Source: a virus
Reading direction: 5' to 3' (one strand)
Virus record (IMG/VR): IMGVR_UViG_3300031276_000006
Coordinates: 1 to 41,705 of that record
DNA length: 41,705 nt
The position numbers and the translations under genes were made by a program. Shown one piece after another: positions 1 to 41,705 of this stretch. A model generated the notes under the pieces. The model saw nothing but the letters and a program-made list of their open reading frames with translations, was not told the origin of the DNA and made no database searches. How positions within the stretch are numbered: position 1 is the stretch's first letter; each line of letters starts with the position of its first letter.

Positions 1-131
1 GATGTGCAACGAATACTCAATGGGCACCTGCCGAGAGATCCAGAAAAACGCCGTGTTTTGGGATTGCAAGAGATGGTGAAAGTCACCCCCGTCAACGGTC
101 GCCCAATCCCCGCCGGCGCCCAGGTGCTCAT
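1..131. repeat. Terminal redundancy, left copy (circle junction)
   Basis: Bases 1-131 match 41575-41705 with one difference (C at 127 against G at 41701). A gene reads in frame across the joint, so this is the overlap of a circular or circularly permuted genome. It does not look like two independent repeats. The mismatch lies near the end of the right copy and may be an assembly-edge error or a real variant (Leu against Val codon). Confidence 0.93.
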
Positions 132-228
132 GGCGCAGTTCTGCGAGTGCGGGCGAGCGTTTATCAGCAATCACCCGAGGCGGCGCAAGTGTTTTGTGTG
201 CAGCCCATATAGAGGAGGTAAGCAATGA
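1..228 (+). CDS. Zinc-ribbon/HTH protein, C-terminal part of a junction-spanning gene
   Basis: This is the last 75 codons of the gene that begins at 41326; the frame is continuous across the circle junction, giving 158 aa in all. This half carries the end of a helix-turn-helix-like stretch (VQRILNGHLP) and a zinc-ribbon-like CECG...CFVC pair at its C-terminus. The GTG at base 4 is not the true start, because coding continues upstream in the other end of the window. The stop overlaps the next gene, whose ATG is at 225. Probably a small nucleic-acid-binding protein; no family is assigned. Confidence 0.8.
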   Translation, partial: DVQRILNGHLPRDPEKRRVLGLQEMVKVTPVNGRPIPAGAQVLMAQFCECGRAFISNHPRRRKCFVCSPYRGGKQ

Positions 229-455
229 ACAATTATCCTGTCGGGGCAACGTGGAAAGCGGAAGATAAAAAAACTGGAAATCGTTATATGATTTGGCTCG
301 ATAGGCGCGACGGCAAATATGAAATGTGGTACTGGAGCTGGTGTTATAGTGATGGATCGTCTCCAATTGGTAGTTTTGATTGGGCATCATCTTATAGATC
401 AGCAAGAGAGACAATCCCTGCGCCGCTCAAAATGAGATTCAAGCGTGTAAAATGA
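225..455 (+). CDS. Hypothetical protein, 76 aa
   Basis: Unrecognised small protein rich in aromatic residues (YMIWLDRRDGKYEMWYWSW) with a basic C-terminus. A strong AGGAGGT lies about 6 bases before the ATG, and the start overlaps the preceding gene's stop by 4 bases, indicating translational coupling in a rightward operon. No signal peptide or membrane span. The stop overlaps the ATG of the next small gene at 452. Confidence 0.75.
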   Translation: MNNYPVGATWKAEDKKTGNRYMIWLDRRDGKYEMWYWSWCYSDGSSPIGSFDWASSYRSARETIPAPLKMRFKRVK

Positions 456-553
456 ACAACGGCCACCCCCGCCCACGGCCTTCGTACAAGCGGCTGTGGC
501 AGCAAAGTTTACTCATGTTAGCATGGATATTGAAGGAGGCAAGTGATGAATAA
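452..553 (+). CDS. Small protein, 33 aa (YKRLWQ family)
   Basis: A 33-codon frame starts at an ATG overlapping the previous stop (ATGA) and ends 8 bases inside the next gene. Its C-terminal half, YKRLWQQSLLMLAWILKEAS, is amphipathic to hydrophobic and closely resembles the product readable at 913-981 (YKRLWQDALMLLAIVMKEGN). The pair shares an 18-base identical DNA stretch. Conservation at the protein level, coupling at both ends and the duplicate support a real gene. Function unknown. Confidence 0.55.
   Translation: MNNGHPRPRPSYKRLWQQSLLMLAWILKEASDE
485..502. repeat. 18-bp direct repeat, copy 1
   Basis: An 18-base sequence beginning TACAAGCGGC and ending TGTGGCAG, repeated exactly at 916-933. 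The two copies flank the Tat-signal gene (546-902) and encode the same YKRLWQ peptide in frame, which suggests a tandem duplication or insertion event. Confidence 0.85.
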
Positions 554-902
554 CAAATTTTCACGTAGAGAGTTTTTGAAAGTAGGAGCAGCAGCCTTTA
601 TAGCGTCAATTCTCCCGAAGCCATTTTTTCCTTACAGGGAAAATATTTTCACGGGAGTACATCGTCATGAATTGATCATCATAGATAAACCGAATACTAA
701 AGTAAGGGATTGTACTTTTATTTATTGCGATCTTATCTTTGAAGGTGATGGTTCAATGATCTTCGTTGATAATGTATTTTTATTCGGTTGTTGGCTAGAG
801 ACAAAACCGAATTGGAAAGGAAACGTAGCAATTTGGACGGATCAAGAAAGTTTAATCGGCGGCCCGAAGGTTTTGTATCCGCACGAAAGTTCAACTAGCT
901 GA
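546..902 (+). CDS. Twin-arginine (Tat) signal protein, 118 aa
   Basis: The N-terminus has a textbook Tat motif, SRREFLK, about 5 residues in. A short hydrophobic h-region (VGAAAFIASIL) and a proline-rich boundary follow. The mature part is short, with alternating strands (CTFIYCDLIFEG, MIFVDNVFLFGCW) resembling a few coils of a beta-solenoid; no enzyme motif is visible. ATG 546 is preferred over GTG 543 because AAGGAGG lies 8 bases upstream. Folded export by the host Tat system is the prediction. Unusually AT-rich compared with its neighbours and flanked by direct repeats, so probably acquired. Role unknown; a cell-surface or periplasmic effector is possible. Confidence 0.75.
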   Translation: MNNKFSRREFLKVGAAAFIASILPKPFFPYRENIFTGVHRHELIIIDKPNTKVRDCTFIYCDLIFEGDGSMIFVDNVFLFGCWLETKPNWKGNVAIWTDQESLIGGPKVLYPHESSTS

Positions 903-912
903 ATTACGGCCA

Positions 913-981
913 AGCTACAAGCGGCTGTGGCAGGATGCGCTGATGCTGCTGGCGATTGTGATGAAGGAAGGGAATGAATGA
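913..981 (+). pseudogene. Remnant duplicate of the 33-aa YKRLWQ gene
   Basis: The frame encodes SYKRLWQDALMLLAIVMK and a short tail, matching the C-terminal half of the 452-553 product, and stops in an ATGA overlap with the next gene. Reading back, the frame meets a stop at 853-855 without any ATG, so the N-terminal half is missing. An internal ATG at about 943 could still give a very short peptide. Best read as a duplicate cut by the arrival of the Tat-signal gene. Confidence 0.5.
916..933. repeat. 18-bp direct repeat, copy 2
   Basis: Exact copy of 485-502, in the remnant small gene just after the Tat-signal gene. Confidence 0.85.
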
Positions 982-1196
982 CCGACATACCGAAATGCGA
1001 CGAATGCGGAGAGGCGGCATATTATAGTGAGCAAGACATTATCGAGATTGAGCCCATGCCTGCCAGCGACGGGGTATTGTGGGCGCAGTGGAAGCCTTAC
1101 GGAAAAAAGAGATTCGGGTGCCGCAATCATCGACCGAAGCTCTCCCGCACATACAGATTGGATGATATTGATTACCCAAAGGAAGGGAATGAATGA
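978..1196 (+). CDS. Zinc-ribbon-like small protein, 72 aa
   Basis: Begins MTDIPKCDECGEAAYY, a CxxC knuckle, with a second Cys/His group (FGCRNHRPK) about 40 residues later. This is the usual spacing of a small treble-clef or ribbon zinc site. GAAGGAAGGG before the start serves as ribosome site, and start and stop overlap the neighbours by 4 bases (ATGA). Probably nucleic-acid or protein binding; family not recognised. Confidence 0.7.
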   Translation: MTDIPKCDECGEAAYYSEQDIIEIEPMPASDGVLWAQWKPYGKKRFGCRNHRPKLSRTYRLDDIDYPKEGNE

Positions 1197-1402
1197 GCGC
1201 AATAAAGAAACCGGATAGTGAATATATGCCTTGGCGTCCAATGTGGGAGCTAATCGCGAGGCCAGATTTATCGAGCCAAGAGAAAGCCGACGCCTTAGAT
1301 GATTATGCACATTTCCTGAATTATGCCGCCAAGATTTTGAGAGGTAATGGAGTTATGGGATCTGGTCAATTGATTTCCGTAGCGAAACAGGAGATAGAAT
1401 GA
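1193..1402 (+). CDS. Hypothetical protein, 69 aa
   Basis: Soluble, mainly helical small protein (KADALDDYAHFLNYAAKILR) without recognised motifs. It starts in an ATGA overlap with the gene before and ends in an ATGA overlap with the gene after, so it belongs to the same translationally coupled string. Confidence 0.7.
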   Translation: MSAIKKPDSEYMPWRPMWELIARPDLSSQEKADALDDYAHFLNYAAKILRGNGVMGSGQLISVAKQEIE

Positions 1403-1740
1403 CCCGCCTGCTCCTCATCATGCTCCTGCTCGTCATCCAGCCGCCGCCCGCACCCGAGGGCTGCGTGTTCCGCGCCTGGTCCTACGATGCGACATTCGAT
1501 TACCCCGTGGCGGTAGGCGTCATCTGCCAGGTGTCCGTGCTGCGTGACGGTGAATACTACACCACAACCGCCAACGGCGAGCGCGATGGCGTGACCGTCT
1601 CGGGGCTGCGCACCTTCCACGTGACGGTCGATGCGCCTGGGGCGGAGATGATTGCCGTGTACTCGGGCGCGCCGCCGGTGTTCTATTTGCCTGTCGTTGT
1701 CAAGAACAAAAGTGGAGGAAGTAATGTCAACACACCCTAA
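1399..1740 (+). CDS. Probable secreted protein, 113 aa
   Basis: The N-terminus (MTRLLLIMLLLVIQPPP) is a basic residue plus a strong hydrophobic core followed by prolines, typical of a signal peptide or a short membrane anchor. The rest is beta-rich (DATFDYPVAVGVICQVSVLR, GVTVSGLRTFHVTV), like an immunoglobulin-like or fibronectin-like sandwich. Its ribosome site lies in GCGAAACAGGAG, a 12-mer also found before two leftward genes near 30,250-30,510. A surface-exposed role (for example exclusion or adhesion) is possible but inferred only from export. Confidence 0.65.
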   Translation: MTRLLLIMLLLVIQPPPAPEGCVFRAWSYDATFDYPVAVGVICQVSVLRDGEYYTTTANGERDGVTVSGLRTFHVTVDAPGAEMIAVYSGAPPVFYLPVVVKNKSGGSNVNTP

Positions 1741-2083
1741 TGCAATATTGATGGCTGTACTCAAGCCTGATGATTTGTCACGCAAAACAATGCGTGAAAT
1801 ATTGGCCGGCAATGACGTAAAAGACTCGGAAATTGATAATCTCAAGATTGGTGAGAAAGAATATTTTCGCATCATTATGGAAAGCGATTATGATGAAGGT
1901 TATCAAATTTCCGCAGACGAGGGCGATCTTGTTTTTCTTGATATGGTCACCTATGGATACGGAGAGGTTATCACCTGGGCCGATCTCGAAAAACAGAAAA
2001 ACGCCCTCGAGGAATGGGCGAAGGCGATGAGTGAGAAATTCCATTGCTCATACTCTATCCAGGTCACGGCAAACTATTGGTAG
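1724..2083 (+). CDS. Hypothetical acidic protein, 119 aa
   Basis: Unrecognised acidic protein (IMESDYDEGYQISADEGDLV), last gene of the rightward arm. The ATG at 1724 is chosen because GTGGAGGAAG precedes it at good spacing; an open frame back to 1652 lies inside the previous gene and has no ribosome site. It overlaps the previous gene by 17 bases. It ends 24 bases before the convergent stop of the tail spike, and no clear terminator was seen in that gap. Confidence 0.7.
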   Translation: MSTHPNAILMAVLKPDDLSRKTMREILAGNDVKDSEIDNLKIGEKEYFRIIMESDYDEGYQISADEGDLVFLDMVTYGYGEVITWADLEKQKNALEEWAKAMSEKFHCSYSIQVTANYW

Positions 2084-2107
2084 TGCCGGTGTTCTAATTG
2101 CCAGTGG

Positions 2108-3820
2108 TTACAAAACATGCGCCTGCCAGATGACGGTGCGGTTCGCGCCAGGTGCCGCGTCTGCGTTGATGTCAAACTGCGTTGATGTGATATTCGATAC
2201 CCACAGCTTTGTCATGCTTCCCCCGTTGCCGCCAAATCCAACGATGATGTCATTGATTGCGGGCGTTATATTCAGCCCGTGCGTGACCGTGACCGATGTG
2301 TTGGCGGACAGCATAACCGCCGATCCGCTCGCCTCGGTCGCGTGGCCCTGGTTCTGCCTGACAATCGTATTGGCACCCAACTTCACGACGCCTGCCGTCG
2401 CATTGCCAACCACCACGTTGCCGATTATCATGTTGTGATCCGGGTTATCGCCGCCCGTCCCAACTTCATCAATCCCGTAAATCTGCTGGGCAGTGGCGGT
2501 GTCAGCCGAGATATTCCCCTCGATCAAATTATAATTGGCTGTTTTACCTGCCGCAGTTCTGTAAATCGAAATGCCCGCCACAGTCGCAGCGGCTCCTTCA
2601 TTGTTGCGGTAGACCGTATTGCCGACCACTGTACAGCGGTTGCTGTCCTGCAAGAGTATCCCACGCGCGTGGTTGTGGGCGGCGTTGTTGCCGCTGATGG
2701 TCACGAAGTCGCTGTCCTGAATGACAATCCCATCGCCGCCTACCCCATCCATATCGTCGTTCGATGCGTAGGCCACATTCCCAACACAAGCGCTGTAGCG
2801 GCAGTAGGCCATCAGGATATTGTCGCGGTTGCCGGTTGAGATATTCCCCTCGACGGTCGCCCGATCTATGAAGTAAGTCCCATCCCCGCTCAGATAAATG
2901 CCGATGCGGTCATTGTCCAGCACCCGGTTATTCTTGATAAACACATTGTAAACGTTGGCGACCCCACCGGTTGAGATTTGGATGCCGTATGTATCGTCTA
3001 GCTCGCCGTTGTCAATAATGTTGTCAAGGATGTGAATATTATCCATGCTACCATACAGGAAAATGCCCTTGATGGAGGTTCCTTCACCGTATAGCCCGTT
3101 ATCGGTCAGACGGCAATTCTCGATACGAATATTACTGAGCGTGTTGGACCCGATGATTCCGCAGTTGGTGAAATTGTTGATCGAGCTGTTGCGGATCGTG
3201 ACGCTTGACGAGGAGTGCAATTGTATCCCCGAGGCGTTGCCGGTCACATTCGCCTTATTGCCGTCCAGCCTGATCCCATCAATGGTGACGTTTGATTTTC
3301 CCTGGATCAGCGCCGCATTGAAGCCAGCACCGGCAGCCATCGTTATGGTAGCGCCGCGGTTGGCGGCCATGAGATAGGTGCCATCCAGCAAGGCTATCTG
3401 CGTGCTGAGTGAATAAGAACCATCAGGGACAACCACTGTTACCAGATCGCCGCTGACCTGTGCGAGTGCAGCCTGTAAAGCCGTAGTAAATACCGGACCA
3501 AATAGGTTCACGTTCGCGGTTGGAAATTCCATCCAGACGACCGGATCACCCTCTGCATGAGCATAAGCGAGTGCGGTTGTAAACCCGACGATATTTCCAG
3601 CGGTCAGTGTTTCAGCCTTGCGGATTTCGGTATGCGTCGGGGTCGCGGGATCCACAAGCGCAATCCATTTCTCACCAGCGTAAGTGCCCTTGGGCAGTTT
3701 GTTGGCGATAATCTGCGTGTCGGCCGCATCCACGGCGCGCTTCATCCGAAACTCGTGGGTAATTAGCGGGTTGAGTCTCGCCGCGTCTGCGCTTACGGGC
3801 GCGCCGCCGAGTTGTCTCAT
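2108..3820 (-). CDS. Tail spike/fibre with right-handed beta-helix
   Basis: 570 aa. Residues about 150-480 are consecutive short coils of the parallel beta-helix type, with repeated units such as NVTIDGIRLDGN, SVTIRNSSINNF, IRIENCRLTDNG and FVTISGNNAAHN (pectate-lyase-like or NosD-like). This fold is common in phage spikes that bind or cut surface polysaccharide. The N-terminal ~120 residues probably attach to the virion. The C-terminal ~70 residues (VTVTHGLNITP...FDINADAAPGANRTVIW) form a beta-sandwich knob of the kind that caps fibres. It is the last gene of the late transcript and overlaps the preceding stop by ATGA. No catalytic residues can be assigned, so depolymerase activity is unproven. 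Confidence 0.85.
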   Translation of the reverse strand: MRQLGGAPVSADAARLNPLITHEFRMKRAVDAADTQIIANKLPKGTYAGEKWIALVDPATPTHTEIRKAETLTAGNIVGFTTALAYAHAEGDPVVWMEFPTANVNLFGPVFTTALQAALAQVSGDLVTVVVPDGSYSLSTQIALLDGTYLMAANRGATITMAAGAGFNAALIQGKSNVTIDGIRLDGNKANVTGNASGIQLHSSSSVTIRNSSINNFTNCGIIGSNTLSNIRIENCRLTDNGLYGEGTSIKGIFLYGSMDNIHILDNIIDNGELDDTYGIQISTGGVANVYNVFIKNNRVLDNDRIGIYLSGDGTYFIDRATVEGNISTGNRDNILMAYCRYSACVGNVAYASNDDMDGVGGDGIVIQDSDFVTISGNNAAHNHARGILLQDSNRCTVVGNTVYRNNEGAAATVAGISIYRTAAGKTANYNLIEGNISADTATAQQIYGIDEVGTGGDNPDHNMIIGNVVVGNATAGVVKLGANTIVRQNQGHATEASGSAVMLSANTSVTVTHGLNITPAINDIIVGFGGNGGSMTKLWVSNITSTQFDINADAAPGANRTVIWQAHVL

Positions 3821-4983
3821 TTCCTGCGCTTCTCCTCTTCCGCTTTACGCGCCAATTCCGCCTGGTATTCGTCCTGAGCCTCGATCAGGTCGGCGTCATC
3901 AAATAGGGTTGTTCGCAGACTGATGCCATCCGCCGAGGCTTCCACTTCATCCACCACGAAATCCCGCACATCGTCCAGGTAGGCGAGATACTGCTGGCCG
4001 CCGACCGGATAAGCGAGGTCACGCACCACGGATGGAATGATCTGCCACTGGTTGACCGCCTGCGAGCCGATGCCCATCTTGGCACCGATCACGTTATAGA
4101 GCTTGATGTCCTGACGACTGCCGACTGCCCGCGCCCAGGGCCAGGCGTTCTCGTTTAGGTAAGTGTCGCGGTAAGCGTTCGCGCCATCGCTGTCCACGTA
4201 ATCCGCCGACAGTCGTTCCTGGCGTGTACCGTAGTTGGCGATGGATTGCGGGTTAGTGGAAATCGCGATCTCGTGCTGCTCGCCGGCCGTATCGGTGTAC
4301 TGCCCGCCTACCGAGTTCCACATGGCCAGCCGCGACCAGCGGCGTTTGATGCCGCCGCGGGCGTAGTAGCGCGGGGTGGTATCCACTTGCTCGTAATAGA
4401 CTTTGCGGTCGGGTCCGACGTAAAAGCGCCATGGGTTGCCCGAGGCGTCGCCCAATTTCAGTACCTTGATTATCTCATCCCAGCAGCGTTGATTGATATT
4501 GGCCTCCTGCTTCACCTGCAAGGTATTGGTGCGGATCAGGCCAACGCTCAAGAACTCCGCCAGGTCGGTCGTGACAATCGAGTTGATCCAGGCTGAGGCG
4601 TTCGCCATGGTGCTATCCCCGGCGGTGACAAATGGGTCTTGGGCCGTAAAGACATAGCCGGCGCATTCGACGCTCAAGTAAGGGTTTTCTGGGGTATCGT
4701 CTAAGTCCATTTCATTGATGAAACCCTCCCAGGTAACGCCGCTGCCAGACGTTTCGACGACATGCGCCATGCGGTGTTGATAGAACCAGGTTTGCAGATA
4801 GCTTAGGTTTGCGGCATAATCATTTTGGCTTGGCCCGAATACCTGAAACGATCCCAGCCAATAACCGCCCTGTAAACGAATAGAACGCCGCCAGTCTATG
4901 GCGATTTTGGTGATGTCCTCGTACTTTGCTGAGCCTTGCAGGATTGGGGCATATAGATTGAGTGTGTAAGGTGAGTCAACCAT
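3817..4983 (-). CDS. Baseplate/tail-tip protein, 388 aa
   Basis: Lies directly after the first tail-tip gene and before the spike, where siphoviruses carry tail-hub or receptor-binding structural proteins. The N-terminus (DSPYTLNLYAPILQ...WRRSIRLQGGYWLG) and the central mixed alpha/beta part look like a tail-hub domain. The C-terminus is a charged helix ending KRRK. ATG 4983 overlaps the preceding TGA (TGATG) and is preferred over GTG 4986. Hub or Dit/Tal-like role is inferred from order; no exact family was recognised. Confidence 0.65.
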   Translation of the reverse strand: MVDSPYTLNLYAPILQGSAKYEDITKIAIDWRRSIRLQGGYWLGSFQVFGPSQNDYAANLSYLQTWFYQHRMAHVVETSGSGVTWEGFINEMDLDDTPENPYLSVECAGYVFTAQDPFVTAGDSTMANASAWINSIVTTDLAEFLSVGLIRTNTLQVKQEANINQRCWDEIIKVLKLGDASGNPWRFYVGPDRKVYYEQVDTTPRYYARGGIKRRWSRLAMWNSVGGQYTDTAGEQHEIAISTNPQSIANYGTRQERLSADYVDSDGANAYRDTYLNENAWPWARAVGSRQDIKLYNVIGAKMGIGSQAVNQWQIIPSVVRDLAYPVGGQQYLAYLDDVRDFVVDEVEASADGISLRTTLFDDADLIEAQDEYQAELARKAEEEKRRK

Positions 4984-6371
4984 CACGCCTCACGGTGTAC
5001 GCGGTGGCGTAGATACCAGAGCGCCCCGAGCGTCAATTCGTCATCCAGATCGTGCGAAGCCGAGCGTTCGCCTGCAATCACCACGAGCCCACCCTCGATG
5101 GGCACCTCCCAATTGCGCATGACATAATCCAAGGTGGAGTTCACTCCGGTCGCCCCACTGCCGGTCAATTCGTAGCGGCTGAATCCGGTGCCTTCGCCTT
5201 CTTCGTTGACCCAATAGCGCACCTGCCCAAATTCTTCTGGAGATGCGACATAGAATATATTGCCGTTTGAGCTGGCGGCGTAATGCTCGGACGGGATAAG
5301 TACCAGGGCGTCAAGATAAATCGTCGGTGTCCCGCTGATGCGCTCCGCCTTGACTGCCAGGGCGAAATCAGCGATTGATGCATCGCTGTACCAATTGCTC
5401 CGGTAGGCGAACGGCGGGATGTTCACCTCTCCGAGCTCAACCAGCCGCCAACTTGTGGCGGTGACAAACTTTTCTTCCTGCGCAGCCTTAACGCTGTCAT
5501 TCTCGAAACCGCTGGCAAGCTGTAGCCCGACCACACCCGAGGCGCTGAGCTTGTAGCGCAACAGCACGACATACGACCCGATAAAATGGGTGTAGTTGGT
5601 GTCACCAATCACGTCAGCGATCTTTATGGTAGCACGTGTGCGCAATCCGGTCTGTGTGGCGAAGCTGCAAGACATCGCGTTGTCCGCAACCGACCCGCTC
5701 GGGCTGGCCCCCGTCTGGGTTGCTACTGCCGCGTCAGTTCCACCGGCTGCGTCCTCCAGTTCCCACACCGGCTCGAAGGATGAAATGCCGTAACGCGTCG
5801 GTCGGATGCCAATCCACGAGCGCACAATCGGGCCAACGGCAGCATCGATGGCGGTGAGTGAGAAGTAGTTCAGGCGCGCTGGCAGGTTGCCCTTGATGGC
5901 GCTAATCGTCTCGGTGCCGCCAAAGCAGTTTGTGCCCGCCTTGACCCAGGCGGTCGATGCGCTCACGTCCTCCCAGGCTGATGAGTGCGTGATGATCAGC
6001 GAATAGTACGCGCCACTCTTTCCGAGGGTGGGCAGATAATCCTGGTTAGATACCGCCATAATCTGAATATTGTAAATCAGGGCGCGCTTGGTTGTCTCGG
6101 CTGTGGCGCTGTACTCATACCAGATGGATGACTTTTGGAACGGCGAATCGAAGAATAAATTGACCGCTTCGGCGAGTTCTGAGATTGCATTTACCGCGGC
6201 AATGATCGTGCCATCGGTTGCATCTCTGGCAACAAGCTGCATTGTCTCGACTACCCGACCATCGGAATCGAGTGATGACATCCAGCCGCCAGCCATCGGC
6301 TTGAGTACAGCCGTCAGGAAATCATAGGTCGTGGTTTGTTCATAATTTGCGATGCGGTGAACGACTGCCAT
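4983..6371 (-). CDS. Tail-tip structural protein, 462 aa
   Basis: First gene after the tape measure, the position of distal tail (Dit-like) proteins. About 100 residues at the N-terminus suit a tail-ring domain. The later part is beta-rich (VVLLRYKLSASGVVGLQLAS, GTPTIYLDALVLIP) and looks like a jelly-roll carbohydrate-binding module, as seen in evolved Dit proteins. The ATG overlaps the tape-measure stop (TAATG). A structural role is likely; sugar binding is inference. Confidence 0.65.
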   Translation of the reverse strand: MAVVHRIANYEQTTTYDFLTAVLKPMAGGWMSSLDSDGRVVETMQLVARDATDGTIIAAVNAISELAEAVNLFFDSPFQKSSIWYEYSATAETTKRALIYNIQIMAVSNQDYLPTLGKSGAYYSLIITHSSAWEDVSASTAWVKAGTNCFGGTETISAIKGNLPARLNYFSLTAIDAAVGPIVRSWIGIRPTRYGISSFEPVWELEDAAGGTDAAVATQTGASPSGSVADNAMSCSFATQTGLRTRATIKIADVIGDTNYTHFIGSYVVLLRYKLSASGVVGLQLASGFENDSVKAAQEEKFVTATSWRLVELGEVNIPPFAYRSNWYSDASIADFALAVKAERISGTPTIYLDALVLIPSEHYAASSNGNIFYVASPEEFGQVRYWVNEEGEGTGFSRYELTGSGATGVNSTLDYVMRNWEVPIEGGLVVIAGERSASHDLDDELTLGALWYLRHRVHREA

Positions 6372-8521
6372 TAGCCCACCCCCATTAGAGAGTTGAAGCG
6401 CTCGCGTTTCTTCATGCGGATCAGGTTGGCGTTCATGGCTGCGGCGGCGGGGTTCTGGTTGACGGTGGTTGAATAATCATTGTAAGTATAGCCGTTACCT
6501 CCTGGCGTGGTGCCGTGCGGGAAAATCTGCCCGTTTGTATTGGGCACGAACCATTCCGGGCCATGCTCGCCCACAATATAGGGATGGAATGCCCGAGCGC
6601 CGCCGCCGGCGGCGCGGGGTTCTGGCTTCTGTCCTTTTACGTCACCTGTTGGGTTCAGGATTTGTTGTATCTTCGTCTCGCTTGTCGTAATCTTGAAGTG
6701 AAACTCTTTCGAGGAAGGCAAGCCGAAAATCTTCTCTAATATCTTCAATAGTTCATCGGGTGTAGCGGTATCGAGGCTGCCTATATTTTTGTTGATCTCT
6801 CTGGTTGCCGCGGCTGTCTTTTGATCGACCAATCCCCATTGTTCGGCGATGGTTGTCAGGCTTTCGACTTCGTTTTGCGTCAAACCATCCTGGGCGGCGC
6901 GTTGTTCAATCAGACTGAACAGAATGCGACGGGTTGCATCCTCGTGGGCGGCGGCGTTGTCTTTAATTGCTTGGTTGACATCCATTAACTGTTTTCTGGC
7001 GTCCTCAAGCTGTTGGCGCTGCTCAGGTGTTGAGTATGGCGATCCTCCCAATTTCTTGATTTGCAACTCCAACTTATAAGCCTGCTGCTCCAGGCTATCA
7101 ACCTCGACTTTTGCGGCCTTAGCCTTGTTCTTTCCAAAGTCGCCAGATTTCAGCTTATCGTTCAAGTCGTTGATGCGACCTACAACTCCGTTGAGTTTTC
7201 CTTGCAACGCTTCTACCTGCGCTGATTGGTCTGCGGTCATGTATTCGGTGCCGCCAAGCTCGGCAATCTTATTCTTCAACTCCATTGTCTGATCGGACAA
7301 ATCTCCTTGCTTCTGCTTGAAGCTGTCGAACTCAGAACCGAGCCGCCCACCAATCAATTGATCCAGGCTGGATAGCTCCCCCTTGAGAATTTCCTGGACC
7401 GCGGCCGCCTTCTTCTCTGCGTCCGCCATTTGCTCCGCGGATAGTGCGGCCCCATCCATTGCATAACCGACTTGTTTTAGGCGCTGCGCCAATTCCATGT
7501 CGCCGGCGACCATCTTGTCGGATAAATTGAGACGCTCAACCTCAGCTTGTGTCAGGATACCGAGCTCCTGGAGCAATTCGTCGACTGCGTCGCCTCGGTC
7601 ACGCATAATCTTGATGGCTTCGGCGTGCTCTTTGTTTGTTAGATTTCCAGCGACCGCAGCGCGCAGCATTTCGCTAACATAATCATCATAACTATCGGCA
7701 GTTTTGCGTATCTCTGTGTTATGTGCCTCGAATGCCGACGTAACCTTTTCATTCCACGTCAGCAGTGTATTGAGAGCATCTGCGGCGTCAACAATCGGCG
7801 GGGCGAATTTCATCTTGACGGTGTTGCCCAGGTTTGCAAATGTCGCCTCCAGGCGCATCAGCTTCCCGGCATCTGTCTCTGAGATGTCGCCCACTCGCTT
7901 GAGCTGCTCTTCCGCCTGCTGCAAGAAAGCCTCTTTGAATGCGGCGTTGGCGTCCATGCCTGACTTCTTGAGGCTTTCCACTTTCTCTTTGAAGCCATCC
8001 ACGCTCACGCCCAGGGCATCGAAACGCATGGTGGTCTGGTTGGTCAGCGTCAACACGAGCTGATTCATGTTCATGTTCAGCCCGCCGGCGACCTTCGCCA
8101 GCCGCACCGCCTCGGCCTGCGATTTTGCCAGCCCGAGTGCCATCATGTCCGACGCCGAAGCCATCAGCTCCATTTCCGAGCGCGTGTCATGCGTGGCGGT
8201 CTTGAGGTCGATCATCAGCGCGTCGCCGGTCGTGCCGATGCTTGCCGCCAGGCGGTCGAAGCGCTCTTTGGTGTACTCGAGCTGCGCACCCTCCTTGGCA
8301 AAGTCAAACGCCTTCTTCATCACGAGCACCGCACCGGTCACGACGCCGCCAGCTACGGCGACCTCACCCAGGATGGCCTTCATATCGCGCAGCGGTTGGT
8401 TACCCTGTGTGACAGATTGCTTAAGCTGTTGCAGGCTGGACTTCGATTGAGTGACGCCCTTCTGCAATCCCGAGGTATCGGCTCCGATCTCGGCGTAAAG
8501 TGATGCGACCTTAGTTGGCAT
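6371..8521 (-). CDS. Tail tape measure protein
   Basis: 716 aa, the largest product, just downstream of the frameshifting chaperone pair. It has long helical and coiled stretches, a hydrophobic segment near residues 50-70 (LGEVAVAGGVVTGAVLVMK), and a C-terminus (YIVGEHGPEWFVPNTNGQI) of the type that ends many tape measures. It fixes tail length inside the tube and helps DNA passage. About 0.7 kb per 100 nm is a rough rule, so a tail of roughly 100 nm is expected. The start overlaps the chaperone's TAA (TAATG). Confidence 0.93.
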   Translation of the reverse strand: MPTKVASLYAEIGADTSGLQKGVTQSKSSLQQLKQSVTQGNQPLRDMKAILGEVAVAGGVVTGAVLVMKKAFDFAKEGAQLEYTKERFDRLAASIGTTGDALMIDLKTATHDTRSEMELMASASDMMALGLAKSQAEAVRLAKVAGGLNMNMNQLVLTLTNQTTMRFDALGVSVDGFKEKVESLKKSGMDANAAFKEAFLQQAEEQLKRVGDISETDAGKLMRLEATFANLGNTVKMKFAPPIVDAADALNTLLTWNEKVTSAFEAHNTEIRKTADSYDDYVSEMLRAAVAGNLTNKEHAEAIKIMRDRGDAVDELLQELGILTQAEVERLNLSDKMVAGDMELAQRLKQVGYAMDGAALSAEQMADAEKKAAAVQEILKGELSSLDQLIGGRLGSEFDSFKQKQGDLSDQTMELKNKIAELGGTEYMTADQSAQVEALQGKLNGVVGRINDLNDKLKSGDFGKNKAKAAKVEVDSLEQQAYKLELQIKKLGGSPYSTPEQRQQLEDARKQLMDVNQAIKDNAAAHEDATRRILFSLIEQRAAQDGLTQNEVESLTTIAEQWGLVDQKTAAATREINKNIGSLDTATPDELLKILEKIFGLPSSKEFHFKITTSETKIQQILNPTGDVKGQKPEPRAAGGGARAFHPYIVGEHGPEWFVPNTNGQIFPHGTTPGGNGYTYNDYSTTVNQNPAAAAMNANLIRMKKRERFNSLMGVG

Positions 8522-8963
8522 TATTTAGCCTTCGCCTTTCGTCGGCCGTCATCTATCGACATTAGTTCATCCAGATCATGCACAGATAGCGCCTCCCAAT
8601 CGGCAACCGTCCAGTGAAAACGCTCGATGATACTCCATTTGATTATTTCCAGCGGGACGCTTCCATCCTCGTCCTTGCCAAACTTATAGACGAAGAACGC
8701 CCGCCGGCTCAGTTTGGGTCAATCGGCTCACGGCGTTTCTTGTGGAATGCGGACCAAAAACGATTGAAATCATAGTAGGACAATCCCATATATTCTTCGG
8801 GTTGTAGCCCGGACACCCGGCACATCAGCGCGTCCTCATCCTCGACATTCGTCTCTGGCTTGAACAGGTTGCGGTATTCGCCAATTGTGATTTTGCGCAG
8901 GTCGAAATTGATCTCGCGACCGTCCGATAGCACCAAGTCCGGTTGCTTCTTTTCTTCATCCAT
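8521..8963 (-). CDS. Tail assembly chaperone, -1 frameshift fusion (gpGT-like)
   Basis: The 84-codon upstream frame ends ...GAC CCA AAC TGA. A -1 slip on CCCAAAC moves ribosomes into a 63-codon open frame (LSRRAFFVYKFGKDEDG...DDGRRKAKAK). This frame has no other start site and runs exactly to a TAA overlapping the tape-measure ATG, giving a 147-aa fusion. This is the lambda G/GT arrangement in position, size and slippery-sequence type. The fusion is expected to recruit tube subunits to the tape measure and is absent from the virion. The slip is inferred from sequence. Confidence 0.85.
8709..8963 (-). CDS. Tail assembly chaperone, unshifted product (gpG-like)
   Basis: 84 aa, acidic, between the tail tube and tape measure genes. 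It contains an EYRNLF stretch and SYYDFNRFWSAFHKKRR near the end, similar in size and layout to gpG-type chaperones. GAAGGAGG lies 7 bases before the ATG. Most ribosomes should stop at the TGA at 8709-8711; a minority should shift to make the fusion annotated separately. Confidence 0.85.
   Translation of the reverse strand: MDEEKKQPDLVLSDGREINFDLRKITIGEYRNLFKPETNVEDEDALMCRVSGLQPEEYMGLSYYDFNRFWSAFHKKRREPIDPN
8712..8718 (-). promoter_or_regulatory. Programmed -1 frameshift site CCCAAAC
   Basis: The heptamer fits X XXY YYZ in the zero frame (C CCA AAC) and lies directly before the TGA stop of the short chaperone. GC-rich sequence follows (GAGCCGGCGGGCG), which could stall ribosomes. After slipping, the -1 frame is open to the tape-measure start. 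Confidence 0.85.
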
Positions 8964-8988
8964 GTGCGCCTCCTTCGCTATTTAGCTG

Positions 8989-9420
8989 TTATGCAACCGC
9001 GCCAGATGTCCAGTGGCTCTGTACTTCAACCGCGTACTGCCGAAAATTGCAGTTCATCATCACCACATCAGCATAGGGCTGCGACCACTGCGGACCCTGC
9101 GAATAGGCCGGGATCTTGTAAGCAATGGCATTGTCAGCCGTGCCAGCGGGACCATAGAGCAACGTTCCTTGTGTCTGGCGGGCCAGAGCTGTTGCCAATG
9201 CGGTGCCGTCCGACTGTGCGACCATCTCGACCGGAATGTCTGCACCAGTTCCAAAGCTGGGCAGCAAATGCTCGAAGGTGTCCGCACCGGCGGTGGCATC
9301 GATGAAGTTTAGGGTCGGCGCCCAACTGAAATTACGGAAATCACCTTGAAGTGTGACCGTCCCGCCAGAATACACCCAGGCGAGGTATAACGCAGAACCA
9401 GCAAATTCTTTATCTGCCAT
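8989..9420 (-). CDS. Major tail (tube) protein
   Basis: 143 aa, beta-rich, directly before the tail chaperones, the standard place of the tube subunit. Motifs such as GGTVTLQGDFRNFSWAP and VVMMNCNFRQYAVEVQ alternate strands as in tube proteins. ATG 9420 is used, with AGGAG 9 bases upstream, in place of the TTG two codons earlier. It should polymerise around the tape measure. Assignment rests mainly on position, size and fold character. Confidence 0.75.
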   Translation of the reverse strand: MADKEFAGSALYLAWVYSGGTVTLQGDFRNFSWAPTLNFIDATAGADTFEHLLPSFGTGADIPVEMVAQSDGTALATALARQTQGTLLYGPAGTADNAIAYKIPAYSQGPQWSQPYADVVMMNCNFRQYAVEVQSHWTSGAVA

Positions 9421-9422
9421 GA

Positions 9423-9836
9423 TCAAGCTCCTGTTATTCGTATGCGATAAAATCCACCCGCCATATAAACTCTTTGTTCGTCTGGCGGAGTTTCAACGAG
9501 AGAAACGTCATCCTCTCGAACCGTCCAAAAGTTTGTGTAACCCGTGATCGTCAATTTCTTTTTGTGCAGCAAATCCTGGCAATTGCCATCGATGCGGTTA
9601 GCCTGGGCGCGTGTGGCTGCGTAGCCGCGCACAAACCAGATGTCGTTGCGCAGATTGTCGTGCACGATGTTCTCAAGCCCGCCGCCCTGGTGGTTGAACA
9701 CGACATAAGGCAGCGTGGCGTTATCTGGCGCCTGCTCGCTGTAGATCGCAGTACCGCCCAACTCAGAGATAAGCGCCGTTCCCCCTGAGAGTGTCGAGTA
9801 AAGAGCCGTGCCCATCGCACCAAAATAGTCGCTCAC
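9423..9836 (-). CDS. Tail terminator/completion protein (DUF3168-like)
   Basis: 137 aa from the GTG at 9836, which overlaps the previous stop (GTGA) and has GGGGAGG upstream. ALYSTLSGGTALISELGG near the start and IYSEQAPDNATLPYVVFNH are typical of tail completion proteins that cap the tube at the head end. It lies between a gp10-like connector and the tube gene, where this protein is expected. An upstream GTG at 9854 is in frame but fits translation less well. Confidence 0.78.
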   Translation of the reverse strand: MSDYFGAMGTALYSTLSGGTALISELGGTAIYSEQAPDNATLPYVVFNHQGGGLENIVHDNLRNDIWFVRGYAATRAQANRIDGNCQDLLHKKKLTITGYTNFWTVREDDVSLVETPPDEQRVYMAGGFYRIRITGA

Positions 9837-10162
9837 TTGAACAGCCTCCCCCACATCTCATAAATGTAGCGGCCAACTTTTTCAACCGCCGGGACCATGA
9901 AAGGCTGCGCTCTCATCTTGTGCGTTCCCAACTCCTGGTAAATGCCGTATTCCACGCCGTCAGCCACCCAATACAGACCGGGCTTCTTCTTCTCGGTGTG
10001 GATGCTGCCTTTGAGAGCGCCTGTGTCAACCGGCGCCCTGGCTTTCGCCTCAGCCTCCACCTGATAAGCGGCGCTCTCTAGCACCTGATCAGTATTGCGA
10101 TCAAGGCTCTGCGCGATCCGGTCTAACATCTTCGTATCAAGTCGAATGCTACCGATGCTCAT
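9833..10162 (-). CDS. HK97 gp10-like head-tail protein
   Basis: 109 aa. It carries the characteristic AKARAPVDTGALKGSI and, later, YGIYQELGTHKMRAQPFM followed by VPAVE, which identify the HK97-gp10/neck family that joins head and tail. ATG 10162 overlaps the preceding stop (ATGA); a longer in-frame extension to 10198 lies within the preceding gene. Confidence 0.9.
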   Translation of the reverse strand: MSIGSIRLDTKMLDRIAQSLDRNTDQVLESAAYQVEAEAKARAPVDTGALKGSIHTEKKKPGLYWVADGVEYGIYQELGTHKMRAQPFMVPAVEKVGRYIYEMWGRLFK

Positions 10163-10515
10163 ACTCGCTCCACAAAGGCCCGCATCGAGACGGCCCAACT
10201 CTTGCCCTGGTCAACGGCCTTCACATCATAAACAGCCGTGCCGATCTCCACGCGGTAAGCGTTGGTGATCGTGGTGTCATAGGGTAGTGTCAGGATGTAT
10301 GAATATTGCGCCTGGAGCGCCGCGCCCTGGACGCTCTCGCGCCCGCGTAATGGATCCAGCCTGCAAGCCACGCCAGTAGTAGCCGTTCCCCAGGTGTCCG
10401 TAATCCCGCCCTGACCGTCGCTTGTGCGCGTCACGGTCAGCAGGTTGCAGGTATCGGGCAACATCTCTGCAACGTCGGCCCGCATTTGGGTGAGCTCGGC
10501 GCTAGTCAACATCAT
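10159..10515 (-). CDS. Head closure / head-tail joining protein (SPP1 gp16-like)
   Basis: 118 aa from the first of two adjacent ATGs. It has the pattern of small head-tail joining proteins: an N-terminal helix, a short TRTSDGQGGITDTWG strand-turn, then CRLDPLRGRE, and YDTTITNAYRVEIGTAVYDV with a final VKAVDQGKSW. These proteins plug the portal-adaptor channel after packaging. CGGAG lies about 8 bases before the start. Confidence 0.78.
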   Translation of the reverse strand: MMLTSAELTQMRADVAEMLPDTCNLLTVTRTSDGQGGITDTWGTATTGVACRLDPLRGRESVQGAALQAQYSYILTLPYDTTITNAYRVEIGTAVYDVKAVDQGKSWAVSMRAFVERV

Positions 10516-11101
10516 GGCGTTCTCCGCTGACATTCACGTCGCTACGGGTCATGGTCACAATCGTTGGCCAGGCCATTTGCTGGTAATAATTCGCCATAAA
10601 TTGCGCCTGCTGGACGGCCTGCGAACGGCTGACCTTCATGTTATCGGAGGCCCAATCAAAGGATGTCATTGCGATCTGTCCGATCTTCTGCTTCCACACA
10701 TCCGCAGCCGCGCCGTTCAGGTCATACTCGCGCCCGGTCAGGTAATACGTACTGCCGCCGGTGTCCTGGGTGAAGGTGATCCGCCCGTTAGCGTAATCGA
10801 CCGAGTAAATGGACGTGCCAACATTCGAGCCCGCGCCATCCTCCAGCCAGAAATAAGCCGTGCCGCTTTCCAGGTTGGTGTGGCGGGTGTAATAATCGAG
10901 ATATTCAACGCTGCCGCCGCCGGTGTAGCGCGGCGTACTGAAAAGCATCTCGCGGTAAACATCATTGCGGTGGCGGTCCAACACGATCTGGAGTTGATCA
11001 TCCGTCCAGTAGGTGACAGTCGAAATCGTATAATCTGCGGTGCCAGCGTTGGTGAAGGCGCGCAGTTGGGCAATAAGGTTGTCCATTCCCGATCTAGCCA
11101 T
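10502..11101 (-). CDS. Head-tail connector/adaptor protein, 199 aa
   Basis: Located directly before the head-closure gene, where siphoviruses encode the adaptor bound to the portal. The N-terminal helices (MDNLIAQLRAFTNAG; YWTDDQLQIVLDRHRNDVY) fit gp6/gp15-like adaptors. An inserted beta-rich central domain makes it longer than typical (about 100 aa). The ATG overlaps the formyltransferase stop by 8 bases. Family assignment is by order and N-terminal pattern. Confidence 0.65.
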   Translation of the reverse strand: MARSGMDNLIAQLRAFTNAGTADYTISTVTYWTDDQLQIVLDRHRNDVYREMLFSTPRYTGGGSVEYLDYYTRHTNLESGTAYFWLEDGAGSNVGTSIYSVDYANGRITFTQDTGGSTYYLTGREYDLNGAAADVWKQKIGQIAMTSFDWASDNMKVSRSQAVQQAQFMANYYQQMAWPTIVTMTRSDVNVSGERHDVD

Positions 11102-11879
11102 ATTGTGACCTCAGTTTCGGCTCGCTTCCAGGCAATTCGCCATCCAGATAAGCGCGCACAATATCATCCTGATAAACGTTATAGATCATGCGCAAATGCT
11201 GTGGCTTGAAGTCGCCAGCCTTGAAATTCTTGCCGGTTGCCTTCTGCTTCCACGTCTGCCAGCTTCCAAAGCAGCGCAATAGTTGAGCGGCAGCGAAAGT
11301 TGCCGTAAGCACCGCACGGCAGGCAACCTCGTGGATCGTGTCGCCACGCTTGAGCGCTGGCCTGCACTGGTGGATGATCTCGCCGGCGTCCGGCTCATCT
11401 ACGATCTTGTGGAATGTCACGCCCGCCCATTGCGGCTCAAGGAAGTAGAACGGCCAGAATAACGTAGCAGCTCCACGGTAGCGCGGCGATAATCCCAGGT
11501 GCATATTGACCGCAACCGGCAGCACGTTCTTGAGCGCCCCGTGGATCATCCCGCAGCCGAAAATCATCACCAGGCCGGGCTGAACTTCGTTCACGAACTC
11601 CACGCTGGCCGTGCTGTTCAAGCTGCCATGCTCCACTTGCTTGACGTTGCAATAAGGAAGGCGTTGAGTGTCGAAATACTCCTCTTCCTTATTGCGGCGG
11701 TTGGTGAAGTGCCTGTCCCAATTCTGGCGGTCGATCTTCGGAAGCCCGGCGGGCGGCTCGGGCAGGATATTCTCGCGCATCTCAACCAGCGCACCGACTA
11801 GCCCGAACTCGTCATTGAGGCGGTTGGCGAAGTATAAATGGCGCGGGTGGCTGCCTCCGATCCATAGGATGCGGGTCAC
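11094..11879 (-). CDS. Formyltransferase-family enzyme (sugar or amino formylation)
   Basis: 261 aa. VNMHLGLSPRYRGAATLFW and VDEPDAGEIIHQ are the hallmark segments of the folate-dependent formyltransferase fold (Met-tRNA formyltransferase, GART, sugar N-formyltransferases), with the catalytic Asn125, His127 and Asp164 all present. It starts with GTG in a GTGA overlap. It lies in a block with two glycosyltransferases and a methyltransferase, so N-formylation of an amino sugar is more likely than initiator tRNA. The exact substrate is not predictable. It is the last gene of the cassette before the head-tail connectors. Confidence 0.82.
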   Translation of the reverse strand: MTRILWIGGSHPRHLYFANRLNDEFGLVGALVEMRENILPEPPAGLPKIDRQNWDRHFTNRRNKEEEYFDTQRLPYCNVKQVEHGSLNSTASVEFVNEVQPGLVMIFGCGMIHGALKNVLPVAVNMHLGLSPRYRGAATLFWPFYFLEPQWAGVTFHKIVDEPDAGEIIHQCRPALKRGDTIHEVACRAVLTATFAAAQLLRCFGSWQTWKQKATGKNFKAGDFKPQHLRMIYNVYQDDIVRAYLDGELPGSEPKLRSQYG

Positions 11880-12043
11880 TTAGCGCCTTCCTTCGCCAGC
11901 TTGTCGAGCCCGGCCTTGGGGTCAACGTCCATATTCCCGTGCTGGCTGTAGGCGTGCTTATATTCACGTTCCGTGATTGTCGCACCACAAGCGCAGCGCC
12001 AGCATCTGTCAACCTTGCTGTACTTCCAGTCGTGGGTGTGCAT
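11876..12043 (-). CDS. Small zinc-binding protein, 55 aa
   Basis: Begins MHTHDWKYSKVDRCWRCACG and has a further His (YKHAYSQHG), a compact C-C-C/H zinc site. The ATG overlaps the previous stop (TGATG); longer in-frame sequence upstream is out of the glycosyltransferase frame and has no start signals. It is embedded in the glycan cassette. Similar zinc-finger proteins are frequent in this phage; role unknown. Confidence 0.65.
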   Translation of the reverse strand: MHTHDWKYSKVDRCWRCACGATITEREYKHAYSQHGNMDVDPKAGLDKLAKEGAK

Positions 12044-12675
12044 CAATGGAACTCCTCGCCCCAAAGCGGCAGGTTGGCGTGATAGACCTTGACTTTCCGG
12101 GTAACGTAGACAATGTAACCCTGGCGGCGGGCGTTTTCCATAAGCACGTGATGCTCCATGCCCAGACCGCCCCACGGTTCGTACCTTTGCGTCTTGAATA
12201 TCTCCGCCGGGATGATGTAGCATCCACCAACACAGTCCATACGCACCGGGTCGGCTTCGCTGTAAAAATAAGGCGCTTCTGCCTGGGCTGGACGGTTGCC
12301 AATCTCGACGTGAGTGTAGGTGTCGTAATAACGGTCTGTGCCTTCGATCAGCAGCATCGGGGCGACGATATCGTGATCGCTGATAGATAACAACTGCTGC
12401 GCCAGATTGGACGGGAACTCCACCACATCGGCGTCAATCCACAACACGTGCGTGTGTTCGGGTTTCAGGTAGGCGCCCAGCAGTTCGTTCCTGGCATTCG
12501 CCAGATTACGGCTCCTGATCAGCACGTAATCGCTGCGGCTGCGCACGGGTGTCTCCTGCGGCGTGTTTTCGTGCATCGCGACAACGCCCTCGAACCATGC
12601 GACATTGGTATAAAGACGTTCGCGCAGCCGCTTATTGAGCGTTGACTTGACTGGGATAGCGGTCAGCACGTTCAT
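12043..12675 (-). CDS. Glycosyltransferase, GT-A fold (GT62/Anp1-like)
   Basis: 210 aa. HVLWIDADVVEFP (Asp81-Asp83) is a DxD nucleotide-sugar and metal site. The preceding RSRNLANARNELL helix and the later DCVGGCYIIPAEIF and LGMEHHVLMENARRQGY (acceptor side) follow the layout of Anp1/GT62-like mannosyltransferase relatives seen in phages. Expected to use an NDP-sugar in the cytoplasm. Overlaps both neighbours by a few bases, so it is co-translated with the cassette. Confidence 0.8.
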   Translation of the reverse strand: MNVLTAIPVKSTLNKRLRERLYTNVAWFEGVVAMHENTPQETPVRSRSDYVLIRSRNLANARNELLGAYLKPEHTHVLWIDADVVEFPSNLAQQLLSISDHDIVAPMLLIEGTDRYYDTYTHVEIGNRPAQAEAPYFYSEADPVRMDCVGGCYIIPAEIFKTQRYEPWGGLGMEHHVLMENARRQGYIVYVTRKVKVYHANLPLWGEEFH

Positions 12676-13550
12676 CGCTTCAACTCTCTCCGCAGCGCAT
12701 CAGGCGCTTTGAATTGGCTGCGGCTAATATATTCATCCACCACCCCGATTTGCTCAGTGGTCATGCGCTCGCGCCGCTCTGAGAATAGCTGCTCGAAGTA
12801 GGTCATCATCTCAGGAGGTTTGCTTACAACTGCGTCGTTCACGAAGTCCTCCCGTGGCCCGCTAAAGCCGAACTCGTGCGGAATGTGGAAGAACGAGCAC
12901 CCAGCCGCCACGCTGAAAAATAGTTGCGTGCCGATGTCGTTGGATGCAGCGTACTTGTGCGCCTGGAGCAGGTAGGCGAGGCGGTAGGCGAATTGTTCAT
13001 CGAACATGTGGCCGGCTGAGACGATGCGTAAGCCGCTGCGCTTGTAGGGTTGGTCATCTCCGAGCAGATGGCCGCGCCAGTATATACAGACTGCAACAGG
13101 CTGAAACTCTGCGGGGAGATTGGCGGCTTTATCAGCCAGGGCGTCAATGTCCATGTTGACCCGTGCGTGGTGCGTCGAATGCGCTGGAAAGAAGATCGTT
13201 CCGCGCCGCTCAGTTGGCGGATCACCAACCAGAGCCAGCGCATAAAGGAATGGGGCCGCGCCGTGAATAACTTTGCTGAAACGCTGGCGGTAGAGCGGCA
13301 GGCGATTGGTCTGGTAGATGTAGGCGGGCAAACCAGCGTCGATTTCATTCTTCCAGATCCATGAGTGCAAGGCAATTCCATGCGGGACAACATAGTCGAG
13401 CGGTTCCCTGATGCTGGCATATTCGCGGAGCGCCATGCTGTTGCCATACCAGGCCGCCGGTTCAAATCTCTCGCTAGTAGCCTGACTGTGGTCTTTACAG
13501 AGTGCATCAAGGTCGTTTTGGTCATCAAATGCCTGTTGCCTTGTAATCAT
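12672..13550 (-). CDS. Putative glycan-related protein (glycosyltransferase-like), 292 aa
   Basis: No certain family. FQPVAVCIYWRGHLLGD followed by SGLRIVSAGHMFDEQFAYRL, and then a stretch ending IPHEFGFSGPREDF, resemble the C-terminal donor half of GT-B glycosyltransferases or the capsule-polysaccharide proteins that act on lipid-linked sugars. It sits between a GT62-like enzyme and a methyltransferase. The start overlaps the methyltransferase gene by 26 bases. A glycosyltransferase is the best guess from context. Confidence 0.5.
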   Translation of the reverse strand: MITRQQAFDDQNDLDALCKDHSQATSERFEPAAWYGNSMALREYASIREPLDYVVPHGIALHSWIWKNEIDAGLPAYIYQTNRLPLYRQRFSKVIHGAAPFLYALALVGDPPTERRGTIFFPAHSTHHARVNMDIDALADKAANLPAEFQPVAVCIYWRGHLLGDDQPYKRSGLRIVSAGHMFDEQFAYRLAYLLQAHKYAASNDIGTQLFFSVAAGCSFFHIPHEFGFSGPREDFVNDAVVSKPPEMMTYFEQLFSERRERMTTEQIGVVDEYISRSQFKAPDALRRELKR

Positions 13551-14187
13551 TCTCGACTAACCCGATGCCGTAGGTATATTGTGCGATGCCGTCATATTGC
13601 TTGATGTATTCATACTTCTTGCCGCTCACGTCTCGCCAAACCTGCGCCACGCCAGGGCAGGTCCATTCCACCAGATCGTGGAAGCCGATGTATTTGGCGT
13701 GCGGGCGCACTGTCTCATAATCCTTGCGGCAGGCATCCTCCTTGTGGTCGGCGTCGATGAAAACGAGATCCGGCTTCAGTTTTGCAATGGCATCTCTCAC
13801 CTCATCGCTGTCACTCATGCCTTCCACGAGATGCACAATCGGGTTGCTGTCTGCGTAGGCCCGCACTTCGGGCAGGATCTCCTTATCAATTCCGAGTGCG
13901 ACGGCGAGCGGATTGAAGCGGCTAAGATACTCGACCGTCAGGATAAACGTTCCACCTTGAAACAGTCCAATTTCGGCGTAAGACATTATCTTGCGCTTCG
14001 AGAGTTCGATCAGATAGGGCGCTAACTGGATCGGGTATTGCCAGATGTACAGCCCGCCGCAATAATGCTGCATGTTGGCGGGGATCTCGGTCGGGCGCCT
14101 GCCCAATCCGAGCTGGCAAATCGCATCCTCGAGCCAGGGTTGGTCGCGCAGTTGCTTCTTTGTGGCGTTGCGGATAATATCAATCAT
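13525..14187 (-). CDS. Class I SAM-dependent methyltransferase (Methyltransf_24-like)
   Basis: 220 aa. Motif I is SYAEIGLFQGGTFIL (70-84), and the acidic loop/motif IV is DLVFIDADHKEDACRKDYE (140-158), followed by YIGFHDLVEW. These are typical of the family acting on sugars or small metabolites (CmcI/TylF-like), not of DNA methyltransferases, which have NPPY or PC motifs absent here. O-methylation of a sugar made by the adjacent glycosyltransferases is the natural inference. Confidence 0.8.
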   Translation of the reverse strand: MIDIIRNATKKQLRDQPWLEDAICQLGLGRRPTEIPANMQHYCGGLYIWQYPIQLAPYLIELSKRKIMSYAEIGLFQGGTFILTVEYLSRFNPLAVALGIDKEILPEVRAYADSNPIVHLVEGMSDSDEVRDAIAKLKPDLVFIDADHKEDACRKDYETVRPHAKYIGFHDLVEWTCPGVAQVWRDVSGKKYEYIKQYDGIAQYTYGIGLVENDYKATGI

Positions 14188-15350
14188 GCGGGCACCTTCT
14201 CTGCCTCAAGCGTCTCTGCGATGTCAGCCAACACTGGGCGCCAGTATTTCTCAGCGACTTTATCGGCGTCATATTTGAGCGCGCCTTTGCGTGCCGCCTT
14301 GCGGTAGTTCTCGTTGCCCCATGCCCGATACGCCACCTCCATGCGCTCCAGGATTGCGCCAGTCGTGGGAGTGTACTGGTAAGCGGCAAGCGGCGTCCAG
14401 GTGGGGATTGCATCCTCTTTGGCGACCTTCCAGCCAGAGAAGCACAACTCACTCGATGCCGTCCAATCACCCAGGATAACCGGCGTCCCGCAGGCTTGCG
14501 CCTCCAGGGTCGGAATACCGAACCCTTCGCCCATGCTCACCAGGGCGTGAACGTCCATGGCGTTGTAGAGCTCAACCATTGCCGGATCCGGGAAGCCCAT
14601 CCACAACTGATATGGATTTGGAAAGCGCACGTCGTCGATCGTGGTCAGGCCGTGATACTGGCAGAACTCATCCAGATTGACCTCGATATTGTCGCCAGCG
14701 CCGCCCACCTGCGTGTGCAGGTAAAGCAGCGTGTCGGGGTGGCGCTTGTGCAGCTCCACAAAGGCTTCGATGTGCTGGAAGAACGCTTTGCGTGGCGGGT
14801 AGCCCTTATTGGCCGCAACCATGCCGATGATGAACTTATCTTCGGGCAGGTTGAACTTCTTGCGGGCTGCCTGGCGGTCGATGGGGCGAAATACGTTGGT
14901 GTCCACGCCATGCGGGACGTAGTAGCAGTCCAGCCCGGCCTCGTTCACCATCCGCTCCCCGAACCTGGAGAACACGATGCGTTTATACGCCTTCTCCACC
15001 TGGCGCTTGACCGGTGGCGGCAGCGGCTCCATATCAATCGGGAACCACGGCACCCAGGGTGCGCCCTTCTGCAGCTCGTCGGCGTTGCATACCCACGAAT
15101 CCATCAACGAGATAATGATGTCGGCATTGAAGTTGATCGCATGTTTGCCGGCGATGTCCTGCCCATAATCGTGGCGACCCTTCGGAAACACGGGGATGCC
15201 GTCGGCGTTGAGTGTGCCACCTTCCAGCCCATAGAATGCTGAGATGGCCATGTCGTGCCCTAGATCGCGGATACGCGGGGCAAATAGCCTGGTCTGGTTT
15301 CCGTATCCGGTCGCCGCCCAGGGCGCATTAGAGAGCCAAAGGATTCTCAT
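14184..15350 (-). CDS. Glycosyltransferase family 4 (GT-B)
   Basis: 388 aa. An N-terminal Rossmann half (MRILWLSNAPWAATGYGNQT) is followed by VPHGVDTNVFRP and, near residue 275, SMGEGFGIPTLEAQACGTPV, the EX7E donor-binding motif of group 1/GT4 enzymes. It should transfer a sugar from an NDP-sugar to a glycan or protein acceptor. First full-length gene of the cassette, coupled by ATGA to a 17-codon leader frame. Confidence 0.88.
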   Translation of the reverse strand: MRILWLSNAPWAATGYGNQTRLFAPRIRDLGHDMAISAFYGLEGGTLNADGIPVFPKGRHDYGQDIAGKHAINFNADIIISLMDSWVCNADELQKGAPWVPWFPIDMEPLPPPVKRQVEKAYKRIVFSRFGERMVNEAGLDCYYVPHGVDTNVFRPIDRQAARKKFNLPEDKFIIGMVAANKGYPPRKAFFQHIEAFVELHKRHPDTLLYLHTQVGGAGDNIEVNLDEFCQYHGLTTIDDVRFPNPYQLWMGFPDPAMVELYNAMDVHALVSMGEGFGIPTLEAQACGTPVILGDWTASSELCFSGWKVAKEDAIPTWTPLAAYQYTPTTGAILERMEVAYRAWGNENYRKAARKGALKYDADKVAEKYWRPVLADIAETLEAEKVPA

Positions 15351-15400
15351 TGCTTGCCGCCTGGGTTATTAAGGTGCTTTGCGGTGTTGTTGGTATCCAT
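15347..15400 (-). CDS. 17-codon leader frame before the glycosyltransferase
   Basis: ATG at 15400, with GGAGG 9 bases upstream, opens MDTNNTAKHLNNPGGKQ and ends in an ATGA overlap with the GT4 gene. The strong ribosome site belongs to this frame; the GT4 start itself has none as good. It may be a short peptide that couples translation into the cassette. Confidence 0.45.
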   Translation of the reverse strand: MDTNNTAKHLNNPGGKQ

Positions 15401-15431
15401 GTCAGCGCGCCTCCGTCCGCGCTTTCAGAGC

Positions 15432-15464
15432 AGGGAGCGAGAAGAGGAGGCCTCCTCGCTCCCT
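15432..15464 (-). terminator. GC-rich hairpin between capsid genes and glycan cassette
   Basis: AGGGAGCG (15432-15439) pairs with CGCTCCCT (15457-15464), enclosing a second self-complementary AGGAGGCCTCCT. It lies just after the decoration-like gene on the late strand. No U-tract follows, so it may be a weak or factor-dependent terminator, or a processing/RNA-stability hairpin setting high capsid and low cassette expression. Confidence 0.5.
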
Positions 15465-15471
15465 AACTCAC

Positions 15472-15876
15472 TCACTTGCCGACCAAATAGCTCAAAGTCA
15501 AGAAGCAGGCGGTCGGGTTGCCTGATCCGTCCTCCTGATAGTCAACGACCAGCCATTCGCCAGCATCGAGGAATGCGTAATCGTCGTCAATGGTGAAATC
15601 CTGCGGGATCTTGATTGTCCAGTAGGTCGCAGCGGTGCCGCCGATGGCTGCGGCAATCGTGCCGTTCACGGCTGGCGTTCCAGCGCTTGAGTATTTATGC
15701 AGAGCCAGGGAGAACGATGTGCCGGCATTCATGGTCGCGCCGTTGCTCGCGCTGGCTTCCAGGATTCGCAGGCCTCCGCCGTGGGCATCAGTTGGCGCCT
15801 GGAGAACGAAAAGCTGCTTGTTATCCCCACCCGGATCGGGGATCGAAATCGAGAGAGTCTTTACATCAAAAGCCAT
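15472..15876 (-). CDS. Possible head decoration / minor capsid protein, 134 aa
   Basis: Beta-rich protein (TLSISIPDPGGDNKQLFVLQ, TYWTIKIPQDFTIDDDYAFL) immediately downstream of the major capsid gene, where decoration or stabilisation proteins are often encoded. No specific family is recognised. Separated from the capsid by 12 bases and followed by a strong hairpin. Confidence 0.55.
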   Translation of the reverse strand: MAFDVKTLSISIPDPGGDNKQLFVLQAPTDAHGGGLRILEASASNGATMNAGTSFSLALHKYSSAGTPAVNGTIAAAIGGTAATYWTIKIPQDFTIDDDYAFLDAGEWLVVDYQEDGSGNPTACFLTLSYLVGK

Positions 15877-15888
15877 GTCACACGCTCC

Positions 15889-16752
15889 TTAGGCTGTCGG
15901 CGCGGATGCGTCGAACTTGAATTGAATGCCGAGCGTGGCGCGCCATACGCCGTGAGCGTATACGGCGCTCATATTGAACTCGGTTCCACGCCGGGAGGCG
16001 TCTCGTTCCGGTTCTACCCGGATGGCACGCCGCCAGTCGATGGCAATGGCGTCACGGGGGAAAACTCCGCCAGTGAAATCGTCGCCGCTGTCTACGGCTG
16101 CGAATACCTGGTAGATCGTAACGCCCATGAACTGTGATATCGCTCCCCGACGAGTCATTTCCTCAGTTACACCGGGCGCCTGAGCTACGCTGGTTGCGCC
16201 TGCGATACTGGCAGTCTTTGCGAGCACTGACCACTGGTAGCCGTGGATCACGCATGCCAGCGGGACAACTAAGGATTTATTAGCATTGCGAGCTTGGGCG
16301 ATGGCTGCGGCCAGATAGCCCCAGGTGATTGTGGTTCCGGCTGCGCCGATGGTCCCGCCAGTCAGGTTGGAAAGCTCACCCAACAAGTCAGTCTCGACCT
16401 TATCGGTGGCTGCCAATCCTAATTCACGTCCGCCGTCTGTGCGGATATCGTCGGGTGATTCGCTGTCGGCGCGCAGATCGGTGACGAAGAACTGCTCACC
16501 GATTTCACCTGGAGTTAGCGTTGCCAGTTCCGAGGGGGTGAAGGCGGTTGAAGTCAAGTCATCCGATTCGCCGATGTCCTGGGCGCTGGTCTTGTTGTAC
16601 TGGTAGCCGACACGCGGATTTGCGCCACGGGCATCGCGCCAGGTGCGCACCAAAGATTGCATGGTGCCCATTTCGCGCAGGGCAAAAATGGCATCCTCTT
16701 GGATATCGGGAGCGATACTTGAGATATCGCTGTAAGTGTTGATTTGAGGCAT
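15889..16752 (-). CDS. Major capsid protein (HK97 fold)
   Basis: 287 aa, directly after the scaffold gene. Segments fit HK97-fold subunits: an N-terminal helix region, DRLAADSE-like LRADSESPDDIRTDGGREL, the spine-type EVETDLL-like KVETDLLGELSNLTG, and C-terminal FMGVTIYQVFAAVD...FPRDAIAIDWRRAIRVE. It lacks any obvious protease or delta-domain, consistent with a separate scaffold. Assembly of about 415 copies would suit a T=7 head, but this number is an inference from genome size. Confidence 0.87.
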   Translation of the reverse strand: MPQINTYSDISSIAPDIQEDAIFALREMGTMQSLVRTWRDARGANPRVGYQYNKTSAQDIGESDDLTSTAFTPSELATLTPGEIGEQFFVTDLRADSESPDDIRTDGGRELGLAATDKVETDLLGELSNLTGGTIGAAGTTITWGYLAAAIAQARNANKSLVVPLACVIHGYQWSVLAKTASIAGATSVAQAPGVTEEMTRRGAISQFMGVTIYQVFAAVDSGDDFTGGVFPRDAIAIDWRRAIRVEPERDASRRGTEFNMSAVYAHGVWRATLGIQFKFDASAPTA

Positions 16753-16762
16753 GGTCTATTCC

Positions 16763-17260
16763 TTATCCGAATAATCTACGCCGCCGCTCCTCGTCCGTCT
16801 CCTTGACTATCAGCCCACTGCCCGGATTACCGCCCGTCTCCTTGATCTTGACGGCTTTGGGCATGGCTTCGAGCAATTTCTTCGCATCCGTTTTCATGGC
16901 ATCCTCATCTTCGCCCTGGATGCGCAGCGCCAGCAGGTCAGGTAGACCGACCTCTGAGGCGATACGGCGTTTGGTGTCATTGGTGCGCAGCCTTTCCAAT
17001 TCCGCTTCGGTGCGTTCGTTCTGCGCTTTCAGCCGGTCGATCTCCGACATTTCGGCTTCCTTGCGTTTCTGCTCTGCGGCTTTCAGTGCTGCGTTTTCCT
17101 TCTCTAGCGCCTTGGCTTCTTTCTCAAACTGTCTCAGCTTTTTGATGGTCGCCATTGCACGTTCGGCGTCGAACTCTTCTTGCGTTTCCTGTTCGACTGT
17201 TTCGGCTTGCGTCTCGCTTGCCTCTTCGACCGTCTCGGTCGCTTGCTGTTCGTCTGCCAT
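16763..17260 (-). CDS. Capsid scaffolding protein
   Basis: 165 aa, highly charged, with a long coiled coil (about residues 35-95, for example FEKEAKALEKENAALKAAEQ) after a Glu/Gln/Thr-rich N-terminus and a basic tail (DEERRRRLFG). This is the typical composition of phage scaffolds. Eleven bases separate it from the capsid gene. The tail probably binds the capsid interior. GGAGG lies 9 bases before the ATG. Confidence 0.88.
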   Translation of the reverse strand: MADEQQATETVEEASETQAETVEQETQEEFDAERAMATIKKLRQFEKEAKALEKENAALKAAEQKRKEAEMSEIDRLKAQNERTEAELERLRTNDTKRRIASEVGLPDLLALRIQGEDEDAMKTDAKKLLEAMPKAVKIKETGGNPGSGLIVKETDEERRRRLFG

Positions 17261-17289
17261 CTCGGCACGCCTCCTGGTGGTTAATAACG

Positions 17290-17337
17290 AAAAACGGCGA
17301 ACCCGCCGCCAGTCGCTTGACTAGCATGGATTCGCCG
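17290..17337 (-). terminator. Attenuator-like terminator in the scaffold leader
   Basis: On the leftward strand CGGCGAATCC (17337-17328) pairs with GGGTTCGCCG (17304-17295), 10 bp including one G-U, followed at once by TTTTT (17294-17290). A shorter CGGCG-GGTT-CGCCG hairpin can form with the same U-tract. It sits between an upstream promoter and the scaffold ATG at 17260, so it can act as an attenuator. Confidence 0.65.
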
Positions 17338-17446
17338 CTGAGTAAACTCGGTAGCAATATTTGGTTAAGGGTGGTCTTTGGATTTTAGCGTTATCACGTG
17401 TTCGCGCCTCATCCGGGTTATTTCAACACACCAGCCCTGCTTACTC

Positions 17447-17475
17447 ATATTATCAGAATAATTGCTTAACGTCAA
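17447..17475 (-). promoter_or_regulatory. Sigma70-type promoter before scaffold/capsid genes
   Basis: TTGACG (17475-17470), 17-bp spacer, TAATAT (17452-17447) on the minus strand, in an otherwise gene-free 247-bp gap. It should give extra transcription of scaffold and capsid within the late region. The remainder of the gap (17261-17507) holds only the attenuator. Confidence 0.7.
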
Positions 17476-17507
17476 CTAACGATAGGGATAATCGTTCTCA
17501 GTCGCGT

Positions 17508-17708
17508 CTATCTTTTGCGCCGCGGTACGATGCTGCGTTCCAATTGTAAAATGTCCTCAATCTCGCCCAATTCCATAATAAGCGCTTGCCTGCGGCGCAT
17601 CATGTAATCCACGAACCACTGCGGCAGGTCGCGCTCGCCGCTCTCTACTATAGCACAATTGCAACGGAATGTCTCTGGATTTTGGGTGATTGTCGGATAG
17701 TCCATCAT
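17508..17708 (-). CDS. Hypothetical protein, 66 aa
   Basis: Helical small protein (MRRRQALIMELGEIEDILQL) with two cysteines (FRCNCAIVE) and a basic end. The ATG overlaps the MuF stop (ATGA). It lies last before the internal promoter gap. Possibly a head-assembly accessory; no family recognised. Confidence 0.65.
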   Translation of the reverse strand: MMDYPTITQNPETFRCNCAIVESGERDLPQWFVDYMMRRRQALIMELGEIEDILQLERSIVPRRKR

Positions 17709-18697
17709 GCGCCTACCAATGCCTGTAATGTCTGCTCGATGCGCATCGTTCCGTAAACGCGGTCATCTGTCTGCGTGGTGAGCTGCGAGAAATCAAACTT
17801 GCCGGCCTTCCATGCGTCGTACTTGCCCGGTCCCATCATCTCGCGCTGCCTGGCTTCACTTTGCTGCTCGAACCACTGGCGCCCATCGCCCTCATTGATG
17901 ACAGGCTCGAAGCCACGCACAAGCGGGACCATTGCGCATCTGCCATTCCAATGATCGTTCAGTGTTTCGCTCAACGGATGGATTGTGCCATGCTGGGCGA
18001 CGCAGCTCATGCAGGTGCGCGACCCCATTTCGGCATGCCAGATCCAGCCACTAACAACGTCGCTGTTCGCAATGTAGGTCGCTCGGTTCGCTTCGCGGTA
18101 GGAGTAGAGCTGCACCGTGCGCACCTGGCGCAGTGCATCCGTTAGCCCGTTCCCGAATGCATCCCGCACGATTGAGGCCGTCTTGCGCGGGTTGAAGCCC
18201 AGGGTGACGCCCGATACAATCGCATCGCTCACCAGGCTTGCAGTGTTCGGTGCGATCAGCCGTAGCCGTTGGTAGAGCTTGCCTTCTGGCGAGAGAAACC
18301 CCAGCAGCTCCTTGACTGCCTCCGCATGCAGCGCATTGAAGCCTGCAGCAATGCGCCCGTCGCCAATCACCGCCACGCTGAGAAGGTTGCGGGCATCCTT
18401 GACGCCCAACTGCACACCCAACTCTGCCGCCAGTTCGACTTCGTTCACGGTAAGCGACTGAAATCCTTGCAATTCGTCGGCTATCTGGCGCACGAGTGAT
18501 TTGTAGCGTTCCATGCGCACCAATTGGCCGCGGGTAGGTGGATTATCGCCAATCTGCAAGAGCAGCGCATCCAAGGCGGTCGCAACACGTGAATAGGCGC
18601 GCCGGTAAGCGTCAACCAGACGCCCGAATGCCTGCGCTTCACGGGCGGCGAGTGCGGCACGGTACTGCTCGACGGTGGTCAGTAGCGGGTCAGGCAT
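17705..18697 (-). CDS. Minor head protein, MuF/SPP1 gp7-like
   Basis: 330 aa. The C-terminal part has the MuF signature: YREANRATYIANSDVVSGW, then HAEMGSRTCMSCVAQHG and later DHWNGRCAMVPLVRG, with zinc-like Cys and His residues. SPP1 gp7 relatives bind the portal and are packaged in a few copies, influencing DNA ejection. It lies after the portal gene as usual. Confidence 0.88.
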   Translation of the reverse strand: MPDPLLTTVEQYRAALAAREAQAFGRLVDAYRRAYSRVATALDALLLQIGDNPPTRGQLVRMERYKSLVRQIADELQGFQSLTVNEVELAAELGVQLGVKDARNLLSVAVIGDGRIAAGFNALHAEAVKELLGFLSPEGKLYQRLRLIAPNTASLVSDAIVSGVTLGFNPRKTASIVRDAFGNGLTDALRQVRTVQLYSYREANRATYIANSDVVSGWIWHAEMGSRTCMSCVAQHGTIHPLSETLNDHWNGRCAMVPLVRGFEPVINEGDGRQWFEQQSEARQREMMGPGKYDAWKAGKFDFSQLTTQTDDRVYGTMRIEQTLQALVGA

Positions 18698-18701
18698 TCA
18701 A

Positions 18702-19007
18702 TTAGTCGGCGTAAAACTCGATGTGCGCAATCGACCCGGACACGCCCACCACGGCCAACTTTGAGAAGTTGTCAATCGCCGGGACAAGCCCGACCATGTC
18801 CGCTGCGACGTAACCCGGGGATGCCGTGCCAGCCGCTGTGCCGTTGACATCCCAATAGACCGCCGCGCCCTCAGCATGGATCAATGCGGAGGTAGCGCCT
18901 GGCGGAACGGTGATCGATGTCGGCGTTGTGCCGCAGGCCGCAGTCGTGCCGCTGATGTAGGATGATAATAGCGGGAACCCGCCGTCTGCTGGTGCTCGTT
19001 TAACCAT
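18702..19007 (-). CDS. Small beta-rich virion-associated protein, 101 aa
   Basis: Between portal and MuF genes. It is composed of beta strands and Gly/Ala/Thr turns (TSITVPPGATSALIHAEGAA; LAVVGVSGSIAHIEFYAD), like small capsid or fibre-base sandwiches. The ATG overlaps the portal stop by 8 bases. No family recognised; a head-surface or structural role is inferred from its position. Confidence 0.6.
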   Translation of the reverse strand: MVKRAPADGGFPLLSSYISGTTAACGTTPTSITVPPGATSALIHAEGAAVYWDVNGTAAGTASPGYVAADMVGLVPAIDNFSKLAVVGVSGSIAHIEFYAD

Positions 19008-20535
19008 TTTGTACTCCTTGCTCCTGATTGTTCAGGGTGGGTGCGCGGTTGATATTACCGCGCTCGAAATTGCGTAAAAACAACGCTCCGATATTGTCGC
19101 TTTGGGATTGCTGCTCTTCTTTTTCGGCGTTAATCCTGTTGCGTTCGGTTATCCAATCGTAACCGCGCGCCGTTGATGCTGTCTCTTTAGAAACTAGCTC
19201 ATTCTGCAGATCGAACGTCAGCCCGGTAATATCCTCCTGCTCGCTGGTTGGCAGTGGGTCAGGCCAGACGACCGTTCCGCCGCCGGATGGGTTGATGCCG
19301 GCGATCACCAGCAGACGGTGGTTGACTTCGCTCAGCGCCTCGCCATAGAGTTGTTGCTTGCTCTGGAGTTTAGCGAGCGCATCCATAAACAGCACCCGCA
19401 CGCCGAAATTAGTCAACGCTCCGAGCTTGTCAGCGATGCTATCCACGTCCACGGTGCGGGTGATGTCGAACAGCGACTTGCGCAGGTCGTGCAGGAACTC
19501 ACGCGATGAGACGAGGTCGGATTGCATCTCCAGATTGGCGAGCATGGCATCTGGCGACTGAGAAATGATCATATCGTCAGCGCCCCATGACATTTGTGTC
19601 GTGCTGCCGAACATGCGGCCCCAGGTCTTGGGGTGGGCGTGATAGCGAATGATGCGATTGATATTGCCGGCCACAAAGTTGATGCGGTCCTGCAACTCAA
19701 TCACGTCTGGCGAAACGTCCGGCTTACCGTAAACGCTGCCAGCCAGAGGTAGGTTCTGCCAGTGGATAATGGGCGGGAACTCGTAAGGCCACGTCTCCTC
19801 ACTGATCAATTCCCACCCCCCATTTTCGCCATTGATGTAGTTCGAGATCATCCAACCACTATCCATCATGCCGGCGATCTGGTCGGGCTCGCTGGTCGGG
19901 TTACCTTGCTCGTCCACCGCAACCTGCACGCGCTCGACTTCCTCCTTACGATTGCGGCGCTTCCCTGCCCCGTCCACGATTGAGAACGTCATGCGATACA
20001 TCAGCACCGTGTCGATATCCTCTGGCATCGGTATGACTTCCATATAAGCCGGGTCCAGCGGCACGAGGCGCGGCACCAGCTTATTCTCCTCCGTGCGGCT
20101 CTCTACCCCATCGGGATAGATGCGCAGGTAGGGCGTGCCATGCATCCCGCCAAACTGTGCCAGCTTGTGCAGCAAAATGTCGCGCTTGTTGGCCTCCCAC
20201 ACCTCGTCAATGTAGGCCTGGTTGGGTTGATCCTCCTGGATAACCACGCCCGTCTGCGGGTCGTTCGTGCGCACCGGGTCGCCAGGCAGGTCGAATGTAA
20301 CGCCCTGGCCCAGGAGCATCGAAATGCCGCGATCCACTACAAGGCCTGTAAAGTTGGCGGTGATGTTGTCGTTCGCCTGTCCCTGCTTTACTACGAGTTG
20401 TTGGCGGTGATCGCCCTCGTAATACTCGCGCTCCGTGGCTGCGCGCTCGAAGCGGGCGCGGCGTTCGCCCTGGAGGACGTCGCCCAATAATGCCAGGTTG
20501 CGGACTGCTTCGCGTAAGTCTGTAAAAAAGCTCAT
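19000..20535 (-). CDS. Portal protein (SPP1 gp6-like)
   Basis: 511 aa, the usual size, immediately after the large terminase. FTGLVVDRGISMLLGQGV is the common N-terminal motif of SPP1-type portals. TWPYEFPPIIHWQNLPLAGS and DRINFVAGNINRIIRYHAHP correspond to the wing and stem-side segments. Forms the dodecameric DNA gate at the head vertex and contacts terminase. Confidence 0.93.
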   Translation of the reverse strand: MSFFTDLREAVRNLALLGDVLQGERRARFERAATEREYYEGDHRQQLVVKQGQANDNITANFTGLVVDRGISMLLGQGVTFDLPGDPVRTNDPQTGVVIQEDQPNQAYIDEVWEANKRDILLHKLAQFGGMHGTPYLRIYPDGVESRTEENKLVPRLVPLDPAYMEVIPMPEDIDTVLMYRMTFSIVDGAGKRRNRKEEVERVQVAVDEQGNPTSEPDQIAGMMDSGWMISNYINGENGGWELISEETWPYEFPPIIHWQNLPLAGSVYGKPDVSPDVIELQDRINFVAGNINRIIRYHAHPKTWGRMFGSTTQMSWGADDMIISQSPDAMLANLEMQSDLVSSREFLHDLRKSLFDITRTVDVDSIADKLGALTNFGVRVLFMDALAKLQSKQQLYGEALSEVNHRLLVIAGINPSGGGTVVWPDPLPTSEQEDITGLTFDLQNELVSKETASTARGYDWITERNRINAEKEEQQSQSDNIGALFLRNFERGNINRAPTLNNQEQGVQNG

Positions 20536-20544
20536 ATCGTTATC

Positions 20545-21753
20545 CTAGTTGTAGAATGGATTAGGCATTGTAATTGTGCCGCTTGATCCACACTTGACCA
20601 TCAACGCTCGTGCAATTACCGTATCATCATGCATACCATCTGGCGCGCTATATTGGCTGCGCCCCGTGATTGGTGAGACCTTGCGTTCGTATGCTTCTAG
20701 TTCACCTGTCCAAATGGGATCAGCCTGAAATTGCCATTCAGCGCGCTCAAACGTAAGCGCCAAGTTCTCAATCAATGGTGGTTTGCTACTGCTGGTAGTA
20801 TCAAATGCCATAACCGGCAAGCCTTCGCGCTGCAACGCCTCGAAGCCTGGCGCACCGATTGAATTGACCTCAATAAGCCCATTATCGACATGCCACTGGT
20901 GAAACAATGATGCCAGGCGCTTGTATTGGTAGTGATAATCAATCTTATTAAAGCGATCTTTGGCAATCTCAACCCGGCAATCAGCGCAGCCAATCGAAAT
21001 CGCCGTGTAGTCTTGCTGTTTGGCCCAGTCTACGCCGGCCACGATGCGGTGACCTTCATGCGGTTCTGGTATCAATGGCGCACCTACACAAGCGCCGATA
21101 TTGCGAAACACGGCCCCTTCATTCTCCAGGAACACGGCCAAATACTCTTGCTCAAATGTAAGCTCAGGCAATGTCAAGCGCGCCGCCTCAATTTCACTTG
21201 CCTCGATATATGGATTATCGCTGGTTGGCAAGCGCCACGATTTCCAATTGGGATCATCACCCGTGCCGCGTTGCCAAAGTCTCCAGAACCAATTACGTCC
21301 CTTTGGTGTGCTGATGAATATCACACCTCCCAAACGGTCGGATAGTGCGGGGCGCAGCGCCTCTGTCCAGGCGGCTTCCTGGATAAATGCGCATTCATCC
21401 ATAACAACCAGGTCCAAGCCTTCACCGCGCAAGCTGTCGGGATCATCTGCGCTTCTTACGGTAACATCGCCGCCATTCGGTAGAATAATCTGACGGTCAA
21501 CCTTGCGAACTTCAGCGCCAATTTTTGAGCCCATCCTGCGTAATGGTCGCCAACCTACCTCGCCCATCTTGTAGTTGGGGGCCACCCACCAGGCGCGGCC
21601 TCCATTGGCTGCAACGTCCAGGCATTCGTGAACACCGAGGCGTGTCTTACCCCAACGACGACCAGCCGCAAGCACCTTGAAACGTGCGGGGTGGTCGTGT
21701 ACTGCCGCTTGTCCTGGGTGCGGCTTGGCTTCAATCGTTATCGTTGTCTGCAT
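20545..21753 (-). CDS. terL: Terminase large subunit
   Basis: 402 aa. Walker A GRRWGKTR (31-38), Walker B LDLVVMDECA (about 113-122) and coupling motif FISTPKGRN (146-154) make up the ATPase. The nuclease part opens with VAGVDWAKQQDYTAI (Asp242), with later acidic residues near the C-terminus. It translocates and cuts DNA during packaging. It overlaps the preceding small gene by 23 bases and is 9 bases from the portal. Confidence 0.95.
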   Translation of the reverse strand: MQTTITIEAKPHPGQAAVHDHPARFKVLAAGRRWGKTRLGVHECLDVAANGGRAWWVAPNYKMGEVGWRPLRRMGSKIGAEVRKVDRQIILPNGGDVTVRSADDPDSLRGEGLDLVVMDECAFIQEAAWTEALRPALSDRLGGVIFISTPKGRNWFWRLWQRGTGDDPNWKSWRLPTSDNPYIEASEIEAARLTLPELTFEQEYLAVFLENEGAVFRNIGACVGAPLIPEPHEGHRIVAGVDWAKQQDYTAISIGCADCRVEIAKDRFNKIDYHYQYKRLASLFHQWHVDNGLIEVNSIGAPGFEALQREGLPVMAFDTTSSSKPPLIENLALTFERAEWQFQADPIWTGELEAYERKVSPITGRSQYSAPDGMHDDTVIARALMVKCGSSGTITMPNPFYN

Positions 21754-22012
21754 CCCAATTCACAATAATGCTGCTTCTCAAGTTCACATTCTGGTCAGGA
21801 GCTCCAACCAAATAATCACTCAACCATTTACGCGCGGCGGCATCACCACGCTTTGCATCTTGCACCGCTCGCTTTACGATTGCCCCCCAATCCTTATATG
21901 TGCAAGCCGTCATGGTGATTTCGTAATAGCGTTCTTCTCTTTCTTTGGGCGGTCTGCCGTTCGGGTTCCCACTATTCCCTTTGACAAATCGCCCTTTGTC
22001 GTCTCTTGTCAT
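21731..22012 (-). CDS. DUF5681-like protein, probable small terminase
   Basis: 93 aa. The N-terminus GRFVKGNSGNPNGRPPK is the DUF5681 signature, commonly found just upstream of large terminases. The following helices (TYKDWGAIVKRAVQDAKRGD; AARKWLSDYLVG) match its DNA-binding half. It overlaps the large terminase by 23 bases. Small-terminase function is accepted for many relatives by position; not proven here. Confidence 0.72.
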   Translation of the reverse strand: MTRDDKGRFVKGNSGNPNGRPPKEREERYYEITMTACTYKDWGAIVKRAVQDAKRGDAAARKWLSDYLVGAPDQNVNLRSSIIVNWDADNDND

Positions 22013-22028
22013 CCTGATTATTCACCTG

Positions 22029-22196
22029 CTAACAGGTCAAAACTACTCTAAGTTCTTGCTTGATCCAATCCATCATCACTTTTGCCTGTGGTATGCAATC
22101 CTCTGGCAAATTGAGCACCACTGTAATTGTGCCATCCGCCATCGTCTTGATCTGGCGAAGTTCTGCGCGGACCTCTACTGCTTTGATGTCACCCAT
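22029..22196 (-). CDS. Hypothetical protein, 55 aa
   Basis: ATG 22196 overlaps the previous stop (TGATG) and reads MGDIKAVEVRAELRQIKTMA, then DGTITVVLNLPEDCIPQAK, ending at TAG 22031-22029. Short strand-helix protein without known motifs. Filling the gap between two coupled genes, it is very likely translated. Confidence 0.65.
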   Translation of the reverse strand: MGDIKAVEVRAELRQIKTMADGTITVVLNLPEDCIPQAKVMMDWIKQELRVVLTC

Positions 22197-22453
22197 CACA
22201 CCAGCCCCATGTTCCGCAGCTCATTCACCAGCTCCTCGTACCAGTACCCCGCCAGGGTGAAGTCACCCGCCTGGTGCGCCTCGATCTGCCATTCGCGCAG
22301 CTCCGCCAGGCGCTCGTTGGTCGCTAACAGCGGCGTTGCGAGTAACATCTTGATGTCGTCGCGCTCGGCGCGCTCGAAGCGCCATTCCACGAGGGCGATT
22401 GGGTCGTGCATGTCGAGGGGCCAGGAGTGGGTGAGTAGGTTCATGTCGGTCAT
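22196..22453 (-). CDS. Hypothetical protein, 85 aa
   Basis: Helical, acidic protein (DPIALVEWRFERAERDDIKM; LREWQIEAHQAGDFTLAGYW). It sits between the SGNH hydrolase and the small-terminase region, with TGATG coupling to the next gene. No recognised family. Confidence 0.68.
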   Translation of the reverse strand: MTDMNLLTHSWPLDMHDPIALVEWRFERAERDDIKMLLATPLLATNERLAELREWQIEAHQAGDFTLAGYWYEELVNELRNMGLV

Positions 22454-22469
22454 GGTTTCCAGGGCGCGG

Positions 22470-23057
22470 TCAGTATCCGAGTATTGTTTTCCACGCAGCC
22501 GCCATTACAACGAATCCGGCATAATTCGGATGCAGACCGTCAGATAGTAACTCGGGGTGTCCATCGTACAACGCATACGCATCTATGCCCGCATAGCAAT
22601 AATCTCTCTCCGCAAGCATGTCGTTGATCCATCCCGCGAGCGTGGTAAGCTCTGTCAAATAGCCAGATCGGTAACAGTATCCAAGATATATTTTGGCGCT
22701 GTTGTATGTCGTGTGTATCGCGTCCAGAATGTAGTTGTAATCTGCCTTCCAGGTCGCCTCCGCAATCGGCCATCCATGCTCGGCTGTCACATCGTTTGTG
22801 CCAAGTAAAATTAATACATCAGTTGGTGTACCAGACTTTCCAGCCAAATCGGCGTCAATACCTGCTTTGATGTCTGCAACCGCATAACCTCCAACCGCAT
22901 AACGTGTGATCTCTGACCAATACGCTTTGGTTTCAGCAGATAAATCATTAGTCAAAATGATTGGATAGCCGCCACCACCTGTTTCGTCCGTGCCTCCAGC
23001 CGTGACGCTATCGCCAACCGGATATATATAACCGTCGCTCTCACGGAAAAAACGCAT
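22470..23057 (-). CDS. SGNH/GDSL hydrolase (esterase or deacetylase)
   Basis: All four SGNH blocks are visible: YPVGDSVTAGG (Ser nucleophile), the VGGYAV glycine, LILLGTNDVT (Asn), and LSDGLHPNYAG (Asp and His). Such enzymes in phages remove acetyl or acyl groups from surface polysaccharides. The start is uncertain: ATG 23057 is taken, but the frame is open back to 23087 inside the preceding gene, no well-spaced ribosome site is seen, and the frame lies +1 of the preceding one at a run of six U. It may be made as a fusion with the upstream carbohydrate-binding-like protein. Confidence 0.83.
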   Translation of the reverse strand: MRFFRESDGYIYPVGDSVTAGGTDETGGGGYPIILTNDLSAETKAYWSEITRYAVGGYAVADIKAGIDADLAGKSGTPTDVLILLGTNDVTAEHGWPIAEATWKADYNYILDAIHTTYNSAKIYLGYCYRSGYLTELTTLAGWINDMLAERDYCYAGIDAYALYDGHPELLSDGLHPNYAGFVVMAAAWKTILGY

Positions 23058-24123
23058 CAAGGAACGAGTCGTCCCCTCCATCAACACTTACGGTTTCGGA
23101 CCATCCGCTAAATTGATTGCCGGTTCTAGTGGAGAATGCTCCTGCATATTTATTGTTTTCCAGCGCGGCATTCAATGTTTTAGCTGTCGATACTGCCACA
23201 TCGTTGTAATATACTTTTACGCTCGTTCCACTCTTGACTATCTTTAATTTGTCTCCTTCGGATACAAGGTCGGTTGTTTTTGGGTTACCATCTGCTATCA
23301 ACACGCTTGATCTCGCGCCCGACACAAACTCCCAAAGCGATACCGCCCCGCCATCAACCTGAGCAACCGCATAATTCTGCGGGTTACTTGGATCATCAAG
23401 AGCGAACACGATCCCCGCCTTACTGCCCCTTGATACGTCTGATAATGTCAACTCCAAAATATAATCAGCAGTCGGATATTGAGGCCTTGTCAGGAAAAGC
23501 TCTGCCGAGGTCAACCATTTCAAGACGGCGGCATCCCAATACACGGCTTGCGACGCCAGACCAGAGTACGGCATAAAGTACAATCCCCTGGCACCAGAAT
23601 TAGCCCCCATCATTGCGGTTATCGCTAATTTTGCATAATCTGTGGTGACTGGCAAGCCTGTGAATGATCCCATATTAGCGATCTGTCCGTACACATAGCC
23701 TGCGCCGGTCGCCTTGGCATAAACCTCAATCTCTACCCATCTCTTATTGCTTTCATAGCTGAGCACTTGAATTAATCGGGCCGGATTATGGCTTGCATCA
23801 ATATCCATTCGAGCCGCATAAGTTCCCGCGTATATATCAACGCTCTCTTGATTAATTGTGGACGCGCCGACCAGATTTTCGTCCCAGCTTGTCAAATCTG
23901 TTGCGCTGTCCCAATTCTCAAAACCTCCATCCGTCAGTTTATCTACTGATAGATTAGGAGTATTGATAATCTTATGAGATGCAATCTCCCAGGTCGCTCC
24001 AACCCAATCATTTGCAACCGCCCCATCTGCGCGGGCAAAATCATCGCTAAACTCAGCGGGTGGAGGTTTCGCCCCTCCCCCGAACAGCGCGACCTTCGTG
24101 ATCATCTTTCTCAATCCAGGCAT
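23041..24123 (-). CDS. Probable carbohydrate-binding structural protein, 360 aa
   Basis: Two beta-sandwich-like parts: residues about 60-210 (GGFENWDSATDLTSWDENLV, YAARMDIDASH, WVEIEVYAKATGAGYVYGQI) resemble CBM4/9-type jelly rolls. Residues 225-345 (ADYILELTLSDVSRGSKAGI, NYAVAQVDGGAVSLWE, KLKIVKSGTSVKVYYNDVAV) resemble LamG or 3-keto-disaccharide-hydrolase-like lectin folds. A short hydrophobic N-terminus could be an anchor. Directly followed by an SGNH esterase, together suggesting a polysaccharide-binding and deacetylating pair on the virion, or a lysis aid. Confidence 0.6.
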   Translation of the reverse strand: MPGLRKMITKVALFGGGAKPPPAEFSDDFARADGAVANDWVGATWEIASHKIINTPNLSVDKLTDGGFENWDSATDLTSWDENLVGASTINQESVDIYAGTYAARMDIDASHNPARLIQVLSYESNKRWVEIEVYAKATGAGYVYGQIANMGSFTGLPVTTDYAKLAITAMMGANSGARGLYFMPYSGLASQAVYWDAAVLKWLTSAELFLTRPQYPTADYILELTLSDVSRGSKAGIVFALDDPSNPQNYAVAQVDGGAVSLWEFVSGARSSVLIADGNPKTTDLVSEGDKLKIVKSGTSVKVYYNDVAVSTAKTLNAALENNKYAGAFSTRTGNQFSGWSETVSVDGGDDSFLDAFFP

Positions 24124-24131
24124 AGCGCCTC

Positions 24132-25004
24132 CTATCGCACAATCCCGTGCAGGCTCTCCAGGTAGGTCACCCGCTGCTCGATGGTCAGCGGCTCGGGTTC
24201 GGGTTGCTCAGTGGGCCAATCGTAATCGGCTATTGCCTGCCAGGTGTCTGGCAAATCCTTGCGGCAATGCTGCCAGTCCCAAAAGTTGACCGCTGTAATC
24301 CCAAGCGCCCGCGCCTTGTCCATGAAATCAACCACGTTAGCGGGCGTTGCCTGCCAATCGCCCGCCTTCCATGCCGCGCCAGTCGGGATGAATGGCAGGT
24401 TAGGCGAAAGCGCCTTGAATTCGTTGTACGATTTCTCAAGCTGTTCTGCGGGGTTATTGGCCTGCAACCAGTAGACCTGCGGCATGTTGAGATCCACGCG
24501 GGCTATAAACTCCTTCCAGGGGAATGATGGGTGATAGCTTGGGTAGCGGTAGGATGATAGCGCAATCGGGCAAGTCAGGCCGGCGCGCAAGTAGGTCATG
24601 AACGGGGCAACCGACGAATTTCGGCCCTTGTACTCACTTTCCGCGTCAATGACATACCCGTCAAGGCCAAACTCAGTCATCCGGTTAATGGCCTTAGCCG
24701 CCTCGCGTTCGGGGTAGTAGCCATACACATAATGCCAACCCCAAACGCCAATGCCCTTTGCCCGCAGAGCCGCGACAATCGCCGGGATATCGGCGCTAAT
24801 GTTGTAATTACCTACCCCATCGGCTATTTTGATCAGGACGTGAGACAAGCGTGCCTGGTATGCAACCTCAGCGATCTTGTCCGGGTCGCCGCCCTCAGCG
24901 TTAATTGCTACCCAAATGTACATGCCCTTGCCGGTCAATTCATCCATTGCCTTCTGTTCCTCCCATGCGCCCAGGGCTGATGCTCCCTGGAAATAATCGG
25001 TCAT
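24132..25004 (-). CDS. Glycoside hydrolase, TIM barrel (GH25-like), probable endolysin
   Basis: 290 aa. GVWGWHYVYGYYPEREA and GLDGYVIDAESEYKG (Asp120, Glu122) follow the GH25 muramidase layout, where a DxE pair at the end of a strand is catalytic. PQVYWLQANNPAEQLEKS and VNFWDWQHCRKDLPD lie where GH25 enzymes have later barrel strands. It lacks a signal peptide and is next to membrane proteins, so a holin-released endolysin is the best reading. A GH25-related, non-lysozyme barrel in the virion is the alternative. Confidence 0.75.
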   Translation of the reverse strand: MTDYFQGASALGAWEEQKAMDELTGKGMYIWVAINAEGGDPDKIAEVAYQARLSHVLIKIADGVGNYNISADIPAIVAALRAKGIGVWGWHYVYGYYPEREAAKAINRMTEFGLDGYVIDAESEYKGRNSSVAPFMTYLRAGLTCPIALSSYRYPSYHPSFPWKEFIARVDLNMPQVYWLQANNPAEQLEKSYNEFKALSPNLPFIPTGAAWKAGDWQATPANVVDFMDKARALGITAVNFWDWQHCRKDLPDTWQAIADYDWPTEQPEPEPLTIEQRVTYLESLHGIVR

Positions 25005-25507
25005 AATCCTACCGCTCCTGAGTTAAGTGGCCCGGTTTTCTTCTCGACCAAAATTAGCCGCGCCGTGAGTTGTTCAATCGTGGCCACTAAGCCCGGGATG
25101 CGCTGCACTTCCACCTCCAGTTCAGCCACCCTGGCGACACGCTTCTGACGCTCCACGGTCATTTCTTCAGCCTTGCTGAACGCCTCGACCGCCCGCTTTT
25201 CGGCGGTGATTGCACGCTGTTCGGCCTCTTCGGCGCGTTTCTCGGCAGCCTCTGCTCGCTCCTCAGATGTTTTCCGGGCGTTGCGTTCAGCATCAACCTC
25301 TGCTCGCAATCTGGCAATTTCTACCCGCATACTTTCCATCATCTCGTTGGCGATTTCTTGAACCTTAAGGCGAAAATTCTCCGCTTCCTTATCTGAGTCA
25401 ACCTTATTTTTATTCCTGAGCTTAACTACCGAAAAGTAACCCGCAAGCAAACCGCCGATGATTGTGCCGGCCACAGTGATAAGGGTGATGACTACGGTTT
25501 CGGTCAT
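25001..25507 (-). CDS. Membrane-anchored coiled-coil protein, 168 aa
   Basis: An N-terminal transmembrane segment (VVITLITVAGTIIGGLLAGY) is followed by a long charged coiled coil (about 40-140, many EERAEAAEKRAEEAEQRA-type heptads). It lies in the lysis block and overlaps the endolysin start by ATGA. The layout, one anchor and a long helical rod, is like unimolecular spanins or pinholin-like antiholins, but no lipobox is seen. Function is inferred from position. Confidence 0.6.
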   Translation of the reverse strand: MTETVVITLITVAGTIIGGLLAGYFSVVKLRNKNKVDSDKEAENFRLKVQEIANEMMESMRVEIARLRAEVDAERNARKTSEERAEAAEKRAEEAEQRAITAEKRAVEAFSKAEEMTVERQKRVARVAELEVEVQRIPGLVATIEQLTARLILVEKKTGPLNSGAVGL

Positions 25508-25815
25508 TGCACAAGGCGACGTGACCCATTGATGCTGATGTATCCTGTCCGAAATCCTGCCAGAATTCCGCCAATTAGTGAAATGGCCAGTAGACCGCGG
25601 ATCGCTGAGAGAAGCGTGAAATCGAGCGGGAGAGGATGGCCATTATCCCGAATGAAAACGAGTGCATAAAATAAGATCGTATAGGAAATCCAGATGATAA
25701 ATGGCACGAAAATCCAGCGGTAGCGTGGCAAGATGATCATGATATTGATCGCCAGCATCAGCACTACAACAGATTCGACCAACGTTATCGCCTGGATGAA
25801 ATGTATGTCAATCAT
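25504..25815 (-). CDS. Integral membrane protein, holin candidate 2
   Basis: 103 aa with three hydrophobic segments (TLVESVVVLMLAINIMIILP; WIFVPFIIWISYTILFYALV; LLSAIRGLLAISLIGGILAG) and a basic tail. Three spans and about 100 residues are the size of class I holins. It overlaps neighbours by 4 bases at each end. With the 25812-26189 product it forms a holin/antiholin-like pair upstream of the endolysin. Confidence 0.6.
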   Translation of the reverse strand: MIDIHFIQAITLVESVVVLMLAINIMIILPRYRWIFVPFIIWISYTILFYALVFIRDNGHPLPLDFTLLSAIRGLLAISLIGGILAGFRTGYISINGSRRLVQ

Positions 25816-26189
25816 TGAGGCGGCTCTGCTGTTCCCGCGTCCATCAGTTTGGCGGCTCGCACGTCCTTAGCCTGCGGGGTAATCGAATAGGCGCCCTGGT
25901 TGGACATTACCGCCATGACCAGCGCCCACACCGACACAGCCCATCCTTGACGATCGTAAGCCAGCCCGAGCGGAAGCACCTGGAAATAGTCGATGCCTAT
26001 CATAGCGACCCACACCAGGACCAGGAAGCCGAGCATCACCAGGCGCTTGCGCTCGCCTGTGTCGTTGGGGTCGTTCGTGCCCAGGGCCGCGAACCACAGG
26101 CGCACGCCCGGCACATACGAAAACAGCAGTGAGAGCACGGCGCCCGCTACTGTCTGGATAATTACGGGGGTAAGCGATACGTCTGGCAT
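25812..26189 (-). CDS. Integral membrane protein, holin candidate 1
   Basis: 125 aa from ATG 26189 (AGGAG 8 bases upstream), first gene of the late transcript. Three hydrophobic stretches (VIIQTVAGAVLSLLFSYVPG; LVMLGFLVLVWVAMIGIDYF; GWAVSVWALVMAVMSNQG) and a charged C-terminus fit a holin. An in-frame extension to 26285 is possible on paper, but it would overlap the promoter start region and has no ribosome site. Confidence 0.62.
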   Translation of the reverse strand: MPDVSLTPVIIQTVAGAVLSLLFSYVPGVRLWFAALGTNDPNDTGERKRLVMLGFLVLVWVAMIGIDYFQVLPLGLAYDRQGWAVSVWALVMAVMSNQGAYSITPQAKDVRAAKLMDAGTAEPPQ

Positions 26190-26302
26190 TGGGATTCTCC
26201 TGTGCGAAATAAAAAAACGATGCGCCCAACTCGGGAACATCGGGACCCGGCAGGCGGGCAAGTACCGGCGGCGAAATTTTGTCATGCCGATACGTCAACC
26301 TG

Positions 26303-26331
26303 AATATACAATACATTTGGAGAAATGTCAA
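26303..26331 (-). promoter_or_regulatory. Late promoter (leftward)
   Basis: TTGACA (26331-26326), 17-bp spacer, TATATT (26308-26303) on the minus strand. It is the only strong promoter between the early terminator at 26,343 and the lysis genes, and all genes from 26,189 to 2,108 follow in the same direction. The full -35 consensus suggests recognition by host sigma70 without a phage sigma factor. Confidence 0.8.
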
Positions 26332-26340
26332 CGTGAATGC

Positions 26341-26365
26341 AAAAAGCCCCCGAGTTGGGGGCTTT
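26341..26365 (-). terminator. Intrinsic terminator, end of left early operon 2
   Basis: AAAGCCCCC (26343-26351), loop GAGTT, GGGGGCTTT (26357-26365). Read leftward, the stem is followed by a run of U (26341-26345). It closes the small operon 27,419-26,389 just before the late promoter. It could also work weakly rightward. Confidence 0.85.
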
Positions 26366-26388
26366 CAGTTTGGAAAGGTTGGATTGAA

Positions 26389-26529
26389 TCAGTTGTCGTC
26401 ACATAATTGATTGGCGTTTTGCCAATGTCTTATACTCCACTCGTGTATTTTCGCCTTGCTTGATAACCGTGTATGGTTTCTCGTCAACCATACGATATAA
26501 GCAAATACGAATCTCTTTATTTTCACCAT
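26389..26529 (-). CDS. Small basic protein, 46 aa
   Basis: ATG 26529, with AAGGAG 9 bases upstream, reads MVKIKRFVFAYIVWLTRNHT and continues basic to TGA 26391-26389. It is preceded by the 38-bp hairpin/ribosome-site repeat also found before the next gene, supporting expression. The N-terminus is partly hydrophobic. Unknown function. Confidence 0.55.
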   Translation of the reverse strand: MVKIKRFVFAYIVWLTRNHTRLSSKAKIHEWSIRHWQNANQLCDDN

Positions 26530-26531
26530 CA

Positions 26532-26569
26532 GATTTTCTCCTTGCCGGTTATTCGCCACCGGCGGGGCT
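26532..26569 (-). repeat. 38-bp hairpin + ribosome-site repeat, copy 1
   Basis: Identical to 26776-26813. On the coding (minus) strand it contains GCCGGT...ACCGGC, a 6-bp hairpin with an 8-base loop, then AAGGAGAAAATC directly before a gene start. Both copies are leaders of small genes. Confidence 0.85.
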
Positions 26570-26589
26570 GTTGGTTTGGTAAGGTGGGG

Positions 26590-26775
26590 CTATTTAAGAC
26601 CAAGGTTTTTATTCGCGATTTCCCAGGCTTCGGGCTCTGCATCCTCCGACGGTCTCAGTCTCCCGGTCTCATTCCCGACGTAGGTCAGCATCGCACCTTC
26701 GTTTGGATCGTCGGTTGCGGGATCGTACACGAAACGATAATGTTTTCCGTTCAAGTAAAATTCTGTCTCTTTCAT
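26590..26775 (-). CDS. Hypothetical protein, 61 aa
   Basis: Starts MKETEFYLNGKHYRFVYDPA, a strand-turn-strand element, then an acidic helix. Its leader is copy 2 of the 38-bp repeat, giving AAGGAG 6 bases before the ATG. Sits in the short leftward early operon with an RHH gene. No family recognised. Confidence 0.65.
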   Translation of the reverse strand: MKETEFYLNGKHYRFVYDPATDDPNEGAMLTYVGNETGRLRPSEDAEPEAWEIANKNLGLK

Positions 26776-26813
26776 GATTTTCTCCTTGCCGGTTATTCGC
26801 CACCGGCGGGGCT
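26776..26813 (-). repeat. 38-bp hairpin + ribosome-site repeat, copy 2
   Basis: Exact copy of 26532-26569, immediately upstream of the ATG at 26775. Confidence 0.85.
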
Positions 26814-26838
26814 TTTCTATTCGGTTGTGGGTGGATGG

Positions 26839-27165
26839 TTATCCGTACCAGGTGCGGTCAGGCAGCTTGCGGGTGACCTGATACTCCAGGCCGTCGATCG
26901 TGACGCTGCCGGTCTGGTACTCGCCGTTGTTCATGACATTGCGCACAGTGCGGGTTGCATTGTGTAGTATCTCGCCGCTGTCCGGTGCCTGGATAACAAT
27001 TTGCTGGTTGTTCTCGTTCATCGGTTCCTCCATTCGTCCATACTCTTTTGCAATCAAATTTTCAATCAGGCTCGTTTCGCTTGTGCCGTGTTCCCTGGCA
27101 AGCAATTCAAGTTGCTCGATTGTCATTTCCGAAAATCGGTAATTGCGGCGGGTTGACTTGCTCAT
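26839..27165 (-). CDS. Ribbon-helix-helix DNA-binding protein, 108 aa
   Basis: The N-terminal 45 residues (RRNYRFSEMTIEQLELLARE, then HGTSETSLIENLIAKEYGR) form a strand and two helices of the Arc/CopG type. A C-terminal extension (SVTIDGLEYQVTRKLPDRTW) is separate. ATG 27165 overlaps the previous stop (ATGA). It lies under a promoter whose spacer is filled by a palindrome, so autorepression is likely. RHH proteins also serve as antitoxins; no toxin gene is recognised beside it. Confidence 0.8.
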   Translation of the reverse strand: MSKSTRRNYRFSEMTIEQLELLAREHGTSETSLIENLIAKEYGRMEEPMNENNQQIVIQAPDSGEILHNATRTVRNVMNNGEYQTGSVTIDGLEYQVTRKLPDRTWYG

Positions 27166-27419
27166 TTCTCGATCCACTGCCGAACTGCATCCAGGTTGAC
27201 TGTGGCACCGCTCCAGCTTTCGCCGTCGCCGTCTGCCGTCCAGCCGCCACCGAAGCCTGTCACCGTGATCGCCGGTACGCTCGTGCGGCCCTGGCGGATA
27301 CTGCGAACTGTGATACCGATATCTGCGAATTTCTTGTCTGCATCGGTGTAATCTTTGGCGGTCATTCCGAGTGCTTCGAGTACCATTTTCTGTGTCTTGC
27401 TTATCGGGTAGTTAGCCAT
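27162..27419 (-). CDS. Hypothetical protein, 85 aa
   Basis: First gene of the operon after the consensus promoter. A helical half (KTQKMVLEALGMTAKDYTDA) is followed by a Gly-rich stretch (VTGFGGGWTADGDGESWSG) and a final helix. AGGAG lies 8 bases before the ATG. Not recognised; co-expressed with the RHH protein. Confidence 0.7.
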   Translation of the reverse strand: MANYPISKTQKMVLEALGMTAKDYTDADKKFADIGITVRSIRQGRTSVPAITVTGFGGGWTADGDGESWSGATVNLDAVRQWIEK

Positions 27420-27456
27420 CTCATTTGCTCCTGTCTGATTTCTTTATCCTGTATTT

Positions 27457-27485
27457 ATTATACATACTTTTGTATGTATTGTCAA
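27457..27485 (-). promoter_or_regulatory. Perfect-consensus leftward early promoter
   Basis: TTGACA (27485-27480), 17-bp spacer, TATAAT (27462-27457), an exact sigma70 consensus. The spacer is almost entirely a palindrome (27460-27479), implying tight repression. The rest of the gap to the terminator at 27,535 shows nothing else. Confidence 0.88.
27460..27479. promoter_or_regulatory. Operator palindrome in the promoter spacer
   Basis: ATACATAC-TTTT-GTATGTAT, perfect 8-bp arms around four T. Its core ATAC-TTTT-GTAT recurs at 31,292-31,303. Likely bound by one of the phage's RHH proteins, whose sites are typically short inverted repeats. Confidence 0.75.
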
Positions 27486-27534
27486 TAGGTAGCAGGCGCC
27501 AATTTACGGATTTAGTGTACCAATATGAAACACT

Positions 27535-27559
27535 AAAAAGCCCCGGACTGGCCAGGGCT
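27535..27559 (-). terminator. Intrinsic terminator, end of left early operon 1
   Basis: AGCCCCGG (27539-27546) and CCAGGGCT (27552-27559) pair over 8 bp including one G-U. Read leftward, a U-run (27539-27535) follows. It ends transcription from the 31,264 promoter after the polymerase-like gene. Confidence 0.82.
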
Positions 27560-27573
27560 CGTGGATTTGTTGG

Positions 27574-28119
27574 TTAGATGCGGCGTGACAATACTCCCGG
27601 CATGCGCTCCCACGGCTCGACCCATCCGAGGCCGAGCAGGTCGAGGAAGTCAATCTCTTCGGGCAGATCCACTACCCGACCCCTGCGCAGGATCGCCCCA
27701 TCCACCACTTTACAGTCGCTCGGCAGGCAACCGCCATACTTGCGCGGGGTGACGATCCACTTCGAGAAGTCAGCCGGCCCTGTGCGAATTACGAACAGCA
27801 CGCCCCAATGTGCTGGCGGGGTGACCAGAAAAAGATCCAAATTGATGCCCTGGGGGAGCGCGAATTGCTTGTACTTGTTTCCGCCCTTGATGCGCTGCCA
27901 CATCAGGGAGTTCAAGTAGTCGTCAAGCAGCGACGCGGACAACACAGGCTCCTGAAACAGATTACGGATCGGCTTGAACAGCGGCTCGGCTATGATCTCG
28001 ATGTCGTGGACGTTGGCCTTCCTGCGGCGCACGCTCCCGGCGATCTCCACCCGCTTGCAGAACGGGGCCATGTCGGCGCGGATCTCTTCTGCAATGGCGA
28101 TGGCTTGGGTCAGCTCCAT
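27574..28119 (-). CDS. DNA polymerase X-like nucleotidyltransferase, 181 aa
   Basis: AGSVRRRKANVHDIEIIAEP has the GSxRR...DxE metal-binding motif of the polymerase beta superfamily, and INLDLFLV supplies the third acidic residue. GVLFVIRTGPADFSKWIV matches the thumb-side TG..F motif of family X. The usual N-terminal 8-kDa lyase domain and the C-terminal PHP domain of bacterial PolX are absent, so this is a bare palm/thumb enzyme. Gap filling or end repair near the ERF recombinase is a reasonable role. It overlaps the previous gene by 10 bases. Confidence 0.82.
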   Translation of the reverse strand: MELTQAIAIAEEIRADMAPFCKRVEIAGSVRRRKANVHDIEIIAEPLFKPIRNLFQEPVLSASLLDDYLNSLMWQRIKGGNKYKQFALPQGINLDLFLVTPPAHWGVLFVIRTGPADFSKWIVTPRKYGGCLPSDCKVVDGAILRRGRVVDLPEEIDFLDLLGLGWVEPWERMPGVLSRRI

Positions 28120-28319
28120 AATTGCACCATTGCCATTTGCGGCCCGTAACCGAGCTGGTAGCGGGTCACATCACTGCACGTCGCCCGCCCGACGTGGCAA
28201 TCCTGGGCGGCCTCGGTCAGCTCATCGTCGGTAACGTCCGGGGCGATGACCTCGAAATGGTAGTAGACCACCAGTCCGCCGGGGGTGTGGGTGTGGTCGA
28301 AGCGGAAGCGGGGGGTCAT
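28110..28319 (-). CDS. Hypothetical protein, 69 aa
   Basis: Begins MTPRFRFDHTHTPGGLVVYY and continues as an alpha/beta small protein with DDELTEAAQDCHV. It overlaps both neighbours (ATGA upstream, 10 bases downstream). No family recognised. Confidence 0.66.
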   Translation of the reverse strand: MTPRFRFDHTHTPGGLVVYYHFEVIAPDVTDDELTEAAQDCHVGRATCSDVTRYQLGYGPQMAMVQLWS

Positions 28320-28495
28320 GCGGTCACTCCATGCGCCCGCTTCATAAAGGCGTTCAGCATTCGGATTGCACGGAGTGTGCGGCGGGGATTGTTGCTAGTT
28401 AAGTCGTAAAATCGTTGCTTGCCTTCGTCTCTGTTGACAAAGAGAGCGCCGCCAACTTTGCCTGAATACCAGTGGACTGCAATTCTCGTAATCAT
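28316..28495 (-). CDS. Small protein, 59 aa (KRAHGVTA paralogue 1)
   Basis: ATG 28495, with GGAGG 8 bases upstream, reads MITRIAVHWYSGKVGGALFV, then NPRRTLRAIRMLNAFMK and ends RAHGVTA. It shares the PRRTxRA...N...KRAHGVTA ending and a beta-start with the 30060-30251 product, so the two are paralogues in one operon. Overlaps the next ATG by 4 bases. Function unknown. Confidence 0.72.
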   Translation of the reverse strand: MITRIAVHWYSGKVGGALFVNRDEGKQRFYDLTSNNPRRTLRAIRMLNAFMKRAHGVTA

Positions 28496-28547
28496 GTTAG
28501 TTCCTCCAGGTGGGCCGGCGCACCCCGGCTACCGGCCCATGAATGTG

Positions 28548-29267
28548 TCATGCCGTTGGTGCTTCGCCGCTCAACGTCAACTCTGCGGCTTTGTCCGGGT
28601 CTTTCCCGCTCAGCCGCCACTGGCGATAGGTGCCGCCCAACTGCTTCACCATGTCAATCGGTGCGCCGCCCAGGTTGAGCTTATTCAGCACACCGGCGGC
28701 GTCTGCCACGGTCGGCGATATGCCCTCTTCCATCAGCGCCCGGACTGCGGGCGAGACATTCTTCGGTATCTTGACTTTCGGCTGGTCAATCGGTGGCGGT
28801 GTAGTCCCGTTGCCGTTGGCGGGTTTGTTATGCGCGGGCGGTTTCTCGGTCGTTTTGCGCTCCGCCTGCTGCGTCTTGTTGCCGTCCGTGTCCTCGTCGG
28901 TGTACATCCCCAGGGCTGCGCTCAGAGCGTAGCGGCGCATGTAAGACACGATGGACCCGGCCACCTGTGCCTGAGATTTGCCCTTCTCGTCGCCCACAGG
29001 CAGCGACACGGTGCTTTCCAGCCACTCGCCACTGGAGTGCATCAGGATCGTAGTCACGCCGATGCTTGCCCCGTCACCCTCAACCATTTGTGATACGCTC
29101 AGGCCATGCTTCTCAAGCACCGGGCGGGCCGTCTCGATGATGCTGCCCAGGTCAGCATATTTGTTCTGGAGAAATGGATTCTTCGCATTGAACGGTGCCG
29201 CTTTCACTTCCGCCTGGAATTTCACTAGCGCCGTCGCCAGTTCCTTGATCGTTTCTGATTTGTTCAT
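28548..29267 (-). CDS. erf: ERF-family single-strand annealing protein
   Basis: 239 aa. NPFLQNKYADLGSIIETARP and AQVAGSIVSYMRRYALSAAL followed by GMYTDEDTDGN are the conserved ERF core motifs. A Pro/Thr-rich linker (about 140-175) leads to a C-terminal helical tail. It anneals single strands in phage recombination and may help circularise or repair the genome. ATG 29267 has AGGAGG 6 bases upstream; in-frame extension to 29327 has no better start. Confidence 0.9.
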   Translation of the reverse strand: MNKSETIKELATALVKFQAEVKAAPFNAKNPFLQNKYADLGSIIETARPVLEKHGLSVSQMVEGDGASIGVTTILMHSSGEWLESTVSLPVGDEKGKSQAQVAGSIVSYMRRYALSAALGMYTDEDTDGNKTQQAERKTTEKPPAHNKPANGNGTTPPPIDQPKVKIPKNVSPAVRALMEEGISPTVADAAGVLNKLNLGGAPIDMVKQLGGTYRQWRLSGKDPDKAAELTLSGEAPTA

Positions 29268-29277
29268 TGCCTGCCTC

Positions 29278-29508
29278 CTAAAGTTCGTCTCCGCAATTGC
29301 GACAATGCATATCTGGCTCAAGCCCATTTGGATTAATCCAAAATGGACCTTCTGGGTGAGAACTCATTCGACATTTGATTACTTCCATCCACGACGGGCC
29401 TTCCCGGCCCCAATAACGGGGTTTCAGAAGATACATCCACCAATCGCGACGCATCCAGCGTATCACCGGCCACATAGCTATCAGAATATCGTCTATAATC
29501 TCTCTCAT
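29278..29508 (-). CDS. Hypothetical protein with C-terminal CxxC, 76 aa
   Basis: Begins MREIIDDILIAMWPVIRWMR, amphipathic and Trp-rich, and ends HCRNCGDEL, half of a zinc knuckle. AGGAGGCAGGCA precedes the ATG, an exact 15-base leader shared with the ERF gene, which supports this frame. It overlaps the 29333-29641 frame for about 176 bases, so one of the two may be shorter than shown. Confidence 0.6.
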   Translation of the reverse strand: MREIIDDILIAMWPVIRWMRRDWWMYLLKPRYWGREGPSWMEVIKCRMSSHPEGPFWINPNGLEPDMHCRNCGDEL

Positions 29509-29641
29509 TGCCTGCCTCCTCAAACTCTCTCTCATTGTGAAACTTGCCGTCCGAGCACTTCCACTTGCCGCCGCCGTAGTACAGCAGTACCGCGATGCGC
29601 TCGCCGTTGACGGTTACTTCGTCGCCCCAATAAAGGTCCAT
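29333..29641 (-). CDS. Hypothetical protein, 102 aa (overlapping)
   Basis: ATG 29641 overlaps the previous stop (TGATG). The first 50 residues (MDLYWGDEVTVNGERIAVLL, then YYGGGKWKCSDGKFHNER) look like a genuine SH3-like or beta-barrel domain. The last part lies under the 29278-29508 gene in another frame and looks less constrained, so the protein may have grown over its neighbour. Confidence 0.55.
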   Translation of the reverse strand: MDLYWGDEVTVNGERIAVLLYYGGGKWKCSDGKFHNEREFEEAGNERDYRRYSDSYVAGDTLDASRLVDVSSETPLLGPGRPVVDGSNQMSNEFSPRRSILD

Positions 29642-30063
29642 CAGAATGGCATCTCCATATCGTCGAGCGATGCACTCGCCGCCCGTTCGCACGCGGGGCA
29701 ATGCTCCTCGGGGAGCTTGCAATTGCACTCGGGCAGGATGCCGCACGCCTGGGCCAGTGCATCGGCGCTGATGTCCGTGTTCCGCTCGTAGGTTTCGCGG
29801 GCAATGACAAATGTATCTTTCCACATCTTGTAACTGCCCGCCCCGTCAGCAATCGCCGCCCTGAAATAATCCCAAAACGCCTTGAGCAACTCGACCGGCG
29901 CCCCGCAGTGATCCCAGGCATCAATGGCTGCGTAAGCCTCCATGCGCCAGTGAAATGAGTTAGCGTTGTTTAGTTGCGTCTGGTAGTCGATGGTTGCGGC
30001 CATCTGGTCACGCGCCGACGGCCCGCGCCGGTTCCAGCCACTCCTGCCTGTGTTGTAACTCAT
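29641..30063 (-). CDS. Hypothetical protein with Cys-rich end, 140 aa
   Basis: Helical protein (SFHWRMEAYAAIDAWDHCGA; LLKAFWDYFRAAIADGAGSY) ending in ECNCKLPEEHCPACERA, a probable zinc site, and DDMEMPF. The acidic final hexapeptide resembles C-termini of single-strand-binding proteins (DDD/E..PF), which recruit partners. That resemblance and the ERF gene next to it suggest a replication or recombination role, but no domain is recognised. Confidence 0.62.
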   Translation of the reverse strand: MSYNTGRSGWNRRGPSARDQMAATIDYQTQLNNANSFHWRMEAYAAIDAWDHCGAPVELLKAFWDYFRAAIADGAGSYKMWKDTFVIARETYERNTDISADALAQACGILPECNCKLPEEHCPACERAASASLDDMEMPF

Positions 30064-30251
30064 GCCGTCACCCCATGCGCCCGCTTCAGGAGCAAATTAA
30101 AAAGGTGCAGCGCCCTCTTTGTTCGGCGGGGCTTGTTTTTTGAAAGAATATAGCTCTGAACCCTCTTGCCCCTGTGAACAAATATCATGCCTGAATTGTC
30201 TGTGCGTTCTGGGCCTTCGTGGTTCCATGAAATTGAAATATAGTCAATCAT
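30060..30251 (-). CDS. Small protein, 63 aa (KRAHGVTA paralogue 2)
   Basis: MIDYISISWNHEGPERTDNS, then KPRRTKRALHLFNLLLKR and AHGVTA. Paralogue of 28316-28495. AGGAGG in the shared GGCGAAACAGGAG leader lies 7 bases before the ATG, and the stop overlaps the next ATG. Confidence 0.72.
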   Translation of the reverse strand: MIDYISISWNHEGPERTDNSGMIFVHRGKRVQSYILSKNKPRRTKRALHLFNLLLKRAHGVTA

Positions 30252-30258
30252 TTTGATC

Positions 30259-30271
30259 CTCCTGTTTCGCC
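30259..30271 (-). repeat. GGCGAAACAGGAG leader 13-mer, copy 1
   Basis: Minus-strand GGCGAAACAGGAG just before the ATG at 30251. The same 13-mer lies at 30498-30510, and its last 12 bases recur on the plus strand at 1382-1393, in each case supplying the ribosome site of the next start. Confidence 0.8.
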
Positions 30272-30299
30272 TTCGGTACGATATTTCGCCGGCGGGCCA

Positions 30300-30491
30300 T
30301 TAGTCGTTGCAGCCGCAATATTGATCTTCGGCGTCCCACGTCTCAGCTTCCTCCGTGTTGTACGGATCGCCTAATTCTGACGGGTACCACTCGCCGCCAT
30401 TGTTCGGGGTGTAAGCCCAGTGCCAATAGTGACTCCCGGCACTGCAATAATAGATTTTGTCCGTATCGTGCTCGTCCGTGCTTGCGCTCAT
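30300..30491 (-). CDS. Possible separate 63-aa product from an internal start
   Basis: ATG 30491 is in frame inside the 307-aa gene and is preceded by GGCGAAACAGGAGACTAAA, the same leader 13-mer as the 30251 start. The product (MSASTDEHDTDKIYYCSAGS... ending QYCGCND) is acidic with spaced cysteines. Either an overlapping two-product gene or an old fusion of a small gene onto the nuclease. Confidence 0.5.
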   Translation of the reverse strand: MSASTDEHDTDKIYYCSAGSHYWHWAYTPNNGGEWYPSELGDPYNTEEAETWDAEDQYCGCND

Positions 30492-31223
30492 TTTAGTCTC
30501 CTGTTTCGCCACTTTTTCGATCAAGTCATATCGATTGATATATTTTTGCCATTTAGATAACTCTGGCCTTGAGGTGGGCCAGGCGAAAACCAAAAATTCT
30601 CTTTTCGTTGGGATCTTGGATGCTGGAACTACAAAGACATCATCAAGACCTGCAATAACCAGCATGTATATATCTGCGTCATCACGTTTATTTCCTGCAT
30701 TGACCTTGAAAGACCATGTCGGACTGATGTTTTTCATTGACGGAGAGGATCGGGGGGTTTCGGCACTTTTTACGTCAATCCTTACATTACCAAATGCGAG
30801 AATATCGAAAGGGTGACGCAACGGCATAAGTTCGTTTTCTATTCCGACTTCAGATAGCTTTTCGGAAGCCCACTCTTCCCATAAAAATCCCTTTGAAACT
30901 GCGCTATTTTCATCTTTTCTTACAGCATGGCGGAAACCACCCCTATGTTTTGCAACATAATCAATCGTTGTATTGAGTTGCAAGGCTATTTCATCATTAG
31001 TCAGATGTGCTGTTTCCTTGAGCCAATCTTCATCTTTTAGTGTGTCAAAATATTCATTTGCCTGGAACCCCGTATTTCCAATAATTTGATGTACTCTCTG
31101 GCGAGATACTCCATACCTATCCCCTATTTTCTGTAGTGACCACCTTTTGACCATTCTCAAGTAGCGCATTTCCTTATCTCGGCGACTAGACAGCTCTTCT
31201 AGTTTCTCTTGATATTCGCTCAT
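30300..31223 (-). CDS. HTH + PD-(D/E)XK nuclease-like protein, 307 aa
   Basis: The N-terminus has a sigma-region-4-like helix-turn-helix (WSLQKIGDRYGVSRQRVHQI, 29-48). The middle has GFLWEEWASEKLSEVGIENE followed by HPFDILAFGNVRIDVKSAE, whose Asp...Asp-x-Lys spacing fits a PD-(D/E)XK core. A third, Trp/Tyr/Cys-rich part (about 245-307) starts at an internal ATG with its own ribosome site and may also be made separately. First gene of the leftward early arm. A restriction-like or DNA-processing nuclease is suggested; function unproven. Confidence 0.7.
   Translation of the reverse strand: MSEYQEKLEELSSRRDKEMRYLRMVKRWSLQKIGDRYGVSRQRVHQIIGNTGFQANEYFDTLKDEDWLKETAHLTNDEIALQLNTTIDYVAKHRGGFRHAVRKDENSAVSKGFLWEEWASEKLSEVGIENELMPLRHPFDILAFGNVRIDVKSAETPRSSPSMKNISPTWSFKVNAGNKRDDADIYMLVIAGLDDVFVVPASKIPTKREFLVFAWPTSRPELSKWQKYINRYDLIEKVAKQETKMSASTDEHDTDKIYYCSAGSHYWHWAYTPNNGGEWYPSELGDPYNTEEAETWDAEDQYCGCND
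30498..30510 (-). repeat. GGCGAAACAGGAG leader 13-mer, copy 2
   Basis: Second minus-strand copy, before the internal ATG at 30491. Confidence 0.8.
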
Positions 31224-31263
31224 AGCACAACTCCATCTTCATTGTTCGTTATCAACTGATAGA

Positions 31264-31292
31264 AGTATAGCACTCAGACGCAAATTTGTCAA
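31264..31292 (-). promoter_or_regulatory. Leftward early promoter
   Basis: TTGACA (31292-31287), 17-bp spacer, TATACT (31269-31264). Expected start near 31,258, ahead of the 31,223 ATG. An operator-like AATAC-tttt-GTATT overlaps its -35. Confidence 0.85.
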
Positions 31293-31304
31293 TACTTTTG
31301 TATT
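31291..31304. promoter_or_regulatory. Operator-like palindrome at the early promoter
   Basis: AATAC-TTTT-GTATT, 5-bp arms, with the same ATAC-TTTT-GTAT core as 27460-27479. It overlaps the upstream edge of the leftward -35 and lies in the divergent promoter region. Confidence 0.65.
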
Positions 31305-31323
31305 ACCAGTTTATTACATCATA

Positions 31324-31352
31324 TTGACATATTTATTATTATCTGTTATAGT
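31324..31352 (+). promoter_or_regulatory. Rightward early promoter
   Basis: TTGACA (31324-31329), 17-bp spacer, TATAGT (31347-31352), start expected near 31,359. It faces away from the leftward promoter 32 bp upstream. The small palindrome AGATATCT follows at about 31,355-31,362 and could be a further operator. The remainder of the 156-bp gap is AT-rich without a gene. Confidence 0.85.
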
Positions 31353-31379
31353 TTAGATATCTGATAAACGGAGGCGAAA

Positions 31380-31553
31380 ATGGACGAAGCGAACGAAACC
31401 TTTACTTTCCGCATCGACACACAGACCCGAAAGATGCTTGACGAACTGGCGAGCAAAAATGAACGGAGTAGCGCTGCTATGTTGCGCTGGCTTGTCCAAC
31501 AGGAATGGCTACGCAACAATGAGCAAGAGCAACTCCAGAGGCAGACCATATAA
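31380..31553 (+). CDS. Ribbon-helix-helix regulator, 57 aa
   Basis: MDEANETFTFRIDTQTRKML, then DELASKNERSSAAMLRWLVQ: an N-terminal strand (ETFTFRID) and two helices in the CopG/Arc pattern, the whole protein being one domain. CGGAGG lies 6 bases before the ATG. As first gene of the rightward early operon it is the natural candidate for a repressor of the divergent promoters. Confidence 0.8.
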   Translation: MDEANETFTFRIDTQTRKMLDELASKNERSSAAMLRWLVQQEWLRNNEQEQLQRQTI

Positions 31554-31560
31554 ACGCAGT

Positions 31561-31595
31561 TCGCCCACCGATGGTATGAGCCGACCGGCGGGCGA
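31561..31595 (+). other. GC-rich hairpin before a small gene
   Basis: TCGCCCaCCG (31561-31570) pairs with CGGcGGGCGA (31586-31595), 9 bp with one mismatch. It lies just 5' of the ribosome site of the 26-aa membrane peptide. No U-tract, so probably an RNA-stability or translation element. It resembles the hairpin leaders on the opposite arm. Confidence 0.6.
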
Positions 31596-31608
31596 GAAAG
31601 GGAAGATC

Positions 31609-31689
31609 ATGGACATTTTACTACAAAACATTCCGGTACTCATAGTTTTCGCCATTTGTTTGGTGTTGGCAAAGAAGGTGCGGCGATGA
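31609..31689 (+). CDS. Small membrane peptide, 26 aa
   Basis: MDILLQNIPVLIVFAICLVL followed by AKKVRR: one transmembrane helix and a positively charged end. GGGAAG lies 6 bases before the ATG, and the stop overlaps the next ATG (ATGA). A membrane-active or regulatory mini-protein. Confidence 0.55.
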   Translation: MDILLQNIPVLIVFAICLVLAKKVRR

Positions 31690-31925
31690 CAAGACACTCT
31701 GACTTGACTTTGCAGGAAATGATTACCGACCGCAGCGATTCGATAAATGATCTCGTTTTGGGACAATTTGTTTACTCGCTCAGCAAGCAAGATCCAAGCA
31801 TCCCAGGCGAAACAATGGATATGGTTCATGGGCGCATCATCGGCAACATGATAATCATTTCCGAAATTGATCTTGAAATTGGCCTGCGGGATATGGAGCC
31901 ATCTGAAGCGGAGCCGCAGCCATGA
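31686..31925 (+). CDS. Hypothetical protein, 79 aa
   Basis: Acidic helical protein (HSDLTLQEMITDRSDSINDL; VHGRIIGNMIIISEIDLEIG). Start at the ATGA overlap is preferred to an upstream in-frame ATG at 31656. No recognised motif. Confidence 0.65.
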   Translation: MTRHSDLTLQEMITDRSDSINDLVLGQFVYSLSKQDPSIPGETMDMVHGRIIGNMIIISEIDLEIGLRDMEPSEAEPQP

Positions 31926-32161
31926 CCTGCTACCACCTCGTCCATTACTCGATTGGCCAGGAGTGGCAGCGCTGCGACAAGCCCGCAGTCGTGCGCCTGA
32001 TACTCAATGTTGGCGGTACGCAGATCGGCGTACCCTACTGCGCGGAACACGCCCGCCAGACCAGGCGAGACGCTACCCGACCGGGCGCCTACTTTTCGAT
32101 AGCCCGCGAAGCGGAAGTCGAGGCGGATATTGCGGTGGCGGATCTGATAACGACAGAATAA
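31922..32161 (+). CDS. Hypothetical zinc-binding-like protein, 79 aa
   Basis: Contains QRCDKPAVVRL and VPYCAEHARQTRR, a split Cys/Cys-His arrangement like small zinc-binding phage proteins with a CxxPA...C..H pattern. Coupled to the gene before by ATGA. Function unknown. Confidence 0.65.
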   Translation: MTCYHLVHYSIGQEWQRCDKPAVVRLILNVGGTQIGVPYCAEHARQTRRDATRPGAYFSIAREAEVEADIAVADLITTE

Positions 32162-32173
32162 GTGAGGGTTCAC

Positions 32174-32389
32174 ATGGCGCTAATTGATTACGTCATAGCC
32201 TGCGCCCGGAGGCACAAAGTGTTGTACGTAATTTTGACGGGCATCAACGCGATGATCTGGGCGGGCCTGATGCTGCTCGCCGTGGCGTTCTTGGGCTGGC
32301 CGGCTGCGCTCGTTCCGCTGGTGTTCTTTGCGGTGTGGGCGCTTGGGCTGGCGGGCATGGCTGTGTGTGTGATCGGGGGTCGGCAATGA
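32174..32389 (+). CDS. Two-span membrane protein, 71 aa
   Basis: Two hydrophobic segments (VLYVILTGINAMIWAGLMLL; FLGWPAALVPLVFFAVWALG) with a positive N-terminus (ACARRHK). ATG 32174 follows GAGG at suitable distance. Stop overlaps the XRE regulator's ATG. Confidence 0.65.
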   Translation: MALIDYVIACARRHKVLYVILTGINAMIWAGLMLLAVAFLGWPAALVPLVFFAVWALGLAGMAVCVIGGRQ

Positions 32390-32616
32390 AATACACACTA
32401 TACGATTGGCTCTGGCTCACAGGGCAAACGATCAAAAGAGAGCGTAAAGGCTACGGGCTGACGCTGAAAGAATTATCGCAGCGCACGGGGATATCTATCG
32501 CCTATCTATCGGATATCGAGCGCGGAAGGACCGACCCGTCACTAAAAACGATACGCAAGCTATATCGCTTTTTCAGCCCGGAACACATAACCGTAATTGA
32601 AAACCCACCAAAGTGA
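32386..32616 (+). CDS. XRE-family (Cro/C1-type) HTH regulator, 76 aa
   Basis: GLTLKELSQRTGISIAYLSD followed by IERGRTDPSLKTIRKLYRFF is the five-helix XRE DNA-binding domain, nearly the whole protein. It begins at an ATGA overlap. Likely regulates early promoters together with the RHH protein; its operators are not identified. Confidence 0.85.
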   Translation: MKYTLYDWLWLTGQTIKRERKGYGLTLKELSQRTGISIAYLSDIERGRTDPSLKTIRKLYRFFSPEHITVIENPPK

Positions 32617-32624
32617 GGTACATC

Positions 32625-32762
32625 ATGATCGATAAACTGCGACGTTTCAACGATTGGGCGATGCAAGATGAGTTTCATTTCCTGCCTGTCGCCTGGGTGC
32701 TGATTTTCCTGCTACAGATATTGCCCATCTATATCGCTGTAAATCTACTGGTGCTGCGATGA
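32625..32762 (+). CDS. Small membrane protein, 45 aa
   Basis: MIDKLRRFNDWAMQDEFHFL, then one transmembrane segment (VAWVLIFLLQILPIYIAVNL). GAGG precedes the ATG, and the end overlaps the next ATG by 4 bases (ATGA). Unknown function. Confidence 0.58.
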   Translation: MIDKLRRFNDWAMQDEFHFLPVAWVLIFLLQILPIYIAVNLLVLR

Positions 32763-32893
32763 CTGACTTGGAAATCCTGATATTTGTCGTCCTGATTATT
32801 GGCATCCTAACCGGTGTTGTATATGCCAACTATCTGAACTACGAGGCCAAGCGTGACATAAAGCGCGAGAAGCGGAGGCGCAACCATGATTGA
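32759..32893 (+). CDS. Small membrane protein, 44 aa
   Basis: MTDLEILIFVVLIIGILTGV is a single N-terminal membrane anchor. A strongly basic cytoplasmic tail (KRDIKREKRRRN) follows. Overlaps both neighbours, so part of the coupled string. Could tether to membrane or nucleic acid; unknown. Confidence 0.58.
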   Translation: MTDLEILIFVVLIIGILTGVVYANYLNYEAKRDIKREKRRRNHD

Positions 32894-33077
32894 ATGCGAT
32901 AGTTGTAATAAGAAATTTTATTTCGATCTTAGAGATGGACGTAGCATGATGACATCTTACGATGGCACATTGTTTGTCGAAATAATAGTCCATTGCCCAT
33001 ATTGCGGAAACAAAATCGAACTCTCTTCTTACTTTGGCTTCACGCCATTAGAAGAATATTTAGGAGCGCAACCATGA
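32886..33077 (+). CDS. Zinc-ribbon protein, 63 aa
   Basis: MIECDSCNKKFYFDLRDGRS and later IIVHCPYCGNKIELS give two CxxC knuckles about 30 residues apart, a classic zinc ribbon, with no other domain. Starts 8 bases before the previous stop, with GGAGGCGCAACC upstream. Confidence 0.72.
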   Translation: MIECDSCNKKFYFDLRDGRSMMTSYDGTLFVEIIVHCPYCGNKIELSSYFGFTPLEEYLGAQP

Positions 33078-33157
33078 CTGACATACTACGTTGCCTGATC
33101 CCCGCGGCGCTGATCCTGATCGTGATCGCGCCGGCGTTCCGGGTGTGGAAGAAATGA
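33074..33157 (+). CDS. Small membrane peptide, 27 aa
   Basis: MTDILRCLIPAALILIVIAP followed by AFRVWKK: one membrane helix with a basic end, much like the 26-aa peptide at 31609. ATGA overlaps at both ends and AGGAG before the ATG. Confidence 0.55.
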   Translation: MTDILRCLIPAALILIVIAPAFRVWKK

Positions 33158-33402
33158 GCGAAACAAAACCTTTTATCTATTATGGGCCTGGAGGTTCAGC
33201 ATCTTGTGATTCTCTTCAGGAAGCCGAATCATACCTACGAATGAACAACTTTAGGGGGGCGATATATATACGCAATGATATTGCCCAAAATCGAGCACAA
33301 GTCTGGAAGAAAGTTGCAAAGCGCTGGAAGTGGACCTGGCAGCTTGAAGTGATTAGCAATGGGTTACACATCAGAGGTCGCGAGGAGCCTACCCATGACT
33401 GA
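33154..33402 (+). CDS. Hypothetical protein, 82 aa
   Basis: MSETKPFIYYGPGGSASCDS, then RMNNFRGAIYIRNDIAQNR and a basic Trp-rich stretch (WKKVAKRWKWTWQLEV). A compact alpha/beta protein of unknown family; the basic patch could contact nucleic acid. Start at ATGA. Confidence 0.65.
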   Translation: MSETKPFIYYGPGGSASCDSLQEAESYLRMNNFRGAIYIRNDIAQNRAQVWKKVAKRWKWTWQLEVISNGLHIRGREEPTHD

Positions 33403-33541
33403 CACCCACCAGATGATCCTCGAGCCTGGCGACGAAACCGCGACCCACACCGGCGGCAAGGGCGGCTTGGTGATGGGCAAGATGAGGGTGGCCAGCGGCG
33501 AGGACTGGGGCTGGCTCGGGGAGTGGGAGGCGAGGCTGTGA
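33395..33541 (+). CDS. Hypothetical protein, 48 aa
   Basis: MTDTHQMILEPGDETATHTG, then glycine-rich and Trp-containing. GAGGAG lies 8 bases before the ATG at 33395, which overlaps the previous gene by 8 bases. Function unknown. Confidence 0.52.
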   Translation: MTDTHQMILEPGDETATHTGGKGGLVMGKMRVASGEDWGWLGEWEARL

Positions 33542-33557
33542 GCGAGGAGACTAAAGT

Positions 33558-33860
33558 ATGAGCAAAATTTATCACGTTTATCCATTAAATGACAAAAAGG
33601 GACATTTACTGGAGGGCAATGGGTGCCCATGTAAACCCAAGACAATCATCGAGGGCGCTTCCCTAATTGTTGTCCATAACGCCTGGGATTTTCGCAATGT
33701 TAGTGAGTGGCTGAATAAAGACGTTCCCAAGTGGGACGAGAAAACCAGATTAGAAATATACGAGGATGCATTAAATCAAATACTCGCTTACACATCCCCC
33801 GATGATACCTGTTTCAAAATCGCTCTCGCCGCTCTGCTTGGCAACAAGTGGAGAGGATAG
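33558..33860 (+). CDS. Hypothetical protein, 100 aa
   Basis: MSKIYHVYPLNDKKGHLLEG, then NGCPCKPKTIIEGASLIVVH and a helical second half. Resembles short phage proteins with a CPCxP element and a VHNAWD motif, but no function is attached to these. GAGGAG lies 10 bases before the ATG. Confidence 0.68.
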   Translation: MSKIYHVYPLNDKKGHLLEGNGCPCKPKTIIEGASLIVVHNAWDFRNVSEWLNKDVPKWDEKTRLEIYEDALNQILAYTSPDDTCFKIALAALLGNKWRG

Positions 33861-33894
33861 CCGCGGCCATGATTGACGACGGGAAAGAGGCGAG

Positions 33895-34137
33895 ATGAGC
33901 GCGAGCATCCAGGTTTACTTATTCGACCGTATTCCTGGCGTGTGGCCCAAGTGGACCATAGCGGTCTGGTCAACCGGCCTGGGTGATGCCCGCCAGTATG
34001 TCAAGGCGATCTACCACGGCGGGCACCTTGTCGGCAAAGCCGAGCCAGGCATCGAGATTAAGGCGGACTGCGGAACAACAACAGACGCAGAGCAAGAAGC
34101 GATCCACGAAGAACACGAAAGGTGGCTGAACCAATGA
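33895..34137 (+). CDS. Hypothetical protein, 80 aa
   Basis: MSASIQVYLFDRIPGVWPKW is beta-rich; the C-terminus is acidic and helical (DAEQEAIHEEHERWLNQ). GAGGCGAG precedes the ATG. Coupled by ATGA to the next gene. Confidence 0.66.
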   Translation: MSASIQVYLFDRIPGVWPKWTIAVWSTGLGDARQYVKAIYHGGHLVGKAEPGIEIKADCGTTTDAEQEAIHEEHERWLNQ

Positions 34138-34379
34138 GCGGAAGAATAGTGATCCTGAAATACTCAGAGAAATTCGACGGATGGTGGGCATCCTGGGGCG
34201 GCGAAACATTTTACGACCGTGACCGCTACATGCTGATTTGGGATACGCCCGAGTTAGCCTGCGGTTGGCTGACAATCTACCACCCGGAGCTAGTCGTAAC
34301 GGTCGAAGGAACAGCACTAGTAAAGCCACGCGGACCAGTGCCAATCCAGGGAGAGCTATTCGGGGTCAGCGATGATTAG
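34134..34379 (+). CDS. Hypothetical protein, 81 aa
   Basis: Beta-rich small protein (RIVILKYSEKFDGWWASWGG; GWLTIYHPELVVTVEGTALV). Start at the ATGA overlap is preferred over an ATG four codons upstream. No known family. Confidence 0.66.
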   Translation: MSGRIVILKYSEKFDGWWASWGGETFYDRDRYMLIWDTPELACGWLTIYHPELVVTVEGTALVKPRGPVPIQGELFGVSDD

Positions 34380-34384
34380 CGGAG

Positions 34385-34399
34385 TTGACAAGGCGGGCG
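34385..34399. repeat. 15-bp repeat TTGACAAGGCGGGCG, copy 1
   Basis: Repeated exactly at 34610-34624, where it forms the -35 region of a promoter. Here no -10 follows at the right distance. Confidence 0.8.
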
Positions 34400-34417
34400 T
34401 ATTCTGTGGGAGGTGAT

Positions 34418-34609
34418 ATGAGCGACTTACTATTTTTTATTATGCTGGGTTATGCAGCATTTGGTCTGGCTGGATACTTCTCGGTAATCCTTGAACACGA
34501 ATTGCGAAGCCTAAAAGATTACGTCATCCTCATGATTGTGTTTATCGTTGTTGGACCTTTCATCATGATAATTGGAACGATAAACGCATTCCGCAAGGGA
34601 AAACTATGA
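34418..34609 (+). CDS. Two-span membrane protein, 63 aa
   Basis: Two transmembrane segments (LLFFIMLGYAAFGLAGYFSV; YVILMIVFIVVGPFIMIIGT) and a basic end (FRKGKL). GGGAGG lies 5 bases before the ATG at 34418. Last gene before a structured RNA leader. Confidence 0.66.
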   Translation: MSDLLFFIMLGYAAFGLAGYFSVILEHELRSLKDYVILMIVFIVVGPFIMIIGTINAFRKGKL

Positions 34610-34637
34610 TTGACAAGGCGGGCGATTGTGGTAGAAT
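34610..34637 (+). promoter_or_regulatory. Promoter before structured RNA 1
   Basis: TTGACA (34610-34615), 16-bp spacer, TAGAAT (34632-34637), start expected near 34,644, seven bases before the first paired segment of the RNA element. Part of the -35 side is the repeated 15-mer. A small frame overlapping here is discussed under rejected items. Confidence 0.6.
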
Positions 34638-34650
34638 TGTAGGTAGTAAT

Positions 34651-34782
34651 ACCCGGCCAAGTGTAAGAAGGAGCGTTTTTTTAAGCGCACCGCAACCGAA
34701 TATTCTGGGGCGATCTGCCCTTATCAGTCACTATCCTTCTACCCTTGGCCGGGTCCAGAATAGCTATGGCTGGTAAGGGCAG
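34651..34782 (+). ncRNA. Structured RNA 1 with crossing helices A C B A' C' B'
   Basis: Segments: A 34651-34672 pairs with A' 34734-34754 (20 pairs, one mismatch, one bulge). C 34701-34708 (TATTCTGG) pairs exactly with C' 34755-34762. B 34715-34727 pairs with B' 34770-34782 (13 pairs, one G-U). A local hairpin lies at 34673-34688. All three long helices cross each other, so they cannot form one flat fold; pseudoknots or alternative states are implied. B' ends 8 bases before the ribosome site of the nuclease gene at 34803. Same arrangement as 40705-40802. Confidence 0.6.
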
Positions 34783-34802
34783 TTTGCTTTAAGGAGTTAG
34801 CA

Positions 34803-35429
34803 ATGGCAGACGTAAACATAGATTGGGGTCGGGTGAATATCCTTGAAGCTGATATTGAAGAATATCTCTACCAAAATCCAACATCAATTAGGCTATATCA
34901 GGGGATGTTTATCAAAGAATGGGTTGCGAGGCAATTCCATGTTCCAAGTGGTGTAATCGACTTGTTGGGGGTAGCTAATAACGGGTGCTATGTTGTTGTC
35001 GAAGTGAAGAATACAGAGATAACGTCATCGGCCCTCACCCAGGTGTCGAGATACGCTCAAGATATTGAGCGCATATTCTCAAAAATCGACAAGCTCCACA
35101 ACCATTATAACTTTGCTGGAAAGATCGTAATTGGGCGCGAGCCAGTTACAAATCAAATAATCTTTGAAGCGGAAGCACTCGGAATTACTCTGTTGACATT
35201 TGATGTCAGTCTATCTCTCAACATATCCAGTAGTTGGGGTTGGAGTAAGAAATATTTAAATGAGCTGGATGACACATATGAAAACCTCAAAGATGACCGT
35301 GCGTTTTTCTATGTCATGAAGGCGGTCATGGAAGATGCTGAAACAGACGAAGAAGATACCATCCAGGCCGCTGAAGAAATCATAAAGCGAACAAAGCCAA
35401 ATGATGGGAGCGATCCTGACGAAGAATAA
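34803..35429 (+). CDS. NucS/RecB-like PD-(D/E)XK nuclease, 208 aa
   Basis: GVIDLLGVANNGCYVVVEVK has Asp53, Glu67 and Lys69 in PD-(D/E)XK spacing, and ALTQVSRYAQ (77-86) is the QxxxY helix that follows in NucS/DUF91-type nucleases. The N-terminal EEYLYQNPTSIRLYQG matches their entry helix. The last 40 residues are acidic. AAGGAG lies 8 bases before the ATG and next to the RNA element. It could act on mismatched or branched DNA; the lack of the NucS N-terminal dimer domain makes exact activity uncertain. Confidence 0.78.
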   Translation: MADVNIDWGRVNILEADIEEYLYQNPTSIRLYQGMFIKEWVARQFHVPSGVIDLLGVANNGCYVVVEVKNTEITSSALTQVSRYAQDIERIFSKIDKLHNHYNFAGKIVIGREPVTNQIIFEAEALGITLLTFDVSLSLNISSSWGWSKKYLNELDDTYENLKDDRAFFYVMKAVMEDAETDEEDTIQAAEEIIKRTKPNDGSDPDEE

Positions 35430-35431
35430 AC

Positions 35432-36238
35432 ATGCCACCAAATACTTGGATCAAGCTGCGCAGCGGAATACTCGAACCAAAGCACAGAGAGCGGCTAGGT
35501 ATACGCATCTGGCTCTATCTCTATATGCTTGATCGTGTGGATTGGGAAACTGGAACGATTGAGGATTGGCGAGATAAAGACGCCTCAGAAGAATTGCAAA
35601 TGCCAACAAAGACAATCACACGCCAAAGGCAAGAAATAGCGGACGCAGGATATATAACCTGTCGCCAATCCTTACATCGTCAAGTCATCAGTATCACGAA
35701 TTGGCAAGATCCACGCAGCCGCCTATTAGATGAAGGAAGTCATGATACTCAGAAGTGCGTACCATCAGATCATGGTACGCATAAACGGGTATCTTATGGT
35801 ACCCATAAGCGCGTACCATATGGCCCCAGAAAAGTGAGTACCATCTATCTTAATCCACATATTAATAAACACATTAAAGGATTAAAGGGGGGCGATAAAC
35901 CGCCATCCACGCCGCGCGCCAAATCAACTCGTGATGGGCGTTTAAGCCACCCGGCACTAACGACTTACAGAGAAGTTGCGAGCTTGCATATTCCGAAAGT
36001 TTGGCGGGATAAGGCAATTCAAGTTGTGGGTGAGGATCCAGAAAATATTATGCGTTGGCGTAATCACGTTACAGACTGGATCGGGCACGGCTGGAATAAG
36101 GCGAACGTAAAGGGTATGTTGGAATCGTTCGCGACTGGTGGAATAAAAAGCAATGGGCGCGGCAAAAACAAATCCGAACCCGCCGGCTTCGCTGGCATCC
36201 GCGAATACCTGGAGGAGCAGAATGACGACCAAATCTGA
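35432..36238 (+). CDS. Replication initiator, winged-helix N-terminus (lambda O-like layout)
   Basis: 268 aa. The first 100 residues (WIKLRSGILEPKHRERLGIR; LQMPTKTITRQRQEIADAGY) are a winged-helix domain as in phage replication organisers, with LYLYMLDRVDW marking its core. Residues 110-150 are low complexity (THKRVSYGTHKRVPYG), because this DNA is a set of iterons. The C-terminal half (YREVASLHIPKVW, WRNHVTDWIGHGWNKANVKG) probably contacts the helicase loader encoded next. The arrangement, origin within the initiator gene and loader gene after it, parallels lambda O and P. Confidence 0.75.
   Translation: MPPNTWIKLRSGILEPKHRERLGIRIWLYLYMLDRVDWETGTIEDWRDKDASEELQMPTKTITRQRQEIADAGYITCRQSLHRQVISITNWQDPRSRLLDEGSHDTQKCVPSDHGTHKRVSYGTHKRVPYGPRKVSTIYLNPHINKHIKGLKGGDKPPSTPRAKSTRDGRLSHPALTTYREVASLHIPKVWRDKAIQVVGEDPENIMRWRNHVTDWIGHGWNKANVKGMLESFATGGIKSNGRGKNKSEPAGFAGIREYLEEQNDDQI
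35757..35890 (+). other. Candidate replication origin: GTACCAT iterons plus AT-rich tract
   Basis: GTACCAT occurs at 35759-35765, 35813-35819 and 35838-35844, and its complement ATGGTAC at 35772-35778 and 35796-35802: five copies in 86 bp, all inside the initiator gene. Two of them form the long palindrome GCGTACCAT...ATGGTACGC. An AT-rich stretch (about 35845-35885) follows and would suit strand opening. Confidence 0.72.
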
Positions 36239-36797
36239 GATATCCGAAATCCTGGCGATGCTGGCCGCAGCCTATCCCAGGTTCACGCTCACCAAAGAGA
36301 CGGTGACAGTCTACGTCCGTTTGCTCGCAGACATTCCCGTCGAGGAGCTCAGGGCTGCGGCACTCAAATGCGCGACTGGCAACGACTTCTTCCCGTCCGT
36401 TCACGAGCTGCGTCAGGCCATTGCCGAACTGAAACGCGAGGCGCAAAAGATACCCAGCGCATACGAGGCGTGGAGTTTCGTCAAGGATAAACCGCACTAC
36501 GAAATCATGAAGCGGGTTGAGGAAAAGGACGGCAAATTTTACATGGTCGAGTTTCCCGTAACCTGGGAGCACCCCTTCGTGGAGCACGTCGCCCGCTTGC
36601 TTGGCTGGCCAGACTCATTCCCTGGTGACAACCCCGTTGCAGACCGGGCGCACTTCTTCAAAGCATACGATCATGAGTTGGGCCGCGAAATTGACAGCAG
36701 CGTGCAGCTCCCCGAACTGGCGCAATTCGTGGACAGGTCGCGGGACGCGCTGCCACAGAAGATCCAGAACGTATTACCGGAGGCGAATAATGGATAA
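36222..36797 (+). CDS. Helicase loader-like protein (G39P-like)
   Basis: 191 aa. EILAMLAAAYPRFTLTKETV followed by VYVRLLADIPVEELRAAALK and a short FFPSVHELRQAI is the N-terminal helical domain of SPP1 G39P-type loaders. It lies directly after the initiator gene and overlaps it by 17 bases. The C-terminal part is variable and should bind the replicative helicase, for which the phage must depend on the host because none is encoded here. GGAGGAG precedes the ATG. Confidence 0.8.
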   Translation: MTTKSEISEILAMLAAAYPRFTLTKETVTVYVRLLADIPVEELRAAALKCATGNDFFPSVHELRQAIAELKREAQKIPSAYEAWSFVKDKPHYEIMKRVEEKDGKFYMVEFPVTWEHPFVEHVARLLGWPDSFPGDNPVADRAHFFKAYDHELGREIDSSVQLPELAQFVDRSRDALPQKIQNVLPEANNG

Positions 36798-37260
36798 GCT
36801 ACAAGAGATTAAGGCGAGAGAGGCGAAAGCTACACCGGGGCCGTGGGATAACGAGAACGGATATATGATTTGTGGCGTAAATGATGGCTCTCACAAAGAT
36901 TGGAAGCCACCAAAACGAATAAAGTCCGGTGAATGTGCATTCTGTGGTAACGGAGATCCCATCGCAATTGTGCAAAAAAATGGGAAAACTTTTCATGTTC
37001 ACAAATACGCTAAAGATGATCGATATTCCGATGCATGGCACAACATTGCCAGCGCATCTACTTACGATGACATAACCGGAAATTATGACTACGAAGAGGG
37101 TGGTGTTTGTTCAACCAAAGAAGATTCTGACTTTATCGCTCACGCCCGCGAGGACATTCCCTGGATGATTGCAGAGATTGAGCGAATGCGCGACAAGATA
37201 AACCGTTGGCGCACAGGTGGAATGCTTATTGAAGAGTTGGATCCAGAGGTTGAACCATGA
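36790..37260 (+). CDS. Ead/Ea22-like phage protein, 156 aa
   Basis: The ends KLQEIKAREAKATPGPWDN and DSDFIAHAREDIPWMIAEIE are the conserved ends of a family widespread in phages and called Ead/Ea22-like. A central Cys pair (GECAFCGNGDPIAIVQK) is inserted. ATG 36790 overlaps the previous stop by 8 bases; a long in-frame upstream extension lies under the loader gene. Function unknown in the family. Confidence 0.72.
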   Translation: MDKLQEIKAREAKATPGPWDNENGYMICGVNDGSHKDWKPPKRIKSGECAFCGNGDPIAIVQKNGKTFHVHKYAKDDRYSDAWHNIASASTYDDITGNYDYEEGGVCSTKEDSDFIAHAREDIPWMIAEIERMRDKINRWRTGGMLIEELDPEVEP

Positions 37261-37580
37261 CCACCCCAATTCTTACCGACGATATCCCAGCCGCCCAACT
37301 CGTGACCGTGCGCGGTTGCGCGCTGCGTTGGAACCTTTACGGGCGTGTGTGTTCGGCTTATCAATTCGAGAAGGCGAAGCCGCACGACTTCCGCGACTGG
37401 ACAGACTATGACATTGCGCTGGATGACTACCGCGCCCACATCGCCGCCTGTGAACAATGCCAGAAGCGAGACGCGGCGATCCTGGCGGGCAGCACGGTTG
37501 TGCCACACCCCGAGGAACCGACCGTCAACGCAGAGCGCGCAGAACTGATCGAGCGCATGAAACGAGAGCGCGGCCTATGA
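37257..37580 (+). CDS. Hypothetical protein, 107 aa
   Basis: Mostly helical, with a CEQCQKRDA element near residue 67 and an acidic to basic C-terminus (RAELIERMKRERGL). An internal LYGRVCSAYQFEKAK resembles small phage DNA-metabolism accessory proteins without known role. Overlaps the previous gene by 4 bases. Confidence 0.65.
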   Translation: MTTPILTDDIPAAQLVTVRGCALRWNLYGRVCSAYQFEKAKPHDFRDWTDYDIALDDYRAHIAACEQCQKRDAAILAGSTVVPHPEEPTVNAERAELIERMKRERGL

Positions 37581-37617
37581 CCAACCACCTGCCCGCGGGC
37601 AATAAGGAGCGAAAGTG

Positions 37618-37848
37618 ATGAGTACCGAGATTGAGCAATTTCACGAACTGATGAAGGCAGTCCGTAAGGTCAGGAAAGAGGTGACCATGAGCTTCGACTC
37701 CCTGGCCTCCCTGGAGGATGAGATAACCGCACTCGAGGCTGATAATAAGAGTCTGCAAAATGCAATTGCTCAGGTCATCATTGCGGCGGGGAAAGTAGCA
37801 TCCACGGCACTTGAAGCACTGGAGGCATTAGATAATGACCAAACTTGA
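37618..37848 (+). CDS. Coiled-coil protein, 76 aa
   Basis: Heptad-patterned (FHELMKAVRKVRKEVTMSFD; LASLEDEITALEADNKSLQN) throughout, so probably a small helical dimer. ATG 37618 follows GGAG; GTG 37615 is also in frame. The C-terminal ALEALEALD repeats match the end of the next protein (KALEAID), suggesting the two share an ancestral end. Confidence 0.64.
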   Translation: MSTEIEQFHELMKAVRKVRKEVTMSFDSLASLEDEITALEADNKSLQNAIAQVIIAAGKVASTALEALEALDNDQT

Positions 37849-38284
37849 CGAAATCAAGAAGCACCTTGCCGACCTCGAGGCGGACAACTTGACCTCGACA
37901 TTCGAACTGACCGGGGATATGCGGGCGCTGGTGGATGAGGTGGAGCGGCTGCGGGATGATGGCTTGCGCGCCGAGAAGGATCGCCAGGCCATTCACGAAA
38001 TGTTGCTCCGTGCAGGTGTCCCGGTGGCAACGGGCGCAGCGTGCGACGATCCTGAGTGCCAGTCACAACTACAGCACCGCGTCGGGTGGCTGCTCGATGA
38101 GCGCGACAGGCTGCGGGATGCTCTTCGAGAATTACATCTCAGAACTTCCAGGGATATGATGATTGCCGACAATGAAAATTATAGCGATAAAGACAAGTGG
38201 CAATCGTTGAACGATTTATCCAAGGCGCTCTCAAAGGCGTGGAAAGCACTGGAGGCCATCGATGCCGATCAACCTGACCTATAA
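37835..38284 (+). CDS. Coiled-coil protein with Cys pair, 149 aa
   Basis: Helical with two coils (DEIKKHLADLEADNLTSTFE; WLLDERDRLRDALRELHLRT) around a short CDDPECQS site. Overlaps the gene before by 14 bases and the nuclease gene after by 23. No known domain. Confidence 0.64.
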   Translation: MTKLDEIKKHLADLEADNLTSTFELTGDMRALVDEVERLRDDGLRAEKDRQAIHEMLLRAGVPVATGAACDDPECQSQLQHRVGWLLDERDRLRDALRELHLRTSRDMMIADNENYSDKDKWQSLNDLSKALSKAWKALEAIDADQPDL

Positions 38285-38630
38285 CAAATTCGGAAACGAG
38301 AAAGTCGACGCGGATGGCTACGAGTTCGATAGCCTGGCGGAGCGCGACCGCTATGGGCAACTCAAGCTCATGGTGAAGTCGGGCGAAATCTGGCAGCTCC
38401 AGGTGCATCCAACTTTCACGCTGATCGACGCGTTCACATACCGCGGGCGGCGCATCCGGGGCACGAAGTATGAGGCTGACTTCCAGTATTGCTCAGCCGC
38501 CGGCGTGATAGTCGAGGACGTGAAGGGCAAAGAGACTGAGGGCTTTCGCATCAAGCGAAAATTGTTCATGAAGAGGTATCCGGGAATTGTATTCAAGACC
38601 GTGAGAGCGGAGGAGGTAAGGGAGCGATAA
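38262..38630 (+). CDS. DUF1064 nuclease-like protein, 122 aa
   Basis: FDSLAERDRYGQLKLMVKSG followed by RGTKYEADFQYCSAAGVIVE and DVKGKETEGFRIKRKLF has the Glu...Asp...Glu-x-Lys set of a VRR/PD-(D/E)XK-type DUF1064 protein, near the common 110-120 aa size. The family replaces RusA-like Holliday-junction resolvases in many phages. Could resolve branched DNA formed with the ERF recombinase before packaging. Confidence 0.82.
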   Translation: MPINLTYNKFGNEKVDADGYEFDSLAERDRYGQLKLMVKSGEIWQLQVHPTFTLIDAFTYRGRRIRGTKYEADFQYCSAAGVIVEDVKGKETEGFRIKRKLFMKRYPGIVFKTVRAEEVRER

Positions 38631-39013
38631 TGCCAAACCACCCCGTCCAGCACCGCACCATCGACGGCGTAGAATGCAAACGCTGTTCCTGTTGCGGAGA
38701 GTGGAAGTCGGTGACCGAGTACAGCCGGGCGCACTGGATGTCCGACAGGCTGCACTCGACCTGTAAGCCGTGCCGGGCGGCGAAGGAGCGCAACCGCCAC
38801 ACCGTCAAATACGCAGCGGCGCGGGTGTACTACTCGGTGATGCACGACCCGCTGGGGGTGTGGGAACCCGAGCGGATATTTACGAGGCGAGAACTTGAAG
38901 CCGCGATCAAGCTGGACAGGATACCGCTGGGGTCGGTGCTCGAGCGGCAGGATGGGAAGTTGTTTCGATTGGCGATGGATGGAAAACTTGTGATAGCGAA
39001 GGAGGCGAGATGA
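38630..39013 (+). CDS. Zinc-finger protein (endonuclease VII N-terminus-like), 127 aa
   Basis: ECKRCSCCGEWKSVTEYSRA and STCKPCRAAKERNRH form a two-knuckle zinc site typical of the N-terminal part of phage endonuclease VII-like proteins. The His-based catalytic part of those enzymes is not visible. The second half (FTRRELEAAIKLDRIPLGSV) seems to be a separate small domain. DNA binding likely; nuclease activity doubtful. Confidence 0.66.
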   Translation: MPNHPVQHRTIDGVECKRCSCCGEWKSVTEYSRAHWMSDRLHSTCKPCRAAKERNRHTVKYAAARVYYSVMHDPLGVWEPERIFTRRELEAAIKLDRIPLGSVLERQDGKLFRLAMDGKLVIAKEAR

Positions 39014-39204
39014 AAACATTTGAAGAGGCAAGAGATTTTTGTCATGTGAGGTCGGCAATTTATCAGGCATCGAATCCCGATAAAAAGTATTGGAAAAATA
39101 ACTTTTTGACGCTTGATGAGCAGGTGCCAGAGCCACTCAAGAAGATGAATGATTGGCTGGAATATGATCCGCAAGATGAGGAACCATATCATATACCCGC
39201 ATAG
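39010..39204 (+). CDS. Conserved phage hypothetical protein, 64 aa
   Basis: MKTFEEARDFCHVRSAIYQA, then SNPDKKYWKNNFLTLDEQVP and DWLEYDPQDEEPYH. The pattern of VRSAI, NPxxxYWKN, VP and DWxEYDP is recognisable as a conserved small phage protein without an assigned role. Coupled to the previous gene by ATGA. Confidence 0.68.
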   Translation: MKTFEEARDFCHVRSAIYQASNPDKKYWKNNFLTLDEQVPEPLKKMNDWLEYDPQDEEPYHIPA

Positions 39205-39260
39205 AATGATCCGCTGCGGAAGTGCCAATCTCACCACACAACCCCGCGGCGTTTCAGGAT

Positions 39261-39308
39261 TGCCTTTGGGATGGGCGGGTGTTCCAGACTGAGCCCATCC
39301 CAAGGCAC
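39261..39308 (+). other. 15-bp hairpin in the gap before a zinc-ribbon gene
   Basis: TGCCTTTGGGATGGGC (39261-39276 region) pairs with GCCCATCCCAAGGCA (to 39308) with one bulge; loop of about 16 bases. It lies just 5' of the ribosome site GGAGG of the next gene (ATG 39322). The rest of the 117-bp gap has no gene or clear promoter. Possibly controls translation of the gene. Confidence 0.68.
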
Positions 39309-39321
39309 ATCAGGAGGATTG

Positions 39322-39525
39322 ATGGACGAAAATAGCGAACTCGACTACCAGGATGAAAACGGCGTATGGCATATCATGTGCGCCTGCGGGCACACCGTCA
39401 GCGGCGCCGCGAAGCTTGGCGACAAGATTGCGACCTGCCCCAACTGCCGCTTTCGGCTGGCATTCGGCAGCCCGGTGATGGTCATGTACCCGGAGCGCCT
39501 GCCGGATGATTTGGACGTAAAATAA
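39322..39525 (+). CDS. Zinc-ribbon protein, 67 aa
   Basis: IMCACGHTVSGAAKLGDKIA followed by TCPNCRFRLAFGSP, four cysteines in two knuckles 14-18 residues apart. AGGAGG lies 6 bases before the ATG, and a stable hairpin precedes it. Function unknown; the fold often binds RNA, DNA or RNA polymerase. Confidence 0.7.
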   Translation: MDENSELDYQDENGVWHIMCACGHTVSGAAKLGDKIATCPNCRFRLAFGSPVMVMYPERLPDDLDVK

Positions 39526-39596
39526 ATTATCCCCCCCCCTACCCCACCGCGGAGTAGGGAGGTGGCAATTTCATAGACTGGAATCGGACGGACGCA

Positions 39597-40223
39597 ATGT
39601 CTAAGGAGCCCAAATTGACAACTCCACTTCTGGCGATCACAATCGCCGCACTGCTGGCGACGGTCGCGGCAAATATCCCGGACGCCTCGCGCTTCGCATG
39701 GCTCAAGCCTTTCTTGATCGTCGTTGCCATCGTATTCGCCGCCGTGTTTATTGTCACGGCCTGGGATTGGTTCATGCACGTCAGGGCGGAGCGGCTGCGC
39801 GAAATCGAGGCCGCCAGAGCATACGCCGCAGTGATGGTCGCCCAGGCGGTGCGCGGGCTGACCGGCTCCCAGGTGGATATCGTCAGCCGCTACGGGCTAA
39901 TCGAGGTAGAGGGTCTGCTTGGGCAAAATCAGGTGCTTTGGACGATCCGAGCGCCAGGCGGAAATATCCCGCTCGAATATCTGAGCGACTTCCTGTGGCA
40001 GTCCAGGCAGACGCGGCCCAACCTGTGGCCCATCCGCAAGCACGACATTTTCAGCACGGAAGAGTTTGCCTGGAAGTGCAACACGGAGGAGATGAGCGCC
40101 AGGATTACTGACTTCCTGGTCGGGCGTGATTATGCAGCGCCCGCAAGCGGTAACAATGCGGCCCGGCTGCTGGTCAGCCTGGAGGAAGTCGCCAATGTGT
40201 TCGGGATTGATTTGGAGGGATGA
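39597..40223 (+). CDS. Two-span membrane protein with cytoplasmic domain, 208 aa
   Basis: Residues about 8-60 contain two transmembrane helices (LLAITIAALLATVAANI; LIVVAIVFAAVFIVTAWDW), followed by a helix and a soluble domain (about 85-208; IVSRYGLIEVEGLLGQNQVL). It is the largest membrane protein of the early-right arm. Its 71-bp upstream gap is C/G-rich, with a small CCCTAC...GTAGGG hairpin. A superinfection-exclusion role would suit its form but is speculation. Confidence 0.66.
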   Translation: MSKEPKLTTPLLAITIAALLATVAANIPDASRFAWLKPFLIVVAIVFAAVFIVTAWDWFMHVRAERLREIEAARAYAAVMVAQAVRGLTGSQVDIVSRYGLIEVEGLLGQNQVLWTIRAPGGNIPLEYLSDFLWQSRQTRPNLWPIRKHDIFSTEEFAWKCNTEEMSARITDFLVGRDYAAPASGNNAARLLVSLEEVANVFGIDLEG

Positions 40224-40390
40224 TGAACAAAACCATTTGCGGTCGATGTAAGAAAGAGATCCCGGTCGACGAAGCCGAAACCTGCTGGTATTGCCATGCG
40301 GACTTGTGTTTCGAGTGTTGGGACGAGGTCGGACACTGCGGCCATCCAGAGGCCGAAGCAATCAACGACATGGGGCGCAGCAATGAATGA
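40220..40390 (+). CDS. Cys-rich zinc-binding protein, 56 aa
   Basis: Starting at ATGATG (40220), the frame reads MMNKTICGRCKKEIPVDEAE, then TCWYCHADLCFECWDEVGHC with GHPEAEA after it. The eight Cys/His residues are in a cross-brace-like order (CxxC...CxxC...CxxC...C..H), like a small RING or B-box/ZZ domain, rare in phage. GGAGG lies 5 bases before the first ATG. Overlaps both neighbours. Confidence 0.68.
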   Translation: MMNKTICGRCKKEIPVDEAETCWYCHADLCFECWDEVGHCGHPEAEAINDMGRSNE

Positions 40391-40658
40391 CGAATTGTTC
40401 GCAGAACTGATCGAAAGCATCAAAGAATCTGGCGCAATCCAGCGCGGCGAGCTGAAACCTGGCAGGCAGTTTTTCGTTGGGCAGTGGATCCCGGTGGAGG
40501 ATCACCCGCCCGAGATACCCAGTTATGTCTTGGTCTACGAGGATGGGGACATGCGCACCTGTGGATATGATGAGCACGGCTTTACCGATTGGGATCATAA
40601 TCCAGTGCCGCCAATTGATTACGGCAGTATTACCAAATGGATGCCGCTGCCGGATTAG
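40383..40658 (+). CDS. DUF551-containing protein, 91 aa
   Basis: The C-terminal 60 residues (GQWIPVEDHPPEIPSYVLVY ... ITKWMPLPD) carry the WIPVxxxxP...VLVY...W.P...ITHWMPLP pattern of DUF551, a common small phage protein of unknown role. The N-terminal 30 residues form a helix. ATG 40383 overlaps the gene before by 8 bases. Confidence 0.8.
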   Translation: MNDELFAELIESIKESGAIQRGELKPGRQFFVGQWIPVEDHPPEIPSYVLVYEDGDMRTCGYDEHGFTDWDHNPVPPIDYGSITKWMPLPD

Positions 40659-40668
40659 CCGAAATGAA

Positions 40669-40697
40669 TAGACAACTTTGCGTTTCCGTGATAAAAT
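40669..40697 (+). promoter_or_regulatory. Promoter before structured RNA 2
   Basis: TAGACA (40669-40674), 17-bp spacer, TAAAAT (40692-40697), each 5 of 6 consensus. The start is expected near 40,704, at the first base of segment A of the RNA element. Confidence 0.62.
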
Positions 40698-40704
40698 TAT
40701 AGTC

Positions 40705-40806
40705 GCTGAGGGTTGACGGGTTTTTTATTGCCTGACAGAGAGCCGCTATTTTGCGTAGACCCGTCCCCTCAGCAAGGATTAGGCAAGCGCAAGATAGCGG
40801 CTTTTT
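40705..40806 (+). ncRNA. Structured RNA 2 with crossing helices A C B A' C' B'
   Basis: A 40705-40721 pairs with A' 40759-40773 (15 pairs, 2-base bulge). C 40728-40733 (TTGCCT) pairs exactly with C' 40781-40786. B 40741-40755 pairs with B' 40788-40802 (15 pairs, one G-U), and B' runs into TTTTT, so B-B' can act as terminator, giving an RNA of about 100 nt. Order and overlap of segments equal structured RNA 1, though the sequence differs. No useful reading frame crosses it. An HNH gene starts 16 bases after the U-run. Confidence 0.65.
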
Positions 40807-40822
40807 GATCGGAGCGCGATAG

Positions 40823-41323
40823 ATGGCTAGAAAGCGAATGTCATTAGAAGAGAGGTTCTGGAAAGAAGCGAAACCAGGAGATAAAGATAGCTGTTGGGAG
40901 TGGATGGGTGCAAAGACACCCGCTGGATATGGTCATATCAATTGGAATAGCACTCACTATTATACGCATAGGTTGTCTTGGATGATTCATAATGGCAAGA
41001 TCCCAAAAGGAATGGAAGTATGCCATCACTGTGATAATCCAGGGTGCGTAAACCCCGCTCATCTATTTCTAGGAACCCACCGGGATAATATGAGAGATAG
41101 GGACAAGAAAAAGAGAGGGATATTTTCAAACCCAAAGTTCAAGGGGATCATAGTTCATGTTCGTGGAGAGAAATCCCCTGTAGCAAAATTAACAGATAGG
41201 CAAGTCAAAGAAATCAGAATGTTGTACGCAAGAGGAGGATGGTCATACCCAAAGTTAGCCAAAAGATACAAAGTGAGTGAGCAAACAATTTATAGATTGA
41301 TAACACTTAAATCAAGAGCGTAG
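40823..41323 (+). CDS. HNH endonuclease with C-terminal HTH, 166 aa
   Basis: CHHCDNPGCVNPAHLFLGTH (67-86) is the HNH_3 zinc/catalytic core. TPAGYGHINWNS and THRLSWMIHNGKIPKG before it are the usual lead-in. A helix-turn-helix (RQVKEIRMLYARGGWSYPKL then AKRYKVSEQTIYRL) gives DNA specificity. The architecture is that of free-standing homing-type endonucleases. It follows an RNA element with a terminator-like end. Rich in AT compared with the late genes, consistent with a mobile gene. Confidence 0.9.
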   Translation: MARKRMSLEERFWKEAKPGDKDSCWEWMGAKTPAGYGHINWNSTHYYTHRLSWMIHNGKIPKGMEVCHHCDNPGCVNPAHLFLGTHRDNMRDRDKKKRGIFSNPKFKGIIVHVRGEKSPVAKLTDRQVKEIRMLYARGGWSYPKLAKRYKVSEQTIYRLITLKSRA

Positions 41324-41325
41324 TT

Positions 41326-41705
41326 ATGCGAAGCTTTTGCTTAATTTGCGACAAGAAAAAGAAGCTAAACGATGCCGGTCTTTGTTGGCATTGTCAGGCT
41401 ACAATTGAGCGTCGCGAATGCCGTTCTAAATTGCTCCAGGCGGCATTAGAAAAGTGTGTACAAAATTCGTACACCGAAAGCGGTACTATCGAATATGTAC
41501 GCCGATTGAATGCCTTTGGATTGTCGCTTCGTGAGATTGCTAAATATATGTATTATGGTGAAATCAACCACGCCGATGTGCAACGAATACTCAATGGGCA
41601 CCTGCCGAGAGATCCAGAAAAACGCCGTGTTTTGGGATTGCAAGAGATGGTGAAAGTCACCCCCGTCAACGGTCGCCCAATCCCCGCCGGCGCCCAGGTG
41701 GTCAT
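41326..41705 (+). CDS. Zinc-ribbon/HTH protein, N-terminal part of junction-spanning gene
   Basis: ATG 41326, two bases after the HNH stop, opens a frame that continues unbroken into base 1 of the window (158 aa in all). MRSFCLICDKKKKLNDAGLC followed by WHCQ is a zinc ribbon. LSLREIAKYMYYGEINHADV plus QRILNGHLP is a helix-turn-helix like that of the HNH protein before it. A second zinc pair lies in the other half (bases 1-228). The paired HTH could mean that HNH protein and this protein recognise related sites. Confidence 0.8.
   Translation, partial: MRSFCLICDKKKKLNDAGLCWHCQATIERRECRSKLLQAALEKCVQNSYTESGTIEYVRRLNAFGLSLREIAKYMYYGEINHADVQRILNGHLPRDPEKRRVLGLQEMVKVTPVNGRPIPAGAQVV
41575..41705. 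repeat. Terminal redundancy, right copy (circle junction)
   Basis: Right copy of the 131-bp redundancy. Removing it leaves a 41,574-bp circle. A circular assembly fits headful packaging of permuted DNA, as is usual for phages with SPP1-type portals, but the packaging mode is inferred and no pac or cos site was identified. Confidence 0.93.

Follow-up and report, generated by a model that had tools for sequence, protein, structure and literature searches.

Phage operon leaders with three mutually crossing helices as candidate transcription attenuators

Transcription attenuation is a known kind of control. Classical attenuators and riboswitch-type terminators combine a 5' leader, alternative pairings and a terminator-like stem with a U run ahead of the ribosome site. 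In type III toxin-antitoxin systems (ToxI and its kin), a pseudoknotted RNA is followed by a terminator and then by a gene. The put RNA of phage HK022 brings about antitermination directly, by way of the beta' zinc-binding domain. It is about 70 nt long, consists of two stem-loops, is conserved in sequence, and occurs promoter-proximally, with two or more copies in a genome (PMC9378689). Among the 1939 RNA secondary structures that one study surveyed, 51 were ABCABC pseudoknots, which are termed pseudotrefoils (PMC3390330).

The leaders reported here start from a window of 41,705 bases, the whole stretch of DNA that was analysed; this IMG/VR virus record carries head, portal, terminase and Erf-like genes. 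Like classical attenuators, they combine a 5' leader position with a terminator-like stem and U run, and folding predicts alternative pairings as well, but their helices cross, whereas those of classical attenuators share a strand in tandem. No leader peptide, ligand pocket or ligand-like conserved sequence was identified, and sequence is conserved in one subfamily only. Like put, they are phage-encoded, promoter-proximal and present in multiple copies per genome; however, put lacks the ABCABC pairing, and our leaders have no common sequence and a different topology. In the abstract, the three mutually crossing helices are arranged as in the pseudotrefoils, but here they are long, and the arrangement is found repeatedly in phage leaders of unrelated sequence. 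Unlike type III toxin-antitoxin RNAs, the leaders lack a ToxN-family gene and have variable neighbours: Pfam revealed no ToxN, CptN or TenpN endoribonuclease downstream, where NucS_C and HNH_3 (window) and MT-A70, HNH, DnaD-like and other genes (elsewhere) were found. Their sequences contain no direct repeats, with one unit per locus. Rfam 15 gave nothing in the window at the gathering score, in agreement with the earlier note, which had called the RNA a candidate for an undescribed class; under relaxed settings, both loci and four others gave only generic miRNA-hairpin or snoRNA matches far below threshold. No description of such leaders was found in the open literature.

Both leaders of the window lie on the plus strand. 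Leader 1 follows the sigma-70-like promoter TTGACA-16-TAGAAT (34610–34637; 11/12 matches in a consensus scan). Its helix A (34651–34672 with 34734–34754) has 20 bp with one mismatch and one bulge (−33.5 kcal/mol). A small local hairpin, GCGTTTTTTTAAGCGC, is visible in the fold between A and C (34673–34688). The 8-bp helix C joins TATTCTGG (34701–34708) to CCAGAATA (34755–34762), immediately 3' of A' (P = 0.0045), and helix B joins 34715–34727 to 34770–34782 through 13 bp including one G-U (−21.5 kcal/mol). B' is followed by a terminator-like U-rich run, TTTGCTTT (34783–34790; T = 6/8), and by the Shine-Dalgarno sequence AAGGAG (34791–34796) of the first gene. This gene (34803–35429) encodes a NucS_C-like, PD-(D/E)XK-type protein (Pfam PF01939, E 7e-8), for which no relatives were found in IMG/VR, INPHARED or the related contigs. 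The second gene (35432–36238) has no Pfam match and is a candidate replication initiator: it precedes a helicase-loader-like gene with an Inhibitor_G39P domain (36153–36797 as the ORF is listed; PF11417, E 1.3e-5), and in our reading its N-terminal motif resembles that of the rep-organiser-like gene behind leader L077 (see below).

Leader 2 follows the sigma-70-like promoter TAGACA-17-TAAAAT (40669–40697; 10/12 matches). Helix A (40705–40720 with 40760–40773) has 14 bp and a 2-nt bulge (−25.4 kcal/mol), helix C pairs TTGCCT (40728–40733) with AGGCAA (40781–40786) over 6 bp (P = 0.042 alone), and helix B pairs 40741–40755 with 40788–40802 over 15 bp (−25.2 kcal/mol). A U run, GGC-TTTTT, follows B' (40802–40806), ahead of a Shine-Dalgarno-like CGGAG (40810–40814) and of a gene for an HNH nuclease with a C-terminal HTH (40823–41323; PF13392, HNH_3, E 4e-17). 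Relatives of this nuclease occur in 1186 phage records; among these hundreds of relatives, no crossing leader was seen at those from IMG/VR that were scanned. The earlier note distinguished the loci as ending at a ribosome site and in a U run, respectively; leader 1 also has a U-rich run after B', and thus the two loci are not different in kind.

Our scanner looks for interleaved helices A..B..A'..B' and scores A and B only, so that C is not used. Leaders 1 and 2 are the top two interleaved helix pairs in the window, with scores of 41.0 and 36.0, and the best of 200 locally dinucleotide-shuffled whole windows scores 33.0. The two loci exist as first described, with their six segments arranged A C B A' C' B', and scrambled controls do not reach their A/B scores. 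Both begin at or just downstream of their promoters, again as described, and end 20 nt ahead of a start codon. Promoters throughout are consensus matches, that is, predicted transcription starts.

Further leaders were sought by running the scanner over whole contigs of relatives. This yielded L074 (IMG/VR 3300033149_003492), L049 (3300045739_000027), L077 (3300033149_003685), L189 (3300014208_000065), L252 (3300047550_003227), L265 (3300033571_009718) and three leaders within 3.4 kb of one record, L172a, b and c (3300024943_000003). L294 and L295 were retrieved with a pattern drawn from the 5' hairpin of L252 and L265. Candidates L221, L122, L057, L102 and others were dropped as weak or as coding-region coincidences. 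The set numbers 13 leaders from 10 metagenomic phages. In 11 of these leaders, from 8 phages, all six segments occur as A C B A' C' B'; L049 and L077 lack C and each form a simple A B A' B' pseudoknot. Thirteen leaders are few, and all come from metagenomic phage contigs. Their sequences are mostly unrelated, even between the three independent L172 copies in one phage, each of which stands behind a TTGACA-16/17-TATRAT promoter. In a promoter-anchored scan of 650 leaders with a promoter and a ribosome site, scores of at least 70 were reached in 10 rows (9 distinct leaders), with 0.25 expected from shuffles, and scores of at least 80 in 8 (shuffles 0.0). The control phages lambda, HK022, phi11 and T7 scored at best 58.5, under the level of the real leaders. 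A DNA similarity search of the leaders in phage and plasmid collections gave no match.

The leaders are about 95–155 nt long, and all 13 begin no more than a few nt from a predicted transcription start. In class I, the −10 box is followed by 4–13 nt, A, 3–28 nt, C, 0–21 nt, B, 0–11 nt and A', and then by 0–7 nt, C', 1–7 nt, B', a U-rich run, the ribosome site and the start codon, which, where one follows, lies 12–23 nt past B'. The 3' half, A'C'B', is almost continuous. In a kissing-loop subfamily (L265, L294 and L252/L295, the alignable leaders), A lies on a 5' hairpin and A' on another hairpin, and the two loops kiss through TGACG and CGTCA. Helix A reaches 20 bp across leaders, C 5–10 bp and B 13–24 bp. 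As B' merges into a U-rich run, B:B' looks like an intrinsic terminator in its anatomy: the 8 nt 3' of B' contain on average 5.5 T, whereas 716 control leaders average 3.4 (P = 1.8e-6), and the subfamily keeps GGGC-TTTT ahead of SD-ATG. The runs of L172c and L074 are poor (4/8), and the B and B' arms lie about 30–50 nt apart, making the terminator loop much larger than usual. In the subfamily, B:B' has a second competitor, as the B strand can also fold back on itself (GCCTTCnnnGAAGGC), and this self-folding is conserved.

Helix C had no part in the search. It was taken as the longest perfect Watson-Crick run between the two loops, 5–10 bp in 11 leaders, with P values of 0.0005 to 0.07 per leader when loop letters are shuffled. 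It is present in 10/12 independent leaders, and the combined Fisher P is 7e-14 with the two C-less leaders included, so its complementarity is far above chance. In the subfamily, C has 9–10 bp of wholly different sequence in each leader (GAAAGGGAA/TTCCCTTTC, GGGAAACTGA/TCAGTTTCCC and GATAAGCGC/GCGCTTATC). Covariation was assessed in L265, L294 and L252 over 27 pairs that belong to C, to outer B and to the hairpin bearing A'; these were excised and registered by hand. All 81 cells are paired (100%), and 14/27 pairs, including 7/9 within C, carry two-sided compensatory changes. The register was chosen visually, which gives the structure some advantage, but the C segments are not alignable by sequence at all. 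None of 500 shuffles reaches the observed level, and slid versions pair only 41–53%. The earlier note's view that the arrangement is kept by complementarity, and not by copying, is supported: the paired sequences are unrelated between the two window loci, and the arrangement returns in further phages, where compensatory changes are seen.

The genes downstream vary. The NucS-like and replication-initiator-like genes follow leader 1; an HNH gene follows leader 2 and L172b; ParB/MT-A70-like genes follow L172a and L265; and replisome-organiser-like or similar replication genes follow L172c, L077, L294, L295 and L252. L189 precedes an IS110-like ORF and then a DnaD_N gene, L074 small ORFs and L049 nothing clear. 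The assignments as replication initiators are based in part on weak Pfam matches and on our reading of position. Only 3/13 leaders (both window leaders and L172b) stand directly before nuclease genes. The proposed tie of the RNA class to phage nucleases is therefore not sustained: as the other leaders precede varied, mostly non-nuclease genes, DnaD-like replication genes and MT-A70 methylases among them, the association is mostly due to chance and to the frequency of HNH genes in phages. The trait common to the leaders is their position, from transcription start to the ribosome site of an operon.

Together, these observations suggest that the leaders are cis-acting 5' transcription attenuators of phage operons, mostly replication operons, a reading to which we assign a probability of roughly 55%. 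The pairings, promoters, compensatory changes, U-run enrichment and folding order on which it builds were shown computationally. Folding order was taken from a nested energy model at growing transcript length. In 12/13 leaders, the minimum-energy fold switches from A (class I) or C (subfamily) to B once B' has been made; in leader 1 the switch needs the remainder of the leader beyond B', and L077 stays in A with no flip to B. In a simple A-form geometry, full C and full B are incompatible in the four leaders whose C and B lie 0–1 nt apart (L172a, b, c and L189), and A and B are incompatible in L049. Because of this order and geometry, we propose that A and C hold back the terminator B or keep it from forming. 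The crossing helices were first interpreted as pseudoknots or as a switch between states; the pairings do look partly mutually exclusive, but A and B may coexist in the pseudoknot model in most leaders, and A therefore need not block termination there.

One possible mechanism is as follows. B:B' and the U-rich run would form a terminator stem. A:A', or C:C' in the kissing-loop subfamily, would form before B' leaves the polymerase, and C', only 1–7 nt upstream of B', could lock the nascent chain in an A/C state that crosses and sterically excludes the complete B stem; C would in this way oppose B. If the A/C state holds, the polymerase would pass the U run and the operon would be expressed. If it is prevented or displaced in time, B:B' would form, transcription in the cell would presumably stop, and a short stable RNA would be released. 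The balance may be tipped by a phage factor, a host factor or the speed of transcription. It is tempting to go further and regard the leaders as an RNA class defined by topology alone, in which three mutually crossing helices of freely replaceable sequence time transcription mechanically at operon starts, through the fold order A, C, B and without a ligand or dedicated protein, but this stronger version is rather doubtful.

Other functions can be considered. An mRNA stabiliser or translation element, in which helix A locks the 5' end against 5'-end-dependent RNases and the knot frees the ribosome site or sequesters it on demand, would fit helix A starting a few nt from the predicted 5' end in 9/9 class I leaders, the closeness of B' to the start codon (12–23 nt where one follows) and, as a purely mechanical role, the absent sequence conservation. 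It leaves unexplained the U-run enrichment exactly after B' and the conserved self-folding of the B strand, and a simple hairpin would suffice for it; we consider it unlikely. The U run likewise speaks for a terminator and against RNA-only processive antitermination of the put kind, in which the nascent leader would bind RNA polymerase so that later pauses and terminators of the operon are ignored. Such a role would suit promoter-proximal leaders that occur several per phage, each heading an operon, and that are missing from the early divergent promoters of the window and G026, and put itself needs no protein factors and acts from a position immediately 3' of early promoters (PMC9378689). However, put RNAs share sequence and two plain stem-loops, these leaders share topology only, and HK022 itself, when scanned, has no such element, which makes this reading quite improbable.

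A trans-acting small RNA of 95–150 nt that ends at the U run and partners the nuclease behind it, comparable to type III toxin-antitoxin RNAs, is very unlikely: each leader has its own promoter, a terminator-like end and a stable fold, and the window genes are nucleases, but the downstream genes vary between leaders and are mostly non-nuclease, tandem RNA repeats are absent, and neither window gene matches a type III toxin in Pfam. We give hardly any credence to a DNA-level element of inverted repeats (an origin, recombination or protein-binding site). Leaders often adjoin replication genes, as such an element might, yet they always lie downstream of a promoter in operon orientation, with the U run and ribosome site following on one strand. 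Moreover, their helices contain 21 G-U pairs versus 4 C-A mismatches (P = 0.0009, with some bias added by the energy program's preference for G-U), which indicates that the selected molecule is the RNA of the transcribed strand.

We regard the fold class as new and its likely function as a novel form of transcription attenuation; the data suggest an on/off switch conserved in shape and not in sequence. If this is true, phages use a control RNA invisible to standard RNA-family searches, which would miss the leaders owing to their crossing helices and unconserved sequence. Searching for crossing complementarity at promoters instead of sequence would offer a general way to find such RNAs. The leaders would also supply long triple-crossing pseudoknots of natural origin in which the formation of crossing helices during transcription could be studied, and they would hint at replication-gene timing in phages of Chloroflexota, hosts without genetic systems.

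The host of the window phage probably belongs to Chloroflexota, since its terminase has most of its relatives in MAGs of Chloroflexota (Anaerolineae) and in related phage contigs. A covariance model of the subfamily found no match in 301 Chloroflexota genomes, a set without a positive-control genome, and no convincing leader was seen beside DnaD-like and MT-A70 genes in 400 Chloroflexota genomes. The divergent promoters of the window and of G026, presumably the earliest, have short plain leaders, and the knot is carried by inner promoters.

The pattern ATATTCTGGG-N8-CCCTTATCA is common to leader 1 (window 34699-34725), a predicted promoter-proximal RNA with crossing helices A, C and B, and to the leader of L074 (IMG/VR 3300033149_003492; minus strand, about 15765-15790). 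Despite this common pattern, the C helices of the two leaders are built from different segments. A search of IMG/VR for a close pattern returned the phage of L074 as its sole match. The two leaders may possibly share a distant common ancestry. The 15-base promoter start TTGACAAGGCGGGCG occurs in two copies in the window (34385-34399 and 34610-34624), spaced 225 bases apart.

Strong divergent promoters are predicted at window 31264-31352, with short, unstructured leaders in both directions, and one of them faces an ORF (30300-31223, minus strand) with a Sigma70_r4-like HTH. This stretch is probably an immediate-early control region.

In L189 (IMG/VR 3300014208_000065), the leader is followed by an ORF (5512-6198, minus strand) that has a weak match to the C-terminal domain of IS110/IS116 transposases (Transposase_20, E 0.006), and then by a DnaD_N gene. 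Behind the simple-pseudoknot leader of L049 (IMG/VR 3300045739_000027), positions 1480-1700 lack a clear gene and hold a degenerate G+C-rich repeat tract of GGCATGGC-like units.
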